Source: Crystallibacter degradans
GTDB taxonomy: Bacteria > Actinomycetota > Actinomycetes > Actinomycetales > Micrococcaceae
Length of the DNA: 64,000 nt
Assembly: GCF_012952295.1 (NCBI RefSeq)
Contig: NZ_JABBCH010000006.1
Span: 62,001 to 126,000 of the forward strand
Reading direction: 5' to 3'
Below are positions 1-64,000 of this stretch, in pieces. Made by a program: the position numbers and the translations under genes. Numbering within the stretch: the stretch's first letter is position 1; each line of letters starts with the position of its first letter. Below the pieces are notes generated by a model. That model was not told the origin of the DNA and did no database searches. It saw only the letters and a list, made by a program, of their open reading frames with translations.

Positions 1-7
1 CGGCCGC

Positions 8-919
8 ATGCAAGCATCGCTGGCAGGCAAAATTGCGCTCGTCGCCGGAGGGACCAGGGGCGCGGGCCGGGGAATCGCCGTCCAACTCGGCGCGGCCGGC
101 GCCACCGTTTACGTCACCGGGCGGACCACCCGGGAACAGCCGTCGGAGATGAACCGTCCGGAGACCATCGAGGAAACCGCGCAGCTGGTCGAGGAGGCCG
201 GCGGCCACGGGATCCCGGTCAGGGTGGACCACCTCGTGCCGGATGAAGTGCGCGATCTGGTGGCCCGTATCGACGCCGAGCAGGGCGCCCTGCACATTCT
301 GGTCAACGACATCTGGGGCGCCACCACCATGGAGTGGGACAAATCGGTGTGGGAGTCCACGCTGGATATCGGCCTGCACATGCTCCGGCTTGGCGTGGAC
401 ACCCACGCCATCACCAGCCACTTCGCCCTGCCGCTCCTGATTCGGCAGCCGGGCGGGCTGGCTATCGAAGTCACCGACGGTACGGACGAGTACAACGCCC
501 AGAACTACCGGGCCTCGTTCTTCTACGATCTGGCCAAGGCCGCTGTGAACCGGATGGCTTTCCTGCTGGCGCACGACCTCAAGCCGCACGGCGCCACGGC
601 GCTCTCGCTCACCCCGGGCTGGCTGCGGTCCGAAGCGATGCTGGACGAATTCGGCGTGACCGAGGCGAACTGGCGCGATGCCACCGGGCGCATCCCGCAC
701 TTCGCCATTTCCGAGACCCCGAGCTACGTGGGCAGGGCCGTCGCGGCGCTGGCCCAGGATCCCGAGGTCTCCCGCTGGAACGGGAAGTCGCTCTCCAGCG
801 GCGAGCTGGCTAAGGTCTACGGCTTCACCGACCTGGACGGCAGCCAGCCCGATGCCTGGCGGTACATGCGCGAGGTCCAGGATCCGGACAACCCAGCGGA
901 CACCACCGGCTACCGCTGA
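8..919 (+). CDS. SDR family NAD(P)-dependent oxidoreductase
   Basis: Predicted soluble oxidoreductase of the short-chain dehydrogenase/reductase family, 303 aa. A Rossmann-type glycine motif GGTRGAGRGI lies at residues 14-23 and the catalytic Tyr-xxx-Lys at Y173-K177. The usual NNAG segment reads NDIWG and the catalytic Ser position is occupied by a Thr-rich stretch, so it belongs to a divergent SDR branch whose substrate cannot be read from sequence. The ATG is only 7 bases into the window and no ribosome binding site is visible, so a slightly earlier start outside the window cannot be excluded. It converges on the serpin gene. Confidence 0.85.
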   Translation: MQASLAGKIALVAGGTRGAGRGIAVQLGAAGATVYVTGRTTREQPSEMNRPETIEETAQLVEEAGGHGIPVRVDHLVPDEVRDLVARIDAEQGALHILVNDIWGATTMEWDKSVWESTLDIGLHMLRLGVDTHAITSHFALPLLIRQPGGLAIEVTDGTDEYNAQNYRASFFYDLAKAAVNRMAFLLAHDLKPHGATALSLTPGWLRSEAMLDEFGVTEANWRDATGRIPHFAISETPSYVGRAVAALAQDPEVSRWNGKSLSSGELAKVYGFTDLDGSQPDAWRYMREVQDPDNPADTTGYR

Positions 920-941
920 GTCTCCGTCATGGCCACGATTA

Positions 942-951
942 ACGACGGCGG
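942..951 (+). repeat. Intergenic ACGACGGCGG decamer, copy 1
   Basis: Exact decamer in the 60-base gap between the convergent SDR and serpin genes. It is one of six intergenic copies in this window; see the finding on this motif. Confidence 0.4.
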
Positions 952-979
952 ATCGCCTACCTTCCGTCCGTCCCTCCGG

Positions 980-2239
980 TCAGCGCGGATCCATCACCGT
1001 GCCCAGGAAGAGCGGCAGCCCCGTTTCCGCGTGGATGATCTGGTAAAGGAACGGGCGGTTGAAGTCCAGTTCCACGTCCGGCTCCGGCGGAAGCGAGGTG
1101 GCCATCACATCAAGCTGCGTCACGGCTGCCGCCACGGTGCCCTTCTCTCCCACCGTGATGTTGGCCTGCTGCGTTGCTCCGGTGACTCGGGCTTCCGGCT
1201 GGATGGCTTCGAAGTCCGGCGTCTTGCCGAATGTCTCCGCCAGGCCCAGGCCGCGCAGCACCGGAAGCAAGTCCAGGGTGTACTCGTGCTCCCACTTCGG
1301 CAGCCCCAGCGACACCATCGCCGGCTCCGCGGAAGCCATCACCCGGTTCACCGCGGCCAGCCCTGCTTCATCCAGCACCGGCGAACCTTCATCCGGCAGG
1401 ACCAGGCGCATCAGGAAGCCTTCGTTATAGGGAAGGTCTATGCCCTGCCAGCCCTCGCCGCGGGCATAGCCCGCGCGCAGCAGTTTCCCCATCAGTTCGG
1501 CCTGGACTACTTCCCCGCCCAGCAGGGTGAAGTCGTCCGTGCTGGTTGACGACGGCGAGAACGGATCCGCCCAGGCCGCCGCGAAGTACACCGCGTTCAG
1601 CAGGGTCAGTGTGTTGTCCTTGTCGTACTCGCCGGGCGCTTCTGTGATCCGGCCGCCGGTATGGTGGTCTACCCAGGCGTCCAGCTTGTCCTTGGTGGCC
1701 GGATCCGCATAGTCCACCGGATACACGCCTGAGCCGTAGTGCTCCGCCAGTCGGGCCAGGTACTCCTCGCCGGTGGGCGTGCCCGCATCGACGAACACCC
1801 CGTTGGCCAGGTGCAGCAGCGGGGTGGCCGGAGGCTCGTCCTCGTCCACGGAGCCGGGATCGCCGTCGTGCTCCTGCCACGCCTTGAGCAGCGCGTTCAT
1901 CGCCTGGTCCCGGTCCCGAGCAGGCAGGCCGAGGATCTCGTCCATTTCCGCCGCCGTCGTGGTGCCGGCTCCGGTGCGGAGCATGGCGAGCGCATAGAGC
2001 AAGCTCGCGGGGCTGGTGACCTGGTTCACCTCCGGCCGGCAGGCGAGCATGGCGGCGCCAAGTTTGAGCGTGGCATCCTGCAGCGAGGCCACGGCTTCCG
2101 GGTACTCCTGCAGGGCCACCGACTGCTGCTCCACCCCGTCCGCCGCCAGCAGTTCCGGTTCCGGCGCACCGCACCCGGCCAGCGTCAAAACCGGCACCAG
2201 CCCGAGCACGGCGAGCGCCGCCGTCGTTCCTCTGCGCAC
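980..2239 (-). CDS. Serpin-family protease inhibitor, lipoprotein
   Basis: A 419-aa serpin, predicted to be exported and lipid-anchored: the N-terminus has a hydrophobic signal ending in a lipobox with Cys at about residue 23. Serpins trap serine or cysteine proteases by a suicide mechanism. The reactive-centre hinge is well kept: E365 to T374 (E-K-G-T-V-A-A-A-V-T) fits the inhibitory P17-P8 consensus with small residues at P12-P10. By family spacing P1-P1' would be Thr381-Ser382, followed by the typical strand ending FNRPF. A small P1 residue suggests targets of elastase or subtilisin type; this is inference. Serpins are patchily distributed in bacteria. Confidence 0.88.
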   Translation of the reverse strand: MRRGTTAALAVLGLVPVLTLAGCGAPEPELLAADGVEQQSVALQEYPEAVASLQDATLKLGAAMLACRPEVNQVTSPASLLYALAMLRTGAGTTTAAEMDEILGLPARDRDQAMNALLKAWQEHDGDPGSVDEDEPPATPLLHLANGVFVDAGTPTGEEYLARLAEHYGSGVYPVDYADPATKDKLDAWVDHHTGGRITEAPGEYDKDNTLTLLNAVYFAAAWADPFSPSSTSTDDFTLLGGEVVQAELMGKLLRAGYARGEGWQGIDLPYNEGFLMRLVLPDEGSPVLDEAGLAAVNRVMASAEPAMVSLGLPKWEHEYTLDLLPVLRGLGLAETFGKTPDFEAIQPEARVTGATQQANITVGEKGTVAAAVTQLDVMATSLPPEPDVELDFNRPFLYQIIHAETGLPLFLGTVMDPR

Positions 2240-2416
2240 ATCCCTGCACCATCCTCTTGTCTTCCCAACCGTGCTGCTCCGGCCGGCCCCGTCCTTTCAA
2301 CCTACGTTCACCCGCAGGCAAACAACAGCCCTGCGCCGGGCACAATCTCGTCACGGAAGTGCCCGGAAACCCACAGGCAGTGTCCGTAGGCAACTGATGG
2401 CAGGTAGGCTCGGTCT

Positions 2417-4198
2417 GTGACTAACCAGACATCAGAAACCACACTGGAGAACACGGCCGTGCGGAGCCCCTCCGCGATCGACGCCGTGGCAGACTCCTTC
2501 ACCGAGTCGCTGCTGGAGATGAATCCCTCGCTCGCCACGTCGCTAGGCATTCCCGGCCACGAGACCGAGTACCCGGACTACTCCCCCGCCGGCGCCGAGG
2601 CGCTGGCCGAGTGCACCCGCGAGACTTTGCGGCGGCTGGAAGATCTGGAGCCGACGGACGATGTGGACCGGGTGACCCTGGATGCCATGCGCGAGCGGCT
2701 GGGGCTGGAGCTGGAGATCCACGAGTCCGGCCTGGATCTGGCGGACCTGAACAACATTGCCTCGCCCTCGCAGGACATCCGCGCCATCTTCGACCTGATG
2801 CCAACGGCGACTGCGGAGGACTGGAACAACATCGCCGGCCGGATGGGCAACGTGCCGGACGCCATCAGCGGCTACGCCAGCTCCCTGCGCGCGGCGAAGG
2901 AACGCGGACTGGTGGCGGCCCAGCGCCAGATCCGCACCGTGATCGAGCAGGCCAGGGCGTACGCCGCCGAGGACGGCTTCTTCCATTCGCTGGCCGCGTC
3001 CGCCCGGATTGACGACGGCGGCGCCCAGCAGAACGGTGGCGGGTCCATGACGGCCAGCGGCGGCGCCGGCCTGCCGGAAGACTTGCGCAAGCGGCTGGCC
3101 GCCGGGGCCGAGACGGCTTCCCATGCCTATGCCTCGCTGGCTGCGTTCCTCGAAAACGAGCTGCTGCCGGAAGCGCCGGAGAAGGACGCCGTCGGCCGGG
3201 AGCACTACTCGCTGATGTCCCGCCGCTTCCTGGGCGCCACGATTGACCTGGAAGAGACCTACCTGTGGGGCGTGGAGGAACTGGACCGCATCATTGCCGA
3301 GCAGGAAGCCGTGGCCGGGCAGATCAAGCCGGGCGCTTCCATCGACGAGGCCATGGCCGCCCTGGACGCGGATGAGGCCCGGCAGCTGCACGGCACGGAT
3401 GCCCTGCAGGCCTGGATGCAGAAGCTCTCGGACCGCGCGGTGGCGGAGCTGTCCGGCACCCACTTCGACATTTACGAACCGATGCGCCGGCTCGAATGCC
3501 GCATCGCGCCCACGCAGGAAGGCGGCATCTACTACACCGGGCCGTCCGACGACTTCTCCCGCCCGGGCCGCATGTGGTGGTCCGTGCCCGAGGGCGAGGA
3601 CACCTTCACCACCTGGAAGGAAACCACCACCGTCTACCACGAGGGCGTGCCCGGCCATCACCTCCAAATTGCGACGGCGACCTACCGCCGCGAGCTCCTG
3701 AACAACTGGCGCCGGAACATCTGCTGGGTGTCCGGCCACGGCGAAGGCTGGGCGCTGTACGCCGAGCGGCTGATGGAGGACCTGGGCTACCTGGCCGATC
3801 CGGGCGACAAGATGGGCATGCTGGATGCCCAGCGCATGCGCGCTGCGCGCGTGGTCTTCGATATCGGCGTCCACCTGGAACTCGAGGTACCTGCGCGCTG
3901 GGGATCGGGGACATGGACGCCGGCGAAAGGCTACGAGTTCTTGAAAAAGAACATTGCCATCAGCGAGGGCCAGCTCAACTTCGAGTTCACCCGCTACCTG
4001 GGCTGGCCGGGGCAGGCGCCCTCCTACAAGCTGGGCCAGCGGCTGTGGGAGCAGATCCGGGACGAGCGCCGCCGCCGCGAGGGCGAGTCCTTCGACATCA
4101 AGCGCTTCCATAGCGAAGCCCTGAACCTGGGCTCGGTGGGGCTGGACACCCTGCGCCGCGCGCTGCTGGGCGAAGTCGCTGCTCCGTCAGAGGCGTAG
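2417..4198 (+). CDS. DUF885 family protein, probable zinc peptidase
   Basis: A 593-aa protein of the DUF885 family, thought to be metal-dependent peptidases. The diagnostic segment is HEGVPGHH at residues 408-415, followed by a helix-rich C-terminus with a conserved Gly-His-Gly-Glu-Gly-Trp stretch about 30 residues on. The start is a GTG in the common actinobacterial GTGACT context; no strong Shine-Dalgarno is seen. No signal peptide is apparent, so it is probably cytoplasmic. A strong hairpin follows 86 bases after the stop. The substrate is unknown. Confidence 0.85.
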   Translation: MTNQTSETTLENTAVRSPSAIDAVADSFTESLLEMNPSLATSLGIPGHETEYPDYSPAGAEALAECTRETLRRLEDLEPTDDVDRVTLDAMRERLGLELEIHESGLDLADLNNIASPSQDIRAIFDLMPTATAEDWNNIAGRMGNVPDAISGYASSLRAAKERGLVAAQRQIRTVIEQARAYAAEDGFFHSLAASARIDDGGAQQNGGGSMTASGGAGLPEDLRKRLAAGAETASHAYASLAAFLENELLPEAPEKDAVGREHYSLMSRRFLGATIDLEETYLWGVEELDRIIAEQEAVAGQIKPGASIDEAMAALDADEARQLHGTDALQAWMQKLSDRAVAELSGTHFDIYEPMRRLECRIAPTQEGGIYYTGPSDDFSRPGRMWWSVPEGEDTFTTWKETTTVYHEGVPGHHLQIATATYRRELLNNWRRNICWVSGHGEGWALYAERLMEDLGYLADPGDKMGMLDAQRMRAARVVFDIGVHLELEVPARWGSGTWTPAKGYEFLKKNIAISEGQLNFEFTRYLGWPGQAPSYKLGQRLWEQIRDERRRREGESFDIKRFHSEALNLGSVGLDTLRRALLGEVAAPSEA

Positions 4199-4283
4199 GG
4201 CCGCATCCAGTTACAGCGAGAACACCCCTGCCGGCGATCTTCCTCACACGGGCTCCGGGAATAACTTCACATAACCCACGTAT

Positions 4284-4318
4284 CGGCGGGCCGTACCAGG
4301 AAAGGTGACGGCCCGCCG
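4284..4318 (+). terminator. Hairpin downstream of the DUF885 gene
   Basis: Inverted repeat with perfect 11-bp arms (CGGCGGGCCGT / ACGGCCCGCCG, 4284-4294 and 4308-4318) and a 13-base loop. There is no T run, so it is a probable intrinsic or Rho-assisted terminator for the upstream gene. The right arm overlaps a reverse copy of the ACGACGGCGG decamer (4313-4322). Confidence 0.6.
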
Positions 4319-4322
4319 TCGT
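4313..4322 (-). repeat. Intergenic ACGACGGCGG decamer, copy 2
   Basis: Exact decamer on the minus strand between the DUF885 and symporter genes, overlapping the right arm of the hairpin. Confidence 0.4.
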
Positions 4323-4386
4323 ACGTCGGTGTAATATTTCGCAACGCTGCCTTTTGCTTGGTATAGGCGCCATCTATGGTCTTCGA

Positions 4387-5841
4387 GTGACTACTGCTAC
4401 CAGCCCCGAAAAACAGGCCCGGAGACTGCCCTCGTGGGCCACCGCCTTCGGCCCGCAGATCATCGCCGCGCTGATTGCCGGCCTCATCCTTGGCCTCGTG
4501 GCCAAGAACATGGGCGACTCGGCCGCCGGCGAACCGAACTGGCTCACCGAGACCCTGACGACAATCGGTTCCAGCTACATCTCGCTGCTGAAGGCCGCCG
4601 TCGTGCCGCTGATCTTCACCGCCGTGGTCAGCTCCATTGCCAATCTTCGCGCGGTCTCCAATGCCGCCAAGCTGGCCTGGAACACGCTGCTCTGGTTCGC
4701 CATCACCGCGTTCATCGCCGTGGTGATCGGCATGGTGCTGGGCACGGTCATGCAGCCCGGCGCCAGCGCTGCCGGCGAAGTGCCCGGCGAGTACACCGGT
4801 CGCACCGGTGACTGGTGGGCGTTCCTGACCGGCCTTTTCCCGGGCAACTTCCTGGGGCTGGAAGCCAGCACCAAGGTGGCCGAGTCCGGCGACGTGACCA
4901 CGAGCGTCAGCTTCAATGTGCTGCAGATCCTGGTCATTTCCATCGCCGTCGGCATCGCCGCGCTGAAGGTGGGCGCACCCGCCGAACCCTTCCTGAAGCT
5001 CAACGCCTCCGCTCTGGCCGTGATCCAGAAGGTGCTGTGGTGGATCATCCGCGTTGCCCCGATCGGCACCGTTGGCCTGATCGGCAAGGCCGTTGCCACG
5101 TACGGCTGGGACACCATGGGTTCGCTGGCCATGTTCACGCTGACCATCTACGTGGGCCTGGCACTGGTGGTCTTTGTGGTCTACCCGGTGCTGATCCGCA
5201 GCCACGGGCTGTCCGTCAAGCAGTGGTTCTCCGGCGCGTGGCCTGCCATCCAGCTGGCCTTCGTATCGCGTTCCTCCATGGGCACGATGCCGCTGACCCA
5301 GCGGGTGACCGAGCGGAACCTGGGCGTGCCGCGGGCCTACGCGTCCTTCGCCGTGCCGCTGGGCTCGACGACCAAGATGGACGGCTGCGCCTCGATCTAC
5401 CCGGCGATCGCCGCGATCTTCGTCGCCCAGTTCTTCGGTGTGCAGCTGGACTTCACGCACTACCTGCTGATCGCTTTGGTGGCCGTGCTTGGCTCCGCCG
5501 CGACGGCCGGAACCACCGGCGCCACCGTCATGCTGACCCTGACGCTGTCCACGCTGGGCCTGCCGCTGGAAGGCATCGGCCTGCTGCTGGCCATTGACCC
5601 GATCCTGGACATGGGCCGCACCGCGGTCAACGTGGCCGGCCAGACCGTGGTCCCGACGATTGTCTCCAAGCGCCAGGGCATTCTGGATCTGGACCTCTAC
5701 AACGCGAAGCGCACCGGCGATCCGTTTACCGACGACGCCGCTGTGGACGCGGACGGGGTGGACCGGTTTGAAACCGGCGCTGAGTCTGCCGGGGTTCCCA
5801 CCGGACGTCGTGAGGAAGACCTGGTCGACTCGAATCGCTGA
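4387..5841 (+). CDS. Dicarboxylate/amino acid:cation symporter (DAACS family)
   Basis: Integral membrane secondary transporter, 484 aa from the GTG at 4387; an in-frame TTG at 4354 is less likely. About eight hydrophobic segments are interrupted by re-entrant-loop signatures: a Ser-rich stretch (SRSSMGTMP) and a later helix with RTAVNVAGQ. The family normally has an Asp where this last motif has Gln, and the usual N-M-D-G motif reads K-M-D-G-C, so substrate or ion coupling may differ from characterised DctA/GltP proteins. The C-terminus has an acidic cytoplasmic tail. A strong terminator follows within 35 bases, indicating a single-gene transcript. Confidence 0.9.
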   Translation: MTTATSPEKQARRLPSWATAFGPQIIAALIAGLILGLVAKNMGDSAAGEPNWLTETLTTIGSSYISLLKAAVVPLIFTAVVSSIANLRAVSNAAKLAWNTLLWFAITAFIAVVIGMVLGTVMQPGASAAGEVPGEYTGRTGDWWAFLTGLFPGNFLGLEASTKVAESGDVTTSVSFNVLQILVISIAVGIAALKVGAPAEPFLKLNASALAVIQKVLWWIIRVAPIGTVGLIGKAVATYGWDTMGSLAMFTLTIYVGLALVVFVVYPVLIRSHGLSVKQWFSGAWPAIQLAFVSRSSMGTMPLTQRVTERNLGVPRAYASFAVPLGSTTKMDGCASIYPAIAAIFVAQFFGVQLDFTHYLLIALVAVLGSAATAGTTGATVMLTLTLSTLGLPLEGIGLLLAIDPILDMGRTAVNVAGQTVVPTIVSKRQGILDLDLYNAKRTGDPFTDDAAVDADGVDRFETGAESAGVPTGRREEDLVDSNR

Positions 5842-5873
5842 CCCGTTGCGCTAGGTACAGCAGTACGAACAAG

Positions 5874-5912
5874 AAAACGCTCGGCCGGGATGTGCCTCCG
5901 GCCGAGCGTTTT
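5874..5912 (+). terminator. Bidirectional-type rho-independent terminator after the symporter gene
   Basis: Perfect 15-bp inverted repeat (AAAACGCTCGGCCGG, 5874-5888, and its complement 5898-5912) with a 9-base loop, ending in TTTT on the plus strand. This is the clearest canonical terminator of the window. Confidence 0.9.
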
Positions 5913-6066
5913 GCTGTTCAGGAACGGTGTATCCCCCAACGATCCACCGGTCCCGGAACGATGCAGCCCCCGACGGTGCACCGGCCCATTCCGCTGCCTT
6001 CGCCACTCTGTGGTGCAAGAAGGCAGCCGGAAGAATCCCCGGGGAGATCATACGGTCCGAAGCGGC

Positions 6067-6084
6067 ATGTTGATAAATCAACAT
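6067..6084. promoter_or_regulatory. Operator-like palindrome upstream of maf
   Basis: ATGTTGAT-AA-ATCAACAT, perfect 8-bp arms around a 2-base centre, AT-rich in a GC-rich genome. The shape resembles MarR-type operators, but no such regulator is encoded nearby. Confidence 0.4.
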
Positions 6085-6188
6085 TGGATATGTCGGTTTG
6101 TGCGCTGCTTGCCGGGCGGCGGCAGAAGCGACGGCGTTCTTCGCCGGCCGATGCGGGCCTTGCGGACGCGGGCATTACGCTTAGGGGC

Positions 6189-6854
6189 GTGACTGATTTG
6201 CGCCTGATTCTCGCCTCCGCCTCCCCTGCCCGGACCAAACTCCTCACCGACGCCGGCATCGCCCACAGCATTCTCGTGTCCGATGTAGACGAGGATGCTG
6301 TGACAGCGCGCTATGGGCTGACCGATCCGCACGACACCGCCTTGCTGCTCGCTCGGGCCAAGGCTGAAGCCGTCGCCAGCCTGCCCGAGGCGGAGGGGAC
6401 GCTGGTTCTGGGCTGCGACTCCGTCTTCGAGCTCGACGGCGAACCACACGGCAAGCCGTACGAACCTGAGATTGCCCGCGAGCGCTGGCACCGGATGAGC
6501 GGCCGCCACGGCGTGCTGCACACCGGGCACTGGCTGGTCGACTGCAGGGATGTGCCTGCGGATGCCGACGAGGATGTCGCCTTAGACAGCACCGTTGGAT
6601 CAGGCGCCACCATTGGTGCGGTTGCGTCAGCTGGCGTCTACTTCGCCCAGCTCAGCGATGCAGAGATCGACACCTACATCGCCACCGGCGAGCCGCTTCA
6701 GGTAGCCGGCTCCTTCACCATCGACTCACTGGGAGGAGCCTTCATCGAGCGCGTCGACGGCGACCCGCACGCCGTCGTCGGTCTTTCGGTTTCCACCCTG
6801 CGCCACCTGCTGGCGAGTGCCAACGTGCAGATTACGGACCTCTGGGGACAATAA
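6189..6854 (+). CDS. maf: Maf family nucleotide pyrophosphatase
   Basis: House-cleaning pyrophosphatase that hydrolyses non-canonical or modified NTPs, 221 aa from the GTG at 6189, placed by the family N-terminus (LRLILASASPARTKLL). Further Maf signatures include GCDSVFELDG with a Gly-Lys-Pro segment soon after, and a C-terminal SIDSLGGAFIE-like stretch (here TIDSLGGAF). It is probably cytoplasmic and monocistronic, converging on the lipoprotein gene at 6905. In many actinobacteria maf lies beside acyl-CoA carboxylase genes; here the carboxylase alpha subunit is 2 kb away. Confidence 0.9.
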   Translation: MTDLRLILASASPARTKLLTDAGIAHSILVSDVDEDAVTARYGLTDPHDTALLLARAKAEAVASLPEAEGTLVLGCDSVFELDGEPHGKPYEPEIARERWHRMSGRHGVLHTGHWLVDCRDVPADADEDVALDSTVGSGATIGAVASAGVYFAQLSDAEIDTYIATGEPLQVAGSFTIDSLGGAFIERVDGDPHAVVGLSVSTLRHLLASANVQITDLWGQ

Positions 6855-6904
6855 CAGACGGCTGCCACCCGGGCGATCTGGCCCGTGTATCGTCCCCGCG
6901 GGAA

Positions 6905-7615
6905 TCAGTTAGCGTCCCTGCCGGAGTTGCCCTTACCCTGGCCGGAACCGGGACCTGTCCCAGCCCTTCCGTTGTTCCCGTCACCGCCTGATCCGCCCGG
7001 GCTTGTTGCATCGTCCCGGCCGGCTCCGTTGTCCTTCTTGTTGACGTTGTTGCCCTGTCCTGGAAGTGCTTTGTCCTGCTGATTGTTGCCGTTTCCCTGG
7101 CCGCTGTTCGGCTCGGGCGGCACGGGCGAGGTTTCGGAAAGATCCGGGGCAAAGACCGTGGGAGGTGGTGCGTGCACCGGGGCCGGCGGAAGAGGAACCG
7201 GTTGCCCCTGGGTCGGCTCCGTTGTCCCAACACTGTTCGGCGCCTCCGGCGCAGCCGCTTCTGTTTCAGGGTTCGGCGGTTCCGAAGGAGTCGAAGGAGT
7301 CGATGCAGCAGCCAGTTCCGCTGCAAGGTCCGCGCTGAGTTGCTCGATGGCCGCTTCGATGCTCTGGTAGCGAGCGAAAGAGACGTCGCCGTCCGCGGCT
7401 GCCTGTCTCAATTCCTCTGTCAGGTCGCCCAGTCCCTCGATCGCTTTCTCATAATCCCCGGCTGCCGCGGCGGTCCGTACCTCGGCTGCGTGGGTCTGCA
7501 TTCTTTCGGCGGCTCCTGCATTCAGCTGTGGCGGCGCAGTGCAGGCGCTGCCGAGCAGCATGACAGAAACTGCCGCAGCAGCTGCGAAACGGCGAATACC
7601 CTGTGGCTTCTTCAT
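6905..7615 (-). CDS. Pro/Gly/Asn-rich lipoprotein, partner of the Ser/Thr kinase gene
   Basis: A 236-aa predicted lipoprotein of unknown function: basic start, hydrophobic core and lipobox LLGSAC with Cys25. Residues 30-105 form an Ala/Glu-rich helical segment, possibly a coiled coil. The rest is low-complexity, first Pro/Thr-rich, then Gly/Asn/Asp-rich, consistent with a wall-spanning linker. Its ATG overlaps the kinase stop codon in an ATGA, so the two are translationally coupled. It may be a substrate or sensor accessory of the kinase; that is inference from position only. Confidence 0.7.
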   Translation of the reverse strand: MKKPQGIRRFAAAAAVSVMLLGSACTAPPQLNAGAAERMQTHAAEVRTAAAAGDYEKAIEGLGDLTEELRQAAADGDVSFARYQSIEAAIEQLSADLAAELAAASTPSTPSEPPNPETEAAAPEAPNSVGTTEPTQGQPVPLPPAPVHAPPPTVFAPDLSETSPVPPEPNSGQGNGNNQQDKALPGQGNNVNKKDNGAGRDDATSPGGSGGDGNNGRAGTGPGSGQGKGNSGRDAN

Positions 7616-8739
7616 GGGACAAGGTTCCGTTCAAGGTTCCGCATGTGCTCTTCGAGCTCTCCGGTCAGGGCCGGCGATGGTGTCGGGACAGACGTGTGAG
7701 CCTCTTGCGGACTGGACGCCAGCGAAGGTACAAGGACCGCAATACCAGCGAGCACGAGGACGGCAGCGATGGTCCAGGCGGCAAACTTGCGCGTGGTCCG
7801 TGACCGCAGAGGTCTTGCCCCAAGGGAAACCGGCATGGCTGCCGTACTGCTCTCCGGCATCTCCAGGGCGGGCTCCGGCTCCCCCGCCGTGTTATCCAGG
7901 TCGGTGAGCGCGGCAGCTACTTCGGCGGCGTCCGGCCGGGCGGCTGGATCCATTGCAGTCATCTTCGACAGAATGCGAACCCATCCGGGGCCGGTCTCCG
8001 CTGGGATAACCGGTCCGCGTTGCAGGCGGGCCACGGCCGATTCGACCGGACTGCCGGGGAATTCGACGTGACCGGTCAGGCACTCTAACAGGACCAGTCC
8101 GAGGGAGTAGATATCGCTGGATGTTCCCAGTGCCCCGCCCTGGGCCTGCTCCGGGCTCAGGTAGGTTGCGGTTCCGACAGTCTGCCCGGTGGCGGTCAGG
8201 CGTGTTCCTTCCATGACGCGGGCAATGCCGAAATCCATGAGCTTGGCCCGGGCTTCACCAGTGTCTTCATCGAACGCGAGCATGATGTTCGCGGGTTTGA
8301 GGTCACGGTGGATCACACCTCGAACGTGGACATAGTGAAGTGCTGCCGCCAGCTGGTGACCGATCCTTGCTACATCCCTGGCCTCCAACCGCCCCAACCG
8401 AAGCCGGTTTCGCAGGTCCTTGCCTTGCGCGAGCTCCATCACCACAAAGGAGCGGGTCCCATCAGAGGATGAATCCTCCCTCCCCGCATCGTAAACAGCC
8501 ACCAGGCCGGGGTGGTTGAATGTCGACAGCAGCTGTACTTCTGCCTCCTGACGCCGCAGCTCCCCTTCGTCGCTGACATCAGGGCGGAAGACCTTAACCG
8601 CAACGAATCGGCCCAGCACATCGTCCACGGCCCTATAGACCGCCGCAGATCCGCCCCTCCCGATCAGTTCCTGAAGCTTGTAACGGCCACCCAGGCTAAC
8701 TGGCAGAGACTGCCCCAAATACACGTCCCCCACTGTCAT
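7612..8739 (-). CDS. Membrane serine/threonine protein kinase (Pkn type)
   Basis: Eukaryotic-like protein kinase, 375 aa. The kinase domain spans about residues 20-275: glycine loop GRGGSAAVY (27-35), ATP-binding Lys49 in VAVKVF, catalytic HRDLKPAN (144-151), DFG (169-171), and LSPEQAQG in place of the canonical APE region. A single hydrophobic segment near residues 318-337 is followed by a short extracytoplasmic tail without PASTA repeats. The kinase is upstream of and overlaps the lipoprotein gene. It is transcribed divergently from the carboxylase gene. Confidence 0.93.
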   Translation of the reverse strand: MTVGDVYLGQSLPVSLGGRYKLQELIGRGGSAAVYRAVDDVLGRFVAVKVFRPDVSDEGELRRQEAEVQLLSTFNHPGLVAVYDAGREDSSSDGTRSFVVMELAQGKDLRNRLRLGRLEARDVARIGHQLAAALHYVHVRGVIHRDLKPANIMLAFDEDTGEARAKLMDFGIARVMEGTRLTATGQTVGTATYLSPEQAQGGALGTSSDIYSLGLVLLECLTGHVEFPGSPVESAVARLQRGPVIPAETGPGWVRILSKMTAMDPAARPDAAEVAAALTDLDNTAGEPEPALEMPESSTAAMPVSLGARPLRSRTTRKFAAWTIAAVLVLAGIAVLVPSLASSPQEAHTSVPTPSPALTGELEEHMRNLERNLVP

Positions 8740-8923
8740 CCTTTGCTCCCAAGGGCACCGCTTCGGCGCGCTTGATTCTCCCTACGGGTTACCGACAGGT
8801 ATACAGGAGGCGAACGGCCGGCGGTACCTAAAACGGTGAATCGGCACTGAGGGATTAGCGTCACAGTGGGATCGCAGCTTCCGGGCGGGAGGAGGCACCA
8901 GCACCAGCTCCCAGCACCACCCA

Positions 8924-8942
8924 TTTGTAGAACCCCTACAAA
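8924..8942. promoter_or_regulatory. Operator-like palindrome upstream of the carboxylase gene
   Basis: TTTGTAG-AACCC-CTACAAA: perfect 7-bp arms with a 5-base spacer, about 90 bases before the carboxylase start in the 293-base gap shared with the kinase gene. It is a plausible repressor site, and the only strong symmetric element in that gap. Confidence 0.5.
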
Positions 8943-9032
8943 GAATCACACCCATACACGCAGAAATGGCATGCTTCATGGGCGAAAACCGCAAAACCGC
9001 GCTAGGCTCCTCAAGGATAGAAGGAGCTTTGA

Positions 9033-10817
9033 ATGACCCAGCGCATCACCAAGGTACTGATCGCCAACCGTGGTGAAATTGCCGTCCGCGTAATCCGAGC
9101 CGCACGGGATGAAGGCCTCGCCTCCGTCGCCGTTTACGCGGAGCCTGACCGGGATGCGCTGCATGTCCGTCTGGCCGACGAGGCCTACTCCTTGGGCGGC
9201 AGCACCGCCACGGAGTCCTATCTGGCCATGGACAAACTGCTCGAAGTGGCCGCCGCCTCCGGTGCCGACGCCGTGCACCCCGGCTACGGCTTCCTCGCCG
9301 AAAACGCGGACTTCGCCCAGCGGGTCATCGACGCCGGGCTGATTTGGATCGGCCCCTCCCCCGACGCTATCGCCAAACTCGGCGATAAGGTCCAGGCCCG
9401 GCACATCGCCGAGAAGGTCGGCGCTCCCCTGGTTCCCGGCACCGCGGATCCGGTGCAGGGCGTGGACGAGGTCCTGGCCTTCGCGGACACCTACGGTCTC
9501 CCATTGGCCATCAAGGCCGCTTACGGCGGCGGCGGCCGCGGCATCAAAGTGGTCCGCGACCGGGACGAGATCCCCGAGGCCTTCGAGTCCGCGGTCCGCG
9601 AAGCCACGGCAGCGTTCGGCCGCGGCGAGTGCTTCGTCGAGCGGTTCCTCGATGCACCCCGGCATGTCGAAACCCAGTGCCTCGCCGATGCGCACGGCAA
9701 CGTCGTCGTTATTTCCACCCGCGACTGCTCGCTGCAGCGCCGCAATCAGAAGCTCGTCGAGGAAGCACCCGCCCCGTTCCTGAGCGCGGACCAGAACTAC
9801 CGGCTGTATGAAGCGTCCAAGGCCATCATGCTTGAGGCCAAGTATCAGGGCGCAGGCACCTGCGAGTTCCTGGTCGGCCAGGACGGCACGATCTCCTTCC
9901 TCGAGGTCAACACGCGTCTGCAGGTTGAGCACCCCATTTCCGAGGAGGTTGCCGGCGTGGACCTGGTCCGGGAGCAGTTCCGGCTGGCCTGCGGCGAGGA
10001 ACTGGGCTACGGCGATCCCGAGATCCGCGGCCACTCCTTTGAGTTCCGCATCAACGGCGAGGATGCCGGCCGCAACTTCATGCCGGCTCCGGGCACCGTG
10101 GAATCGATGAAACTGCCCACCGGCCCCGGCGTGCGCGTGGACTCCGGCGTCGAAGCCGGCGAAGTGGTCGGCGGCAACTTCGACTCCCTGCTCGCCAAGC
10201 TCGTGGTCACCGGCGCCAGCCGCAACCAGGCCCTGCAGCGCGCCCGCCGCGCCCTGGAGGAGATGGAGATCGGCGGCATGCCGACCGTCCTGCCCTTCCA
10301 CCGCGCCGTGACGGCGGACCCGGACTTCGCCCCGGTGGACCCGCTGGAGCCCTTCAAGGTCCACACCCGCTGGATCGAGACGGAGTTCGTCAACGGGATT
10401 CCCGCCTTTGATGCCGCGGCGTCAACAACCAACGACGACGGCGGCGAGCGCCAGCGCGTGACCGTTGAGGTAGGCGGCAAACGGCTGGAAGTTGTGCTCC
10501 CCGCAGGCCTGAATACCTCCGGCGGATCCGCCACCAAGTCCAACGGCAAGCCCAAGCGCGGCCGCGGACGTTCCGGCGGCTCGGCTGGCGCGGCGGCCAG
10601 CGGGGACGATCTGTCCTCGCCCATGCAGGGCACCATCGTGAAGGTGGCCGTCAGCGAAGGCGACACCGTCGCGGAAGGCGATCTCGTCGTCGTGCTTGAG
10701 GCCATGAAGATGGAGCAGCCGCTGACAGCCCACAAGGCCGGCACCGTTTCCAAACTGACGGCGAAGCCGGGCGCCACAGTCTCTGCCGGCGCCGTGCTGG
10801 CCGCCATTATCGACTAG
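9033..10817 (+). CDS. Acetyl/propionyl-CoA carboxylase alpha subunit (biotin carboxylase-BCCP)
   Basis: Catalyses ATP-dependent carboxylation of its own biotin and delivers carboxybiotin to a beta subunit for malonyl- or methylmalonyl-CoA formation. The biotin carboxylase N-terminal domain starts with [15 protein letters not shown]-type sequence. The ATP-grasp loop is [13 protein letters not shown] near residue 166, and catalytic residues of the [11 protein letters not shown] motif are present. The biotin acceptor is Lys559 in AMKMEQP. A Gly/Lys/Arg-rich linker separates the two domains. RBS AAGGAG precedes the ATG at 9033. No beta subunit is encoded here. Length (594 aa) matches actinobacterial AccA3-type subunits. 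Confidence 0.95.
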
Positions 10818-11144
10818 CCAGCCCGGTGTCGGCCGCATTCCCCCGGCTAGCAGTATCGGGTTTTGCCCCCTAGCAGCTCCATTCCAGGTGCCCGGTTCCG
10901 TTGAGGACCGGGCACCGCTGGTTAAGCGACCGAGCGGCGGAGCTGTACCCGCCGCCAACATCAGCGGCTGATTGCGTGTGGACTCCCCGAACTACGCTCC
11001 GACTAGGGCCTCAACTTTTTCCAAGGGTGCTGGTGTAAGGCTCGCACAGACGGCACAGCGGCTCCATCCACTCGCACCGGACGGCCCGGCCGTTTGGGGA
11101 GGCTTCGCGCAAAGAGCGGGTCCATTTGGAATTGGGGACACACG
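10818..11144. other. Intergenic region between carboxylase and peroxidase genes
   Basis: 327 bases with a hairpin at 10887-10916 and otherwise no convincing gene or symmetric site. The second half must carry the peroxidase promoter, but I cannot place -35/-10 boxes with confidence. Confidence 0.5.
10887..10916 (+). terminator. Hairpin downstream of the carboxylase gene
   Basis: 10-bp perfect arms GGTGCCCGGT / ACCGGGCACC with a 10-base loop and no T run; likely terminator of the carboxylase transcript. Confidence 0.6.
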
Positions 11145-14100
11145 ATGGACAAGAGTCCGCGGCACATTTCAGCGCGCCGCAAAACGAGGACCAAACTGGC
11201 AGCATTGGCCACCGGCAGCGCGGTGGCCTTATCCGGGGTGATGCTCCCCGGCCAAGCTGCGGCGGCACCGCCGCCGGGTCAGGACTTCAATGTCACCACC
11301 GGTGATCTGGAGTTCATTATCAAGCAGATCGACATATCCGAAGCGCACGCCGAGGACACCATTGTTGAAGACGAGGATTCATCTCCGCTGTGCCAGGCCG
11401 GCGCCACCTTCAACATCGCCGAACAGACACATTACGATGTCGACGGCGACCCTTGCGTGGGTTCACCGACCCTGCCGTTCGGGCTGCGGACCGTTGACGG
11501 TCGCTGGAACAACCTCATGCCCGGCCAGGACGGCTACGGAACAAGCGGGAAGGATTTTCCGCGGCTGCTTCCGGCCGACTTCAAGGATGCCGATCCGATT
11601 CCCGGCGGCGGCGCACCAGGCGGCGCTCCGGGGACGCCGACATCGTACAAGAGCACCGACGGGGAATTCGTCTACGACGCAGAACCGCGCATCATCAGCA
11701 ACTTGATCGTCGACGAGACCATCGACAACCCTGCCGCAGTGGCAGTGTCCGAGCGGATTGAAGGATCCGGCCTCGTTGACGGCACCGCATTCAGCCGAAC
11801 GTATGGCACCACGCTGTTCGACACGTCCGCCGAAATCAGCAAGGCCAACTACAACCCGGGCGTCCCGGTGACCTACATAGCCCGGGCAGATGATTACTCT
11901 GATGCATTGGCAGCAGGACCGGCAGCCATGGCCAACGGCGGACCGCTGCTGCTGGTCAATTCAAACAGCATTCCCGCGTCCATCCGGACCGAACTCGCCC
12001 GGCTCCAGCCGCAGCGGATCGTGGTTGTCGGCGGCGATGTGGCGGTCACAGCCAATGTAGCCGCCACGCTCCAGCAATTCACGGCAGGAACGGTGACCCG
12101 CCAGGCCGGGACAACCCGCTACGACACCGCGGCAGCCATCAGTCGAGCCAACCATCCCGATGGTGCGTCCAAGGTGTTCATCGCCACGGGCCTGAACTTC
12201 CCCGACGCGTTGGCCGCCGCCGCCCCTGCGGCCAGGGACGGCAATCCCGTCCTCCTGGTCACCAGGGACGGCATCCCTGCGTCCACCGCCACCGAACTTG
12301 ACCGGTTGAATCCCTCCGAGATTGTTGTTCTCGGCGGGCCAAAGGCGGTCAGCGATCCGGTCTTCAACCAACTGAACAGCCGGGCCGCCTCCACCGTCAC
12401 CCGGATCGGCGGAATCACGTTGTATGACACGGCCGCGATGATCTCGGCCGAACACTACGCATCCGGCGTGGACACCGTTTACCTCAGCACCGGGGAGAAC
12501 TTCCCGGATGCGCTTTCCGGTTCGCCTGCCGCGGGGAAGCGGGGTGCGCCTATCCTGCTGGTTCCCAAGAGCGGGGCAGTCCCGGCCAGTGTCGCTGCCG
12601 AATTGCAGCGGCTCAAGGCCAAGAAAGCCATTGTCCTCGGCGGCCCGATGGCCGTCAGCGCCGGAGTGGAAGCCGAACTGGCCGGCTTGGTCGGGGGTTC
12701 CGAAATCTTCATTCCCGACGTTGCTACAGATGAGGGTCTCTCGGCCTCCGTAACAAGCTTCTTTACGTTCTTTGGGCAGTTCTTCGACCACGGCCTGGAC
12801 CAGGTATCCAAGGGCGGCAACGGCACCATCGTAGTCCCGCTGCAGCCGGATGATCCGCTGTATGTCGAGGGCTCCCGTACCAACTTCCTGACCCTCTCCC
12901 GCGCCACCATCGGCGAGGACGGCAGCCAGGAGCACACCAACCGCACCACACCGTTCGTCGACCAGAACCAGACCTACACATCGCACCCCTCGCACCAGGC
13001 GTTCCTCCGGGAGTATGTGGCCGGAACAAACGGACCCGAGGTCACCGGCAAACTGCTCAACGGTGCCGGCGGTGAAGGCCTGGCTACCTGGAACGACGTC
13101 AAGAACCAGGCCCGTACCGTCCTCGGCATCAACCTGACGGACATGGACGTCCTGAACGTACCGATGCTGCGGATGGATCCGTACGGCCACTTTGTTCCGG
13201 GCCCAAACGGCTATCCGCAACTGGTTCTCGAAGACGGCACCATGGTTGAAGGCGATCCGGCCAATGGCGGCGTTGACGTGCCGGAGAACGTGGTCCGTGT
13301 GAACCAGGCTTTCCTGGACGACATTGCACATGGCGCGACGCCGAATCCGCCGAGCGGTTACGACGCCGAGCTGCTGGGCAGCCACTTCGCCACCGGCGAC
13401 GGACGCGGCAACGAGAACATTGCCCTGACCGCGGTGCACCACGTGTTCCATTCAGAGCACAACCGGGTCATGGACCAGGTCGACGACTTCCTGCAGAACG
13501 AGGCGCCTGCCGAACTTCGGGACCGCTACATGGCCGAGGACGGCATGTGGGACTACGGTGAGCGGCTGTTCCAGGCGGCACGCTTCTTCACCGAGATGCA
13601 ATACCAGCACCTCGTTTTCGAAGAGTTTGCCCGCCGGATCCAGCCGAACATCGATGCCACGACCCTCAACGAGAATTCCTACATGCCGGATGTTGACCCG
13701 GCCATCGTCGCGGAATTCGCGCACGTGGTCTACCGGTTTGGGCATTCATTGCTGACCGAGGACATCCGGCGCGAGGTCAACGGCGAGATGGAGGACATGC
13801 CGCTCTTCGACGGCTTCCTGAACCCGCAAGGTTACCTGACAGCTCCGGACGGTACTGCGCTGTCACCGGATGAGGCTGCCGGCTCCATCATCCGGGGCAC
13901 CACGCATCAAACGGCAAACGCCATCGACGAATTCGTGACCGATACGCTGCGCAACCAACTGCTGGGGCTGCCGCTGGACCTGGCCACGATCAATATGCTG
14001 CGGGCACGCGAGACCGGGGTTCCGTCACTACAGGTGGCACGCCAAACGTTCTACGAAGATTCGCGGCATCCGGAACTTGCCCCGTACACCAGTTGGGAAG

Positions 14101-16226
14101 ACTTCCGGCTGGCGATGAAGAATCCGGAGTCCATCCTGAACTTCGTGGCCGCCTACGGAATCCACCCCTCGCTGGACGTTGACACGCTGGATGGAAAACG
14201 TGCAGCGGCGGCGGTGCTCATCGAGGACGAGGCGTTCATGACCGCTCCGGCCGCAGATACCGGTGTCAACGACATCGATTTCTGGATGGGCGGCATGGCT
14301 GAAAAGCCGTTCGTTTTCGGCGGCATGCTCGGCACCACATTTAATGTGGTGTTCGAACAGCAGCTGGAAAACCTGCAGAACGGCGACCGTTTCTACTACC
14401 TGACCAGGAACCTGGGCAACTCCTTGTTCCACACGCTCGAAGCCAATTCGTTCTCCCAGTTGATCCTGCGGAACACTTCCGCAGACAAGCTGCCGCACGA
14501 CGTCTTCGCTGCAGCCCAGGCGACCTTCGACCTGACCGAGCCGGCAGCGGATCTCGCCGCCGCCGGGCTGCAATCGTTGGACGGATGGTCCCGGTTTACC
14601 GGTGGCGAACATACCACCATGCAGGGAACGGACAGCAATGACAGTCTCCGGGGCGGCATCGGCGATGACTCATTCTGGGGCCGTGCCGGAAATGACCGGA
14701 TTGAAGGCGACGACGGCGTCGATGCCCTGATGGGAGGTGATGGAGATGACATCCTGACCGATCTCAACGGCGACGACAGGCTCCAGGGTGAGGCCGGAAA
14801 CGACGCCCTCAGCGGTGGACCCGGCGTTGCGGACCTGCTCTTCGGCGGATCCGGACAGGACTTCATCCTCGGCGGCCAGGACAATTCCACGGTGTTTGGC
14901 GGACTGGGCAACGACTTCATTCTTGGCTCCACCGGCCCGGACAACCTCCGCGGCGATGAAGGGGACGATTGGATTGAAGGCGGTCCGGGCGGCAGCGATC
15001 TGTTGGTCGGCGATCTGAGCAACACCATGATGAACGATCCTGCCTTGTGGCACGGCGGGCACGACGTCCTCAACGGCGGCTCCGGCAACGCCGACCACGA
15101 TGCCGAAGGCGGCGACGACATCATGATCGCCGGCACGGGAACGGAGCGGTTCGGCGGCATGCTCGGCTTCGACTGGGTGACCTTCAAGGACAACAGGTTC
15201 CCTGCCAGGGTCGACATGGACAGGCTGCAGATCGTTCCCGAAGTCGAGTCGGGTATCCGCGACAGGTACCTCGGCGTCGAAGCAGTCGCCGGCTGGAACA
15301 GCAACGACGTTATCCGCGGGTCCCAATCGGAAGATGATCTCGTCGCTCCGGACATCGGCACCCTCGGGTACGGTCACCGCATGACCCAGGAAAACCTGGA
15401 CCGGATCGCCGGTCTTCGCGACCTGCTAGGTGGTGGCGAACTTCCCGAATACGCCCTGCCGTTCCTCGACGGCCAGCCCACCACACCGGATGATTTCAAC
15501 AACAACATCCTGTTAGCCGGTCCGGGCAGCGACCTCGTCGAACCCCGTCTCGGACGCAACTTTGTCGACGGCGACGCATGGCTGGACGTCAACGTTGTCT
15601 GGCGGCCTGCCGGCGGTGCAGTAGCCGAAACGGCCAAGTCAATCTCGGCCTTCTCGGAACGGATCTTCAACCGGACCATTAGCCCGGCAGATCTGTTCAT
15701 TGAGCGTAGCGTTGTCGGCGCTGACGCCAACCAGGCTGATGCCACCGATACGGTCGTCTACGCGGAAACCCGCGAAGAGTTCGAGATTGAGCAGCTTTCC
15801 GATGGCGCCATCCGGGTCACTAGTGTTGATAATCCGGGTATTCGCCAGGACATTCTGCGCAACATCGAGCAACTGCAGTTCAGCGATGAAACGGTGGACG
15901 TCTCCGACGGCGTGGAAGCACCGGTTGAACTGCCTGGCGGTACGGTCAACCTCAACGTGGGCAACCTCGTGGACGGACAGACGGTGAACGCATCGGTGGA
16001 GATTACCGATCCAGAGGTCACGGACGTCCGGTTCGAACTCCAGGTCGTTGACCCCGACACGGGCGAAGCAGCCACTACCCAGGATGGAACGACCGGCAAT
16101 TTCCTGCTCGGCGAAGCTGAAGTCGGCTTCACTGTTCAGGTGGTCGTCACCTACACCGGAGGCGACGGAACCCCCGTCCAGTTGGTTTCCGAACCGACTG
16201 CGGATGAGGTTCAGGCGGCACCGTAA
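11145..16226 (+). CDS. Secreted haem peroxidase with inserted cell-wall-binding repeats and RTX-like tail
   Basis: Predicted exported animal-type haem peroxidase, 1693 aa from the ATG at 11145 (GGGGA-type RBS). Order: signal peptide (about 1-42); first peroxidase segment (RTVDGRWNNLMPG, then PRIISNLIVD); three cell-wall-binding repeat 2 (CWB2) units at about 220-322, 323-423 and 424-512, each with YDTA..IS and VVLGG-type motifs; the rest of the peroxidase domain, with distal His549 in FFGQFFDHGLD and proximal His867 in RFGHSL; glycine/aspartate-rich calcium-binding nonapeptides at about 1160-1290; and a C-terminal beta-rich region. The CWB2 block splits the catalytic domain, which is unusual. 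Likely role: oxidative chemistry at the cell surface. Confidence 0.88.
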   Translation: MDKSPRHISARRKTRTKLAALATGSAVALSGVMLPGQAAAAPPPGQDFNVTTGDLEFIIKQIDISEAHAEDTIVEDEDSSPLCQAGATFNIAEQTHYDVDGDPCVGSPTLPFGLRTVDGRWNNLMPGQDGYGTSGKDFPRLLPADFKDADPIPGGGAPGGAPGTPTSYKSTDGEFVYDAEPRIISNLIVDETIDNPAAVAVSERIEGSGLVDGTAFSRTYGTTLFDTSAEISKANYNPGVPVTYIARADDYSDALAAGPAAMANGGPLLLVNSNSIPASIRTELARLQPQRIVVVGGDVAVTANVAATLQQFTAGTVTRQAGTTRYDTAAAISRANHPDGASKVFIATGLNFPDALAAAAPAARDGNPVLLVTRDGIPASTATELDRLNPSEIVVLGGPKAVSDPVFNQLNSRAASTVTRIGGITLYDTAAMISAEHYASGVDTVYLSTGENFPDALSGSPAAGKRGAPILLVPKSGAVPASVAAELQRLKAKKAIVLGGPMAVSAGVEAELAGLVGGSEIFIPDVATDEGLSASVTSFFTFFGQFFDHGLDQVSKGGNGTIVVPLQPDDPLYVEGSRTNFLTLSRATIGEDGSQEHTNRTTPFVDQNQTYTSHPSHQAFLREYVAGTNGPEVTGKLLNGAGGEGLATWNDVKNQARTVLGINLTDMDVLNVPMLRMDPYGHFVPGPNGYPQLVLEDGTMVEGDPANGGVDVPENVVRVNQAFLDDIAHGATPNPPSGYDAELLGSHFATGDGRGNENIALTAVHHVFHSEHNRVMDQVDDFLQNEAPAELRDRYMAEDGMWDYGERLFQAARFFTEMQYQHLVFEEFARRIQPNIDATTLNENSYMPDVDPAIVAEFAHVVYRFGHSLLTEDIRREVNGEMEDMPLFDGFLNPQGYLTAPDGTALSPDEAAGSIIRGTTHQTANAIDEFVTDTLRNQLLGLPLDLATINMLRARETGVPSLQVARQTFYEDSRHPELAPYTSWEDFRLAMKNPESILNFVAAYGIHPSLDVDTLDGKRAAAAVLIEDEAFMTAPAADTGVNDIDFWMGGMAEKPFVFGGMLGTTFNVVFEQQLENLQNGDRFYYLTRNLGNSLFHTLEANSFSQLILRNTSADKLPHDVFAAAQATFDLTEPAADLAAAGLQSLDGWSRFTGGEHTTMQGTDSNDSLRGGIGDDSFWGRAGNDRIEGDDGVDALMGGDGDDILTDLNGDDRLQGEAGNDALSGGPGVADLLFGGSGQDFILGGQDNSTVFGGLGNDFILGSTGPDNLRGDEGDDWIEGGPGGSDLLVGDLSNTMMNDPALWHGGHDVLNGGSGNADHDAEGGDDIMIAGTGTERFGGMLGFDWVTFKDNRFPARVDMDRLQIVPEVESGIRDRYLGVEAVAGWNSNDVIRGSQSEDDLVAPDIGTLGYGHRMTQENLDRIAGLRDLLGGGELPEYALPFLDGQPTTPDDFNNNILLAGPGSDLVEPRLGRNFVDGDAWLDVNVVWRPAGGAVAETAKSISAFSERIFNRTISPADLFIERSVVGADANQADATDTVVYAETREEFEIEQLSDGAIRVTSVDNPGIRQDILRNIEQLQFSDETVDVSDGVEAPVELPGGTVNLNVGNLVDGQTVNASVEITDPEVTDVRFELQVVDPDTGEAATTQDGTTGNFLLGEAEVGFTVQVVVTYTGGDGTPVQLVSEPTADEVQAAP

Positions 16227-16262
16227 GCGCACACAGCGCACGACGCGCAAGACCTGATGCCT

Positions 16263-16303
16263 AAGGGAAGTGTCCGCAGCTACCAGTTGCGGACACTTCC
16301 CTT
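16263..16303 (+). terminator. Strong terminator after the peroxidase gene
   Basis: Perfect 16-bp inverted repeat (AAGGGAAGTGTCCGCA, 16263-16278; complement 16288-16303) with a 9-base loop, starting 37 bases after the stop codon. Confidence 0.88.
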
Positions 16304-16373
16304 GTCTTGGAGCCGGCGCGCGCAGCGGAGACCCTACCGGCTATAAATTCCTTTGGCAAAAAGACAATACAAT

Positions 16374-16383
16374 AAGCATGCTT
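16374..16383. promoter_or_regulatory. AAGCATGCTT palindrome in the glsB upstream region
   Basis: A perfect 10-bp palindrome at the centre of a longer imperfect one (16366-16388) in an AT-rich patch about 80 bases before the GlsB-family gene. It may be an operator or part of the promoter; no matching regulator is nearby. Confidence 0.3.
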
Positions 16384-16464
16384 TGTTGTACCGTGGGAAT
16401 TGGTAAGGGACACTCTCCGGCAATCCCGTCGGGGGACCATTGATCACCGTAAGGAGAGAGCATC

Positions 16465-16731
16465 ATGGGTTTTCTTGCTTTTCTTATTCTCGGACTAATT
16501 GCGGGCGCTATCGCCAAGCTGATCCTGCCGGGTGACCAAGGCGGCGGCTGGATCGCAACCCTAGTACTCGGCGTCATCGGCGCCCTGCTGGGCGGCTGGG
16601 TCGGCAGCGCCATCTTCGGTGTCGGACTGGAAGAATTCTGGAGCATCCAGAGCTGGCTCGTTGCCATCGCCGGCGCCGTCATCGTACTGCTGATTTGGGG
16701 CTTCATCACCAAACGGAAGGAAGTCCACTAA
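16465..16731 (+). CDS. GlsB/YeaQ/YmgE family stress-response membrane protein
   Basis: Small membrane protein, 88 aa, with three hydrophobic helices (about 2-20, 27-48 and 58-80) and glycine-zipper spacing typical of the transglycosylase-associated YeaQ/GlsB family. RBS AAGGAGAG lies 9 bases before the ATG. The family is linked to general or envelope stress, but its molecular role is not established. It forms its own transcript between two strong terminators. Confidence 0.9.
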   Translation: MGFLAFLILGLIAGAIAKLILPGDQGGGWIATLVLGVIGALLGGWVGSAIFGVGLEEFWSIQSWLVAIAGAVIVLLIWGFITKRKEVH

Positions 16732-16752
16732 CGGCAGCCGAATTCATAACTG

Positions 16753-16793
16753 AAAGAAGCCCGCGGTTCCTGTTGGAACCGCGGGCTTTCTTT
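16753..16793. terminator. Bidirectional terminator between glsB and the MHS transporter gene
   Basis: 12-bp perfect stem GCCCGCGGTTCC / GGAACCGCGGGC (16759-16770, 16775-16786) with a TGTT loop, flanked by A-rich and T-rich runs on either side. It serves the convergent genes on both strands. Confidence 0.9.
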
Positions 16794-16801
16794 GAGGGGA
16801 A

Positions 16802-18205
16802 TCAGCTGCTCAGGCCCTCGTAATCCATATCCTTGGTTTCCTTGGTCAGGAACAGGGCGATCAGCGTTACAACGGCCGCGCCACTGAGGTACATGCCTAC
16901 CAGGAAGGTGCTGCCGCCGGCCGCCTGCCACAGCGCCACCGCGATGAACGGGGCCACGGAGGCACCGAGAATCGAGGAGAAGTTGTAGGCCACTGCCGAT
17001 CCGGTGTAACGCACATTGGTCGGGAACAGCTCGGGCAGCATTGCACCCATGGGTCCGAAGGTCAGGCCCATCAGGGTGAAGCCGATGATCAGGTGCAGCA
17101 TAGTGCCGGCGAAGCCGCCGCCGAAGAGCGGAACCCAGAGGAAGCCGAAGGCCACGATGCCCAGCGATACCCAGATCAGCGTCTTCCGCCGGCCGAACTT
17201 TTCTGCCAGCGGTCCGGCCACCATCGTGAAGATGCCGAAGAAGACGACGCCGATGATCAGCATCAGCAGGAAGTCGTTCCGGGCATAACCCAGGCCGGCG
17301 GTGAACGCCGAGGGGTCGAAGTCCTTGCCGGCTGCGGCGGCGGCCGCTGCCGCGTCGTCGACCGACTTGGCGGCCGTGCCGTAGGACAGCGTGAAGGTGG
17401 TCATGAGGTAGAACAGCACGTAGGTGGCCAGCATGATGAAGGTGCCCAGGATGAGCTGGCGCCAGCTGGACTTGAAGACACGGCCGAGCGGCAGCTTGGT
17501 GACCTCGCCCTTGTCCACGACCTTCTGGAAGGCCGGGGTTTCCACCAGCTTCAGGCGGACCCAGAGGCCGATGATGACCATCACGGCGCTGCCCAGGAAC
17601 GGAATGCGCCAGCCCCAGGACATGAACGCCTCATTGCTCAGGTTCAGGCTAAGGACCAGGAAGAGCGAGTTGGCAATGATGAAGCCGATCGGGGCGCCCA
17701 ACTGAGGGAACGTGCCGTAGATGGCCCGCTTATTCGCCGGGGCATTCTCGGTGGCCAGCAGTGCGGCCCCGCTCCATTCGCCGCCAAGGGCCAGGCCCTG
17801 GGCAAAGCGCAGGACCACCAGCAGGGCCGGAGCCCAGAACGACCAGCCGGTGATCTGCGCGGTGGGCAGGCAGCCGATCAGGAAGGTCGCGATGCCCATG
17901 GTCAGCAGCGAGGCGACCAGCGTGCCCTTGCGGCCGAACTTGTCGCCGAAGTGCCCGAAAACAATGGACCCGAGCGGCCGCGCGATGAAGGCGACGCCGA
18001 AGACGGCGAACGAACTCAGCAGCGCGGTGGCGGCATCGGCCCCGGGGAAGAACAAGGCCGGGAAAACGAGCACGGCGGCCGTGGCGTAGACGTAGAAGTC
18101 ATAGAACTCAACAGACGTGCCAATAAGGCTGGCAACGATCACGCGGCCGCGGGAGTTGACCGGGGCCTTGGACGCACCTGTTGAGGCTGGTGCTGCAGAA
18201 GACAT
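16802..18205 (-). CDS. MFS transporter, metabolite:H+ symporter (MHS) type
   Basis: Twelve-helix major facilitator, 467 aa from the ATG at 18205. Family signatures: VIVASLIGTSVEFYDFYVY at the N-terminus, then a Gly-Ser-x-x-x-Gly-x-x-x-Asp-x-x-Gly-Arg loop between helices 2 and 3 (GSIVFGHFGDKFGRK) and ALGGEWSGAALL. The protein resembles shikimate/proline/alpha-ketoglutarate symporters, but the substrate is not deducible. The reading frame continues upstream to 19036, but that extension runs antisense to the Bcr/CflA gene and lacks transporter character. The residue-240 loop is Ala/Asp-rich. Confidence 0.9.
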   Translation of the reverse strand: MSSAAPASTGASKAPVNSRGRVIVASLIGTSVEFYDFYVYATAAVLVFPALFFPGADAATALLSSFAVFGVAFIARPLGSIVFGHFGDKFGRKGTLVASLLTMGIATFLIGCLPTAQITGWSFWAPALLVVLRFAQGLALGGEWSGAALLATENAPANKRAIYGTFPQLGAPIGFIIANSLFLVLSLNLSNEAFMSWGWRIPFLGSAVMVIIGLWVRLKLVETPAFQKVVDKGEVTKLPLGRVFKSSWRQLILGTFIMLATYVLFYLMTTFTLSYGTAAKSVDDAAAAAAAAGKDFDPSAFTAGLGYARNDFLLMLIIGVVFFGIFTMVAGPLAEKFGRRKTLIWVSLGIVAFGFLWVPLFGGGFAGTMLHLIIGFTLMGLTFGPMGAMLPELFPTNVRYTGSAVAYNFSSILGASVAPFIAVALWQAAGGSTFLVGMYLSGAAVVTLIALFLTKETKDMDYEGLSS

Positions 18206-18389
18206 GGTGTCGGCTTTCGATGAAAACGAATGATTACCGCGGAAAATTCTACGCCTCTTCGTCCAGCATCCGGACATTGTTCCAATATATGGACAGCGCT
18301 GGACAGGCGGCGCCGAAATACCCTTGAGCTTCCCGGTCTCCGTCTGTGCGTCACACAGCCATGGTTTACTGCCGGAGCGTGTTTGGATA

Positions 18390-19604
18390 ATGGCCATGAC
18401 TGTACAACGTACGACGCCGGCCATGTCGGGACCGCTGCTGGCTGTCCTTGCGCTGTTGGCCGCCGCGGCGCCGTTGTCCTCCGATATGTATCTGGCTTCG
18501 CTGCCCATGATCGCCACCGACCTTGGCGTGCGTGCCTCCGGCGCCCAGTTCACTCTGACGGCGCTGCTGCTCGGCATCGCGCTCGGACAGCTGGCGTTCG
18601 GCCCGCTCTCCGACAGGTACGGGCGCATCCGGCCGCTCATGGTCGGCGTCGCCATCGCCGTCGTCGCTTGTATCGCCGCGGCGCTGGCCCAGGATATCTG
18701 GTTCCTGGTGGGAGCCCGCTTTGTCCAGGGTTTTGCCGCTGCGGCCGGAATCGTCATTGGCCGTGCCATCATTTCGGACCTTAATGCCGGTCTCGGGGCG
18801 GCGCGGGCTTTCACCCTGCTGCTGACCATTTCCAGCCTGGCTCCGGTCTTGGCTCCCCTGCTGGGCAGCGTCCTGCTCGCCGCCGGCAGTTGGCGCAGCA
18901 TCTTCTGGGTATCTGCAGGAATCTTCGCGGTGATGCTCGGCGGCGTCCTGCTGGTGGTCCGCGAAACCCATCCTCCCCATGCCCGTGACAAGGCCGCCCT
19001 GCTTGCCGCCGGCGAGGTGGTCCGGCGGGCCTTCAAGGGAGGCTTGTTCCCGGCCTACGTGCTCCAGTTCGCTTTTACCTTCGGCGTGATCATCTCCTAT
19101 ATTTCGGCTTCGTCCTTTGTTTACCAGAACCTGATGGGTTTCAGCGCCATCGGCTACGGCACGGCCGCGGCCGTCAACGCGCTGGGGATGATGGCGTGCG
19201 GCCTGATCTCGGTCCGGTTGATCCGCCGCTTCGTCGTGCGGCGCATTATCGCCGCGGCCCTGATGGCACAGCTGTTCATGACCGGAGGCATCTTCGTCCT
19301 GGTCATGACGGGCGCGCCAGCCATCTGGGCGGCCATCCCCATCTTCTTCGCCATCAGCTGCTCGGGTTTCCTGATGGGAAACACCACCAGCCTGGCCATC
19401 GGCACGGTCCGGCAGGCCGCGGGCCAAGGCTCAGCCGTCCTGGGCGCCTCCCAGTTCGTGCTGGGCGCATTGGTCACACCGCTGGCCGGCATCGGCGGAG
19501 GCTTCACAGCCGTTCCCATGGCCCTGTTGATGCTTGGCTGCTGCCTCTGCGCAGGCGCACTGTTCCTCGTCTCCGGCAGGATCGAAGCGCGCCGGACCGC
19601 TTGA
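18390..19604 (+). CDS. Bcr/CflA family multidrug efflux MFS transporter
   Basis: Predicted 12-helix drug:proton antiporter, 404 aa from the ATG at 18390 (a second ATG at 18396 is equally possible). The N-terminal helix 1 segment SSDMYLASLPMIATDLG and the loop GPLSDRYGRIRPL after helix 2 are characteristic of the Bcr/CflA branch. It is divergent from the MHS transporter, sharing a gap of 184 bases. Export of drugs or small peptides is a family-level prediction. Confidence 0.9.
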   Translation: MAMTVQRTTPAMSGPLLAVLALLAAAAPLSSDMYLASLPMIATDLGVRASGAQFTLTALLLGIALGQLAFGPLSDRYGRIRPLMVGVAIAVVACIAAALAQDIWFLVGARFVQGFAAAAGIVIGRAIISDLNAGLGAARAFTLLLTISSLAPVLAPLLGSVLLAAGSWRSIFWVSAGIFAVMLGGVLLVVRETHPPHARDKAALLAAGEVVRRAFKGGLFPAYVLQFAFTFGVIISYISASSFVYQNLMGFSAIGYGTAAAVNALGMMACGLISVRLIRRFVVRRIIAAALMAQLFMTGGIFVLVMTGAPAIWAAIPIFFAISCSGFLMGNTTSLAIGTVRQAAGQGSAVLGASQFVLGALVTPLAGIGGGFTAVPMALLMLGCCLCAGALFLVSGRIEARRTA

Positions 19605-19676
19605 ACACTGCGGCGGACCGTCGGCCTCCATGCATCGCCCGAACCGGCAGTCAGGCCTCGCCCGGACCGGCGGCAC

Positions 19677-19799
19677 TTACGCCAGCATGGCGTAGGCAAC
19701 CGCGGCCAGCACCAGCACGGCCAGCACCGCCACCACAGTATTGGCGATGTTCCGCTTCTTTGCGTCGCTCAAACGGCGCCATTTTCGTTTTAGTCCCAT
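19677..19799 (-). CDS. Small single-span membrane protein
   Basis: 40 aa from the ATG at 19799, preceded by GGGGAT. A basic N-terminus (KRKWRR) is followed by one hydrophobic helix at about residues 20-38. No functional motif. Base composition and the good RBS favour a real gene over the 96-aa extended frame. Function unknown. Confidence 0.6.
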   Translation of the reverse strand: MGLKRKWRRLSDAKKRNIANTVVAVLAVLVLAAVAYAMLA

Positions 19800-19927
19800 T
19801 GGATCCCCACGTCCGATGATTGGCAGTTGGCCCCATGCTAGTGCCTCGCCCTGGGAATAACAGGGATTCGCTGGATGGCCTCCGGTCCGGACGAATAGTG
19901 TCCGAACCGGCTGCCATGCTCGCGTTC

Positions 19928-20251
19928 GTGAATAAAGTGGATGTTGTGACCGCCAGGGAGTACGCAAGGAACGACGGCGGACGCCCGGTTAAGCGCGGAC
20001 AAGTCGCCCGGGCGCCCTACCGCCGTGAGCCCTACGTGCGCGCGCGCATCGGCGCCGGCGCCGAGGACACCGTGGATGCGAAGGCGATTTCCTGGGACCG
20101 CAACACGGTCCAGCTCAAGTGGGTGGACGAAAACGGTTCCATGCGCACCCAGTGGGTTCCGGCGTCGGACGTTAGACGCATTACCCGGGACGAATCGGCC
20201 TGGCGGGATCCGTATGACGACTACGGCTTTTACTACCCTGACGAGCAGTGA
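19928..20251 (+). CDS. Hypothetical basic protein upstream of tex
   Basis: 107 aa from the GTG at 19928; alternative GTG at 19946, and an in-frame start at 19820 would overlap the neighbouring divergent gene. The middle segment (about residues 60-90) looks like a small beta-barrel with alternating hydrophobics (VQLKWVDENG...QWVPASDVRRI); the C-terminus is Asp/Tyr-rich. No signal peptide or helix. Function unknown; it sits 49 bases before tex on the same strand and may be cotranscribed. Confidence 0.65.
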   Translation: MNKVDVVTAREYARNDGGRPVKRGQVARAPYRREPYVRARIGAGAEDTVDAKAISWDRNTVQLKWVDENGSMRTQWVPASDVRRITRDESAWRDPYDDYGFYYPDEQ

Positions 20252-20300
20252 CGCTCCAACGCCGCCACCGTTTCCCACGCTGCCGCCCGGATGCGGCAAA

Positions 20301-22808
20301 ATGGATCGGGTGACGCAAACGCCCAACTCCGCAGTGCCCGCCGCCAGCCCCGCTTTGAAACCGGTTGATCCGGACCAGCTCAACGCCCGGATCTACGCCC
20401 AGATTGCCGAAGAACTCGGCGTCAAGCCCTGGCAGGTCAAGGCCGCCGTGGAGCTGCTCGACGGCGGTTCCACCGTGCCGTTCATCGCCCGCTACCGCAA
20501 GGAAGTCACCGGCACGCTCGATGATGCCCAGCTGCGTGACCTGGAAGAACGGCTGCGCTACCTCCGCGAACTCGAGGACCGCCGTCGTTCGGTGCTGGAA
20601 AGCATTGCGCAGCAGGGCAAGCTGACCGCCGAGCTGGAGGCGAGCATCAAGGCCGCGGACACGAAGGCCCGGCTCGAAGACATCTACCTGCCGTTCAAGT
20701 CCAAGCGGCGGACCAAGGCGCAGATCGCCCGCGAGGCGGGGCTCGAGCCGCTGGCGGACGCCCTCCTGGCAAACCCTCGACTTGAGCCTGAGGCTGAAGC
20801 AGCCGGCTACCTGAACTCCGGGCATGCCATCAACGACGCGGCCGAAGCGTTGGCCGGGGCTCGCTCCGTCCTCGTGGAGCGGATCAGCCAGGACGCGGAT
20901 CTGGTCACCGAGCTGCGCGAGCGGCTCTGGAAGCAGGGGCTGGTCCGCGCCCAGGTGCGTGAAGGCATGGAGTCCGAGGGGCAGAAGTTCGCCGACTACT
21001 TCGACTTCGCGCAGGTCCCGTCCGGCCTGCCGTCGCACCGTGTCCTGGCGCTGCTGCGCGGCGAGAAAGAAGGCGTGCTGGACCTGAACATTGTCGAGGG
21101 CGACGCCTCGGACAAGGAAGAGTTCGCTGCTAAACGCGGCCGCTACGAAAACGCGGTGGCCTACAAACTCGGTGTCGCTGACCAGGGCCGCCCAGCGGAC
21201 AAGTGGCTGATGCAGACGGCGCAGCTGGGCTGGCGCCGGATTCTGGTCAAGCTCGCGATCGACCTGCGCGTGCGCCTCTTCACCGACGCCGAGGACGAAG
21301 CCGTGCGGATCTTCGCGGCCAACCTGCGCGACGTGCTGCTGGCCGCCCCCGCCGGGAACCGCGCCACGCTCGGATTGGATCCGGGCCTGCGGACCGGCGT
21401 GAAGGTCGCCGTTGTCGATGGCACCGGCAAGGTGGTCGCCACGGACACCATCTACCCGCACCCGCCGGCCAAGAAGTGGGACGATTCGCTGGTCACCCTG
21501 GCCCGCCTGTCCGAAAAGCACAACGTGGATCTGGTGGCGATCGGCAACGGCACCGCCTCCCGCGAAACGGACAAGCTGGCCACCGAACTGATCAAGCTGC
21601 TGGCGCCGAAGCAGAAGATCCAGAAGCTGGTGGTCTCCGAGGCGGGGGCCTCCATCTACTCGGCGTCCGCCCTGGCCTCGGCCGAGCTGCCGGAGCTGGA
21701 TGTCTCGATCCGCGGTGCAGTGTCCATTGCCCGCCGGCTGCAGGATCCGTTGGCCGAACTGGTCAAGATCGATCCAAAATCCATCGGCGTCGGCCAGTAC
21801 CAGCACGACATCACCGCCACCAAGCTGGAGCGTTCGCTGGACGCAGTGGTGGAGGACTGTGTGAACGCCGTCGGTGTGGACGTGAACACCGCTTCGCCGT
21901 CGCTGCTGGCGAGGGTGGCCGGCGTCGGCCCGCTGCTCAGCGAAAACATTGTGTCCTTCCGGAACGAGAACGGTCCGTTTGCCAAGCGCGCGGATCTGAA
22001 GAAGGTGCCGCGGCTGGGCGCCAAGGCGTTTGAGCAGTGTGCCGGCTTCCTGCGGATCACCGGCGGCGCCGAGCCGCTGGATTCTTCCAGCGTGCACCCC
22101 GAAGCCTACGGCGTGGCCCGCAAGATCCTTTCGGCCGCCGGCGCCGCAGCTGCCGACGTGCCGCGCGGCGTGGGTTCAGTGGCAACGCTGGACCCGCAGA
22201 CCTTCGTGGACGACACCTTCGGCCTGCCCACGGTGCAGGACATCATCTCCGAACTCGAGAAGCCCGGCCGGGACCCGCGGCCCACGTTCACCACGGCTTC
22301 GTTCTCCGAGGGTGTGGAGAAGATCTCCGATCTGGTTCCGGGCATGATCTTGGAAGGGACCGTCACCAACGTGGCCGCGTTCGGCGCTTTCGTCGACGTC
22401 GGCGTGCATCAGGACGGGCTGGTCCACATTTCGGCCATGTCCAACAAGTTCATCTCGGATCCGCACGAAGTGGTCAAGTCCGGCCAGGTGGTCAAGGTCA
22501 AGGTGCTCGAGGCTGATCCTGACCGCAAGCGCATTTCGCTCACCCTGCGACTGGACGACGAAGCCGGTGCCAAGCAGGGCGGACGCGCAGCTGCAGGCAG
22601 GGACGGCTCCGCAGACAAGGGTTCGTCAGGCAACGGTGGCCCGGGCAAGGGTGGCCGGCCCGGCCCGTCCCGTGACCGCGGGGAATCCCGCGGCAACTCG
22701 CGCGGCGGCCGTCCCAATCCGCCGCGAGGCCGGGACAACGGCAAGGAACCGGCTCCGGGAAACACCGCGATGGCGGAAGCGCTGCGCCGGGCCGGCCTGG
22801 GCAAATAA
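20301..22808 (+). CDS. tex: Tex family RNA-binding transcription accessory protein
   Basis: 835 aa from the ATG at 20301 (GTG at 20310 is an alternative). Order: N-terminal helical domain with FIARYRKEVTG; YqgF/RNase H-like domain starting TLGLDPGLRTGVKVAVVD; helix-hairpin-helix region (LLARVAGVGPLLSENIV); C-terminal S1 domain (GTVTNVAAFGAFVDVGVHQDGLVHIS); then a Gly/Arg/Lys-rich tail of about 80 residues that may aid nucleic acid binding. Tex proteins are nucleic acid-binding factors implicated in transcription and stress tolerance. A long hairpin follows the stop. Confidence 0.93.
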   Translation: MDRVTQTPNSAVPAASPALKPVDPDQLNARIYAQIAEELGVKPWQVKAAVELLDGGSTVPFIARYRKEVTGTLDDAQLRDLEERLRYLRELEDRRRSVLESIAQQGKLTAELEASIKAADTKARLEDIYLPFKSKRRTKAQIAREAGLEPLADALLANPRLEPEAEAAGYLNSGHAINDAAEALAGARSVLVERISQDADLVTELRERLWKQGLVRAQVREGMESEGQKFADYFDFAQVPSGLPSHRVLALLRGEKEGVLDLNIVEGDASDKEEFAAKRGRYENAVAYKLGVADQGRPADKWLMQTAQLGWRRILVKLAIDLRVRLFTDAEDEAVRIFAANLRDVLLAAPAGNRATLGLDPGLRTGVKVAVVDGTGKVVATDTIYPHPPAKKWDDSLVTLARLSEKHNVDLVAIGNGTASRETDKLATELIKLLAPKQKIQKLVVSEAGASIYSASALASAELPELDVSIRGAVSIARRLQDPLAELVKIDPKSIGVGQYQHDITATKLERSLDAVVEDCVNAVGVDVNTASPSLLARVAGVGPLLSENIVSFRNENGPFAKRADLKKVPRLGAKAFEQCAGFLRITGGAEPLDSSSVHPEAYGVARKILSAAGAAAADVPRGVGSVATLDPQTFVDDTFGLPTVQDIISELEKPGRDPRPTFTTASFSEGVEKISDLVPGMILEGTVTNVAAFGAFVDVGVHQDGLVHISAMSNKFISDPHEVVKSGQVVKVKVLEADPDRKRISLTLRLDDEAGAKQGGRAAAGRDGSADKGSSGNGGPGKGGRPGPSRDRGESRGNSRGGRPNPPRGRDNGKEPAPGNTAMAEALRRAGLGK

Positions 22809-22817
22809 CGACGGCGG
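22808..22817 (+). repeat. Intergenic ACGACGGCGG decamer, copy 3
   Basis: Exact decamer starting at the last base of the tex stop codon, with a second nearly identical unit (CGACGGCGG) 15 bases on that forms the left arm of the tex terminator. Confidence 0.4.
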
Positions 22818-22821
22818 TTGA

Positions 22822-22858
22822 CCGACGGCGGCGCAGAGTTGCCGGATATCGCCGTCGG
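22822..22858 (+). terminator. Hairpin downstream of tex
   Basis: 9-bp arms CCGACGGCG / CGCCGTCGG (22822-22830, 22850-22858) with a 19-base loop; weak T-rich stretch about 10 bases later. Confidence 0.6.
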
Positions 22859-22974
22859 GTTGTGCCGTTGCAGTTATTTTCCAACCCGCATGGGCTAGCC
22901 TCTGGGTAGGGCGATGGCTCCGCCGGCCTCAGCGGACGGGCGTCCATCGCGCACGCTGATCGAGGGAGTGTCCG

Positions 22975-23595
22975 ATGAATTACCAGCCCGCCCTGCGCAC
23001 CGTGGTGGGTCTTGCCGCCGTCGTACTCCTGATGTCCGGCTGTACGGCGAACGCCACGACGGACACCGCTACCCCGATCGGCAGCGCTGTGCACGGCTCG
23101 GCGCCCGCGCCGGCGGCACCTGCGCCGGCTGAGGACCGCGCCACGGCCGAGGCTCCCGCTGCGGTTGAGGCCCCCGCCACGCCGTCGGCGGGCAGCACCG
23201 CGTTGGCGCAGCCGATCCTGTCCCCTGGCCGGGAACGCAAGCTCACGCTGGCCGACGCGGATGTGGAACTGGTTTGTGACGGCGGCGGGAAGATCGAAGT
23301 GCTGGCCAACGGCATTACCCTGACGGTCACGGGCCATTGCCAGGAAATCGACATCCTGTCTTCCGGCACCACGGTGCGCGCCGAATCGGTCAGTGAAATC
23401 GATGTCGACGGGCCGCGGAACAGTGTCACGGTGGAGAAAGCTGCCGAGCTGAGGGCCGAGGGCAGCAACAACACGCTGCATGCCGACGAGGTAGGCAAGA
23501 TCGCCCTCGAAGGACAAGGCAATCAGGTCACCTTCGGCGCCGGTAACCCCCAGATCGACGACGAGGGCTCCGGCAACAGCATCTCGGCTGAATGA
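22975..23595 (+). CDS. DUF3060 domain lipoprotein
   Basis: 206-aa predicted lipoprotein: hydrophobic signal ending LLMSGC with Cys at about residue 23, then an Ala/Pro-rich linker (about 35-85) and a C-terminal DUF3060-type region built of short beta-helix-like repeats (LTVTGHCQEIDILSSG, then VDGPRNSV and EGSNNTLHA, ending EGSGNSI). The domain is common in actinobacterial envelope proteins and has no assigned activity. A GAGGGAG RBS precedes the ATG. Confidence 0.8.
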   Translation: MNYQPALRTVVGLAAVVLLMSGCTANATTDTATPIGSAVHGSAPAPAAPAPAEDRATAEAPAAVEAPATPSAGSTALAQPILSPGRERKLTLADADVELVCDGGGKIEVLANGITLTVTGHCQEIDILSSGTTVRAESVSEIDVDGPRNSVTVEKAAELRAEGSNNTLHADEVGKIALEGQGNQVTFGAGNPQIDDEGSGNSISAE

Positions 23596-23671
23596 GTGCG
23601 CCCCGGTGGGGTGACCGGAACCACCTGCGCCGCTCCCCCGAACCGCCGCCGGAACAGGCTAGTCTGGCCTT

Positions 23672-23812
23672 GTGGTCAAGGTAATAGGGAAAATTCAACC
23701 GGTGGAAATCAAGGAAATTGAAGCCGAAGGAGTTGACTATGCCGAGGCGAAAATCGCCCTGGAACAGCAGATTCCGGAAGGCTGGCGGCTCATTCAGGTC
23801 CTAACCGTCTAG
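23672..23812 (+). CDS. Small conserved-looking protein, 46 aa
   Basis: Short frame beginning GTG at 23672 and ending TAG at 23812. The product starts V-V-K-V-I-G-K-I and ends EGWRLIQVLTV, with a central Glu-rich part. It resembles a compact alpha/beta protein: alternating hydrophobics at both ends and a helix between (YAEAKIALEQQI). Codon use is GC3-moderate like a real gene, and it fills an otherwise empty 275-base gap. No clear RBS is visible, so the start is uncertain. Function unknown. Confidence 0.55.
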   Translation: MVKVIGKIQPVEIKEIEAEGVDYAEAKIALEQQIPEGWRLIQVLTV

Positions 23813-23870
23813 GTTCAGCCGGGCCTAGGTTCAGCAAGGCGGAGAGGACCTGGTCCGGTCCGCAGCCCTT

Positions 23871-24647
23871 TTACTCCACCGCGTTGATTACCCGTTCGGC
23901 AATCGCCGCGTGGCCGGCGTCGTCCACATGGGCTCCGTCCGGCTGGATCATCTCGAGCGTGAACACATCGGGATCCAGCAGGCTCACATAGGTGCCATCG
24001 ACGCTCTCCGCCGCTTCCTGCACCGCGGCATCGAGGGCAAAGACGGTCTGGTCCGCGGCGCTTGGCGTGGACGGGCCGACGGCGATGATTTCGGCGTCGG
24101 GCAGCTCTGCGCGCAGCTCCTCGTAAACGTTGGAAATGGCCTGGAGCGTGCCCTGCGGATCGAACCGGTAGGTGCTGAAATCGTTCTGCCCGCCGGAGAC
24201 CACCACCACATCCGGATTGTCCGCGATAACGTCATCCAGCCGGTCCAGGTATCCCGGACCTTGGGCATTGATGGCGTAGCCGGTGCCCGAGATTCCGTGG
24301 TTCATCTCTTCCCAGCCCAGCTCCAGCGCCACCAGCGTGCTCCAGCGGTTCTCCTGGCTGGAAGCGCCGATGCCCTCGGTGTAGGAATCGCCCAGGAAGG
24401 CCGCAACGGGCGGCTCGGCTTCCTCGGTTTCGGTGGCCGTGGCGGACGGCGAGGGGCTGGCCGTGGTGGTTTCCGTTGGAGCGGACGACGGCGTGGCTTC
24501 CGCCGGCTGGGTTGTCCCGCCCACCGGCGTTGCAGGCGGCTTGGGCAGGAAGGCGTAGACGAATGCCGCCAGCGTGGCCAGCAGCAGGACCGCCAGCCCC
24601 ACATTCTGCAACGTCTTGTTTTTGAGAATCTTGTTCCGCCTGTGCAC
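23871..24647 (-). CDS. SGNH/GDSL-family hydrolase, membrane-anchored
   Basis: 258 aa. One N-terminal transmembrane helix (about 15-34) and a Ser/Thr/Pro-rich stalk (about 38-78) place the catalytic domain outside the membrane. The SGNH blocks are readable: catalytic Ser88 in GDSYTEG, the GGQND block near residue 150, and the C-terminal D237-x-x-H240 pair. Likely an esterase or deacetylase acting on lipids or wall glycans. The substrate is unknown. Confidence 0.88.
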   Translation of the reverse strand: MHRRNKILKNKTLQNVGLAVLLLATLAAFVYAFLPKPPATPVGGTTQPAEATPSSAPTETTTASPSPSATATETEEAEPPVAAFLGDSYTEGIGASSQENRWSTLVALELGWEEMNHGISGTGYAINAQGPGYLDRLDDVIADNPDVVVVSGGQNDFSTYRFDPQGTLQAISNVYEELRAELPDAEIIAVGPSTPSAADQTVFALDAAVQEAAESVDGTYVSLLDPDVFTLEMIQPDGAHVDDAGHAAIAERVINAVE

Positions 24648-24766
24648 CCGCCCCGCCCCTCGTCAGATGAATTGCGCTTGCCGTCCGGACATAACCTTAT
24701 CGGGAAGATCCGCGCGTGCTTGAACAGATGTCGGCCGGCAGTTCCGCGACCAGGGCAGGTTCGGTG

Positions 24767-26179
24767 TTACAGGTGGACGTGCAGCCGGCGTGCGGCCTCG
24801 GAGATGGAGCCGGTCAGCGACGGGTACACGGTAAACGTGTTGGCGACGTCATCCACGTGCAGCTTCTGCGTCACGGCCAGCGCGATCGGGAAGATCAGCT
24901 CGGAGGCGCGCGGGGCCACCACGACGCCGCCAATTACGGTGCCCGAACCGCGGCGGGCAATGATCTTCACGAAGCCCTCCGTCACGTTCATCATCTTGGC
25001 CCGCGGGTTGGTGTTCAGCGACAGCTTGATCACGTCCCCCTGGTACTTGCCGGCCGCGATGTCCTCTTCGGTCACACCGACAGTGGCGATTTCCGGGCTG
25101 GTGAAGATGTTGGAGGCAACCCGCTTGAGCTTCAGCGGCATCACCGAATCGCCCAGCAGGTGCGCCACCGCAATCCTGCCCTGCATGGCCGCCACGGAAG
25201 CCAGGGCGAAGACGCCCGTGCAGTCACCGGCAGCGTAAATATGCGAGGCGGTGGTGCGCGAGACGCCGTCCACCTGGATGTGGCCGCTTTCCGACAGCGC
25301 CACGCCGGCCTCTTCCAGCCCGATGCCCGAGGTGTTGGGAACGCCGCCGACCGCCAGCAGGCAGTGCGAGCCGTCCACGATCCGTCCGTCGTTCAGCGTG
25401 ACCCGGACGCCGTCGTCGATCCTTTCCACGGCGTTGGCACGGGACTTCGAGAGCACGGTCATCCCGCTGCGGGCGAAGACCTCCTCCAGCACCTCGGCGG
25501 CGTCCGCGTCTTCGCCGGGCAGCACGCGGTCGCGCGAGGAGACCAGCGTGACCTTGGTGCCGAGCATACGGTAGGCGGAGGCGAACTCGGCGCCCGTGAC
25601 GCCGGAACCGACCACGATGAGGTGCTCCGGAATTTCGGTCAGGTTGTAGACCTGGGTCCAGTTGAAGATGCGCTCCCCGTCCGGCTTGGCCGAGGGCAGC
25701 TCGCGGGGGGTGGCACCGGTGGCGACCAGCACGGCATCCGCGTCGATGGTCTCCGTGCCCGCCTCGGTTTCGACCGTGATGGTGTTCGAATCTGCCAGCC
25801 GGCCGTTGCCGATGATGACCCGGACGCCGGCGCGCTCCAGCCCGCGGTGGATGTCCGAAGACTGGCTTTCGGCAAGCTTGAGCAGGCGCGAATTGACGGT
25901 CTGCAGGTCGACAAAGGCTGCGCGGGAGCCCTCGTCGAACCGCACACCCAGATCGTGGGCGCCGACGACGCGGCGCATGGCGTCCGCCGTCGCAATCAGG
26001 GTTTTGGAGGGCACAACGTCGGTGAGCACGGCCGAGCCGCCCATGCCCTTGCGCTCAATGACGGTCACCTTCGCACCGAGTGAGTTGGCCACCATGGCGG
26101 CTTCGTATCCGCCCGGGCCGCCGCCCAGGATCACCAGACGGGGGGCGCTGAAATCAATTTGGTTCGTCACACTCGCCAT
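24767..26179 (-). CDS. NAD(P)H-quinone dehydrogenase (LpdA-like flavoprotein)
   Basis: 470 aa from the ATG at 26179; a GTG at 26170 is an alternative. Two-dinucleotide-binding flavoprotein: FAD motif LGGGPGGYEAA (residues 18-28), NAD motif VVGSGVTGAEFA, ATGATPREL and a C-terminal dimerisation domain. The redox-active Cys pair of true lipoamide dehydrogenases is absent: the segment reads GGSAVLTDVVPSK, as in mycobacterial LpdA-type quinone reductases. It therefore probably reduces quinones rather than lipoamide. No acyltransferase genes are adjacent. Confidence 0.88.
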   Translation of the reverse strand: MASVTNQIDFSAPRLVILGGGPGGYEAAMVANSLGAKVTVIERKGMGGSAVLTDVVPSKTLIATADAMRRVVGAHDLGVRFDEGSRAAFVDLQTVNSRLLKLAESQSSDIHRGLERAGVRVIIGNGRLADSNTITVETEAGTETIDADAVLVATGATPRELPSAKPDGERIFNWTQVYNLTEIPEHLIVVGSGVTGAEFASAYRMLGTKVTLVSSRDRVLPGEDADAAEVLEEVFARSGMTVLSKSRANAVERIDDGVRVTLNDGRIVDGSHCLLAVGGVPNTSGIGLEEAGVALSESGHIQVDGVSRTTASHIYAAGDCTGVFALASVAAMQGRIAVAHLLGDSVMPLKLKRVASNIFTSPEIATVGVTEEDIAAGKYQGDVIKLSLNTNPRAKMMNVTEGFVKIIARRGSGTVIGGVVVAPRASELIFPIALAVTQKLHVDDVANTFTVYPSLTGSISEAARRLHVHL

Positions 26180-26331
26180 TCTGTCGCACCTGATCACGCC
26201 ACTCAACCTGATCGCCGCACGGGATGCCATCGGTACCTACGGCCAGACTAGGAAAGAAGTTCCTCGTTGAACCGTTTATCCAACGGCTGAAGTCCTCGCA
26301 TAAGATCGGTCGAGTTGATACCGGGGGGAAA

Positions 26332-27555
26332 ATGAAAAACAGCTCTGTCACGCATTACGACCTTTTGGACGTGGCGCAGAACGCTTCAACGGAAGAAATC
26401 CGGAAGGCGTATCGGCGTGCTGCACGAACAGCTCATCCAGACAGGGGCGGGCATTCGGGCATTTTCATGGCAGTGACGTTAGCCTATGAGGTGCTTACCG
26501 CCGCCGAATCGCGTCAAGAATATGATCGCTTCCTACGCGGTGTCGAGGAGTCCCCTTCCGGTTCGGCGCGCAGACCGGCAAAACGCTCTGCCTCGTATGA
26601 GCCGGCGCAGCAGCCTGGCTCAACGCAACAGGCAAAGGCTGATGTCAGCCAGATGCTTTTCGCCCAGGCACCGGTCGCTGAGGCCTCGTTCCGTCCGGCC
26701 TACGGCAAAAGTATCCTGAGGAAAACCGACAGACGCGTGTGGCCCGCAAAGATCATGCCCACGACTTTAAAGGTGGGACTAGTTCTCGCGGTTGTCGTTT
26801 TCGGGTTGAGCTTCCTGCAAGAATCGTCAGGCGGCATCAGCTACGGCGTCGCCAGCTTTGTGTCGGTCATGATTTGTGCGGCAGGCCTTGGCCTGGTGCT
26901 GTCCGCCGTCGTTGCTCTTTTCCGTCTGCCTGGATCGCGTGTCCGTGCCGACAAGCTGGTTCCCCGGGACATCGCCATGAACCAGGTTTTCGGTGAGCCG
27001 GGGCGCGTACTCTCCGGCGCCCGCTTCGGCGAGCGGCAGGCAGAACTGGGCAGGCAGGGCGAACGCGCAACTCACGCACTTCTGGCCGAAACGCTGCTTC
27101 CGCTGATGCCGGCCGCGCGACTCTTGCACGGCATGCAGTGGCCGGGCAGCAGGCACGCGGACATCGACCACGTGATGGTAGCCGGCAAGCGGATCGCCTT
27201 GATCGACTCGAAGCAATGGCGCGAAGGCAGTTACTGGTGGGACAACCGGACCCTCTTCCGCAGCGGTAAGGAGCTGAACCAGCTGAAGTTCGGTTATGCC
27301 GTAGCGAAAATGGCCGCCGCTTTCCCCGATTGCGAAGTGCATGGTTGGGTTGTCGTCCATACCGCTGCGGGAGATCCGCGCTCCCCCTATATCGAGAACC
27401 ATGACGGTTATATTGAGCCGGGCCGGCTTCCCGTGCGGCTGGTTAATGCGCAGTCACTTGCCGAAGAAGTGGGTGTCTTCCTCTCCCATCCGGACCATGC
27501 TTCCGTGACGGACCTGACCGTTCTGTCGCGGCTGCTGCCCGGTTTGAAGCCCTGA
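26332..27555 (+). CDS. DnaJ-domain / two-helix membrane / NERD-domain fusion protein
   Basis: 407 aa from the ATG at 26332, preceded by GGGGGG. Residues about 6-70 are a J domain with the HPD motif at 35-37 (AHPDRGG). A polar linker leads to two transmembrane helices at about 144-163 and 171-197. Residues about 241-306 match the NERD nuclease-related domain (GERATHALLAETLLP; then DIDHVMVAG and IDSKQW, the likely metal-binding core). The C-terminus is mixed alpha/beta. A J domain suggests recruitment of DnaK to a membrane-tethered nuclease-like protein. Function is inferred from domains only; I do not know a characterised protein with this layout. Confidence 0.82.
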   Translation: MKNSSVTHYDLLDVAQNASTEEIRKAYRRAARTAHPDRGGHSGIFMAVTLAYEVLTAAESRQEYDRFLRGVEESPSGSARRPAKRSASYEPAQQPGSTQQAKADVSQMLFAQAPVAEASFRPAYGKSILRKTDRRVWPAKIMPTTLKVGLVLAVVVFGLSFLQESSGGISYGVASFVSVMICAAGLGLVLSAVVALFRLPGSRVRADKLVPRDIAMNQVFGEPGRVLSGARFGERQAELGRQGERATHALLAETLLPLMPAARLLHGMQWPGSRHADIDHVMVAGKRIALIDSKQWREGSYWWDNRTLFRSGKELNQLKFGYAVAKMAAAFPDCEVHGWVVVHTAAGDPRSPYIENHDGYIEPGRLPVRLVNAQSLAEEVGVFLSHPDHASVTDLTVLSRLLPGLKP

Positions 27556-27609
27556 GCACTCGAGCTGTTCCCGGCGACGACCGGCACCAGAAACGCCAGT
27601 AATAGCCAG

Positions 27610-27619
27610 ACGACGGCGG
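27610..27619 (+). repeat. Intergenic ACGACGGCGG decamer, copy 4
   Basis: Exact decamer in the 115-base gap between the J/NERD gene and the purine nucleoside phosphorylase gene. Confidence 0.4.
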
Positions 27620-27670
27620 CATACGGCGTGAGCTATGGAGCCCGCGGCGGCCAGCAGGTAGGTTATCTGT

Positions 27671-28471
27671 GTGACTACTGATCCGTTTGAACTTGCCTCC
27701 GCGGCCGCCTCGTACATTGCCAAACAGACCGGCGTGCAGAACCACGACGTCGCGCTGGTGCTCGGTTCCGGCTGGGGTGGGGCCGCCGAGCTGATCGGCG
27801 AGACCACCCACACCCTGGACGCCTGGTCCATTCCCGGCTTCTCCGCCCCGACGGTCGAGGGCCACGTCGGCACTATCCGGTCTGTGCTGACTCCGGACGG
27901 CAAGCGGGCCCTCGTACTCGGCGCCCGCACGCATTTCTACGAGGGCAAAGGTGTACGCGCGGTGGTCCACGGCGTACGCACCGCAGCGGCCGCCGGCGCG
28001 AAAACGCTTGTGCTGACGAACGGCTGCGGCGGCCTCAACCCGGATTGGAAGCCCGGCACGCCGGTCCTGATCAGCGACCACATCAACCTCACGGCCAGGT
28101 CGCCGCTTGAAGGCGCGACGTTCGTGGATCTGACGGATCTTTACTCCTCGCGCATCCGCGCGCTGGCCAAAGAGGTGGACCCGAGCCTGGACGAGGGCGT
28201 CTACGCGCAGTTCACGGGCCCGCACTACGAGACGCCGGCGGAAGTGCAGTACGCCAAGCGGATCGGCGCGGACCTGGTGGGCATGTCCACTGCGCTGGAG
28301 GCGATCGCGGCCCGACATGCCGGGATGGAAGTTTTCGGCATTTCGCTGGTCACGAACCTGGCCGCCGGCATCAGCCCGGTCCCGCTCAGCCACCAGGAAG
28401 TGATCGAAGCCGGGCAAGCCGCCGGAGCGCGCATCTCGCGCTTGCTGGCCGACATCATCGCCAAGCTCTAA
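27671..28471 (+). CDS. punA: Purine-nucleoside phosphorylase (trimeric type)
   Basis: Phosphorolysis of purine nucleosides to free base plus (deoxy)ribose 1-phosphate in nucleoside salvage; 266 aa, cytoplasmic. Family signatures: [16 protein letters not shown] near residue 19, the RTHFYEGK phosphate-site loop, [17 protein letters not shown], and the [10 protein letters not shown] and GADLVGMST segments that form the base-binding pocket. Start is a GTG in a GTGACTACTG context. The phosphohexomutase gene follows after 18 bases, indicating one operon. Confidence 0.92.
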
Positions 28472-28489
28472 GAGGACTAGGTAACCCCA

Positions 28490-30316
28490 TTGACTGACTC
28501 CGAACAGGATCCGCTGGCTTCCCTCACCGCCGCAGCCGAAGCCTGGATGGCGCAGGATCCGGACCCGCAGACCGTGCAGGAACTCCGCGAACTGTTGGAA
28601 CGGACCCGCGAGGAAGGCCAGACCGGATCCGCGGCCCGGCAGGAACTGGCGGACAGCTTCAGCGGCCGGCTCGAATTCGGCACCGCCGGACTGCGGGCGG
28701 CGCTTGGGCCCGGGCCGAACCGGATGAACCGGGTAGTGGTGCGCCATGCGGCCGCAGGGCTGGCGAGATTCCTGGTAGCCAAGGTCGGCACCCATGGCCG
28801 GCCACGCGCCGTCGTTGGTTATGACGCCCGGCGCAATTCGGACATTTTCGCGCAGGAGACCGCGGCCATCTTCACCGCGTCCGGCATCGAGACGTTCCTG
28901 CTGCCGTCGGCGCTTCCGACGCCGGTTCTCGCCTATGCGGTGCGTGCCCTCGAGTGCGACGGAGGGGTGATGGTGACGGCGAGCCACAATCCGCCGCAGG
29001 ACAACGGCTACAAGGTGTACCTGGGCGGGCGTGCCGTGGAGAAAAGTGGCCGGGGCGCGCAGATTGTGGCGCCGGCGGATGAGCAGATTGCCGCCGAGAT
29101 TGCCGCGTTCGACGGACTGGAGGGCATCGCGCTGGCCGAGGACGGCTGGACCGTGCTGCCGGCCTCGGGGGAACCCGATTCCATCGAGGACGCCTATGTG
29201 GACGCCGTCACCGCACTGGCCGATCCGCGCCATTTTCCGTCCCGCCGGCTGAAGATCGTGCTGACGCCGATGCACGGCGTCGGCGGAAAGACCGCGCTGA
29301 ACGTACTGCGGCGGGCCGGTTTTGAAGACGTCACGTTGGTGGAGGAGCAGGCCGAGCCGGATCCGACCTTCCCCACCGTGGCCTTTCCGAACCCGGAGGA
29401 ACCCGGCGCGCTGGACCTGGCGCTGGAGCTCGCCGAGCGGACCGACGCGGACATCGTGCTCGCCAACGATCCGGATGCGGACCGCGCCGCCGTCGCCGTC
29501 AAGTGGCCGGAAACCGGCAAGTGGGGCATGCTCCGCGGCGACGACGTGGGTGCCCTGCTGGGCACCCACATGGCAGACCGGCTGAGGGCGCAGGCGGACA
29601 TGGATTCCGCGAACGACGCCGTTGACGCGGTTTCGGGGAGCACTGGTTTCGCAGGCGAGGTTGCCGGCGGCGCTGTGCCGGTCTTCGCCAACTCCATCGT
29701 CTCTTCGCGGCTGCTGGGCAAGATCGCCGAACGGCACGGCATCGCACACGTGCAGACGCTGACCGGCTTCAAGTGGATCTCGCGCGTGCCCGGACTGTCC
29801 TACGGCTATGAGGAGGCTCTTGGCTATTGTGTGGCTCCGGACCTGGTCAAGGACAAGGACGGTATTTCCGCCTCCCTGCTGGTTGCCGAGTATGCAGCCG
29901 ATTCCATCGCCAAGGGCCGCGACGTCCGCGACGAACTCGACGAGCTCCATCTGGCGCACGGCATCCACGCGACCGACCAGCTCTCCGTCCGGGTGGGCAG
30001 CCTGGATCTGCTGGGCGCCATGATGCACCGGCTCCGTGAGAACCCGCCGTCGTCGTTCGGTGGTTCGCCGGTGGACTCGACGCTGGATCTTGCCGAAGGC
30101 AGCGCGGACCTGCCGCCAACCGACGGGCTGCAGTACCTGACCCGGGACGGCTCGCGGGTCATCATCCGGCCCAGCGGGACCGAGCCGAAGCTCAAGTGCT
30201 ACATCGAGGTGGTTCAGCCCGTGGACGGTGCCGATGAGTTGCCCGGGATGCATGACAAAGTCCGCGGCACACTGGAGACCATCAAGGAAGACATCAGCGA
30301 CGCCCTCGGGTTGTAG
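28490..30316 (+). CDS. Phospho-sugar mutase (phosphomannomutase/phosphoglucomutase family)
   Basis: 608 aa from a TTG at 28490 (TTGACTGACTCC context). Alpha-D-phosphohexomutase fold: catalytic phosphoserine loop TASHNP near residue 163, metal loop DPDADR near residue 326, sugar-binding loop and the C-terminal RPSGTEPKLKCYIE. The length and N-terminal extension are typical of PgmB/PMM-type enzymes that can also act as phosphopentomutases. Its operon position after punA suggests conversion of ribose 1-phosphate to ribose 5-phosphate; that is inference. Confidence 0.92.
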   Translation: MTDSEQDPLASLTAAAEAWMAQDPDPQTVQELRELLERTREEGQTGSAARQELADSFSGRLEFGTAGLRAALGPGPNRMNRVVVRHAAAGLARFLVAKVGTHGRPRAVVGYDARRNSDIFAQETAAIFTASGIETFLLPSALPTPVLAYAVRALECDGGVMVTASHNPPQDNGYKVYLGGRAVEKSGRGAQIVAPADEQIAAEIAAFDGLEGIALAEDGWTVLPASGEPDSIEDAYVDAVTALADPRHFPSRRLKIVLTPMHGVGGKTALNVLRRAGFEDVTLVEEQAEPDPTFPTVAFPNPEEPGALDLALELAERTDADIVLANDPDADRAAVAVKWPETGKWGMLRGDDVGALLGTHMADRLRAQADMDSANDAVDAVSGSTGFAGEVAGGAVPVFANSIVSSRLLGKIAERHGIAHVQTLTGFKWISRVPGLSYGYEEALGYCVAPDLVKDKDGISASLLVAEYAADSIAKGRDVRDELDELHLAHGIHATDQLSVRVGSLDLLGAMMHRLRENPPSSFGGSPVDSTLDLAEGSADLPPTDGLQYLTRDGSRVIIRPSGTEPKLKCYIEVVQPVDGADELPGMHDKVRGTLETIKEDISDALGL

Positions 30317-30320
30317 CGTT

Positions 30321-30342
30321 CGGGTGCGCTTCGGTGCGCCCG
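30321..30342. terminator. UUCG-capped hairpin between convergent genes
   Basis: A 9-bp stem including two G-T pairs closes a TTCG tetraloop (CGGGTGCGC-TTCG-GTGCGCCCG). It lies in the 40-base gap between the convergent mutase and chelatase genes, and has no T run. Confidence 0.5.
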
Positions 30343-30356
30343 GAATGAACTTGGCC

Positions 30357-31127
30357 TCAGCCGCGGGTGAACCGCTCCAGCACCAGGTTGACCAGCTCGG
30401 CGGGCGGTTCCTGATCCGCCACCAGCAGCGGCTCTGTCACGATGTCGGCTCCGCAGCCGGCAGCCAGCGAGGCGAAATACCCGGGAGCCAGCAGGTAGGT
30501 TGCCACCACCACGCGGGCGTTCCTGCCGGCCAGGCGCCGCTTGGCGATTCGGGCGCGTTCGACGGCGACGGCTGACTTCAGTTCAGGCTGCACAGCGGAG
30601 ATGTAGCCGGTAGCCACCTTCATGCCGAGGTACTTCCCCAGCATGCGCGCCGTAGTTTCGCAGTCGGCCACGGCCCGCGCATCGGTGGAGCCGGCCGCAC
30701 CGAGGATGACGCGGTCGCCCCGCCTCAGACCGCTTTCCTGCAGTCGGCGGGCCAGGACCTTGACCAAACGCTGGTCCGGACCAAGGGCACGGGTCACCGA
30801 TGCGCCGTCGTTTCCGGCGGCGGCCTCGTCCAGGTCAACGTGGACGTGGTAGCCGGCGGAGAGCAGCAGCGGCACGATCCGTGCGTGTTCGGCCAGCCCG
30901 CGCAGCACGGTCGGAACGTCGGGCTGCTGCACGTCCACGAATGCCTCCGCCACACTCAAGTCCGGCCGGCTCCGGGCCACGGCACGGACCAGGTTGCCAA
31001 TGGCTGACTGGCCGGCCGGCGAACTGGTGCCGTGGGACGCCGCCACCAGCAACTTCACGGCGTGAACATCCACCAATCCACCCCACGGTTCACAGTCGAG
31101 GTTGCTCAGCACACCGGCGGCAGTCAT
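30357..31127 (-). CDS. Sirohydrochlorin chelatase-like protein (CbiX/SirB family)
   Basis: 256 aa from the ATG at 31127, which overlaps the nirD stop codon as ATGA. Contains two CbiX-like halves: VKLLVAASHGTSSPAG with the metal-site His near residue 28, and a second segment VVVATYLLAPGYFASLAA. It is probably the ferrochelatase that inserts Fe2+ into sirohydrochlorin to make sirohaem for NirB. Context strongly supports this: same operon as nirD, opposite nirB-cobA-hemD. Cobaltochelatase activity is the main alternative. Confidence 0.82.
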   Translation of the reverse strand: MTAAGVLSNLDCEPWGGLVDVHAVKLLVAASHGTSSPAGQSAIGNLVRAVARSRPDLSVAEAFVDVQQPDVPTVLRGLAEHARIVPLLLSAGYHVHVDLDEAAAGNDGASVTRALGPDQRLVKVLARRLQESGLRRGDRVILGAAGSTDARAVADCETTARMLGKYLGMKVATGYISAVQPELKSAVAVERARIAKRRLAGRNARVVVATYLLAPGYFASLAAGCGADIVTEPLLVADQEPPAELVNLVLERFTRG

Positions 31128-31522
31128 GCGGCGATTCCGACGGCGGCGCGGGCCGGCAGTCCAACGCTCACCATGCCATCGCGCAGCCGGACCGGGTAGA
31201 CGCGCAGGGACAAGGCGGGATCGGTGAAGCACTCCCCGGTCGACAAATCGTAGACCTCTTTATGCAGGGGCGACGCGAGGGTCCGGTGCCAGCCCTTGTT
31301 GCCGACGATCCCCCGGGCCATGACGTGGGCGCCGGTGGCCGGGTCGCGGTGGGCAACCGCGTAAATCTCGCTGGCGGAAACCTTGATCAGGGCCACCTGT
31401 TCGCCGTCGATCAGCGCGGCCTCGCCCCAGCCAACTTCCAGATCGGCAACGCGGCAGACGGTGTGCCAGTCGAGGGCATCCGCGGCAAGGTGCATCTCGG
31501 GAGCAGTAAGTACGGTCATCAT
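31124..31522 (-). CDS. nirD: Nitrite reductase small subunit
   Basis: 132 aa. NirD-type Rieske fold without the iron-sulfur ligands: the Cys-His pairs of true Rieske proteins are absent, as in assimilatory NirD, and the GWGEAALIDGEQVALIKVS and YPVRLRDGMVSVGL strands are recognisable. It binds NirB for NAD(P)H-dependent reduction of nitrite to ammonium. Start could be 31522 or 31519 (ATGATG). It is transcribed away from nirB rather than following it, which is an uncommon arrangement. Confidence 0.9.
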   Translation of the reverse strand: MMTVLTAPEMHLAADALDWHTVCRVADLEVGWGEAALIDGEQVALIKVSASEIYAVAHRDPATGAHVMARGIVGNKGWHRTLASPLHKEVYDLSTGECFTDPALSLRVYPVRLRDGMVSVGLPARAAVGIAA

Positions 31523-31917
31523 GAACCCCGTTCGGTGTTGGATCGGTTGTCGATGGCTACCACGCTACGGAGCCCGTGTTTCAGCCGGCCCTCGGCCCTG
31601 TTTCGGCTTGGTAAAACGCTTCTCACCGCCCCGGAAAGGCACTTGTGATGCGCCGGTCCGCCGTGCCGAACGGCCAAATTGAGCGGAAGGCGACGCCCCG
31701 CCGTCGTATGTTTCGGGCAGATTTCGGATTCTTCACGTTCTCCCCCGGAAATGGCCAGGGAAAAGTCAACTGCGGGAAACAGCAGGGAAATTAGGGCGCA
31801 ACGGCGGGCTCCTAGGCTGGAACGCAACGCTCCGGAATCTGCGGTCCGCAGAGACTCAAGCAGTCCACGACTCTCAGGCCGGCGCCAGGAAACTGCACCC
31901 TAACCAGAGGTAGGCCC
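31523..31917. promoter_or_regulatory. Divergent nirD/nirB regulatory region
   Basis: 395-base gap between divergent nitrite reductase genes, with no credible reading frame. It must hold both promoters. It contains a reverse ACGACGGCGG decamer (31698-31707) and a weak nitrogen-control-like site: GTCAA and GAAAC separated by 6 bases (31765-31780), partly matching the GlnR half-site pattern. The GlnR reading is tentative. Confidence 0.5.
31698..31707 (-). repeat. Intergenic ACGACGGCGG decamer, copy 5
   Basis: Exact decamer on the minus strand within the divergent nirD/nirB control region. Confidence 0.4.
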
Positions 31918-34701
31918 ATGAACCAGTTGGAATCCACTGCACCGCGATCCACTGCATCGCGCCGGATAGTGGTCATCGGCGGCGGCCCCGCTGCGCACCG
32001 CTTCGTCGAGGCTATGTGCGCCCGGAACGCCGTCGCCGCCGGCCGGACGGCCATCACCGTGCTGACCGAGGAAGTCCACCTGCCGTACGACCGCGTGGCG
32101 CTGAGCAAGGCGCTGACCGAGACGGACGTGGACCTCACGCTGGGCGACAATAACCTCTGGGAGAACGACGGCGTCACCTTGGTTACCGGGGCACGTGCGG
32201 TGGATCTGGACCTGGCCGCCAAAGAAGTCATCACGGCAGGCGGCGGCCGCCACCCGTACGACGAACTGGTGCTGGCCACCGGCTCCAACGCCGCCACCCT
32301 GCCCATCCCCGGCAGCGAGCACACCAGTGTGTACCGCACGCTGGAGGATGTCCGGGGCATCAACAAACAAGTCGCCGAGCTGACCAAAAAGCACGGCCGC
32401 ACCATCAACGCGGTGACCATCGGCGGCGGGCTGCTGGGACTTGAGGCGGCGGCCGGGCTGCAGAGCCTCGGCGCAAAGCCGGTGATTATCGACGGCGGCA
32501 AGTGGCTGATGGGCACGCAACTGGACGAGGGCGCGGGCCAGGCCATGGGCCGGCTCGTCGCCGAAAAGGGCCTGGAAGTCCATGGCGGCGTTTTCCCCAA
32601 GGCCGTCCTGGCCGGGCCCGGCGCGGATGGCGAACCGGTAGTCACCGGCGTCGAAATGGCGGACGGCCGGATCATCCCGGCGGACATGGTGGTGGTATCC
32701 ATCGGTGTCCGCCCACGCGACGAACTGGCGCGCACCATCAACAACCGCGCCAAGGCCGAAGCCGAGGAGGCCGCCAGCCGGGCTGCTGGCACGCCTGTGG
32801 AGCTGGGCGATGAGGACTTCGTTCCCGTCTTCCGGATGGGCGCCCGCGGTGGCATTGTGATCGATGAAACCTGCGCCACCGACGTCGAGAATATCTGGGC
32901 CGTGGGCGAGGTCGCCAACTTCGGCGGCCTGTGTGTAGGACTGGTGGCGCCGGCGAACTCCATGGCGGAGATCGTCGCGGACCGGCTGTCCGGCGGGCAG
33001 GCCACCTTCGCCGGCTTCGACACAGCCACGAAGCTCAAGCTCTCCGGCGTGGACGTGGCCAGCTTCGGCGACGCGTTTGCCACGACCGAGCACGCGCTGG
33101 AAATCGTCTACGCGGATCCGGCCCGGGGCGTTTACCAAAAGATCGTCACCACCGACGATGCCAAGACCCTGCTCGGCGGCATCTTCGTTGGCGACGCCGC
33201 GCCGTACCAGAGCCTGCGCCCGCTGCTGGGCCGCGAGCTGCCCGCCGAACCCGGCGCGTACCTCTCCGCTGCCGGCGGCGGGGACGCCCCGGACACAGAG
33301 CTGCCGGACGACGCGATCCTATGTTCGTGCAACAACGTGGCGGCCGGCTCCATCCGGGACGCGGTCAACGGCTGCGGCGCCTGCAAGGGCCAGGACCCGG
33401 TGCAGGACCTCGGCGGGCTGAAGGCTTGCACCCGCGCCGGCACCCAGTGCGGCTCGTGTGTGCCGATGCTCAAGAGGCTGCTCGAAACCGAGCTGACTAA
33501 GAACGGCATCACGGTTTCCAAAGCCCTGTGCGAGCATTTCGCCCTCTCCCGCGCGGAGCTCTTCGAAGCCGTACGCGCCCTGGAGCTGACCAGTGCCGAG
33601 GAGATCTTCCTGCGCTTCGGCACTCCGGTGGAACTGGAGCTCGAGGACGGCACCACGGCAACGCGTGCCCCGCTGGGCTGCGACATCTGCAAGCCCGCCA
33701 TCGGTTCCATCCTCGCGTCGCAGCTGACCGAATACCCCCTGGACGGCGGCCGCGGCACGCTGCAGGACACCAACGACCGTGCACTGGCCAACATGCAGAA
33801 GAACGGCACCTACTCGGTGGTCCCGCGTATCCCCGCCGGCGAAATCACCCCGGAGAAGCTCGGCGTGATCGCCCGCGTGGCGGAGAAGTACGGGCTCTAC
33901 ACCAAGATCACCGGCGCCCTGCGGATCGACATGTTCGGCGCCCGGCTGGAGCAGCTGCCGGAAATCTGGAAGGAACTGGTGGAAGCGGGCTTCGAGTCGG
34001 GCCAGGCGTACGGCAAAGCATTGCGCAATGTGAAGAGTTGTGTCGGCTCCACCTGGTGCCGTTTCGGCGTGCAGGACTCGGTGGCGATGGGCATCCGGAT
34101 GGAGCTGCGCTACCGGGGACTGCGTGCCCCGCACAAGTTCAAGATGGGCGTTTCCGGCTGCGCCCGGGAGTGTGCCGAGGCCCGCGGCAAGGACGTCGGT
34201 GTGATCGCCACGGCGGACGGCTGGAACCTGTATGTAGGCGGAAACGGCGGGGCTAACCCGGCACATGCCCAGCTGCTGGCCAAGGACCTGGACGACGAAA
34301 CGCTGGTCAAATACATCGACCGCTACCTGATGTACTACATCCGCACGGCGGACCGGCTGCAGCGCACGGCACGCTGGGTCGAAGACCTGGACGGCGGCAT
34401 CGAACATGTCAAGGACGTCGTCATCAATGACGTCCTCGGGATCGCTGATGACCTCGAGGCAGCAATGGCACGTCACGTTGATAACTACGAGGATGAGTGG
34501 GCCGCTACGCTGAAAAACCCGGACCGGCTGCGGCGTTTTCGCTCGTTTGTGAACGCGCCGGATCAGCAGGACAACTCGATCTCCAACGTCAGCGAGCGCG
34601 GCATGATCCGCCCCGCAACCGAGGACGAACGTGCCGCTGCAGCCGCCGGCGGGGGCCCGGTGCTGCTCGGCTCCTCGATCCCTGTCCGCACTGCACAGTA
34701 A
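31918..34701 (+). CDS. nirB: NAD(P)H nitrite reductase large subunit
   Basis: 927-aa cytoplasmic enzyme that reduces nitrite to ammonium with six electrons. Order: FAD/NAD-binding pyridine nucleotide reductase domain (VVIGGGPAAHRFVEAM at the start); BFD-like [2Fe-2S] domain at about 468-520 with CSCNN, CGACKG and CGSC cysteines; ferredoxin-like half-domains; and the sirohaem/[4Fe-4S] domain with the Cys set C708, C714, C748 and C752. RBS AGAGGTAGG precedes the ATG. cobA follows after 35 bases, so cofactor synthesis is coupled. Confidence 0.95.
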   Translation: MNQLESTAPRSTASRRIVVIGGGPAAHRFVEAMCARNAVAAGRTAITVLTEEVHLPYDRVALSKALTETDVDLTLGDNNLWENDGVTLVTGARAVDLDLAAKEVITAGGGRHPYDELVLATGSNAATLPIPGSEHTSVYRTLEDVRGINKQVAELTKKHGRTINAVTIGGGLLGLEAAAGLQSLGAKPVIIDGGKWLMGTQLDEGAGQAMGRLVAEKGLEVHGGVFPKAVLAGPGADGEPVVTGVEMADGRIIPADMVVVSIGVRPRDELARTINNRAKAEAEEAASRAAGTPVELGDEDFVPVFRMGARGGIVIDETCATDVENIWAVGEVANFGGLCVGLVAPANSMAEIVADRLSGGQATFAGFDTATKLKLSGVDVASFGDAFATTEHALEIVYADPARGVYQKIVTTDDAKTLLGGIFVGDAAPYQSLRPLLGRELPAEPGAYLSAAGGGDAPDTELPDDAILCSCNNVAAGSIRDAVNGCGACKGQDPVQDLGGLKACTRAGTQCGSCVPMLKRLLETELTKNGITVSKALCEHFALSRAELFEAVRALELTSAEEIFLRFGTPVELELEDGTTATRAPLGCDICKPAIGSILASQLTEYPLDGGRGTLQDTNDRALANMQKNGTYSVVPRIPAGEITPEKLGVIARVAEKYGLYTKITGALRIDMFGARLEQLPEIWKELVEAGFESGQAYGKALRNVKSCVGSTWCRFGVQDSVAMGIRMELRYRGLRAPHKFKMGVSGCARECAEARGKDVGVIATADGWNLYVGGNGGANPAHAQLLAKDLDDETLVKYIDRYLMYYIRTADRLQRTARWVEDLDGGIEHVKDVVINDVLGIADDLEAAMARHVDNYEDEWAATLKNPDRLRRFRSFVNAPDQQDNSISNVSERGMIRPATEDERAAAAAGGGPVLLGSSIPVRTAQ

Positions 34702-34736
34702 CCGCCGCCCACGCCCGCCCCTGAAGGAGAAGCCTT

Positions 34737-35762
34737 ATGTTCACGAATACGGATCTGACCGGCTACACGGTCCTCGTCTCCGGCGCTCCCGAGGCTGCGC
34801 GGCGTGCCGTCCGCCGCTACCGTGCCGCCGGTGCCACCGTCCGCACCTTGTCCTCCCCCGCTGCTTACAAGCCGGAAATGCTCGACGGCGTAGCCCTGGT
34901 GGTGGCTATTGACGACGGCGACATCCGGTGGTCGGCGTTGCCGGAAACCTGCCGCCGGCGGGGGCTGCTCCTGTCCCGGGAGGAAGCCGCAGCACCCGGC
35001 GGCCAGGTCACCCTGGTAGGCGGCGGTCCCGGTGCCGAGGACCTGCTGACGGTGCGGGCATGGCAGGTACTGCGGGAGGCCGACGTCGTCTTCTTTGACC
35101 GGCTGGCCCCGCACCGGAACCTGGCCGAGTACGCGCCGGGGGCCGAGCTGATTGACGTCGGCAAGCGCCCCGGGCACCATAAAGTCACGCAGCGCGAGAT
35201 CGAACGGCTGATGATCGAGTCCGCTCAGGAGGGCAACAATGTGGTCCGGCTTAAGGGCGGCGACCCGTTCGTCTTCGGCCGCGGCGGCGAGGAAGTCATC
35301 AGCTGCGCCAAGGCCAATGTCCCGGTCACCGTGGTCCCCGGTATCACCAGCGCCATCTCGGTCCCGGCCGCCGCCGGCATTCCGGTGACGCACCGCGAAG
35401 TCAGCCGCCTGTTCACGGTTGTTTCCGGGCACGCCCCACTGGCCGACGCTGAATACGATCACCTCGCCGGTCTCGGCGGAACCGTGGTGGTGCTGATGGG
35501 TGTCGGAACCCTGCCCCAGCTCACCGCCGGACTGCGCCGCGCCGGGATGAAGGCGGACATGCCGGTAGCAGTAATCGAGCGCGGCTACAGCGATTCGCAA
35601 CGCACCACCATCTCCACCCTGACCGGTATCGTCACGGCCGCTGGGGCAGCCGGAGTGAAACCGCCGGCCATCCTGGTCATCGGTGAAGTGGTGCGGCTGG
35701 CCAACGGCTGCGAAGAGACCGCCGGCAAGCTGGCCGAGCTCGCCGACACGCTGGGAGCATGA
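34737..35762 (+). CDS. cobA: Uroporphyrinogen-III C-methyltransferase, with degenerate N-terminal domain
   Basis: 341 aa. Residues about 85-330 are a SAM-dependent tetrapyrrole methylase: VTLVGGGPGAEDLLTVRA, the VFGRGGEE block and VVPGITSAISVPA. It converts uroporphyrinogen III to precorrin-2 for sirohaem. Residues 1-80 look like a shrunken Met8/CysG Rossmann domain (VLVSGAPEAARRAVRRYRAA) that lacks the intact GxGxxG loop, so dehydrogenase activity is doubtful. RBS GAAGGAGAAG. Overlaps the next gene by ATGA. Confidence 0.92.
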   Translation: MFTNTDLTGYTVLVSGAPEAARRAVRRYRAAGATVRTLSSPAAYKPEMLDGVALVVAIDDGDIRWSALPETCRRRGLLLSREEAAAPGGQVTLVGGGPGAEDLLTVRAWQVLREADVVFFDRLAPHRNLAEYAPGAELIDVGKRPGHHKVTQREIERLMIESAQEGNNVVRLKGGDPFVFGRGGEEVISCAKANVPVTVVPGITSAISVPAAAGIPVTHREVSRLFTVVSGHAPLADAEYDHLAGLGGTVVVLMGVGTLPQLTAGLRRAGMKADMPVAVIERGYSDSQRTTISTLTGIVTAAGAAGVKPPAILVIGEVVRLANGCEETAGKLAELADTLGA

Positions 35763-36952
35763 TGGGCACCGCTGCTGCTGCCCCCGCTCCCGCTCCCGGC
35801 CAGGACGTTATCCAACCGCCGGACCAGGGACTCCGCAACGTGGCGGAGCTGCCCAACGCGCACGCCCTGGCCGGCTTCCGCGTCGGCGTCACCTCCGACC
35901 GCCGCGCCGAGGACCTCATCTCAGCGCTGGAACGTCGCGGCGCCCAGGTCCTGCATGCCCCCGCGTTGCGGATCGCCCCGGTGGAGGAAGACCATCTGCT
36001 GATGCAGGACACTGCCGCCATTCTCAACGCCCGCCCCGACATCACCCTGATCACCACGGCCTACGGCATGCGCCGCTGGTGCGAGGCTGCGGACGCCCAC
36101 GGCCTGGGCGAGGACCTGATGGACATCCTCGCGACGTCGCGGATCTTCGTCCGCGGTCCCAAGGCTCGCGGCGCAGTGCGGGCGGCCGGACTCGACGATG
36201 CCGGCATCAGTCACGACGAACGCACCGCCACAGTGGTGGACATGCTGCTGGAAGAAGGGGTGGAAGGGCTCACCGTCGCCATCCAATTGCACGGTTATAC
36301 CGACGCCGAACAGCTGGCCCGGCTGCGCGACGCCGGCGCCACTGTCCTGACTGTCACTCCCTACCGCTGGATCAAGCCGGAGGGTGCCGAGGGCAAGGTA
36401 GGCCGGCTGATCGAGGCGGTCATTGCCCGGCAACTGGACGTGGTCACCTTTACCAGTGCCCCGGCGGTGGACGCCCTGTGGAGCACCGCGCATGAGCTGA
36501 GTCTCTTTGACGCGCTCGTCGCCGCCTTCAAGCACGACGTCGTTGCCGCCGCGGTGGGACCGGTCACTGCCAAGCCACTGGAGGATGCGGGCGTCCGGCC
36601 GATCATGCCGGAGCGGTACCGGATGGGCGCGCTCATTCGGCTGGTGGTGGAGCACCTGTCCCGCAATCAGATCCAACGCTTCAACACGGCCCTCGGGGAG
36701 CTTGAGATCCGCGGCCGCTCGGTCATCCTGGATGGCGAACGGGTAGACCTGTCCCCCACGCCCCTGACGATCTTCCGCGCGCTGGCCGCCGCCGGTGGAG
36801 CAGTCCTGCCGCGCGAGGCCTTGCAGGAGTGTCTGCCCGAAGCACCCGGCGAGCACGCGCTCGACATGGCGATCAGCAGGCTCCGCCAGGCGTTGCCAGA
36901 TCCGTCGCTGGTAGCTACCGTCATCAAGCGCGGCTACCGCCTCAACGTCTAG
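35759..36952 (+). CDS. Uroporphyrinogen-III synthase fused to OmpR-type winged helix
   Basis: 397 aa. N-terminal part (about 35-290) is HemD-like: GVTSDRRAEDLISALERRG, repeated Rossmann-like halves and the VVAAAVGPVTAKPLEDAGV segment. It would cyclise hydroxymethylbilane to uroporphyrinogen III. The C-terminal 95 residues are a Trans_reg_C winged helix with LSPTPLTIFRAL and the recognition-helix region DMAISRLRQAL, but there is no receiver domain. This fusion recurs in actinobacteria near nitrite assimilation genes and may act as a regulator. Start ATG at 35759 overlaps the cobA stop. Confidence 0.88.
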   Translation: MMGTAAAAPAPAPGQDVIQPPDQGLRNVAELPNAHALAGFRVGVTSDRRAEDLISALERRGAQVLHAPALRIAPVEEDHLLMQDTAAILNARPDITLITTAYGMRRWCEAADAHGLGEDLMDILATSRIFVRGPKARGAVRAAGLDDAGISHDERTATVVDMLLEEGVEGLTVAIQLHGYTDAEQLARLRDAGATVLTVTPYRWIKPEGAEGKVGRLIEAVIARQLDVVTFTSAPAVDALWSTAHELSLFDALVAAFKHDVVAAAVGPVTAKPLEDAGVRPIMPERYRMGALIRLVVEHLSRNQIQRFNTALGELEIRGRSVILDGERVDLSPTPLTIFRALAAAGGAVLPREALQECLPEAPGEHALDMAISRLRQALPDPSLVATVIKRGYRLNV

Positions 36953-36980
36953 CCCGTGCCTCCAGCGGACGGACTAGACG
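36946..36980. terminator. Hairpin between convergent hemD-like and hypothetical genes
   Basis: 7-bp perfect arms CGTCTAG / CTAGACG (36946-36952, 36974-36980) plus an inner 4-bp helix CCGT / ACGG separated by one mismatch. The left arm contains the stop codon of the HemD fusion gene. Confidence 0.65.
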
Positions 36981-36996
36981 CCAACTAAAGGAAAGC

Positions 36997-37335
36997 TCAG
37001 CCCCAGCTGGAGACTTTGCCGGTAGTTTCCAGGCCCGGACCGCTCTGGGAACTCACTGAAATGCCGACCAACGTGGCGGTGATGTCTTCCAACGCCGTCT
37101 GCATGAACGCCAGGGAGCGCATGTTCTCGGCCCGCTGTTCCTTCGGCGCGTCCTGGGAAGACTTCAGCCAGGTGTACCGGGTGACCTTGCCGTCGAGTTC
37201 CGCCAGCAGGGTTTGGATTTCCTGCAGGAGGCATTCCCCGTGGGCGCCAAGAAATTCGCCAAGCTCCAACGTGCTGTCGGACGGCCCTGTGGCCACCGAC
37301 TCGCCGGTACGCAGCATCGCCACCTCATGCGGCAT
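36997..37335 (-). CDS. Hypothetical helical protein
   Basis: 112 aa from the ATG at 37335, with RBS AAAGGGG 6 bases upstream; the 120-aa version starting at 37359 lacks this. Predominantly helical and acidic (SLAFMQTALEDITATLVGIS). No signal peptide, cysteine pattern or known motif. It converges on the HemD fusion gene. Function unknown. Confidence 0.6.
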   Translation of the reverse strand: MPHEVAMLRTGESVATGPSDSTLELGEFLGAHGECLLQEIQTLLAELDGKVTRYTWLKSSQDAPKEQRAENMRSLAFMQTALEDITATLVGISVSSQSGPGLETTGKVSSWG

Positions 37336-37479
37336 TTTGTCCCCTTTCCAGGGAGTCATAGTTCACTATCCTCATAGTGACAACAGGCACACTTTACCCT
37401 GCCGGACAGGTTGATGGAAGGATTTACCGATCATTCGTTTCACTCGTTATCTAACCGAAAGAAGAAGAGGCACTTGCCG

Positions 37480-38943
37480 TTAGAACGGGTACTGCGCGTG
37501 GCCGTACTGCTGGATCGTCACCCAGCGCACCTCGCTGAACGAATCGATCCCGGCCTGCCCGCCGAACTTGCCGTAACCGGAGTTCTGCACGCCGCCGAAC
37601 GGGGCCATCGGCTCGTCCGCCACCGGCTGGTCATTCACGTGGACAATTCCGGTGCGCAGCCGCTGCGCCACCTTCAGGCCCTCGTGGATGTTCTCGGTGA
37701 TCACGCCCGCGGTCAGTCCGTACTTGGTGTCGTTGGACAGTTCGACCGCGTGCTCGGGGCTGTCGGCCTCCAGCACGGTCGTCGCGGAGCCGAAGATCTC
37801 ATCGTGGTAGATCTTCATGTCCGGTGTCGTCCCGGTCAGCACGGTCGCGGGAACCAGCGAGTTTTCCAGCTTGTGGCCGCCGGCCACCGCGGTTGCACCC
37901 TTGGCCAGCGCGTCGTCGATCAGGCTGTACTGGCGCTGCGCGGACTTCGCGTTGACCGCCGGCCCGATCACGGTCTCCGGGTCGGTCGGATCACCGGTCG
38001 GCAACCCGGAGACCTTCGCCGCGAACCTTTCAGTGAACTCGGCCGCCAGGCTCTTGTCCACCACCACCCGGTCCACGGACATGCAGATCTGTCCGGCGTT
38101 CATGAAGGACCCGAAGGCCGCGGCGTTCACCGCATAGTCCAGATCGGCGTCCTTGAGCACCACCAGGCTGTTCTTCCCGCCGAGCTCCAGAATCGCAGGC
38201 TTCAGGTGCTCGGCCGCCTGCACGCCGATCTTCCGGCCCACGGCGGTGGAACCGGTGAAGTTCACGCAGCGGACGCGCTCGTCGGCGATCATGGTGCTAA
38301 CGACGTCGGCCGCGTCCTCGGGCGCATTGGTCACCACATTCAGCGCCCCATCGGGGATCCCGGCGTCAAGCATCGCGTCGGCCAGGAACAGTCCGCAGGA
38401 CAGCGGCGCGTCCTCGCTCGGCTTCAGCACTACCGTGTTTCCTACCGCCAGCGGAACCGCTACCGCCCGGATGCCCAAAATGAACGGCGCATTCCAGGGC
38501 GACATCGCACCCACCACGCCGAACGGCTGCCGGACAGCCAGCGAGTACGCTCCGGGCATATCCGTGGCGAGCACATCGCCCTGCGGAGCCGTGGTCGCTG
38601 CCGCCGCTTCGCGCAGGATGTTCGCGGCCAGGCCGATGTTGAACAGCGCCCAGCTCCGCACCCCGCCCACTTCGCCGGCCATCAGGGAGACGCCGTCTTC
38701 GGCGCGTTCCTCGAGGAGGTCGGCCGCCCGCAGGAAGATTTTCCGCCGTGCGCTGGGTGCCATGCCCGCCCATTGATCGAAGGCGCCGGCGGCGGCGTCG
38801 ACGGCGCGGGTCATGTCCTCCACACCGGCGGCAGCCACCGTGGCATAGGGCTTGCCTGTGTAGGGATTGATGTCCTCCGTGGTCTTGCCGGATGCGGCGG
38901 CAACGTGCTTTCCGCCGATGATCAGGTCACGCTGAATTGCCAT
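37480..38943 (-). CDS. Aldehyde dehydrogenase family protein
   Basis: 487 aa from the ATG at 38943, behind GGGAGGC. NAD(P)-dependent oxidation of aldehydes to acids in the cytoplasm. Motifs: GVVGAMSPWNAPF cofactor loop near residue 143, catalytic Glu in LELGGKNSLVV, catalytic Cys in NAGQICMSVDRV, and the C-terminal AFGGVQNSGYG. Overall sequence resembles benzaldehyde/salicylaldehyde/vanillin-type ALDHs (MPGAYSLAVRQPFGVVG), but the substrate is not established. Divergent from the VOC gene. Confidence 0.92.
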   Translation of the reverse strand: MAIQRDLIIGGKHVAAASGKTTEDINPYTGKPYATVAAAGVEDMTRAVDAAAGAFDQWAGMAPSARRKIFLRAADLLEERAEDGVSLMAGEVGGVRSWALFNIGLAANILREAAAATTAPQGDVLATDMPGAYSLAVRQPFGVVGAMSPWNAPFILGIRAVAVPLAVGNTVVLKPSEDAPLSCGLFLADAMLDAGIPDGALNVVTNAPEDAADVVSTMIADERVRCVNFTGSTAVGRKIGVQAAEHLKPAILELGGKNSLVVLKDADLDYAVNAAAFGSFMNAGQICMSVDRVVVDKSLAAEFTERFAAKVSGLPTGDPTDPETVIGPAVNAKSAQRQYSLIDDALAKGATAVAGGHKLENSLVPATVLTGTTPDMKIYHDEIFGSATTVLEADSPEHAVELSNDTKYGLTAGVITENIHEGLKVAQRLRTGIVHVNDQPVADEPMAPFGGVQNSGYGKFGGQAGIDSFSEVRWVTIQQYGHAQYPF

Positions 38944-39050
38944 GATGTGCCTCCCTGTCCGGCAGGCGCCCGGGTCTGTGCGCCCACGCGCTACAACACG
39001 CACAGCCGCGCCTGCATTGAATAATAAGGTTACTTTCCTTGCTATCACGC

Positions 39051-39060
39051 ACGACGGCGG
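39051..39060 (+). repeat. Intergenic ACGACGGCGG decamer, copy 6
   Basis: Exact decamer in the divergent region between the aldehyde dehydrogenase and VOC genes. Confidence 0.4.
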
Positions 39061-39205
39061 AAAGATAGGTGTGCGTCCGCCCCACCTTCTGCGCTTCCCA
39101 AGGCAAGCGGCAGACCGCTGTCATCCTTCCGGCATCATCCTGTCCGTGCGCGCGGTTAGACTGGCCGGGAACTGCAACATCAGCCGCCCGATCATAGGAG
39201 CAGCC

Positions 39206-39991
39206 ATGAGCACAGTCGAGAAGTTTCCGCAGGGTGCCCCGGCCTGGGTCGACCTGCAGTCGCCGGATCCGGGTGCGTCCAAGACGTTCTACAGCGCCCT
39301 GTTCGGCTGGCAGTACACGGACAGCACCAGTTCGGCCCAGGGCAGCTACGCCACGGCCACGATCGGCGGCGTTCCCGTCGCCGCCATTGCCGGGCAGACC
39401 CCGGAAGCAGTAGAAGCGGGAGTGCCGACGGCCTGGAACACCTACTTTGCCGTCGATGACCTTGATGCCACGCTGGAGAAAGTGATTCCGGCCGGCGGGC
39501 TCATCGTCATGCCGGCCACGGACGTCCCCGGGTCCGGCCGCATGGCCGCCATCGAGGACGGTGTCGGGACGCCGCTGCTGCTGTGGGAGTCCGGGCAGCA
39601 CACCGGCGCCGGACTGATCAACGAGCCTGGTACCATCGTCTGGCACGAACTGGCAGCCGACAACTGGGACCACGCCGTTCCGTTCTACCTCAATGTGCTG
39701 GGCGGCGAGGCACACGAGGAGCAGGTCGACGGCGGCACGTTCACCATGCTCAAGGCCGCGGGAATGTATGTGGCGGGTTTCAAGGAGCCCGAGACCGAGG
39801 ACAAGTCTCCGCGCTGGGAGGTCTACTTCGGCACCGAAGACACGGACGCCGCCGTCGTTATTGCGCAGAAGGGCGGCGGTACGGTCCTGCGGGAACCGGT
39901 GGACATTCCGGGCGTGGGGCGGATGGCCATGTTGCAGGATCCGCACGGCGCCATTTTCTGGGTGCTGCAGGAGCCGGCAGTACAGGGCTGA
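39206..39991 (+). CDS. VOC family protein (two glyoxalase-like domains)
   Basis: 261 aa from the ATG at 39206 with RBS AGGAG; upstream in-frame sequence is non-coding. Two vicinal-oxygen-chelate modules: residues about 8-125 (AWVDLQSPDPGASKTFYSALFGW) and 132-255 (WHELAADNWDHAVPFYLNVLGGE), each ending in a GRMA...DPHGA-like strand. The family includes glyoxalases, dioxygenases and resistance proteins; which applies here is not visible. Cytoplasmic and probably monocistronic. Confidence 0.9.
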   Translation: MSTVEKFPQGAPAWVDLQSPDPGASKTFYSALFGWQYTDSTSSAQGSYATATIGGVPVAAIAGQTPEAVEAGVPTAWNTYFAVDDLDATLEKVIPAGGLIVMPATDVPGSGRMAAIEDGVGTPLLLWESGQHTGAGLINEPGTIVWHELAADNWDHAVPFYLNVLGGEAHEEQVDGGTFTMLKAAGMYVAGFKEPETEDKSPRWEVYFGTEDTDAAVVIAQKGGGTVLREPVDIPGVGRMAMLQDPHGAIFWVLQEPAVQG

Positions 39992-40141
39992 CCCCGGAAT
40001 ACTCAAAATCGGGCCCCCATTATTGGGGCGTTGACCCACGTTTGCGGTGCATCGACGATGGAGACTCATCCATAATCATTCGCGGGCAGTTCCTTCAGCG
40101 GGGCAGTAGGGTCTTGTCCGTCACTCGAGAAGGATCTCGAT

Positions 40142-40978
40142 GTGAAACGCTGCTCGACTGCCCTGCTTGCCGGTGCCCTCACCGTGGGAGTGATGCTTCC
40201 CGCGGCGCCGGCGAACGCCGCCCCGCCTGCTACTTCCGTGATCGCCGTGGGAAGCTCGAACTCGAAGGCGCTGTTCAGCAATGCCGGCGGGTACGTCGCC
40301 TCTTATAAACGCTTCTCACAGCAGTATGTCCTGAAGAACATCAAGACCAACCGGACTGGTGTGCTCCAGGAATCGCGGAACGGCAAGTGGATCACGCTAC
40401 AGAAGCTGACGTGGAAGAAGCAGGCCGGGAAGACCGGCTCCACTGCTGCCACCGTGCGGACCACCCACACCGCGGCCACCGTCAAGAAGAAGTACCGCCT
40501 GGTGGTCAACGCCAGCGGCAAGGAAGCCCGGTGGGAATCGAAGCACGTCACGCTGCGGCACGAGAACCCCAGGTCGTACAAGGGCTATAAGAGGACCGTC
40601 TACAACCAAGTCAAGAAATACTGCCCCAACGTGATCATCCTGGAAGAGGACCGGCTGCGCAGCTACACCTACAGCACGTCGCTGCGGATGAATGTAGCCC
40701 GCCGGCCCGCGGGGAACCTGCTGAAATATGCGGCCCTGCACGAATGCGCGCACATCCGCGAGTTCAGCCTCTACCCGCCGTCGCAGCAGGGCACGCTGCG
40801 GGCCAAGCTGAACAAGATCTACAAAACCACCGGTACCGGCGGGATAGAACAGGCGGCGGATTGCATGGCCTTCAGGATGGGTGTGAACAGCAAACTCATC
40901 TTCGGCACCTACACGAAGAACTGCGCCGGTGCGCGGGGAACAGCGGCGGCCAAGCTCCTGGCCGGCAAAAAGCTCTGA
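40142..40978 (+). CDS. Secreted putative zinc metalloprotease (HExxH), uncharacterised
   Basis: 278 aa from the GTG at 40142, RBS AGAAGGA. A signal peptide ends near residue 26 (ANAAPP). Residues about 40-150 are Lys-rich and beta-like (KWITLQKLTWKKQAGKTG), resembling surface-binding modules. The C-terminal part has H200-E201-C202-A203-H204, a HExxH motif, and E236 in GIEQAADCMAFRMG could be the third zinc ligand (gluzincin-like). Four cysteines may form disulfides. I do not recognise the family. Activity is inferred from the motif spacing. Confidence 0.7.
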   Translation: MKRCSTALLAGALTVGVMLPAAPANAAPPATSVIAVGSSNSKALFSNAGGYVASYKRFSQQYVLKNIKTNRTGVLQESRNGKWITLQKLTWKKQAGKTGSTAATVRTTHTAATVKKKYRLVVNASGKEARWESKHVTLRHENPRSYKGYKRTVYNQVKKYCPNVIILEEDRLRSYTYSTSLRMNVARRPAGNLLKYAALHECAHIREFSLYPPSQQGTLRAKLNKIYKTTGTGGIEQAADCMAFRMGVNSKLIFGTYTKNCAGARGTAAAKLLAGKKL

Positions 40979-41049
40979 CTCCGGGTGCGCCGGGCCGACA
41001 CCGCGCGGAGCCCCGGGAGCACCCGGCCGCGAACGGCCCGGAGTCAGAG
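40973..41049 (+). terminator. Long hairpin overlapping the end of the HExxH gene
   Basis: Perfect 13-bp arms CTCTGACTCCGGG / CCCGGAGTCAGAG (40973-40985 and 41037-41049); the left arm contains the stop codon. The 51-base loop holds nested helices, including CCGGGCCG / CGGCCCGG and the alternative CGGGTGC / GCACCCG. Probable terminator, possibly with another RNA role. Confidence 0.65.
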
Positions 41050-41111
41050 ACCACCTCTCGTTCTATGCACACGCCCTTTTGCCGGCGTAACGAATGTGGA
41101 ACTATGCGCAC

Positions 41112-41357
41112 ATGAACGAAAACGAACCGAAAACCTCGGGTTACAGCCGCCGGGAGCATGACAGGAGCTCACATGCCGGGCCTGCCAAGCCAGACGGCGC
41201 ATTGCCCGTCGACGACCCGCGGGCCGTGGCGAAGCGGCGGCGCGAGGCCGAGGAAAAGCTCGAGCAGCACCGGCAAGAGGCCGAGGAGGAGGCCAGGGAA
41301 GCCGAGGACACTGCTGGGCGCGGCGGCGAGGACGAGGCTGGGCCCGGACGCGGCTGA
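41112..41357 (+). CDS. Small highly charged hypothetical protein
   Basis: 81 aa from the ATG at 41112. Begins NENEPKTSGYSRREHD; the C-terminal half is Glu/Arg-rich (EAEEKLEQHRQEAEEEARE), likely a soluble helix or coiled coil. Weak RBS. The reading frame is credible because its stop coincides with a bidirectional terminator, but composition bias makes it less certain. Function unknown. Confidence 0.5.
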   Translation: MNENEPKTSGYSRREHDRSSHAGPAKPDGALPVDDPRAVAKRRREAEEKLEQHRQEAEEEAREAEDTAGRGGEDEAGPGRG

Positions 41358-41373
41358 GCCGCGCAGCCGCGTC
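41347..41373. terminator. Bidirectional terminator between convergent small gene and nitrite channel gene
   Basis: Perfect 9-bp arms GACGCGGCT / AGCCGCGTC (41347-41355, 41365-41373) with a 9-base loop; it overlaps the stop codons of both convergent genes. Confidence 0.7.
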
Positions 41374-42277
41374 AGTGTTTGGCCGGCTCGCCCTGGGCGG
41401 ATGCCATTGTTTCCAGTTCTTCCTCCAGTTCGCTCAGTTGCTCCGCCAGCCCGTTCCCCCGCTCCTCTTGCAGCTCCAGCGGCGGCACCACAGCGGGGGT
41501 TTGCAGGTGTGCGAGGTAGAGCGCGAACCCGGTCAGCAGCATGCCGCCGACGAAATTGCCGAGCAGCACCGGTCCCTGGTTCCACAGCCACCAGTCCCCC
41601 ACACCCACGTCGGCGCCCAGCATCATGCCCGCGGGGATCGCGAACATGTTCACTACCGCGTGCTCAAAGCCTTGGGCGAAGAAGCACGTGATCGGCAGCC
41701 ACATCGCCAGGATTTTGCCGCCGGTGGAGGTGGAGGTCATCGCCAGGACCACCCCGAGCGTGACCATCCAGTTGCACAGGACGGCCTTGATGAACACGAG
41801 CGTAAACCCCGCGCTGCCCAGTTCTGCGTACGCCAGCGTTTTGGCCTCCGCGAGGTTGACCAGCGTGGCGATCATCGGATCGGCGTCGGAGGTTCCCATC
41901 CGGGTGATCACCGCGACATAGGCCGCCGCGTATCCCAGGCAACCGACCAGGTGCCCAAGGATGACGACGGCGAAGTTGCGCAGCATGTCCGAAACCGTGG
42001 CTTGCCTCCGGTACACCGCCAGCGGGATGAGGGCGAACGCGCCGGTTACCAGCTCCAGGCCGAGAATGACGATGATCACAAAGCCGAGCGGGAAGATGAA
42101 CGCACCGACAATTCCGGTGGTCTGGCCGGCCGCAGCCAGGGCCAGCGTGGTGGCGCAGGCCAGGATCGCCCCGCCGAGAACCCCGCGCATCAGCAACTGC
42201 AGATTGCCTGCTTCGGCCTTGGCCTTGCCCGCCGCGACGGCTGCCTCGACTGCCTGTTCCGGTTTGACGTAGGACAT
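41372..42277 (-). CDS. Formate/nitrite transporter family protein
   Basis: 301-aa FNT channel with six hydrophobic helices and a long acidic C-terminal tail (ELQEERGNGLAEQLSELEEELE). Family segments: GVLGGAILACATTLAL near residue 32, LELVTGAFALIPLA near residue 74, and NWMVTLGVVLAMTS after helix 4. It conducts formate or nitrite/HNO2 passively or with protons. Because NirB, NirD and sirohaem genes are 5-11 kb away, nitrite is the likelier substrate, by inference. RBS GGAGG is well placed. Confidence 0.92.
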   Translation of the reverse strand: MSYVKPEQAVEAAVAAGKAKAEAGNLQLLMRGVLGGAILACATTLALAAAGQTTGIVGAFIFPLGFVIIVILGLELVTGAFALIPLAVYRRQATVSDMLRNFAVVILGHLVGCLGYAAAYVAVITRMGTSDADPMIATLVNLAEAKTLAYAELGSAGFTLVFIKAVLCNWMVTLGVVLAMTSTSTGGKILAMWLPITCFFAQGFEHAVVNMFAIPAGMMLGADVGVGDWWLWNQGPVLLGNFVGGMLLTGFALYLAHLQTPAVVPPLELQEERGNGLAEQLSELEEELETMASAQGEPAKH

Positions 42278-42403
42278 GTTTCCTCCGTTGCTCGTTGATG
42301 TAAAGCAACGCTACGGAGACGGTGTCCCGGACGGATTGCGCGTTGATGTCCGCTCTGTAAATTGAGCCCCACTCGCATCAGCGGCGGCAGTGAGGTCCAG
42401 GGT

Positions 42404-43201
42404 TCAGTTGGTCTGCAGGACGGCGAAGTAGCCTGGAATCTGCTCCGTCACCGAGTCCTGTTTCATCGCCACCGCTTCGATGACCGCTGGCCCGTCAGCC
42501 AGCAGCTGCCACTCCGAGGATGGAAAGACCTCGGACAGTTCCGGCTGGCCGAAGTGCCCGGGCATGGGCAACCCCTCGATGGCCCGCCGCAGCGGATGTG
42601 GAATGCCGCGGCGGGTGGCTCCAAGGTGGCCCACGTACTGGAACCGGTTGCCCTGGAAGTTGGTTTCGGCGAGGAACACGCGGCCCTGCTCCCCCACCAG
42701 AGTGTGCAGGTTCGCCGCCAGCCGTGCCTGTTCCTCCGGCTTGAGCACATGCAGCACACCGCGGAGGAACACGTTGGCGGAGCCGCCAAGCCGCTCGCGC
42801 AGCAGGTCCCCGGCGCCGTCGGCCACCGCGTCCATCGCCGCGAACTCCACATCGCGGATATCTTCCGCTTCGGCCTCGGCCTGGGCACGGCGGACGGCGC
42901 TGGCGGAAACGTCGACGCCCAGCACCTGCGGGAACAGGGAGGCCAGCCACCGCGTGAAGGTGCCGTTGCCGCAGCCCACGTCGACCACCGGCAACGCCGG
43001 ATCAAAGTGCTCCTTGATGGGCGCCAGATAGCTCAAACGCTCGGACTCGGCGGCGGCGTCCCACAGGACCTCGCCGTCTTTGCCGGTGCGGGTGATGCCC
43101 GCCCAATAGTTTTCCCACGCATGGTGCGGATTTTTGGGTACGCGGGAAGCCAGACGGGCAAGTTTGGGGAGCAGCAGAACCGAGTCCCAGATATTTGGCA
43201 T
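42404..43201 (-). CDS. Class I SAM-dependent methyltransferase
   Basis: 265 aa. SAM-binding motif I is VVDVGCGNGTFTRW near residue 72, with motif II GVDVSASAVRRA and a motif IV/post-I region NVFLRGVLHVL. Fits a cytoplasmic small-molecule or lipid methyltransferase; the substrate is not recognisable. RBS AAGGTAA. The gene sits 9 bases downstream of the GGDEF-EAL gene end on the same strand, so they may be cotranscribed. No transmembrane helix. Confidence 0.85.
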   Translation of the reverse strand: MPNIWDSVLLLPKLARLASRVPKNPHHAWENYWAGITRTGKDGEVLWDAAAESERLSYLAPIKEHFDPALPVVDVGCGNGTFTRWLASLFPQVLGVDVSASAVRRAQAEAEAEDIRDVEFAAMDAVADGAGDLLRERLGGSANVFLRGVLHVLKPEEQARLAANLHTLVGEQGRVFLAETNFQGNRFQYVGHLGATRRGIPHPLRRAIEGLPMPGHFGQPELSEVFPSSEWQLLADGPAVIEAVAMKQDSVTEQIPGYFAVLQTN

Positions 43202-43210
43202 GAAGTTACC

Positions 43211-44746
43211 TTACGCAGACGGCAGCGGTGAATTGAGTAAAGCCACGGTTTCTTCCGCCGGGACGGGCCTGCCGAAGTAATAGCCCTGGCCGAAGCGGCA
43301 GCCCAGCCGGCGCAACTGGGCAACCTGCTCCGCCGTCTCGATGCCCTCGACAATGGCCTGCAGCCCGGCCGACGCGATCAGTTGCAGGACGGCCGCCACG
43401 AAGGTCTGCTGACCGGCGTCGTTGTCCATCCCCTCGATCAGGGACTGGTCCACTTTCACCGTGTCGGCGGGCAGCGAGCGCAGGTAGCTGATGGAGGAAT
43501 AACCCGTGCCGAAGTCGTCGATCTGCAGCCCGACGCCCAGTCCACGGATTTTTCCCAGCACATGCGCCTCTTCGGTTTCCCTGGTCATCAGGACGGTCTC
43601 GGTGATCTCGAAAACCAGCCGCCCCGGGTCGATGCCATGCCGCTCCAGCGACCCTGCAATGTCCTCCAGCAGGTCGTTCCGCATCAGCTCGGCTGCCGAA
43701 AGATTCAGGTGGAGCTTGAGCTGCGAAGGCAAGGGTACGACGTCGTTCCAAGACTTAAGCTGCTGCAGCGCCTCCTGCAGGACCCACCTGCCCAGATCTA
43801 CAATGAGCCCGGTTTCCTCGGCCACCGGGATAAAGCTCTCCGGCATGATCATGCCGCGGGTCGGATGCACCCAGCGGACCAGCGCCTCGATGCCGATGAT
43901 CCTGCCGGTCGCCAGCTCCACTACGGGCTGGTAGTACAGCAGCAGTTCACCGTTCTCAATGGCGTTGCGCAACTCGGCGGCTGTGCGCGAGCGCTGCTGC
44001 GTGGCATGGAGCATGGACGGGTGGAAGACCTGGACGTTGTTCCGGCCGCGCGATTTGGCCTCATACATGGCAACGTCGGCATCGCGGAGCAGGGACGCGG
44101 CCGATGTCCCCTCGGCGCCGATGCTCACCCCGATGCTGGCCATCGCCCAAACGTTCACTGTGCCCACAGTGATGCTGCTTTGCAGCGCCCGCAGCGCGCG
44201 GTCCGCAATCGCTTCGACATCCTGCTTGGTGGCCTCCGGAATGAGAATGGCGAACTCGTCCCCGCCCAACCGGGCCACCGTGTCCGTGTCCCGGACGGCC
44301 GAGCACAGCCGGCGGCCCACCTCCACCAGGACTTCGTCCCCGGCACTGTGGCCGAGGCTGTCATTGATCGGCTTGAACGAATCCAGGTCCAGCATCAGCA
44401 CGGCAGGCGCTCGTTTCCCGCCCTCGGCCGCAGCCAGCGCCTCCCGGGTCCGGTCACGCAGTGTCGAGCGGTTGGCCAGCCCGGTGAGCGCATCCGTCAT
44501 CGCCATCCGCTGCAGCTTGGACTGCGCCTCGATCAGCGCCGCGGTACGCTCCTCGACGCGCTGTTCGAGGTCCGAGTAGATGAAGTGGAGCTCCTCGGCC
44601 AGCAGGTTGACGCCGGTGATGACGGCGTCGATATCATCCCGTTCCTCGGAAGGCTGGATCCTGGCGCTGAGATCGCCCGCGGCCAGCTTGACGACACCCT
44701 CGACCAACTGCTGCAGCCGCGGGTCCTCAACGGGTGCGGAGTCCAT
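43211..44746 (-). CDS. GGDEF-EAL protein (c-di-GMP synthesis and degradation)
   Basis: 511 aa without membrane helix. Residues 1-75: HAMP-like/coiled-coil signalling helix. GGDEF domain about 80-245 with intact active site GGDEF (161-165) and an inhibitory RxxD site (R152-D155), so it could be a product-inhibited diguanylate cyclase. EAL domain about 255-500 with EALVRW, NLSAAEL, and DDFGTGYSSI plus KVDQSLIEG, all needed for phosphodiesterase activity. Both activities look intact, and direction is probably set by the N-terminal input. RBS AGGGGAA. Confidence 0.93.
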   Translation of the reverse strand: MDSAPVEDPRLQQLVEGVVKLAAGDLSARIQPSEERDDIDAVITGVNLLAEELHFIYSDLEQRVEERTAALIEAQSKLQRMAMTDALTGLANRSTLRDRTREALAAAEGGKRAPAVLMLDLDSFKPINDSLGHSAGDEVLVEVGRRLCSAVRDTDTVARLGGDEFAILIPEATKQDVEAIADRALRALQSSITVGTVNVWAMASIGVSIGAEGTSAASLLRDADVAMYEAKSRGRNNVQVFHPSMLHATQQRSRTAAELRNAIENGELLLYYQPVVELATGRIIGIEALVRWVHPTRGMIMPESFIPVAEETGLIVDLGRWVLQEALQQLKSWNDVVPLPSQLKLHLNLSAAELMRNDLLEDIAGSLERHGIDPGRLVFEITETVLMTRETEEAHVLGKIRGLGVGLQIDDFGTGYSSISYLRSLPADTVKVDQSLIEGMDNDAGQQTFVAAVLQLIASAGLQAIVEGIETAEQVAQLRRLGCRFGQGYYFGRPVPAEETVALLNSPLPSA

Positions 44747-44829
44747 GGGTTCCCCTTCGACGTGGCAACGTACGTCACCAGTTTATGTGAAACCTTTACC
44801 TTCAGTCGCTACCTCAGACGGTTGCGCTT

Positions 44830-46485
44830 TCAGCGACGCGCAGGCAGCTGGACGGAGACCGTGGTCCCTTCATGCAGCCGGGACGAAATGTGCAGTTCCC
44901 CGCCGTGCTGGTGCACCAGGTCCTGCACGATGGACAGGCCGAGCCCCGTGCCCTGGATGGCTGCGGCGGTGGCATTTGACGCACGGAAAAAGCGGCCGTA
45001 CAGCTTGGGCACCTCGTCGGGCGGGATGCCGATACCGGTGTCCCGTACCCTGACGCAGGCCCGCGGGATCCCGGCGTCGCTCACGCTGCTGCTGATGTCG
45101 ACGATGACCCTGCCGCCGGCGGGCGTGAACTTCACCGCATTCGAGATGATGTTCACGAACACCTGCTCCAGCTGTTCGTGGTCCGCGTCCACCTGGACGT
45201 CCGAAGCCGGCTCCCGAAGGCTCAAGTCAATCCGGCCGGCCGCTGCCGCAGGCGCCAGCGTGCTGAGGACGGACTGCAGTAAAGCGGAGAGCCTGACCGG
45301 CCGGATGGACTGCTGGATGTTTCCGGCGTCGCTTCTGGAGAGCGTGAGCACATCCTCAACGAGGCCGTTCAGACGGTGGGCATTACGATCCACAATCTCG
45401 AGCATTCTGGCTGTTTCGTGCGGAAGTTCGCCCACGCCGTCGTCCATGATCATGTCCAGGTAGCCGATGATCGAACTCAGCGGGGTGCGCAGTTCGTGGT
45501 TGACCGTGGCGACGAATTCGCTCTTGGCCTGGTCCAGTTCGCGCACCCGGTTCAGCACCTGCCGCTGGGCGGTGATGAGCTGGCCCTGCACCAGGCCGTG
45601 GGCGAGGTTACCGGCGACGTGCTGGATCAGCGACAGCTCGATCGGCGCCCATTCGCGGGCGGTGGCTATTCCGGCGAGCCAGAGCAGCCCGAAGGCTTTA
45701 CCGCCGTGGCCAAGCGGCACCACTACGGAGGTCTTGAGCCCGTCTTTGCCGGCCGCTGTGTTCAAGGATTCTAAATCGGGCAACTCCGCGCCGTCGTGGT
45801 CCGGCACGGCCAGGACCGTCTCCTCCTCCCACAGCATTGCTGCCAGCCGCTCGGCCTCCTCCGTGGGCAGGGCGGGTGCGGAGGCACTGATGCCGTCGCT
45901 GTCCCAGCCCATTTCCAGCGTCGGGACGCGTTCGTCGCCGAAAGTTCGGATCCAGCTGCGGTCGGCCCCGAAAGTCTCACTCAGACCGGCGATCACCTGT
46001 TCGGCCATGAACTGCGGGTCGTTTGATGAACGGATTGCCGCCGAAATCGCCCGGGTGCGCTGGCGCAACTGCGCGGTAGACTCGCGCCGGCGCTGCTGCT
46101 GCTTGGTCCGCCGCAGCAAGGTGCGGATCCGCAGGACCAGTTCCTGTTCCGGCGCAGGTCCCATCAGGAAATCGGCGACGTCCAGAGCCGCTATTTCCTC
46201 CGCGGACATGCCCTCGCCGGCCAGCAGGATGACCGGCAGGTGTCCGCCGGTTCCTTCGGCGGATTCGGCTGACAGCCCGGCCAGCACGTCGGCTCCGTTT
46301 CCATCCGGACCCACGGCAACGACGGCGACATCCGGTGCCGCTCGCGCAACCCCGGCGGTGTCCGCCACCGAGATGCCCGCTGCACGCAGCGCCGCCGGGA
46401 TGCCCGCCAGCGCGTCGGAACATCCCGCGACCAGCGCCACAGGGCCAGGCTCGCCGCCGGCCGGTGAGTCCGCGGTAGGTGTCAT
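44830..46485 (-). CDS. GAF-domain sensor histidine kinase with degenerate receiver-like N-terminus
   Basis: 551 aa, soluble. Residues about 15-130 resemble a receiver domain (alternating beta/alpha, ending RIRTLLRR), but the phospho-acceptor position reads VAVVAVGPDG without a clear conserved Asp pair, so it is probably inactive. GAF domain at about 155-310 (FGADRSWIRTFG). HisKA with His330 in NHELRTPLSSIIGYLDM and a HATPase domain with N, G1 (DTGIGIPPD) and G2 (GTGLGLSIV) boxes. The cognate regulator is unknown. Divergent from deoC. Confidence 0.88.
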   Translation of the reverse strand: MTPTADSPAGGEPGPVALVAGCSDALAGIPAALRAAGISVADTAGVARAAPDVAVVAVGPDGNGADVLAGLSAESAEGTGGHLPVILLAGEGMSAEEIAALDVADFLMGPAPEQELVLRIRTLLRRTKQQQRRRESTAQLRQRTRAISAAIRSSNDPQFMAEQVIAGLSETFGADRSWIRTFGDERVPTLEMGWDSDGISASAPALPTEEAERLAAMLWEEETVLAVPDHDGAELPDLESLNTAAGKDGLKTSVVVPLGHGGKAFGLLWLAGIATAREWAPIELSLIQHVAGNLAHGLVQGQLITAQRQVLNRVRELDQAKSEFVATVNHELRTPLSSIIGYLDMIMDDGVGELPHETARMLEIVDRNAHRLNGLVEDVLTLSRSDAGNIQQSIRPVRLSALLQSVLSTLAPAAAAGRIDLSLREPASDVQVDADHEQLEQVFVNIISNAVKFTPAGGRVIVDISSSVSDAGIPRACVRVRDTGIGIPPDEVPKLYGRFFRASNATAAAIQGTGLGLSIVQDLVHQHGGELHISSRLHEGTTVSVQLPARR

Positions 46486-46652
46486 CCCAATATCTCACCA
46501 CGTGTTCGCCTCTGGAACCTACCGGCACGCCCGTTTCCGGCCTGCCGGAGCACCGGTTCACCGCCATCGCGGGCGACTCGCCGGGACCCATGCGGGGGCA
46601 GTGCTTCTATGCAAAGATGGGAGCTCCAGAACAAGCCGTCGAAAGAGTGACT

Positions 46653-47324
46653 ATGTCCGGGATTGCCTCCTACATTGACCACACGCTGCTCAAGCCGGAC
46701 GCTTCCCGCGAAGACATCCTTGCCGTGTGCAAGGAGGCCGTGGAGCACAAGTTCGCCTCGGTCTGCACCAACCCGCTCTGGACTGCTCTGGTGCACAGCA
46801 CGCTCAAGGGTTCCGGTGTAAAGACCTGCTCCGTCGTCGGATTTCCGTTCGGAGCCACTCCCACCGATGTGAAGGTCTACGAGGCCCGCGGTGCCAATCT
46901 GGACGGCGCGGACGAAATCGACATGGTGATCAACATCGCCGCAGCCCGCGCCAATGACCGCAACTCGCTGTACACGGACGTCGCCGCCGTCGCCGATGCC
47001 GTACACGCCGGCGGGGCAGCCCTGAAGGTCATTCTGGAAACACATTTCCTCACCGACGAACAGAAGACCCTGGTCTGCGAGGTCGCGGCCGAGGCGGGCG
47101 CGGATTTCGTGAAGACCTCCACCGGTTTCAGCGGCGGCGGGGCAACCGTTGAAGACATTGCTCTGATGCGCAAGGCGGTCGGTCCGGAGCTCGGAGTCAA
47201 GGCTTCCGGGGGCATCCGTTCACTCGAGGACGCCCGCGCGATGCTCGAAGCCGGTGCCACGAGAATTGGAGCGAGCTCATCAGTGGCTATTGTTAACGGT
47301 GAGCAAGCTACTTCCGCATACTAA
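46653..47324 (+). CDS. deoC: Deoxyribose-phosphate aldolase
   Basis: 223 aa from the ATG at 46653, with AAAGAG upstream; a GTG at 46647 is possible. Class I aldolase cleaving 2-deoxyribose 5-phosphate into glyceraldehyde 3-phosphate and acetaldehyde. Signatures: IDHTLLKPDAS at the start, EIDMVINIAA, the Schiff-base Lys in DFVKTSTGFSGGGAT, and VKASGGIRS. Works downstream of nucleoside phosphorolysis (compare punA and the mutase gene), although it is not adjacent to them. Confidence 0.93.
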   Translation: MSGIASYIDHTLLKPDASREDILAVCKEAVEHKFASVCTNPLWTALVHSTLKGSGVKTCSVVGFPFGATPTDVKVYEARGANLDGADEIDMVINIAAARANDRNSLYTDVAAVADAVHAGGAALKVILETHFLTDEQKTLVCEVAAEAGADFVKTSTGFSGGGATVEDIALMRKAVGPELGVKASGGIRSLEDARAMLEAGATRIGASSSVAIVNGEQATSAY

Positions 47325-47380
47325 TCCGCTCAATTTTGGGCACTTCTTTTAGCACGGCATCAACGAGGAGAATCAGTTCC

Positions 47381-47620
47381 ATGGCAACCCCCAAGCAGCG
47401 TTCCCATTCCGGCGAAGGCCACCTGGTCAGCAACATCATCACCTTCGTCATCATGATGGTTCTCTTCTGCGCCAGCCTGGTCGCCTTTGGCCTGGAGCCC
47501 CAGATCGGCGCCATTCCTGCTTTCGGCATCGGGCTGCTGCTCTTTGCCCTCGCATTCTTCATCCCCAAGGAAATCCTTGGGCGCTCGGACTCGCACGAAG
47601 AACTCAACACTTCCCGCTAA
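47381..47620 (+). CDS. Small two-helix membrane protein
   Basis: 79 aa from the ATG at 47381, RBS GAGGAG. Two transmembrane helices at about 12-34 and 40-62, basic first loop and a polar C-terminus (RSDSHEELNTSR). Resembles actinobacterial small membrane proteins of unknown function. It begins 56 bases after deoC and might share its transcript. Confidence 0.7.
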   Translation: MATPKQRSHSGEGHLVSNIITFVIMMVLFCASLVAFGLEPQIGAIPAFGIGLLLFALAFFIPKEILGRSDSHEELNTSR

Positions 47621-47649
47621 GTCCAGGCTTCACAGCCCCACACACCTGG

Positions 47650-47771
47650 GCGCACAGCCTTTGGTTGCAGGAGAACTCCGGTGCTCGGCTCTGGCCGAAA
47701 ACCCGGTGGCACCTACAGCTAGGCTGTGCGCTCAGCTCGTTAAGGCAAGTCAATTTGCCCCGCAGCTTGCC
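47650..47771 (+). ncRNA. Candidate structured RNA leader upstream of nhaA
   Basis: A perfect 11-bp helix GCGCACAGCCT / AGGCTGTGCGC (47650-47660, 47721-47731) encloses a 60-base apical region that itself folds (GGTGC / GCACC and TCGGC / GCCGA). Just downstream GGCAAG (47744-47749) can pair with either TTGCC (47755-47759) or CTTGCC (47766-47771), giving mutually exclusive helices as in riboswitches. It lies in the 294-base gap before nhaA. No known riboswitch family was recognised. Confidence 0.45.
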
Positions 47772-47914
47772 ATTCGTCCCGGTCGTTTGCAGTGTCCTGC
47801 TGAGTTAGTAACAGATGACGCACCTCACGTGCTGGGATGTAAACTGGCTCACGGTGTGACGGGAAGTCTGGTCGTCGTGTACGTCCGTGATGTCAAGAAT
47901 CGTCTGGAGAACCA

Positions 47915-49261
47915 GTGACTAACCCCGCCCCCGGAAACGGCAAGAAGACCATTCTTAGCCGCGGCAGCTATCCGGAATACGTCCGGCTCAGCGATCTGAT
48001 GCGCAAGGAAACCGTCGGCGGCATCATGCTGCTGATTGCCGCGGTGGCAGCCTTGATCTGGGCCAATTCCCCCGCCGCGGACAGCTACTTCGACATCCGC
48101 GACTTCAAGATCGGCTACGAGCCCTGGCATCTGGACCTGAGCATCGGGAAATGGGCTTCCGACGGTCTGCTGGCGATCTTCTTCTTCCTCACCGGACTTG
48201 AGCTCAAACGGGAATTCGTCGCAGGCGACCTGCGCTCCCCCAGCCGAGCAATCGTGCCTATCGCCGCGGCCTTCGGCGGCGTGGCAGTTCCGGCCCTCAT
48301 CTATGTGATCGTCAACCTCGCAGCCGGCCCCGAGGCGCTGCGTGGCTGGGCCATTCCCACGGCTACGGACATCGCCTTCGCCGTCGCTGTACTCGCCGTC
48401 ATCAGTTCGCACCTGCCCAGCGCGCTGCGCATCTTTATCCTCACCCTGGCTGTGGTGGATGACCTCATTGCCATCGCCATCATCGCCTTCTTCTACACCG
48501 AAGAAGTCCACGTCCCGTTCCTGCTCCTGATGTTTGTCCCGCTGGCGCTGTTCGCGTTCCTGACGCAGAAGTACGCAAAGTTCTTCGCTAAGAACCACAT
48601 CGCGGCGTGGCTCATCCTGCTCCCGCTGGGCATCATCACGTGGGCCTTGATGCACTCCTCCGGTGTGCACGCCACCGTGGCCGGCGTGCTGCTGGGCTTC
48701 ATGGTGCCGGTGCTGCGCAGCAAAAAGGACGGCGGCCCGGATGCTGGCCCGGGCCTGGCCGAGCAGCTGGAGCACCGCTTCCGCCCGCTCTCCACGGGCT
48801 TCGCCGTTCCCGTGTTTGCATTCTTCTCCGCCGGCGTCGCATTGGGCGGCTGGGATGGATTCGGTGCCTCCCTCACGGATACCGTTGCCCTGGGCATCAT
48901 CCTCGGCTTGTTTGTCGGCAAGCCGATCGGCATCATGCTGACCACCTGGACCCTGACCAAACTCAGCAAGGCCAATCTGGACCCGACCCTGAAGTGGATC
49001 GACGTTTTCGGCATCGCGATTCTCGCTGGCGTTGGCTTCACGGTATCGCTGCTAGTCAACGACCTTAGTTTCGCCCTCGGCTCCGAGCATCACGACCACG
49101 CGAAGGTGGCGGTGCTGACCGGATCCTTGGTTTCCGCGCTGGCCGCCACCGTCATCCTGCGTGCCCGCAACCGCCACTACCGCAAGGTCGAGGAAATCGA
49201 GACGGCGGACACCGACCAGGACGGCATCCCCGACGTGTTTGAGGGCGAGGGCCGCAGCTAG
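47915..49261 (+). CDS. nhaA: Na+/H+ antiporter NhaA
   Basis: 448-aa inner-membrane antiporter with about 11-12 helices. The ion-binding and pH-sensing regions are intact: [14 protein letters not shown] with the unwound-helix TDIAF motif, and [10 protein letters not shown] with the paired Asp residues. C-terminal helices carry the essential Lys region. The last 25 residues form a polar tail with a DTDQDGIPD segment, matching the Dx[DN]xDG calcium-loop pattern, which NhaA normally lacks. The GTG start at 47915 is in the GTGACT context. A structured leader lies upstream. Confidence 0.93.
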
Positions 49262-49288
49262 ATCCCAACTGAGTTGGCTGACAAGCTC

Positions 49289-49765
49289 CTACGCGCATGC
49301 TCCGGTTCCTCCGGATTGAGTCAGGTTGAAGACGAACATTTCCTCCCCGGCAGATCCACCTGTCACGCGAACCCTCCAGCCGCTCTTCAAGTCAAGATCC
49401 GACTGTGTTAGCTGCAGTGTCATCAGACCAGTTCCGGAATCTATCGGTACAAAATCGAAGGGCTTCTGCTGACCAGGTGGTGCATGCCCCTCGCCGTTCA
49501 TCCAGACGGCCTCAAGGACGTACTCAATTCCCGGAACTTGTGCCCACTGAATCGTGAACGTCGTTCCGTCAGTGGAGACCGTACAAGTTGGAGACCAACT
49601 TTCGGTCACAATCTCGATGCCTACCGTCGCTAACTGGGACCACCTTGCGACGGCGCATGTTCCGCCAAGACCCATGAGGACAACCAGGCAGAACACGACA
49701 GCGGCGCCTTTAAAGCCCGGCATCCGTCGAAGGCGATAAGGCAATGGCCCGCCCTGAGCGCTCAA
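49289..49765 (-). CDS. Small secreted or membrane-anchored protein of the SipW locus
   Basis: 158 aa if translation starts at the TTG at 49765, which overlaps the signal peptidase stop as TTGA; an ATG at 49723 gives 144 aa. A hydrophobic segment at about 18-35 is a signal or anchor. The rest is beta-rich and fibronectin-like (TIQWAQVPGIEYVLEAVW; LTLQLTQSDL-type strands), with a pair of Cys near the end and start of the exported part. No known family. Position suggests coexpression with the SipW signal peptidase. Confidence 0.65.
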   Translation of the reverse strand: MSAQGGPLPYRLRRMPGFKGAAVVFCLVVLMGLGGTCAVARWSQLATVGIEIVTESWSPTCTVSTDGTTFTIQWAQVPGIEYVLEAVWMNGEGHAPPGQQKPFDFVPIDSGTGLMTLQLTQSDLDLKSGWRVRVTGGSAGEEMFVFNLTQSGGTGACA

Positions 49766-50322
49766 GATGCTTTCTTCTTTCGGCGGGAGTCCCGGGTACC
49801 GCGAGCAATACTGTACATTCCATAAGCGATTAGCCCTACAGCCAGCCATTTGACCAGGCCGTCACGATTACCGCTTTCCATCCAGTTGGATACCCACCCC
49901 ACGTACGGAACGGCGTATAGAAGTTTTCCTCTGACCTGAACTTCCTGGACTGGAACTTCATCCTCGACAGAGTTACTGTCGCCCTTCGTGATGAGAGTCC
50001 GATCGCCTTCCTGATTTGCCCCGACGGACACGATTCGGTGTGTGATGACTTCTGGTTTCCCGGAGTCTAGCTGATAGGTAATGACGTCGCCGAGTCTCAG
50101 GGAACCGAAGTCGGCTGGCTTCACGATCATCAATGTGCCCGGTGGATACTTCGGAGCCATCGAATTCGTCAGTACGGTATACGGCTGTGAGCCCGTAGCT
50201 GCGGGGATGACGATCAGAGTCCCGGCCGCAAGCAGGGCCAGACAGAGCGCCACGAAGCCTATGGCCTTGCCGAGGAAGTGCTTTATTTGATGTGGCTTCG
50301 CCTCAACATAGGTGGCTGTCAT
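49762..50322 (-). CDS. Signal peptidase I, SipW-like (Ser-His type)
   Basis: 186 aa with N-terminal (about 20-42) and C-terminal (about 155-172) membrane helices. Catalytic Ser54 in TNSMAPKYPPG; the position of the usual general base Lys is occupied by His95 in ITHRIV, as in the SipW/eukaryotic branch. D115 in TKGDSN is also conserved. It would release proteins with SipW-dependent signal peptides, such as the two encoded just upstream. RBS for this gene is weak; the gene lies 10 bases after the preceding one. Confidence 0.92.
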   Translation of the reverse strand: MTATYVEAKPHQIKHFLGKAIGFVALCLALLAAGTLIVIPAATGSQPYTVLTNSMAPKYPPGTLMIVKPADFGSLRLGDVITYQLDSGKPEVITHRIVSVGANQEGDRTLITKGDSNSVEDEVPVQEVQVRGKLLYAVPYVGWVSNWMESGNRDGLVKWLAVGLIAYGMYSIARGTRDSRRKKKAS

Positions 50323-50332
50323 GATGTTCCGT

Positions 50333-50908
50333 TCAGAGCTGGTTCACAATAATGGGGACGTCGACGCGAGCCGAACCGCCACCTGGCGCGTCCCCGGTCA
50401 TGAGGATCTGAAAACAAAAAACAGCTGAGCTGTTCTTGCTGATGGTGGCAGTGGCAGAGCCCGAGGACGATATGCCGGCAAAGTCTTCCGCTGAGCAGTT
50501 CGTTTTTTCGATCGGCACGGCCTGCATGTTGACTGACAGCAGCCCCGAGAGGCCGGGCGCAACATTGGTAATGCTCACGTCGCCGGTGCTGGCCCGGACC
50601 GCGAAATCCGAGCCAGCATTTGTGACGTTAGAGATCCTGACCCCTGCATACGCAGGTTTCCCTGGCGAAGGACTGCCGGTTGGTTTCAAAGACACCAGCG
50701 CTGAAGTCCCGGCGCTGTCTGTCATATCAATCGGAACGCCAGTGCTCAGATCAGTCAGGCTCACACGGAAATCCGCTGCTTGGATGGTGCCGGCCCCCAC
50801 CGGCACCATCTTGTTCCACAGCGCATAGGTCCCCTGGACCGTCAAGAAGCCAAGCACGATGGCGGCAGCGAGGAGAGCACTGGCCTTCATTATGGACTTG
50901 GTCCCCAT
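50333..50908 (-). CDS. SipW-dependent-type exported protein (TasA/camelysin-like)
   Basis: 191 aa. The N-terminus has the long hydrophobic core plus TYALWNKMVPVGAGTI, the ALW-type cleavage region of SipW substrates. The mature part is a beta-sandwich-like domain with small and polar residues, two Cys, and SNVTNAGSDFAVRAS-type strands. Likely a surface fibre or matrix component. Located between the first exported protein and the signal peptidase gene in one operon. Function inferred from locus. Confidence 0.8.
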   Translation of the reverse strand: MGTKSIMKASALLAAAIVLGFLTVQGTYALWNKMVPVGAGTIQAADFRVSLTDLSTGVPIDMTDSAGTSALVSLKPTGSPSPGKPAYAGVRISNVTNAGSDFAVRASTGDVSITNVAPGLSGLLSVNMQAVPIEKTNCSAEDFAGISSSGSATATISKNSSAVFCFQILMTGDAPGGGSARVDVPIIVNQL

Positions 50909-50977
50909 GTTGATGTCCCTTACGCGAGAGAGGTGTTACGGCCCAGTTCCTATGCCGGCCGAGTAACTCGAGCGCTA

Positions 50978-51505
50978 CTACGGTGCTACCTGCCTGAGTT
51001 TGTACTGGACCTTGCTGAAGTCGTAAACGGCTTCGACATCGTCTCGGCCTTTACCCAGCTCGTCACCGGTTTTGGGGCTGAACCTAAACGACGCCGACGC
51101 CGTAACTTCGCCGGATTTCTTTATTTGTGCTATCCGGTTTCCGTCAGAATCCGACAGTTGTAGATTCCGTACAGAGATGTTTGACGCCTCAAAGTCCGTG
51201 ACTGTATCCCCAATCACCTCGATCACAGCGTTGATCCGCTGACCAGCTAGTGTCACGTCTAGTGTTTGGGTGTAGGTCAGGACGTCTCCTGGAACCACCT
51301 TGTAGCTTTTGACATCGATTTCTGTGCTCGGGTCGTGTGCGGAGGTCCAGACACCGCTCCTCGCTTCAAGATCAAGATTGCCCGCGGTGATCGTCCCCGC
51401 GTCGGTGCCCACACTGTCATTCCACACGGCCAAAGTTCCGCCGCCTCCGAGAAGCAGTGCTACTCCCACCCCGGTCGCAATCGCACCCTTTGTCATCTTG
51501 TTCAT
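50978..51505 (-). CDS. Alternate-type signal peptide exported protein
   Basis: 175 aa from the ATG at 51505. The signal (KGAIATGVGVALLLGGGGTLAVWNDS) has the Gly-rich core and AVWNDS end of actinobacterial alternate-signal-mediated exported proteins processed by SipW-like enzymes. The mature part contains YTQTLDVTLAGQRINAVIEV and EVTASASFRFSP-type strands, consistent with a fibre-forming beta protein. First gene of the SipW operon; its promoter side carries two tandem CTCAAG repeats. Confidence 0.83.
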   Translation of the reverse strand: MNKMTKGAIATGVGVALLLGGGGTLAVWNDSVGTDAGTITAGNLDLEARSGVWTSAHDPSTEIDVKSYKVVPGDVLTYTQTLDVTLAGQRINAVIEVIGDTVTDFEASNISVRNLQLSDSDGNRIAQIKKSGEVTASASFRFSPKTGDELGKGRDDVEAVYDFSKVQYKLRQVAP

Positions 51506-51559
51506 GTTTAGCCCCAACACTCGTTTTATTGCTGACTTAATTCACCTTGCTAGGGCTGG

Positions 51560-51612
51560 CTCAAGAATCGCTTTTGGGAACATGAAAGAAAACCGGAAGA
51601 TTTCCTCAAGAT
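51560..51612 (+). repeat. Two single CTCAAGA-type sites facing the Hpt-like gene
   Basis: CTCAAGAA at 51560-51567 and CTCAAGAT at 51605-51612, on the opposite strand to the tandem pair in the same divergent region. The spacing (45 bases) is roughly four helical turns. They may be additional half-sites of the same regulator. Confidence 0.4.
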
Positions 51613-51634
51613 TTGGAGGAAGTTTGCACGTCAA

Positions 51635-51656
51635 GCAATCTTGAGCCGATCTTGAG
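51635..51656 (-). promoter_or_regulatory. Tandem 11-bp CTCAAG direct repeats upstream of the SipW operon
   Basis: Reading toward the operon: CTCAAGATCGG then CTCAAGATTGC, directly followed by TTGACG (a possible -35). Direct repeats one helical turn apart are the usual binding pattern of OmpR/PhoB-type regulators. The same arrangement precedes ugd at 59521-59542. Confidence 0.6.
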
Positions 51657-51769
51657 TCTTTCTTGCCGTGCATCCTGAGTATGGCAAGGCACGATGATCC
51701 TCGTAGCGAACTACAGGGTCAGGGAACAAGTGCGGGCGGTCAATTGACTGGCAGAAGGGCGGTAGCGGT

Positions 51770-52162
51770 ATGCCGAAAGTTGCGCCGCTAGTCTCTCTGG
51801 AGACGCTGCGTCAGCTGGCGGCTGAGCTTGAGGATGAAGAGAGATGCCGGTCATTCGTCCGGAACTTCATCTGCATTTGGGACGAACGACATGCGCGGCT
51901 ATGCCAGGCTATCCAGGCTTCTGATGCAAAGGCTGCCATGGACGTGGTCCTGAGCCTGAAGGTATCCAGTGCGATGGCCGGCGCCGGCAGGCTGTCCCAG
52001 TTGGCAGCAAACCTGCAAGCGATGCTACTTCGTCTGGGCGAGGACATCAGGACTTCCTGCACGTTGAGCCTATTGGAAGAAATCACTGCGTGTGGTCGCG
52101 CCACCATGGCCCAGCTACGGCTGGACTACCTGGAAGCAAAAGCAGAGCGTCAGAGGAACTGA
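51770..52162 (+). CDS. Hpt-like protein lacking the phospho-accepting histidine
   Basis: 130 aa, all-helical four-helix-bundle pattern. The usual Hpt motif H-x-x-K-G-S-S reads L61-S62-L63-K64-V65-S66-S67, so the phosphorylatable His is Leu and the Gly is Val, while Lys, Ser-Ser and the following hydrophobics are kept. It therefore probably binds receivers without phosphotransfer. Divergent from the SipW operon and convergent with the response regulator gene. Confidence 0.7.
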   Translation: MPKVAPLVSLETLRQLAAELEDEERCRSFVRNFICIWDERHARLCQAIQASDAKAAMDVVLSLKVSSAMAGAGRLSQLAANLQAMLLRLGEDIRTSCTLSLLEEITACGRATMAQLRLDYLEAKAERQRN

Positions 52163-52223
52163 ACGGCGTCAGATACTCCGGCGTGGGAGGGCAAAGCCAG
52201 ACGCCCGGATACAGCGGGGTCGG

Positions 52224-53054
52224 TTAGCGGAGAGTCTTGGGGGCTAGCCGGTAACCGACTCCGCGAACGGTCTCCAGCCACCGCGGCTCACGCGAGTTAT
52301 CGCCCAGTTTCCTGCGCAGATTACCGATGTGGACTTCGATAGCGCGCATATCGGCGTCGCTGATGAACGAGCCGGTGTCATAGTCCTCGTAGCGCAGCCG
52401 GCGCACAAGGTCCGTCTTCGTGCGCACCACTCGCCCGCTTTCCATCAACGCGTGGAGCAGGTCGAATTCGGTGCGGGTGAGCTCAATCTCCTGGCCGTTG
52501 ACCTCGGTAGTTCGCGTTTGGTGGTTCAGCAGAAGCCCGTTGTGCAAGTAGGTGCCGGGCGGGTTTCCATTAGTCGCTGGTTCGGCTATCTGAGTCTGGC
52601 CATTGCTTTCCGGCTGCTCTGATCCGTTGGCCGGGGCGGCTGGCACCGGTGTCTGCCCCATGGGAGACGCACCAGTGTCGCCCATACGTGGCCGACGGAG
52701 CATCGCTGCGACGCGGGCCCGCAGTTCGCGCGGGCGGAAGGGTTTGGTGATGTAGTCATCGGCGCCGGATTCCAGCCCCAGCAAGGTATCAAGCTCTTCG
52801 GCGCGTGCGGTGAGCATGATGATGTAGCTATCGCTGAAGAGACGGATCCGTCGGGCTACTTCGAACCCGTCCATATCCGGCAGGCCAAGATCCAGAGTGA
52901 CGATGGACGGGTCATGTTTCTCCACGGCATGCACGCCTTCTTCACCGCTCGCGGCAGCATGGACCTCGAAGCCAGATTGAATCAGAACAGCCTCGATAAG
53001 GTCCCGTATGTCGCGGTCATCCTCGACGATGACTGCTACCCGTGATGCTTCCAA
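52224..53054 (-). CDS. OmpR/PhoB-type response regulator
   Basis: 276 aa from the TTG at 53054 (GGGGGGA RBS); a GTG at 53093 is an alternative. Receiver domain about 4-120: acidic pair E11-D12-D13, phospho-acceptor D55 in TLDLGLPDMDG, and KPF switch Lys. A Pro/Gln/Asn-rich linker (about 130-175) is followed by a Trans_reg_C winged helix (ELTRTEFDLLHAL, then IEVHIGNLRRKLG and VRGVGYRL). Divergent from the histidine kinase gene, its likely partner. It is the leading candidate to bind the CTCAAG repeats. Confidence 0.9.
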   Translation of the reverse strand: MEASRVAVIVEDDRDIRDLIEAVLIQSGFEVHAAASGEEGVHAVEKHDPSIVTLDLGLPDMDGFEVARRIRLFSDSYIIMLTARAEELDTLLGLESGADDYITKPFRPRELRARVAAMLRRPRMGDTGASPMGQTPVPAAPANGSEQPESNGQTQIAEPATNGNPPGTYLHNGLLLNHQTRTTEVNGQEIELTRTEFDLLHALMESGRVVRTKTDLVRRLRYEDYDTGSFISDADMRAIEVHIGNLRRKLGDNSREPRWLETVRGVGYRLAPKTLR

Positions 53055-53268
53055 AATCCCCCCGAACTTTTTGCTCGCACACCCATGATGCACCTCGATG
53101 CAACAACTGTTCGTATTATACCTTTCACCAAGGACACTTTTTGCGGCGCTGCCGGGCTACCATGGCCGGAACGGGACAGGCCCACCTTTATACTGAATTT
53201 CCGGCGGGAAGAACAAACTGTGCCGGGTATCAGGTCTCATCTGCTGCAGGAACAGGAAACCGGGGAAC

Positions 53269-54987
53269 ATGTCCGCAGTCGTCAAGAACGCGCTGGCCAT
53301 GATCGGCGTGCGGAAGCAGTTTCATGAGCTGAACCTGCGGTACCGGGTCTTCCTGAGCCAGATGCCGCTGGTCATTTCCGTGACTTTGGTGGCCCTGGTG
53401 GCGGCAATCTTCTTCCCGACCACTCTTGACAACGTCGCTTTCCAGGCGGGGCTCATCATGCTGGCAGTACTGACGGCAGCCAGCTTTCTGGTCCCTTGGG
53501 ACCGCCTGCCCTACCCCACCTACTGGGTCATCCCGCTGCTGGATTTCGTTGTTGTAGCGGCGCTGAGGACAGGCGGGGCGGAGTCGCTGAGCGGGCTGAG
53601 CATGCTGGCGGTTTTCCCGGTGTTCTGGTTGGCATGGTCCGGCATAGCGCCAGTTGCCGCCAGAATCATCAGCTTCTTCGCACCCTTGCTGCTGGTCTGG
53701 GTACCCGTTCTGACCTCCGGTGAGCCGGTTACCGCAGCCGGGCTGGCCGATCCATTCCTGATTCCCATCATCATGCTCGCCATTTGCGTTACCGCGTCGA
53801 TATTCAGCCTGAGCGAGACGGACAAACAGGAAGTCCTCGAAGCCAAAGACCGCGAACTTCAGGCTGTCCTGGATGAAACCCGGGACCGCTCCAGGCTCAT
53901 GCAGACGATGATGGACACGGTCGGCGTCGGTCTGGTCGCCGTGGACAAGGACGGGCACGACATCCTGATGAACCGGCGCCAGCAGCAGAACCATATGCTG
54001 GCAGCTCCCCCGGGAAATACTGATCCCAACGAACGTCAACTGCACGTGTACAAACCGGACCGAACCTCCCCGATTCCGCCGGAGGAGCGGCCGGTCTTGA
54101 GGGCCGTGCGCGGGGAGACCTTCTCCGACGAATTGGTCTGGATCGGTGAGGGCAAGCAGCAGCGGGCAATGTCCATCTCCGCCAGGTCCATGCGGGACGA
54201 CGACGGCACCTTCGCCGGTTCTGTCGTTGCCTTCAGCGATGTCACGGACCTGGTGAACGCCCTGGCTGCCAAAGACGATTTCGTCGCCAGCGTGTCGCAC
54301 GAGCTGCGCACCCCACTGACCTCCATTATCGGCTACCTCGATCTGTCGCTGGAGGAGACCCAGCTGAAGGATCCGGACGGCTCCTTGGCCGTATCCCTAC
54401 GCGTAGCGCTGCGCAATGCCGAGCGCTTGCTCCAGCTGGTCTCGGACCTGCTCACTACCGCCTCCGGCCCGGCTAAGATCGAGCAACGCAACGCCGATCT
54501 GGCCGAGGTCATCGCGTCCTGCCTGGCTTCGGCAACACCTCGGGCGGAGGAAGCCGGCGTCGTACTGGTCAATGAGAGCCCTAGCGATCTCGAGGCGTTC
54601 ATTGACCACGACCGAATGTGCCAGGTGATGGACAACCTGCTCTCCAATGCCATCAAGTATTCCCCCGCCGGCGGTCGTGTTACCGTCCGTGCATGGCAGG
54701 CAGAGGGCCGGGTCGGCTTCGAAGTCGAGGACCACGGCATGGGCATCGCGGAAGAAGACCTGGGCGGGGTCTTCACCAAGTTCTTCCGCACTCCCACGGT
54801 GCGCAGGGCGGCGATCCCCGGAGTTGGACTTGGCTTGGTGATCACCAAGGCGATCGTGGAGGCGCACGGCGGCTCGATCAGCTTCACCAGCAAGCTCGGC
54901 AAGGGCACCACGTTCACGGTCCTGCTTCCGGCCGACGGCGGTGACCGGACCCCTTCTACGGAGACGACGTCGGCGGACAGGGTTTGA
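53269..54987 (+). CDS. Membrane sensor histidine kinase with PAS domain
   Basis: 572 aa. Four to five hydrophobic helices in the first about 190 residues form a membrane sensor; then a coiled helix, a PAS-like domain (about 215-330), HisKA with His344 in SHELRTPLTSIIGYLDL, and a HATPase domain with DHGMGI and GVGLGLVITKAI boxes. RBS GGGGAA. Divergent from the OmpR-type regulator and overlapping the VanZ gene by one base (TGATG), so VanZ is translationally coupled to it. Confidence 0.92.
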   Translation: MSAVVKNALAMIGVRKQFHELNLRYRVFLSQMPLVISVTLVALVAAIFFPTTLDNVAFQAGLIMLAVLTAASFLVPWDRLPYPTYWVIPLLDFVVVAALRTGGAESLSGLSMLAVFPVFWLAWSGIAPVAARIISFFAPLLLVWVPVLTSGEPVTAAGLADPFLIPIIMLAICVTASIFSLSETDKQEVLEAKDRELQAVLDETRDRSRLMQTMMDTVGVGLVAVDKDGHDILMNRRQQQNHMLAAPPGNTDPNERQLHVYKPDRTSPIPPEERPVLRAVRGETFSDELVWIGEGKQQRAMSISARSMRDDDGTFAGSVVAFSDVTDLVNALAAKDDFVASVSHELRTPLTSIIGYLDLSLEETQLKDPDGSLAVSLRVALRNAERLLQLVSDLLTTASGPAKIEQRNADLAEVIASCLASATPRAEEAGVVLVNESPSDLEAFIDHDRMCQVMDNLLSNAIKYSPAGGRVTVRAWQAEGRVGFEVEDHGMGIAEEDLGGVFTKFFRTPTVRRAAIPGVGLGLVITKAIVEAHGGSISFTSKLGKGTTFTVLLPADGGDRTPSTETTSADRV

Positions 54988-55676
54988 TGCGGCAGGCGTT
55001 AGGGACCAAGTTGGGGACGTGGGCAACGAAGTTGGGGATGTTGGGACAGAAGTTCGGGACAAAGCTGGCACCGCTGTCGGCAAAGTTGAAATCCGCCGTG
55101 CTGGCGATGCGCCGGTCGCGGCTCTGGGCCAAGCTTGAATCCTGGTTCCGGCGACGGCACGACGCCAAGAACGGCGCCCGGCTGCTGAGGGCACCGGCCG
55201 GCGGCCGGCGCGGGCATCTGCCCGGCTTCCTGCTGATCGGTTACCTGCTGACGGTGGCCTTGGTAGTTCTATGGCCAACGCCCGTGGACCGCGACGCGAG
55301 CGGCACCATCCTGCAGGTGCTGGCGAAGCTGCATGCCTTCGGCGCGCCGGACTGGATCGATTACAACCTGGTGGAGACCAGCGCCAACATTGTGATGTTT
55401 ATACCGATCGGTCTGTTGGGCGGCACCCTCCTGCGCGCCGGCTACCGCTGGATCGCCGTGCCCGCTGCCTTCGCCGTCTCGTTCCTGATCGAACTGGTCC
55501 AGGACACGTTCCTGCCCGGCCGCTTCGGGACTATGCAGGATGTCCTTGCCAACACCCATGGCTCGGCGCTGGGCCTGGTGATCCTATATGCGTTCCTCGA
55601 ATACCGGCGCATCGCCAAAGAGGACGCCGCCGCCGAACATCCGAAACAGATGAACGACGGCGGCGCTGACCCCTAG
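54987..55676 (+). CDS. VanZ family membrane protein with heptad-repeat N-terminus
   Basis: 229 aa. ATG at 54987 overlaps the kinase stop as TGATG. Residues about 1-50 are basic heptads (KLGTWAT-KLGMLGQ-KFGTKLA), probably amphipathic. Residues about 80-210 carry VanZ-like helices with NIVMFIPIGLLGGTLL and LIELVQDTFLPGRFGTMQDVLANTHGSALG, the family hallmark. VanZ-type proteins affect glycopeptide resistance or envelope anchoring; role here unknown. Confidence 0.85.
   Translation: MRQALGTKLGTWATKLGMLGQKFGTKLAPLSAKLKSAVLAMRRSRLWAKLESWFRRRHDAKNGARLLRAPAGGRRGHLPGFLLIGYLLTVALVVLWPTPVDRDASGTILQVLAKLHAFGAPDWIDYNLVETSANIVMFIPIGLLGGTLLRAGYRWIAVPAAFAVSFLIELVQDTFLPGRFGTMQDVLANTHGSALGLVILYAFLEYRRIAKEDAAAEHPKQMNDGGADP
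55008..55070 (+). repeat. 21-bp tandem repeats in the vanZ N-terminus
   Basis: AAGTTGGGGA-type cores at 55008, 55029 and 55050 are exactly 21 bases apart, encoding seven-residue units beginning K-L-G, K-L-G and K-F-G. The third core has one base change (C for G). Confidence 0.7.
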
Positions 55677-55700
55677 CTGTAGCGCTCGGTTTATTTTCGG

Positions 55701-57218
55701 CTACTTCTGTGCGGCATTGCCCTTGAACTTCATGTCAGCAGCACCGCTGTTGGAACCTCCCTTGGCCGTGCCATTGACCGCGGAAGTGGTCTCGGCAAAG
55801 GTCAGCGTGGCGTGCGCAATGGCATCGGACATCTGTTCCAGGGCGTCCATGCTGATATTGCTAAGATCGTCGCAGACCGTGTGGTAGCAGGGGTCGTAGG
55901 CTGCGCCCGCCGTGCCACCGAAATCCTTGGCCTGCTCTTCGCTCTTGATCCCTTCGGCGCCGGTGAACAGGCCACCGGCCGGAATGCCGTTTTCAATGAA
56001 GGCAAAGTAGTCGGAGCGCCCGTCAAAGGCCGTCGGCGCTGAGGCCAACCCCTGCGAGGCGAAGTAGTCGTTGAAGACGTGTTCAATATGAGCGGACCCG
56101 TTCGGACCGACCTGACCGAAAGCATCGCCGTCGCCGTCGTACACAAAGCGTACGAAGTTAGGCGAGCCCACCATGTCGAAGTTCAGGTTGAGTGCGTGCT
56201 GCTTGATCTCCTCCTTGCTCAGCTGGGAGACATAGTGGGTGGAACCGATCAGTCCGCTTTCCTCTGCTCCCCAGAACGCAAAGCGCACGCGGTTGCGCGG
56301 CCCGTCTTCGTCCTGCTCAGCCATCTGGATGGCTGTCTCCAGGATGGCAGCGCTGCCGGAGCCGTTGTCGTTGATGCCGGCGCCTTCGGCCACGCTGTCC
56401 AAATGGGCGCCGACCACTACGGTGCGGTCCGCGCGCCCGGCGGTGTCCGCCAGGATATTGAAGGTCCTCGACTGCTTGACTTCAGCATCAACCTTGACGC
56501 GCACCGTTGTCGCCGGATCCGCGGCCAGGGCCTGACCCACCGCGTAGGTGGCACCGACAGTCGGGATCTTAACGGCCTCGCCCAGCGTGCCGTTGAGGAG
56601 GCCGGACCGGTCGTCCCCGTTGCCCTGGTTGAAGATGATGGCTGCCGAAGCACCTGCGGCCGCAGCCAGTTGTGCCTTCACTCCGAAGGTGCAGGTGCCT
56701 CGCTGGATGAGCGCGATGTTGCCGGCCGTGAAGCCTTCGAAGTCGGCCGCTTCGCATCCGCTGGTCGAGGCCGCCGGATCGGTGAAGTTCACGTCCACCG
56801 CTGTTACTGCGGCCTCGACTTCGTCCGCACCCGAGTACTCCATGGTCGTAAAGTCGGTTCCGTTGATGTAGGTCTTCTCCGTCGGCGAGACCTGTACCAG
56901 CTCCGATGGTGTGTGCTCGACGAACTGCTCGTAGTCGAAGTACTGGCGCTCCGGATCATAGCCGGCATCCTTCAGTTCGGACTCGATGTACTCGGCACTT
57001 GCCTCGTAGCCTTCCGTTCCGGCTGCGCGGTTCCCGTCGTTGTTCCCGGCCACTTTCTGGAGTTGTTCAAGGTGGTCCATGATGCTCTCAGCAGTGACGG
57101 CTTCACGCAGCTTTTCCGTGTCCGTCCCGTTGTCCGCGTTGGCGGGCAGCCCGGCGCCGAGTGCCAAAGCGACGACGGCGGTTATCGCCCCGATGCGCTT
57201 ATTGCGACGATGATTCAT
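55701..57218 (-). CDS. Secreted M28 aminopeptidase with PA domain
   Basis: 505 aa from the ATG at 57218 (AGGGGA 9 bases upstream; ATG at 57227 also possible). Signal peptide ends ANADN. M28 zinc-peptidase ligands: H in AHLDS, D in INDNGSG, E-E in WGAEESG, D in DGRSDY and H in CYHTVCD. A PA domain is inserted before the catalytic core (about 105-230, GFTAGNIALIQRGTCTFGVKA). The tail is Gly/Asn-rich. Likely an exported aminopeptidase; paralogue of the next gene. Confidence 0.9.
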   Translation of the reverse strand: MNHRRNKRIGAITAVVALALGAGLPANADNGTDTEKLREAVTAESIMDHLEQLQKVAGNNDGNRAAGTEGYEASAEYIESELKDAGYDPERQYFDYEQFVEHTPSELVQVSPTEKTYINGTDFTTMEYSGADEVEAAVTAVDVNFTDPAASTSGCEAADFEGFTAGNIALIQRGTCTFGVKAQLAAAAGASAAIIFNQGNGDDRSGLLNGTLGEAVKIPTVGATYAVGQALAADPATTVRVKVDAEVKQSRTFNILADTAGRADRTVVVGAHLDSVAEGAGINDNGSGSAAILETAIQMAEQDEDGPRNRVRFAFWGAEESGLIGSTHYVSQLSKEEIKQHALNLNFDMVGSPNFVRFVYDGDGDAFGQVGPNGSAHIEHVFNDYFASQGLASAPTAFDGRSDYFAFIENGIPAGGLFTGAEGIKSEEQAKDFGGTAGAAYDPCYHTVCDDLSNISMDALEQMSDAIAHATLTFAETTSAVNGTAKGGSNSGAADMKFKGNAAQK

Positions 57219-57380
57219 TTGTGTCATTCCCCTGATTTCGGTTGAATGTCGCCCGGCATGGCCCCCAACACCGGTCGTGTTGCTGACGTTAGTCGAGGGA
57301 ATCCCGGGCTGGAAGAGCGCACAACCAGTTCGCCCTGCGAGGAGGGAGAATCGCCATCAGGGGTTGACAAAACGTTGTGC

Positions 57381-57401
57381 CGGACTCGGAAACTGAGTCC
57401 G
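57381..57401 (-). terminator. Hairpin between the two M28 genes
   Basis: 7-bp perfect arms CGGACTC / GAGTCCG (57381-57387, 57395-57401) with a 7-base loop, 34 bases beyond the stop of the short M28 gene on the minus strand. Confidence 0.5.
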
Positions 57402-57434
57402 AACTCGAGCCGCGGCGGTCCGGGCTAAGCCTCC

Positions 57435-58460
57435 TCAGTCCTCCGCGGGAGTGGCCGTGGCGAAGGCGATGGTGGCGTGTGCCAGGGCGTCCGCCATGTC
57501 CTCGAGCAGGTCCGTGTCCACGTTCTCGATCGTGTCGCAGGACCGGTGGTAGCAGCTGTCGTATTCCAGCCCCGCTTCGCCGCCGAAGTCCTGCACTTCG
57601 GCCCCGCTCTTGGTGCCCGCGTCGCCGGTGAAGAGCCCGCCGGCGGGAATGCCTGCTCTGAGGAAGGCCGTGTAGTCGGAGTCCCCGTCTTCGAACGGAG
57701 TGGGCAGCACCTCAAGTCCGCGGTCCGCAAAATAGTCGACGAAAACGTCCTCAATCTCATCCGACCCATTTGGTGCGTTGTCGCCGAAAGTCGAGCCGTC
57801 GCCGTCGTGCACAAATCGCACGCCGTTGGGTGAGGCCACCATGTCCAGGTTCAGGTAGACCGCATGCTGCCGGGTCTCGCTGCCGCTGAGTTCGTCCACG
57901 TAATGCTGCGATCCGTTCAGCCCCTCCTCCTCGCCGCCCCAGAACGCGAACCGCACCTTGTTGGTCGGCTCGATCCCAAAGTCCGCCATCCGCAGTGCCG
58001 TTTCGAGGATGGCGCCCACCCCGCTGGCGTTGTCGTTGATGCCGGGCCCGCGGCGCACCGAATCCAAATGCCCGCCCACCACAATGATGTGCTCGTCGCT
58101 GCCGCCGGTTTCCGCGAGGATGTTGAAGGTCTCGACCTCCTCGCCGTCGTCCCTGTACGTGAAATGCTGGCGCACAGGGTTGTACCCGGCCGCGCGCAGC
58201 TGCTCCTCGACATACCGGGCGGATTCCTCGTAGCCGGAACTGCCGGCGGCCCGGTGGCCGCCGTTTGCATCGGCCACGTCCTGAAGCGCCTCGAGGTGAT
58301 CCATGATGTCCCGGGCGTTAACGGCCTCGCGCAGCGCACCGGTGTCAGCGCTGTGCGTGGGAACCAGCGGCGGCGGAGCGGCGGAACAACCTGCAAGAAC
58401 AACGACGGCGGCCGCGGCCGCGGCGGCAAGACCTGCCCGGACACCTCTATGCATTTTCAT
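57435..58460 (-). CDS. M28 family peptidase, lipoprotein, without PA domain
   Basis: 341 aa from the ATG at 58460, RBS AGGGGG. Lipobox VVLAGC with Cys at about residue 25. Zinc ligands correspond to those of the neighbour: H in GGHLDS, D in INDNASG, E-E in WGGEEEG, D in GDSDY and H in CYHRSCD. The PA domain is absent: the sequence passes straight from the YNPVRQHFTYRD region to FNILAE. A surface-tethered aminopeptidase in the same cluster as a secreted one. Confidence 0.9.
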   Translation of the reverse strand: MKMHRGVRAGLAAAAAAAVVVLAGCSAAPPPLVPTHSADTGALREAVNARDIMDHLEALQDVADANGGHRAAGSSGYEESARYVEEQLRAAGYNPVRQHFTYRDDGEEVETFNILAETGGSDEHIIVVGGHLDSVRRGPGINDNASGVGAILETALRMADFGIEPTNKVRFAFWGGEEEGLNGSQHYVDELSGSETRQHAVYLNLDMVASPNGVRFVHDGDGSTFGDNAPNGSDEIEDVFVDYFADRGLEVLPTPFEDGDSDYTAFLRAGIPAGGLFTGDAGTKSGAEVQDFGGEAGLEYDSCYHRSCDTIENVDTDLLEDMADALAHATIAFATATPAED

Positions 58461-58484
58461 GGATGTTCCCCCTTGCGATGAAAC

Positions 58485-59339
58485 TTAGCGCATCTGCACG
58501 ACCGGCGGAAGTACTTTCTGCGTCAAACCCAGGCACAGCCAGAAGCACACCGCATAAGCGCCCAGAACCGCGGCGGAGACAAGCGACGACGGCGAGAAAT
58601 CCGCCCCGGCCGAGGCGTCCAGCAGCACCCCGCCCAGCAGCAGGAACAGGCCGCCGGCCGCCGTCACTGCGCCGGGCGCCAGCACGCTGGCAATCAGGAC
58701 CACGGCCACGCCGGCGATCGCCCAGATCCAGCCGTCCCCGGGCAGCTCCAGCGTTGCCAAGCCCGTGGGCGCGAGGCAGAAGGTCAGCAACACCAGGGCG
58801 GCATACGTGCACATTCCCACGTCAAGGATGGAACCGTGGCTGCCAATTTTGTGCAGCGTATTGGGCAGGACCGCGATGAACGCGGCGGCCAGCAGCGCAA
58901 TGTAGGCCGCCGTCCAGAAGGGGCGCGGCAGCCCGGCTGCGGGGGACTGCACCGCCAGCTCAAAGTATGCAGTGCTCGCGTAGAACACTGCGGCCGCGGC
59001 GATGATGAACTCGATGAAAGACCGGACAAGGTGCAGGCTGCCCGACCGCGCGGGCCGCTGCCGGACGAAGCTGCAGAAAAGCCCGTAAACAGCGCCGGCC
59101 GCCAGGCCTGCCCCGATCATCTCTGAGGTCCCGCCGCCGGTAAGCCCGGCGAACAGGGCAGTTGCCATGACGCCGGTGAAAAACGTGGACGGCAGCATGG
59201 CTGGGTCGGCCTTGAGCAGCCGCGGCGGTTTGCGCTGCAGCGCGAAAAACAGGAACACCAGGGCCAGACACAGCACACCGACCAGGACCGTTCCGTTGTC
59301 CGCTGCGGCATGGACGCGCGCGCTCATGAATCCGGTCAT
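58485..59339 (-). CDS. Polytopic membrane protein of unknown function
   Basis: 284 aa, eight or nine hydrophobic helices from residue about 18 to the end, with short loops and small residues (LTGGGTSEMIGAGLAAGAVYG). No motif of a known transporter or enzyme is visible. Start could be the ATG at 59339 or an internal ATG 12 bases later. Located between the M28 genes and ugd; divergent from ugd. Confidence 0.7.
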   Translation of the reverse strand: MTGFMSARVHAAADNGTVLVGVLCLALVFLFFALQRKPPRLLKADPAMLPSTFFTGVMATALFAGLTGGGTSEMIGAGLAAGAVYGLFCSFVRQRPARSGSLHLVRSFIEFIIAAAAVFYASTAYFELAVQSPAAGLPRPFWTAAYIALLAAAFIAVLPNTLHKIGSHGSILDVGMCTYAALVLLTFCLAPTGLATLELPGDGWIWAIAGVAVVLIASVLAPGAVTAAGGLFLLLGGVLLDASAGADFSPSSLVSAAVLGAYAVCFWLCLGLTQKVLPPVVQMR

Positions 59340-59520
59340 GGCAACACCAGCTGTTCTGCACAGCCGGCTGTTCGATAGTTCTGCCCAGATTTATGGATGG
59401 CACTTTGGACGCGAAAAAGTACAGACATATGAGTTCCCCAACTCCCCACTAATCGCCCATCGCGTGGCCGTCCCCAGATGGCACAGGCGTTTAGGCTTGT
59501 CCACACCCTAAGGCATGAAC

Positions 59521-59542
59521 CTCAAGGTCCCCTCAAGTTCCG
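59521..59542 (+). promoter_or_regulatory. Tandem 11-bp CTCAAG direct repeats upstream of ugd
   Basis: CTCAAGGTCCC followed directly by CTCAAGTTCCG, about 80 bases before the ugd start and oriented toward it. Matches the pair before the SipW operon in both period and orientation. Confidence 0.6.
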
Positions 59543-59621
59543 TGCCGTTTTAATCTTCTCTTCATGTTTGCGGGATACTGTCAATAGGGTTTTTCCAAGA
59601 AGTCTCGTTCAAAGGATCTGT

Positions 59622-60935
59622 ATGCGTATCTCCGTCATTGGCTGTGGTTACCTAGGCGCCGTCCACGCGGCTTCCATGGCCAAGCTCGGTCACGAAGTCG
59701 TCGGCATCGATGTGGACCAGCGCAAGATCACCGAGCTCCAGGCCGGCCGCGCACCGTTCTTCGAGCCCGGCCTGCCGGAACTGCTGACCGAGGTCCAGGA
59801 GACCGGCCGGTTGAAGTTCAGCACGTCGATGGCCGACGCCGAAGGCGCCCAGGTCCACTTCGTCTGCGTCGGCACCCCGCAGCGCAAGGGCGAATACGCC
59901 GCGGACCTGACCTACGTCGACTCCGCGTTCTACGAACTCATCCCCTACCTGCACGAGGGCGACATCGCCGTCGGCAAATCCACTGTCCCGGTGGGCACCG
60001 CCGCCCGGCTGGCCGACATGGTCGCTGCCAAGGCGCCCGGCGCCGTCCTCGCCTGGAACCCGGAGTTCCTGCGCGAAGGCCACGCGGTGAAAGACACCCT
60101 CACCCCGGACCGCTTCGTCTACGGCGTCCCCGCCGGTGAGCGGGGCGCACGCGCCACCGCCGCCCTGGACGAGGTCTACGCCACCCCGCTCTCCAACGAC
60201 ACCCCCCGCCTCGTGGTCGACTACGCCACCGCCGAACTGGTCAAGACCGCCGCGAACTCCTTCCTGGCCACCAAGATCTCCTTCATCAACGCCATGGCCG
60301 AAGTCTGCGAAGCCGCCGGCGCCGACGTGACCGCCCTCGCCGACGCCATCGGCATGGACGAGCGGATCGGCCGCAAGTTCCTCAACGCCGGCGTCGGCTT
60401 CGGCGGCGGCTGCCTGCCCAAGGACATCCGCGCCTTTATGGCCCGCGCCGGCGAACTCGGCGCCGACCAGGCCCTGACCTTCCTGCGCGAAGTCGACGCG
60501 ATCAACATGCGCCGCCGCTCCCGCGTCGTCGAACTGACCCGCGAACTCGTCGGCGGCTCCCTGATCGGCAAACGCATCACCGTCCTCGGCGCAGCGTTCA
60601 AGCCCGAGTCCGACGACGTGCGCGACTCCCCCGCACTCAGTGTCGCCCAGCAGCTCCAACTCCAGGGCGCCACCGTCACCGTCACGGACCCCGAAGCGCT
60701 GCCCAACGCCAAGGGCCGCTTCCCCGAGCTGTCCTACGAACCGGACACAAAGACCGCGCTGGCCAAGGCCCACGCCCTGGTACTCCTGACCGAATGGAAG
60801 GAATACCGCGAACTGGACCCGTCCGCCGTCGCCAATCTCGTGGACGAGAAGTGCATTCTCGACGGCCGCAACGTCCTCGACGCCGCAACCTGGCGCGACG
60901 CCGGCTGGACCTACAAGGGCATCGGCCGCCCCTGA
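59622..60935 (+). CDS. ugd: UDP-glucose 6-dehydrogenase
   Basis: 437 aa, RBS AAAGGA. Oxidises UDP-glucose to UDP-glucuronate for cell-surface polysaccharides. Motifs: Rossmann MRISVIGCGYLGAVHA, VDYATAELVKTAANSFLATKISFINAM, catalytic Cys264 in GFGGGCLPKD, and the C-terminal DSPALSVAQQL and DGRNVLD. A related GDP-mannose or UDP-ManNAc dehydrogenase is the main alternative, but the length and motif set fit UGD. Upstream CTCAAG repeats link it to the SipW locus. Confidence 0.92.
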   Translation: MRISVIGCGYLGAVHAASMAKLGHEVVGIDVDQRKITELQAGRAPFFEPGLPELLTEVQETGRLKFSTSMADAEGAQVHFVCVGTPQRKGEYAADLTYVDSAFYELIPYLHEGDIAVGKSTVPVGTAARLADMVAAKAPGAVLAWNPEFLREGHAVKDTLTPDRFVYGVPAGERGARATAALDEVYATPLSNDTPRLVVDYATAELVKTAANSFLATKISFINAMAEVCEAAGADVTALADAIGMDERIGRKFLNAGVGFGGGCLPKDIRAFMARAGELGADQALTFLREVDAINMRRRSRVVELTRELVGGSLIGKRITVLGAAFKPESDDVRDSPALSVAQQLQLQGATVTVTDPEALPNAKGRFPELSYEPDTKTALAKAHALVLLTEWKEYRELDPSAVANLVDEKCILDGRNVLDAATWRDAGWTYKGIGRP

Positions 60936-60958
60936 CCCCGACGGCCGAGGAGGAACCC

Positions 60959-61858
60959 ATGAACGCGATCGTCCTCGGCTGGGATCTTGCCGATTGGGAT
61001 GCTTGGCAACCGGCCTTCCCCGAGGTAGTGGAGCTTGTCGCCGAAACCGGCGGGTTCCGGACCAACTGGAGCCTTGGCTTGCCTCAGGATCCCGTTTGGC
61101 AGGCAGAGACTTCCCCGGGCGCCGAGGTATGGCTGCTGCTCACCGGTGGGAAGGACCGCGGACTGATCGGCCATGGCATGGTGGGACCCGACGGGGCTTC
61201 CCGGCATGGAACCGCTGACCCCAAGCCAGGCTCCGCCGTCGACGTCGTTTTCGACGCCCTCCTGCGCCAGGGCGAACATGTTCCCTACGACGAGCTGGCC
61301 AGCCGCGTTCCCGGCATGCCGTGGGACCTGGTCCGTGGCTGGGGCGAACCTATCCCGCCCGCCGAACTGCCCGCGCTGCGCGATGTCTGGGCCGATTATG
61401 CAGGGCCGTCGCAGTTTGAGCCGACGCTAGCCGTGCCGGGTGCGCTTCCGGATGAGGCCCTGCTAAAGGTTTCCACCAACCGGTACGAAGTCAGTCCGCA
61501 GGCGAGAACGGCCTGCATCCGCCACCACGGATCCAGCTGCGCGGCCTGCGGTTTCAATTTCGCAGCAGCCTACGGCGGGCTCGGCAAAGACTACATCCAG
61601 ATCCATCACATCGTTCCGGCCGCCGAACAGGGCGCGGACTATCAGCTGGATCCGCTGACCGATCTGGTGCCGCTCTGCGCCAACTGCCACGTGATGGCGC
61701 ACCAACGCACGCCTGTCCCCTACTCCCCCGCAGAACTGAGACGCTTAATGGCGGCCCCGCCGCACGTTTCCGGTTCGGTGCTGAGTCCGGAGGAAGAATC
61801 GGCCCAGCGGGATGCCGCCCGGCTGCTGCAGATCAAGGGTACTGGGATCCAGGACTGA
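60959..61858 (+). CDS. HNH endonuclease, possible modification-dependent restriction enzyme
   Basis: 299 aa from the ATG at 60959 with a strong GAGGAGGA RBS. Zinc-knuckle HNH core: C194-x-x-C197, H216-H217 in IHHIVPA, then C240-x-x-C243-H244. The N-terminal part (about 45-85, GAEVWLLLTGGKDRGLIGHGMV) resembles EVE/PUA-like modified-base readers that sit in front of HNH domains in type IV enzymes. No methyltransferase or partner gene is adjacent. The reader-domain reading is by eye. Confidence 0.82.
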   Translation: MNAIVLGWDLADWDAWQPAFPEVVELVAETGGFRTNWSLGLPQDPVWQAETSPGAEVWLLLTGGKDRGLIGHGMVGPDGASRHGTADPKPGSAVDVVFDALLRQGEHVPYDELASRVPGMPWDLVRGWGEPIPPAELPALRDVWADYAGPSQFEPTLAVPGALPDEALLKVSTNRYEVSPQARTACIRHHGSSCAACGFNFAAAYGGLGKDYIQIHHIVPAAEQGADYQLDPLTDLVPLCANCHVMAHQRTPVPYSPAELRRLMAAPPHVSGSVLSPEEESAQRDAARLLQIKGTGIQD

Positions 61859-61867
61859 CCCGAGGCC

Positions 61868-62143
61868 CTACACGTTGCTGCTTTCGCCGAGGACCCGCAG
61901 CCGCTCCTGGTATTCGTCCAACGTGATCCGGCCGTGGGCCAGCCTCTGGTCCAGGATCTGTCGTGCCACGCTTCGGGGCGGCGGTGCATGATGCGTTGCT
62001 GCCGGGGTCAACAGGTACGGCTCGCCGCCACGGGTGGCGGTCACAAAGGCCCGCACCACCATGACAGCCAGCAGCACCACAACCATCAGCAGCACCAGGC
62101 CGAAAAGCCAGGCTCCTCCGACTAAGAACCATTCTGCATTCAT
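61868..62143 (-). CDS. SHOCT-domain small membrane protein
   Basis: 91 aa from the ATG at 62143, GGGAGA RBS. One long transmembrane helix (about 5-30), then a linker and the C-terminal SHOCT motif ARQILDQRLAHGRITLDEYQERLRVL. Such proteins are frequent in actinobacteria, without a known function; the SHOCT motif may mediate oligomerisation. Confidence 0.85.
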   Translation of the reverse strand: MNAEWFLVGGAWLFGLVLLMVVVLLAVMVVRAFVTATRGGEPYLLTPAATHHAPPPRSVARQILDQRLAHGRITLDEYQERLRVLGESSNV

Positions 62144-62272
62144 TGCAATGCATCTCCCTCGACGCGGAAGCAACCTTGCCGTAGAGCCGCGGACAATGTC
62201 GCCCCTGAACGGTATTCCTTATAGCCAGATTACCCATCTCCGCTGAGGAGATACAGGGGTGCGCGTGTCACC

Positions 62273-62288
62273 GCAACGTAAACGTTGC
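62273..62288. promoter_or_regulatory. Palindrome upstream of the M1 peptidase gene
   Basis: GCAACGT-AA-ACGTTGC, perfect 7-bp arms, in the 282-base divergent gap between the SHOCT and M1 genes. Possible operator of LacI- or TetR-like type; no regulator is encoded nearby. Confidence 0.4.
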
Positions 62289-62425
62289 AACATAACTTTT
62301 TCCCAAGCACCGGGACGAAGAATGGCACCGGAGCGCAGTAACAGCTGCACCGACCGTATTCATTGACACCACTTGCAGAAGCAGCGCACGGTAGAGACAC
62401 CGACAGCGCTGTTTCAGGGGGCAGC

Positions 62426-64000
62426 ATGAGTTTCAGATCCAGGTCAGGCACGGAACCAACCGGGCCGGCAGTATGGCGCCGGACCGGCATTGCGGTGGCC
62501 GTTGCGGCATCGTTGGCCGCGGGCCTGACTGTCCTGCCGGGAACCGCCGCCCTCGCAGCGCCCGATCCGCGGTTGTTCGAATCCCAGCCCGGCGCGGCAA
62601 GCGTGGGCGATAAGTACTTCCCGCAGGCAGGCAACGGCGGCTACGACGTCAAGCACTACCAATTGGACCTGTCCTACCATCCGCCCACGGACAAGCTGGA
62701 CGGCATTGCCACCATCAGCGCCCGTGCCGCCCAGGACCTTTCCTCCTTCAACCTGGACCTGCGCGGTCTCTCCGTGGAGTCAGTCGAGGTCAACGGCCTC
62801 TCTGCCTACTGGTCCGTTCCGGAGGACGGCGAACTGAAGGTACAGTCGCCGCAGAATATCCGCAAGGGCGACAAGTTCACCGTGGTGGTCAAGTACTCGG
62901 GCGTGCCCAAAACCATCAAGGAGCCGGGCCTGGCCGGCTTCATCCACACCGAAACCGGCGCCACGGTCACCGGCCACCCCCTGACCGCGCCCACCTGGTT
63001 CCCGTCCAACAACCACCCGCGGGACAAGGCCACCTACACTTACAACATCTCTGTGCCGGACGGCTGGGAAGCCCTGGCCAACGGCGCGCTGACCGACAAG
63101 AAGTCCAAGAGCGGCCGGACCACGTGGACGTGGGAAGCCAAGGAGCAGCTGCCGGCGTACCTGGCCTCGATGAGCGTCGGCGAGTTCGAGATCGACTCCT
63201 ATGCCAAGGACGGCATCGACTACTGGGACGCACTGGATCCGGAACTGAAGTCCGTCATCACGCCGCGCAACGGCAACGGCCTGGCCTGGTCCCACACCTC
63301 GGACGCCTCCTACAAGCGGCTCAGCCGCACCATCAGCATTCCCAACGACGGCGCCGAGCTGTCCTTCTGGCTCGAGCGCGACACGGAACCGGGCTGGGAC
63401 TTCGCGTTCGTGGAGGCCCGCACCGCTGGCACCGAGGACTGGACCACGCTCAAGGACACTACCGGCCACGCCACCAACGACACCGGCCTGGCCTGCCCCG
63501 CCTGGCACGAGGTGCATCCGTTCCTCAGGCATTACCAAACCGACGACGGCGAGGGCGGCTGCACGGCCGAAGGCACCTCGGGCAAGTGGTGGGCTGCCAG
63601 CGGCACCAGCGACGGCTGGGAGAAGTGGGAGTTCGATCTGTCCGCCTTCAAGGGTACGGACGTGGAGCTCTCCATCACCTACGCCAGCGACATCAACGGT
63701 CAGCGTGACGGCGTCCTGATCGAGGACATCATCGTCTCCACCGACGAGGGCACCACGTCCTTCGAGAACGACCGCAACCGGGACCGGCTGGAAGGCTGGA
63801 CCGTTCCCGGTGCGCCGGAAGGCAGCCCGGGCAACGAGGATGACTGGGAAGCCGGCGTTTCCACGCCGGTCTCCATCGGCGCCAGGGTGGAAAAGGGCCT
63901 GGCACGCCAGCCCGAAATCATCGGTTTCCTGGCCGACAATTTCGGCGACTATCCCGCGGAGGCCGCGGGCGGCGTCGTGAGTGGAATTGACGGTCTGGGG
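62426..64000 (+). CDS. M1 family metallopeptidase, secreted, N-terminal part (cut by window end)
   Basis: 525 codons are visible and there is no stop. Signal peptide of about 45 residues (hydrophobic run then AALAAPDP). The start YFPQAGNGGYDVKHYQLDLSYHPPTDKLDG is the N-terminal beta domain of aminopeptidase N-like M1 enzymes. Between that and the catalytic domain lies an inserted beta domain (about residues 290-440), with KWEFDLSAFKGTDVELSITYASD and several Cys, of MAM or immune-inhibitor-A-like appearance. The HExxH zinc site lies beyond the window. Confidence 0.88.
   Translation, partial: MSFRSRSGTEPTGPAVWRRTGIAVAVAASLAAGLTVLPGTAALAAPDPRLFESQPGAASVGDKYFPQAGNGGYDVKHYQLDLSYHPPTDKLDGIATISARAAQDLSSFNLDLRGLSVESVEVNGLSAYWSVPEDGELKVQSPQNIRKGDKFTVVVKYSGVPKTIKEPGLAGFIHTETGATVTGHPLTAPTWFPSNNHPRDKATYTYNISVPDGWEALANGALTDKKSKSGRTTWTWEAKEQLPAYLASMSVGEFEIDSYAKDGIDYWDALDPELKSVITPRNGNGLAWSHTSDASYKRLSRTISIPNDGAELSFWLERDTEPGWDFAFVEARTAGTEDWTTLKDTTGHATNDTGLACPAWHEVHPFLRHYQTDDGEGGCTAEGTSGKWWAASGTSDGWEKWEFDLSAFKGTDVELSITYASDINGQRDGVLIEDIIVSTDEGTTSFENDRNRDRLEGWTVPGAPEGSPGNEDDWEAGVSTPVSIGARVEKGLARQPEIIGFLADNFGDYPAEAAGGVVSGIDGLG

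Follow-up and report, generated by a model that had tools for sequence, protein, structure and literature searches.

The tapA-sipW-tasA operon of Bacillus is a matrix operon. PhoB recruits RNA polymerase from a pho box positioned near the −10 element, and direct repeats with an 11-bp period suit OmpR-type proteins. In the window (the whole 64-kb stretch of Crystallibacter degradans DNA analyzed here), a tasA-like gene with an alternate (SipW-type) signal peptide (50978..51505, minus strand; TIGR04089) is followed by a second operon gene without a family match (50333..50908, minus) and by a signal peptidase I of the SipW/archaeal type (49762..50322, minus). This operon resembles that of Bacillus in pairing a SipW-type signal peptidase with a substrate carrying an alternate signal peptide, but differs from it in that the TasA and Bacillus SipW equivalogs fail and in that it adjoins a two-component system and a gene for an Hpt-fold protein lacking the phosphoacceptor His (pseudo-Hpt). 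The OmpR-type response regulator (RR; 52224..53054, minus) is the proposed binder of a repeated box described below, and the PAS-containing histidine kinase (53269..54987, plus) is its presumed partner. As in PhoB/OmpR-type regulons, 11-bp tandem direct repeats occur together with a winged-helix RR, and the last half-site lies approximately 10 bp upstream of the −10 hexamer; unlike in those regulons, the half-site is CTTGAG, the promoter-proximal unit follows 22–23 bp on with the unit between degenerate, and the RR scores below the equivalog cut-offs of the 25 NCBIfam models listed.

An earlier note had proposed a regulon joining exported fibre proteins, their signal peptidase, and polysaccharide precursor supply. 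The link of the operator to the RR and the presence of the box ahead of surface and polysaccharide genes stood, whereas the orientation and the gene assignment did not. The regulon idea, with a direct-repeat operator tied to the neighbouring OmpR-type RR, is well supported by the sequence comparisons below.

Distribution of the box and linkage to the response regulator

The pattern CTCAAG-N5-CTCAAG matched twice in the window and never in 100 shuffles, and both 11-bp repeat pairs were present as first described. Written in the working direction defined below, the first box is CTTGAG-CCGAT-CTTGAG (51640..51656, plus; minus-strand CTCAAGATCGGCTCAAG, the earlier note's 51656–51635 repeat), and the second is CTTGAG-GGGAC-CTTGAG (59521..59537, minus; plus-strand CTCAAGGTCCCCTCAAG), with the 58485 gene or ugd as its candidate target. 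The whole C. degradans genome contained eight exact boxes and no match to the reversed-pattern control. All eight were intergenic by site midpoint, based on gene calls from a codon-usage script made for this analysis, and one of them (L001) overlapped the final bases of a called gene. One-mismatch boxes in this genome were at background (13 versus 17 for the control) and were not used. A variable-gap spacing scan in the genus was restricted to the listed matches and is qualitative. Across 197 genomes of the same family, 131 motif rows yielded 119 unique sites after identical contexts were dropped; 19 of these lay within coding DNA, versus 22 of 40 control sites (the 40 of 78 control places that were fetched). 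Nine of the 130 family-wide places (one each in G117, G189, and G030 C11 and two each in G131, G170 C15, and G191), present only in the set of 20-kb loci, stand outside the promoter, coding, and downstream counts. The motif was thus above chance genome-wide (8 versus 0) and not mainly coding, as the regulatory reading of the earlier note implied.

The RR and its kinase do sit between the two boxes, as that note had observed. The RR contains a receiver domain (PF00072, 9.6e-28) and a Trans_reg_C winged helix (PF00486, 2.1e-20), and it remained below the cut-offs for MtrA (169.6 bits versus 300, the best among the 25 NCBIfam models listed) and PhoB (TIGR02154, 156.7 versus 296.2). Among the 197 genomes, the box exceeded its control only where a relative of this RR exists: 103 motif places versus 40 control places in RR-bearing genomes (best match E ≤ 1e-50, our own cut) and 27 versus 38 in RR-lacking genomes (Fisher p 5e-5, which serves only as a guide because the genomes share kinship). 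Considering RR relatives among the matches listed (down to approximately 1e-51), 34 of 130 box places were within 10 kb of a relative and 17 of 130 within 1 kb, versus 1 of 78 and 0 of 78 for the control. The exact box was not found in three genus members bearing an RR relative (G004, G006, and G008). Five plasmid records with homologues (six places fetched) contained no exact box; the homologue places on the plasmid of Arthrobacter sp. NicSoilB11 contained two one-mismatch boxes. A contig scan with the RR returned generic matches across many phyla and was uninformative.

If a different transcription factor used the boxes and the RR were merely a neighbour, this would agree with the 96 of 130 boxes that have no listed RR relative inside 10 kb and with the location of the own-genome small RNA (sRNA)-like copies on other contigs. 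We regard this explanation as unlikely, since genomes lacking this RR subfamily show no box excess, boxes in many genera are clustered around the RR, and 11-bp direct repeats generally fit OmpR-type proteins.

Promoter architecture and working direction

The working direction of the box was defined by the order CTTGAG-N5-CTTGAG, N16/17, CTTGAG, N10, and −10 box. At 22 of 100 intergenic sites, the second half-site was followed by another TTGAG whose first base lay 23 or 24 bp beyond that of the half-site, and at 7 a third tandem copy came at 11 bp; no other offset occurred more than twice. At the same 100 sites, the opposite (CTCAAG) direction showed no TTGAG offset above 3 and no recurrent promoter element. 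The view that each box is directed at its gene is not supported, as the promoter signature runs the opposite way. Promoters were picked by the first three elements (TTGAG or CCTGAG at +22/+23), and 28 rows became 24 promoters after near-identical ones were collapsed. All 24, which represent only about ten unrelated groups, possessed A at +17 and T at +21, neither column having been used for selection.

The tandem 11-bp-period sites could be placed at a −10 hexamer for 28 of the 119 unique sites and for the tasA-like promoters; a correctly spaced −28 element was present in only these 28 and missing in most sites. It was absent at four of the eight own-genome boxes (L001, L002, L006, and L008), and it was not found at 10 of 16 hpt sites or at the camelysin, glycosyltransferase (L241 and L271), and DksA-type sites. 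Box enrichment, RR linkage, direction, spacing, and the −10 columns were established at the level of sequence.

The hpt–tasA intergenic region

Downstream of the boxes in the working direction, hpt formed the largest cluster, with 16 sites, of which six possess the −28 element; for triple repeats (L051 and L052), these clusters count each of the two registers. In the window, hpt (51770..52162, plus) is preceded by the promoter-proximal half-site CCTGAG (51674..51679, plus), 23 bp past the start of the second half-site, and by a predicted −10 hexamer CACGAT (51690..51695, plus) with A at +17 and T at +21 of the half-site. Since the promoter signature runs opposite to CTCAAG, the 51640 box probably serves hpt rather than the tasA-like gene. 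In two genomes (G001 and G003), tasA-sipW is absent at this locus and the box and CCTGAG before hpt are kept; a CTCAAG direction toward the tasA-like gene of the window was rejected.

The AlphaFold2 model of the 51770 protein (mean pLDDT 95.3) adopted the Hpt helical-bundle fold. The first 23 ranks of its Foldseek search were Hpt proteins or domains, none with E ≤ 0.001, and the best was Pseudomonas aeruginosa HptB (PDB ID: 7c1i; TM 0.74/0.83, E 1.2e-3). The histidine of the HptB AHSFK motif aligned with Leu in the 51770 protein (weak alignment, E 0.094). The Pfam Hpt score was 24.2 versus a gathering score of 24.6, and that of the L051 homologue was 24.7. The phosphoacceptor His was found in none of 47 aligned Hpt rows, among which at least five genes occur twice; these rows contain Leu (44), Gly (2), or Ile (1) at this position.

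The alternate signal region of the tasA-like protein scored above cut-off (TIGR04089, 131.9 versus 60; TIGR04088, 30.8 versus 19), whereas the TasA equivalog score was missed (21.7 versus 450). Likewise, the signal peptidase passed TIGR02228 (89.5 versus 51.85) and fell below the Bacillus SipW equivalog NF046067 (71.9 versus 190). On the opposite strand of the intergenic region that holds the hpt box, the tasA-like gene is preceded by a degenerate array of its own, CTTGAG-N5-CTTCCG-N5-CTTTCA with an 11-bp period (51583..51610, minus), followed by the promoter-proximal half-site CTTGAG (51560..51565, minus) and a predicted −10 element CAAGGT (51549–51544, minus). Of 22 tasA-like upstream regions, three (L121, L122, and L124) lacked the CTTGAG anchor. 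Of the 18 anchored promoters, one of them anchored 152 bp from the ATG, 94% shared the A and the T described above, and the best half-site positions were −45, −52, −23, and −34.

A box with zero or one mismatch was near 18 of the 21 tasA-like operons found, which bears out the conservation expected on the sipW side. It points at tasA in the working direction in two other genera (L099–L104, L106, and L110–L114), as an exact box in L111, L113, and L114, and tasA control as such therefore remains likely; exact boxes point away from tasA in g1, g4, and g17. The claim that both repeats lie within 130 bases of a start held for ugd (84–85 bp) but not for the first box, which is 134–135 bp from the tasA-like ATG at 51505.

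The ugd side

The second box lies between ugd, encoding a nucleotide-sugar (UDP-glucose type) dehydrogenase (59622..60935, plus), and a divergent gene without a Pfam or NCBIfam match (58485..59339, minus). No −28/−10 partner was found for this box, which leaves it without promoter geometry. It was present in four of six aligned genus genomes and was absent from G005 and G009, where the ugd core promoter is conserved. Conservation at ugd, expected on the earlier account, did not extend beyond the closest four genomes; a CTCAAG direction toward ugd is unsupported, and a regulatory link of the box to this gene is unproven.

Slightly less probable still than another factor is the original form of the proposal, in which binding of the RR to both boxes, read in the CTCAAG direction, would put the tasA-sipW operon and ugd under its direct control. 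In its favour, the operon and ugd each have a box upstream, G001, G003, and G007 retain a pair separated by approximately 7.9 kb, and the ugd half-sites of G001 are intact with two spacer bases differing. However, the tasA-side box is kept even in genomes that lack the operon at the locus, the CTCAAG direction is without a recurrent promoter element, and the ugd box is missing in G005 and G009 despite the conserved core promoter.

Proposed mechanism

We consider it likely, with reasonable confidence, that the neighbouring OmpR-type RR has an operator whose strong part is CTTGAG-N5-CTTGAG and that this box acts by PhoB-like activation in a matrix switch. Binding by this RR, activation, RNA transcription, and matrix function are what we infer from these sequence patterns. 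The phosphorylated RR would bind as dimers to half-sites placed whole turns apart on one DNA face. The final half-site, lying 10 bp ahead of the −10 hexamer, would take the place of a normal −35 element, and the bound RR would therefore recruit RNA polymerase in the manner of PhoB. In the window, the RR would activate the pseudo-Hpt gene and, via the separate degenerate array, the divergent tasA-like/SipW operon, with predicted transcript starts at approximately 51701–51703 for hpt and 51536–51538 for the tasA-like gene. Elsewhere in the genome, the box would drive a family of about 130-nt RNAs with a predicted start at or near CAGCAGATGG. In related genera the same box heads diguanylate cyclase, BcsB, glycosyltransferase, and camelysin-type genes, and the switch may therefore control surface and matrix build-up.

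More tentatively, and with slightly less than even confidence, we suggest that Micrococcaceae-like bacteria possess an undescribed matrix regulon whose commonest target, the histidine-less Hpt, would be a phosphorylation-independent feedback partner of the RR or kinase, and in which one genus may have captured a multi-copy sRNA family with paired GGGG-loop hairpins as an extra output. The top matches of a literature search included no account of such a regulon. For an actinobacterial two-component system linked to SipW-type genes, these data provide a candidate, concrete operator. If correct, one DNA code would join a c-di-GMP enzyme, BcsB-type polysaccharide genes, fibre-type proteins, and small RNAs, and a widespread histidine-less Hpt family would have a directly testable role.

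Other box-headed elements

Box-headed elements included an sRNA-like family, a repeated element of approximately 130 nt being located beside L003–L005. A small open reading frame was rejected as its nature because the copies differ by single-base gaps. Rfam contained no match for the element at the gathering score (L003–L005) or at E up to 1 (L143, L151, and L155). A compensatory change was found in only 2 of 45 predicted pairs, no T run followed the last hairpin by eye, and the element counts only as a putative RNA. The RNA-model search of the 197 genomes used stricter filters, with weak matches lost.

One sRNA copy (L152) and two weaker relatives (L157 and L158) keep CTTGAG near the start without the box, as would be expected if an alternative sigma factor used CTTGAG with the −10 hexamer as its core promoter, the upstream pair being accessory. 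This is quite improbable: the 10-bp gap between CTTGAG and the −10 hexamer is too short for a sigma −35 element, and the half-sites are spaced by whole turns. Several boxes adjoin copies of the repeated element, but chance or repeat-element copies without a regulatory role have a negligible probability given the reversed control, the intergenic bias, and the promoter phasing across unrelated genes, and chance or coding origin was ruled out by the shuffles, the reversed control, and the intergenic placement. Other box-headed genes encoded GGDEF, BcsB, glycosyltransferase, and camelysin-type proteins.

Occurrence of the box and its association with the response regulator

The tandem CTCAAG pairs reported in the earlier note (CTCAAG-N5-CTCAAG, or CTTGAG-N5-CTTGAG in working direction; hereafter the box) lie at 51640-51656 and 59521-59537 and far exceed chance, with two copies in the window versus none in 100 shuffles. 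The 4.96-Mb C. degradans genome contained eight exact pairs, all intergenic by site midpoint, versus none for the backwards-read pattern; one-mismatch pairs in this genome were at background level only (13 versus 17 for the control). One box of this genome (L006) lies ~136 bp from a tRNA gene (Rfam match). The gene identities proposed earlier were reproduced, namely the SipW-like signal peptidase (sipW; 49762-50322, minus strand), the TIGR04089 alternate-signal-peptide protein (tasA-like; 50978-51505, minus), the OmpR-type response regulator (RR; 52224-53054, minus), and the UDP-glucose-type dehydrogenase (ugd; 59622-60935, plus). The kinase (53269-54987, plus) is a PAS kinase, and an Hpt-domain gene (hpt; 51770-52162, plus), absent from the earlier note, turned out to be central.

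Among 197 genomes of the same family, the motif occurred at 130 places in 67 genomes and the reversed control at 78 places in 61. The motif excess is limited to the 89 genomes bearing an RR relative (best RR match E ≤ 1e-50, a cut chosen in the analysis), which held 103 motif places versus 40 control places; the 108 genomes without such a relative held 27 versus 38. Among the matches listed, 34 of 130 motif places versus 1 of 78 control places lay within 10 kb of an RR relative, and 17 of 130 versus 0 of 78 within 1 kb. Coding positions accounted for 19 of 119 unique-context motif sites and 22 of 40 control sites. A tblastn search of 40 RR-centred regions from 39 genomes with the window proteins found hpt in 25 and the tasA-like gene in 21; a box with zero or one mismatch was counted near tasA in 18 of these 21 among the matches listed. 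Against the link, three genomes of the same genus (G004, G006, and G008) contain no exact box, yet all three carry an RR relative. The box is a genuine operator-like element that is widely conserved and tied to an OmpR-type system; its targets are of the matrix type. The regulon suggested earlier, joining exported fibre proteins, their signal peptidase, and polysaccharide precursor supply, was right in outline, but it was given the wrong orientation and, for the first box, the wrong direct partner, and its link to ugd is unproven.

Direction and promoter anatomy

On the CTTGAG-N5-CTTGAG strand of 100 intergenic sites, 22 had a further TTGAG starting 23 or 24 bp from where the second half-site starts, and seven had a tandem third copy 11 bp on, with at most two sites at each remaining offset. 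In the opposite direction, the TTGAG count at any offset in these sites was at most three. Across 24 distinct promoters picked for TTGAG or CCTGAG at that spacing, columns +17 (A) and +21 (T) were invariant (24/24), neither having been used for selection. These columns, four bases apart, match the A and the final T of a putative -10 hexamer, a reading that would place the last CTTGAG (the -28 element) 10 bp upstream of the -10, which is the geometry of PhoB. Because the 24 promoters fall in ~10 unrelated target groups, the strength of this pattern is to be judged on ~10 independent cases. One turn past the second half-site, the hexamer agreed with CTTGAG somewhat better than at most offsets (2.38 of 6 positions, against 1 to 2 for the majority), as would fit a degenerate additional contact there.

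Assignment of the box between hpt and tasA

The earlier note had assigned the 51640-51656 box to the tasA-sipW operon. The box, together with CCTGAG at 51674 and the A/T columns, points to the divergent hpt. Two family genomes (G001 and G003) lack the tasA-sipW operon at the locus, with nhaA as the neighbour, and there the box and CCTGAG still precede hpt. The tasA-like gene has a separate array of half-sites, on the same strand as the gene. In the 18 tasA-like promoters anchored on a CTTGAG, half-sites scored best at -45, -52, -23, and -34 ahead of that CTTGAG, and the +17 A and the +21 T were each present in 94%. In other genera, exact boxes are aimed at tasA in working direction (L111, L113, and L114), as are one-mismatch boxes at several more loci. 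We therefore assigned the window box to hpt and retained the regulon, with tasA probably under it.

Genes downstream of boxes

In the downstream-gene set, which excludes loci L110-L114, hpt formed the largest cluster in working direction (16 sites, six with the -28 element), and TIGR04089-type tasA lay only on the other side of the box (11). Box and -28 element together headed a GGDEF protein gene in three genomes and BcsB-like protein genes in two. The box occurred without the -28 element before glycosyltransferases (L241 and L271), camelysin-type proteins (L012 and L282, with L283 belonging to the same cluster), and, in four genomes, a gene for a DksA-type zinc-finger protein. Based on the family names of the target proteins scanned (L012, L036, L039, L040, L045, L241, L271, and L282), the box-headed targets, DksA excepted, would suit surface or matrix build-up.

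Boxes before BcsB-like and GGDEF genes were seen at L036 and L239 (both G139) and at L039, L041, and L040; those of G139, ~6 kb apart, mark a candidate polysaccharide locus. The L041 box lies 16 bp after a glycosyltransferase gene. At L045-L048, four genomes of one genus conserve the box in the gap that separates the DksA/TraR zinc-finger gene from a small gene running divergently.

The ugd box

The box at 59521-59537 is common to C. degradans (G000), G001, G003, and G007 and is missing in G005 and G009, two genomes that otherwise keep the ugd core promoter; a search for its -28/-10 partner found none. Control of ugd through this box is therefore unproven. The box may act on the divergent gene at 58485-59339 (minus), act from upstream, or be inactive.

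The ugd core promoter region (59547-59587, GTTTTAATCTTCTCTTCA...TTGCGGGATACTGTCAATAG) is nearly invariant in six genomes, box or no box. Between the kinase and ugd, two adjacent genes (55701-57227 and 57435-58460), which may encode peptidases, are kept in genus members and are 55-60% related to each other (tblastn).

A conserved RNA-like element

A conserved element of ~130 nt was found downstream of three C. degradans boxes and of boxes in G001, G003, and G007. Two GGGG-loop hairpins are predicted in it, along with a strong one at its 3' end. It is multi-copy and intergenic (L143-L155 in these four genomes; L346 in G002). The 13 full copies carried an exact box in nine cases, a degraded box in three, and none in one. 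The element had no match in Rfam, and searching the 197 genomes with a model of these 13 copies gave 15 matches in 5 of them, all of one genus; the match in the fifth genome, G002 (weak, E 0.003), lay ~40 bp from an independently found exact box. The consensus fold was -42.9 kcal/mol. Since only 2 of 45 pairs covary, an RNA function would rest on the conservation, promoter, and hairpins.

The pseudo-Hpt protein

Structural prediction of the hpt product (51770-52162) gave a helical bundle with high confidence, and its best solved relatives were Hpt proteins, led by HptB (7c1i). A weak sequence alignment (E 0.094) set a Leu opposite the histidine of AHSFK in 7c1i, and the phosphoacceptor column contained no His in 47 aligned rows, all of which had Leu, Gly, or Ile. 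The hpt product resembles Hpt phosphotransfer proteins in fold but lacks their defining histidine, so that it cannot be a normal phosphotransfer protein; we propose a binding or feedback role for this pseudo-Hpt.

All three plasmid homologues of the pseudo-Hpt, and likewise the best three for the RR, were from Arthrobacter and Paenarthrobacter, which makes a Micrococcaceae origin of the window likely. Two plasmid pseudo-Hpt homologues, both without an exact box, lie beside ice-binding and sortase genes in Arthrobacter sp. TMP15 (L336) and beside pilin and sortase genes in Paenarthrobacter sp. OM7 (L337). One Arthrobacter plasmid (NZ_AP024658.1) carries the hpt-RR-kinase module twice in opposite orientation (L338 and L339), with two one-mismatch boxes near the doubled module.
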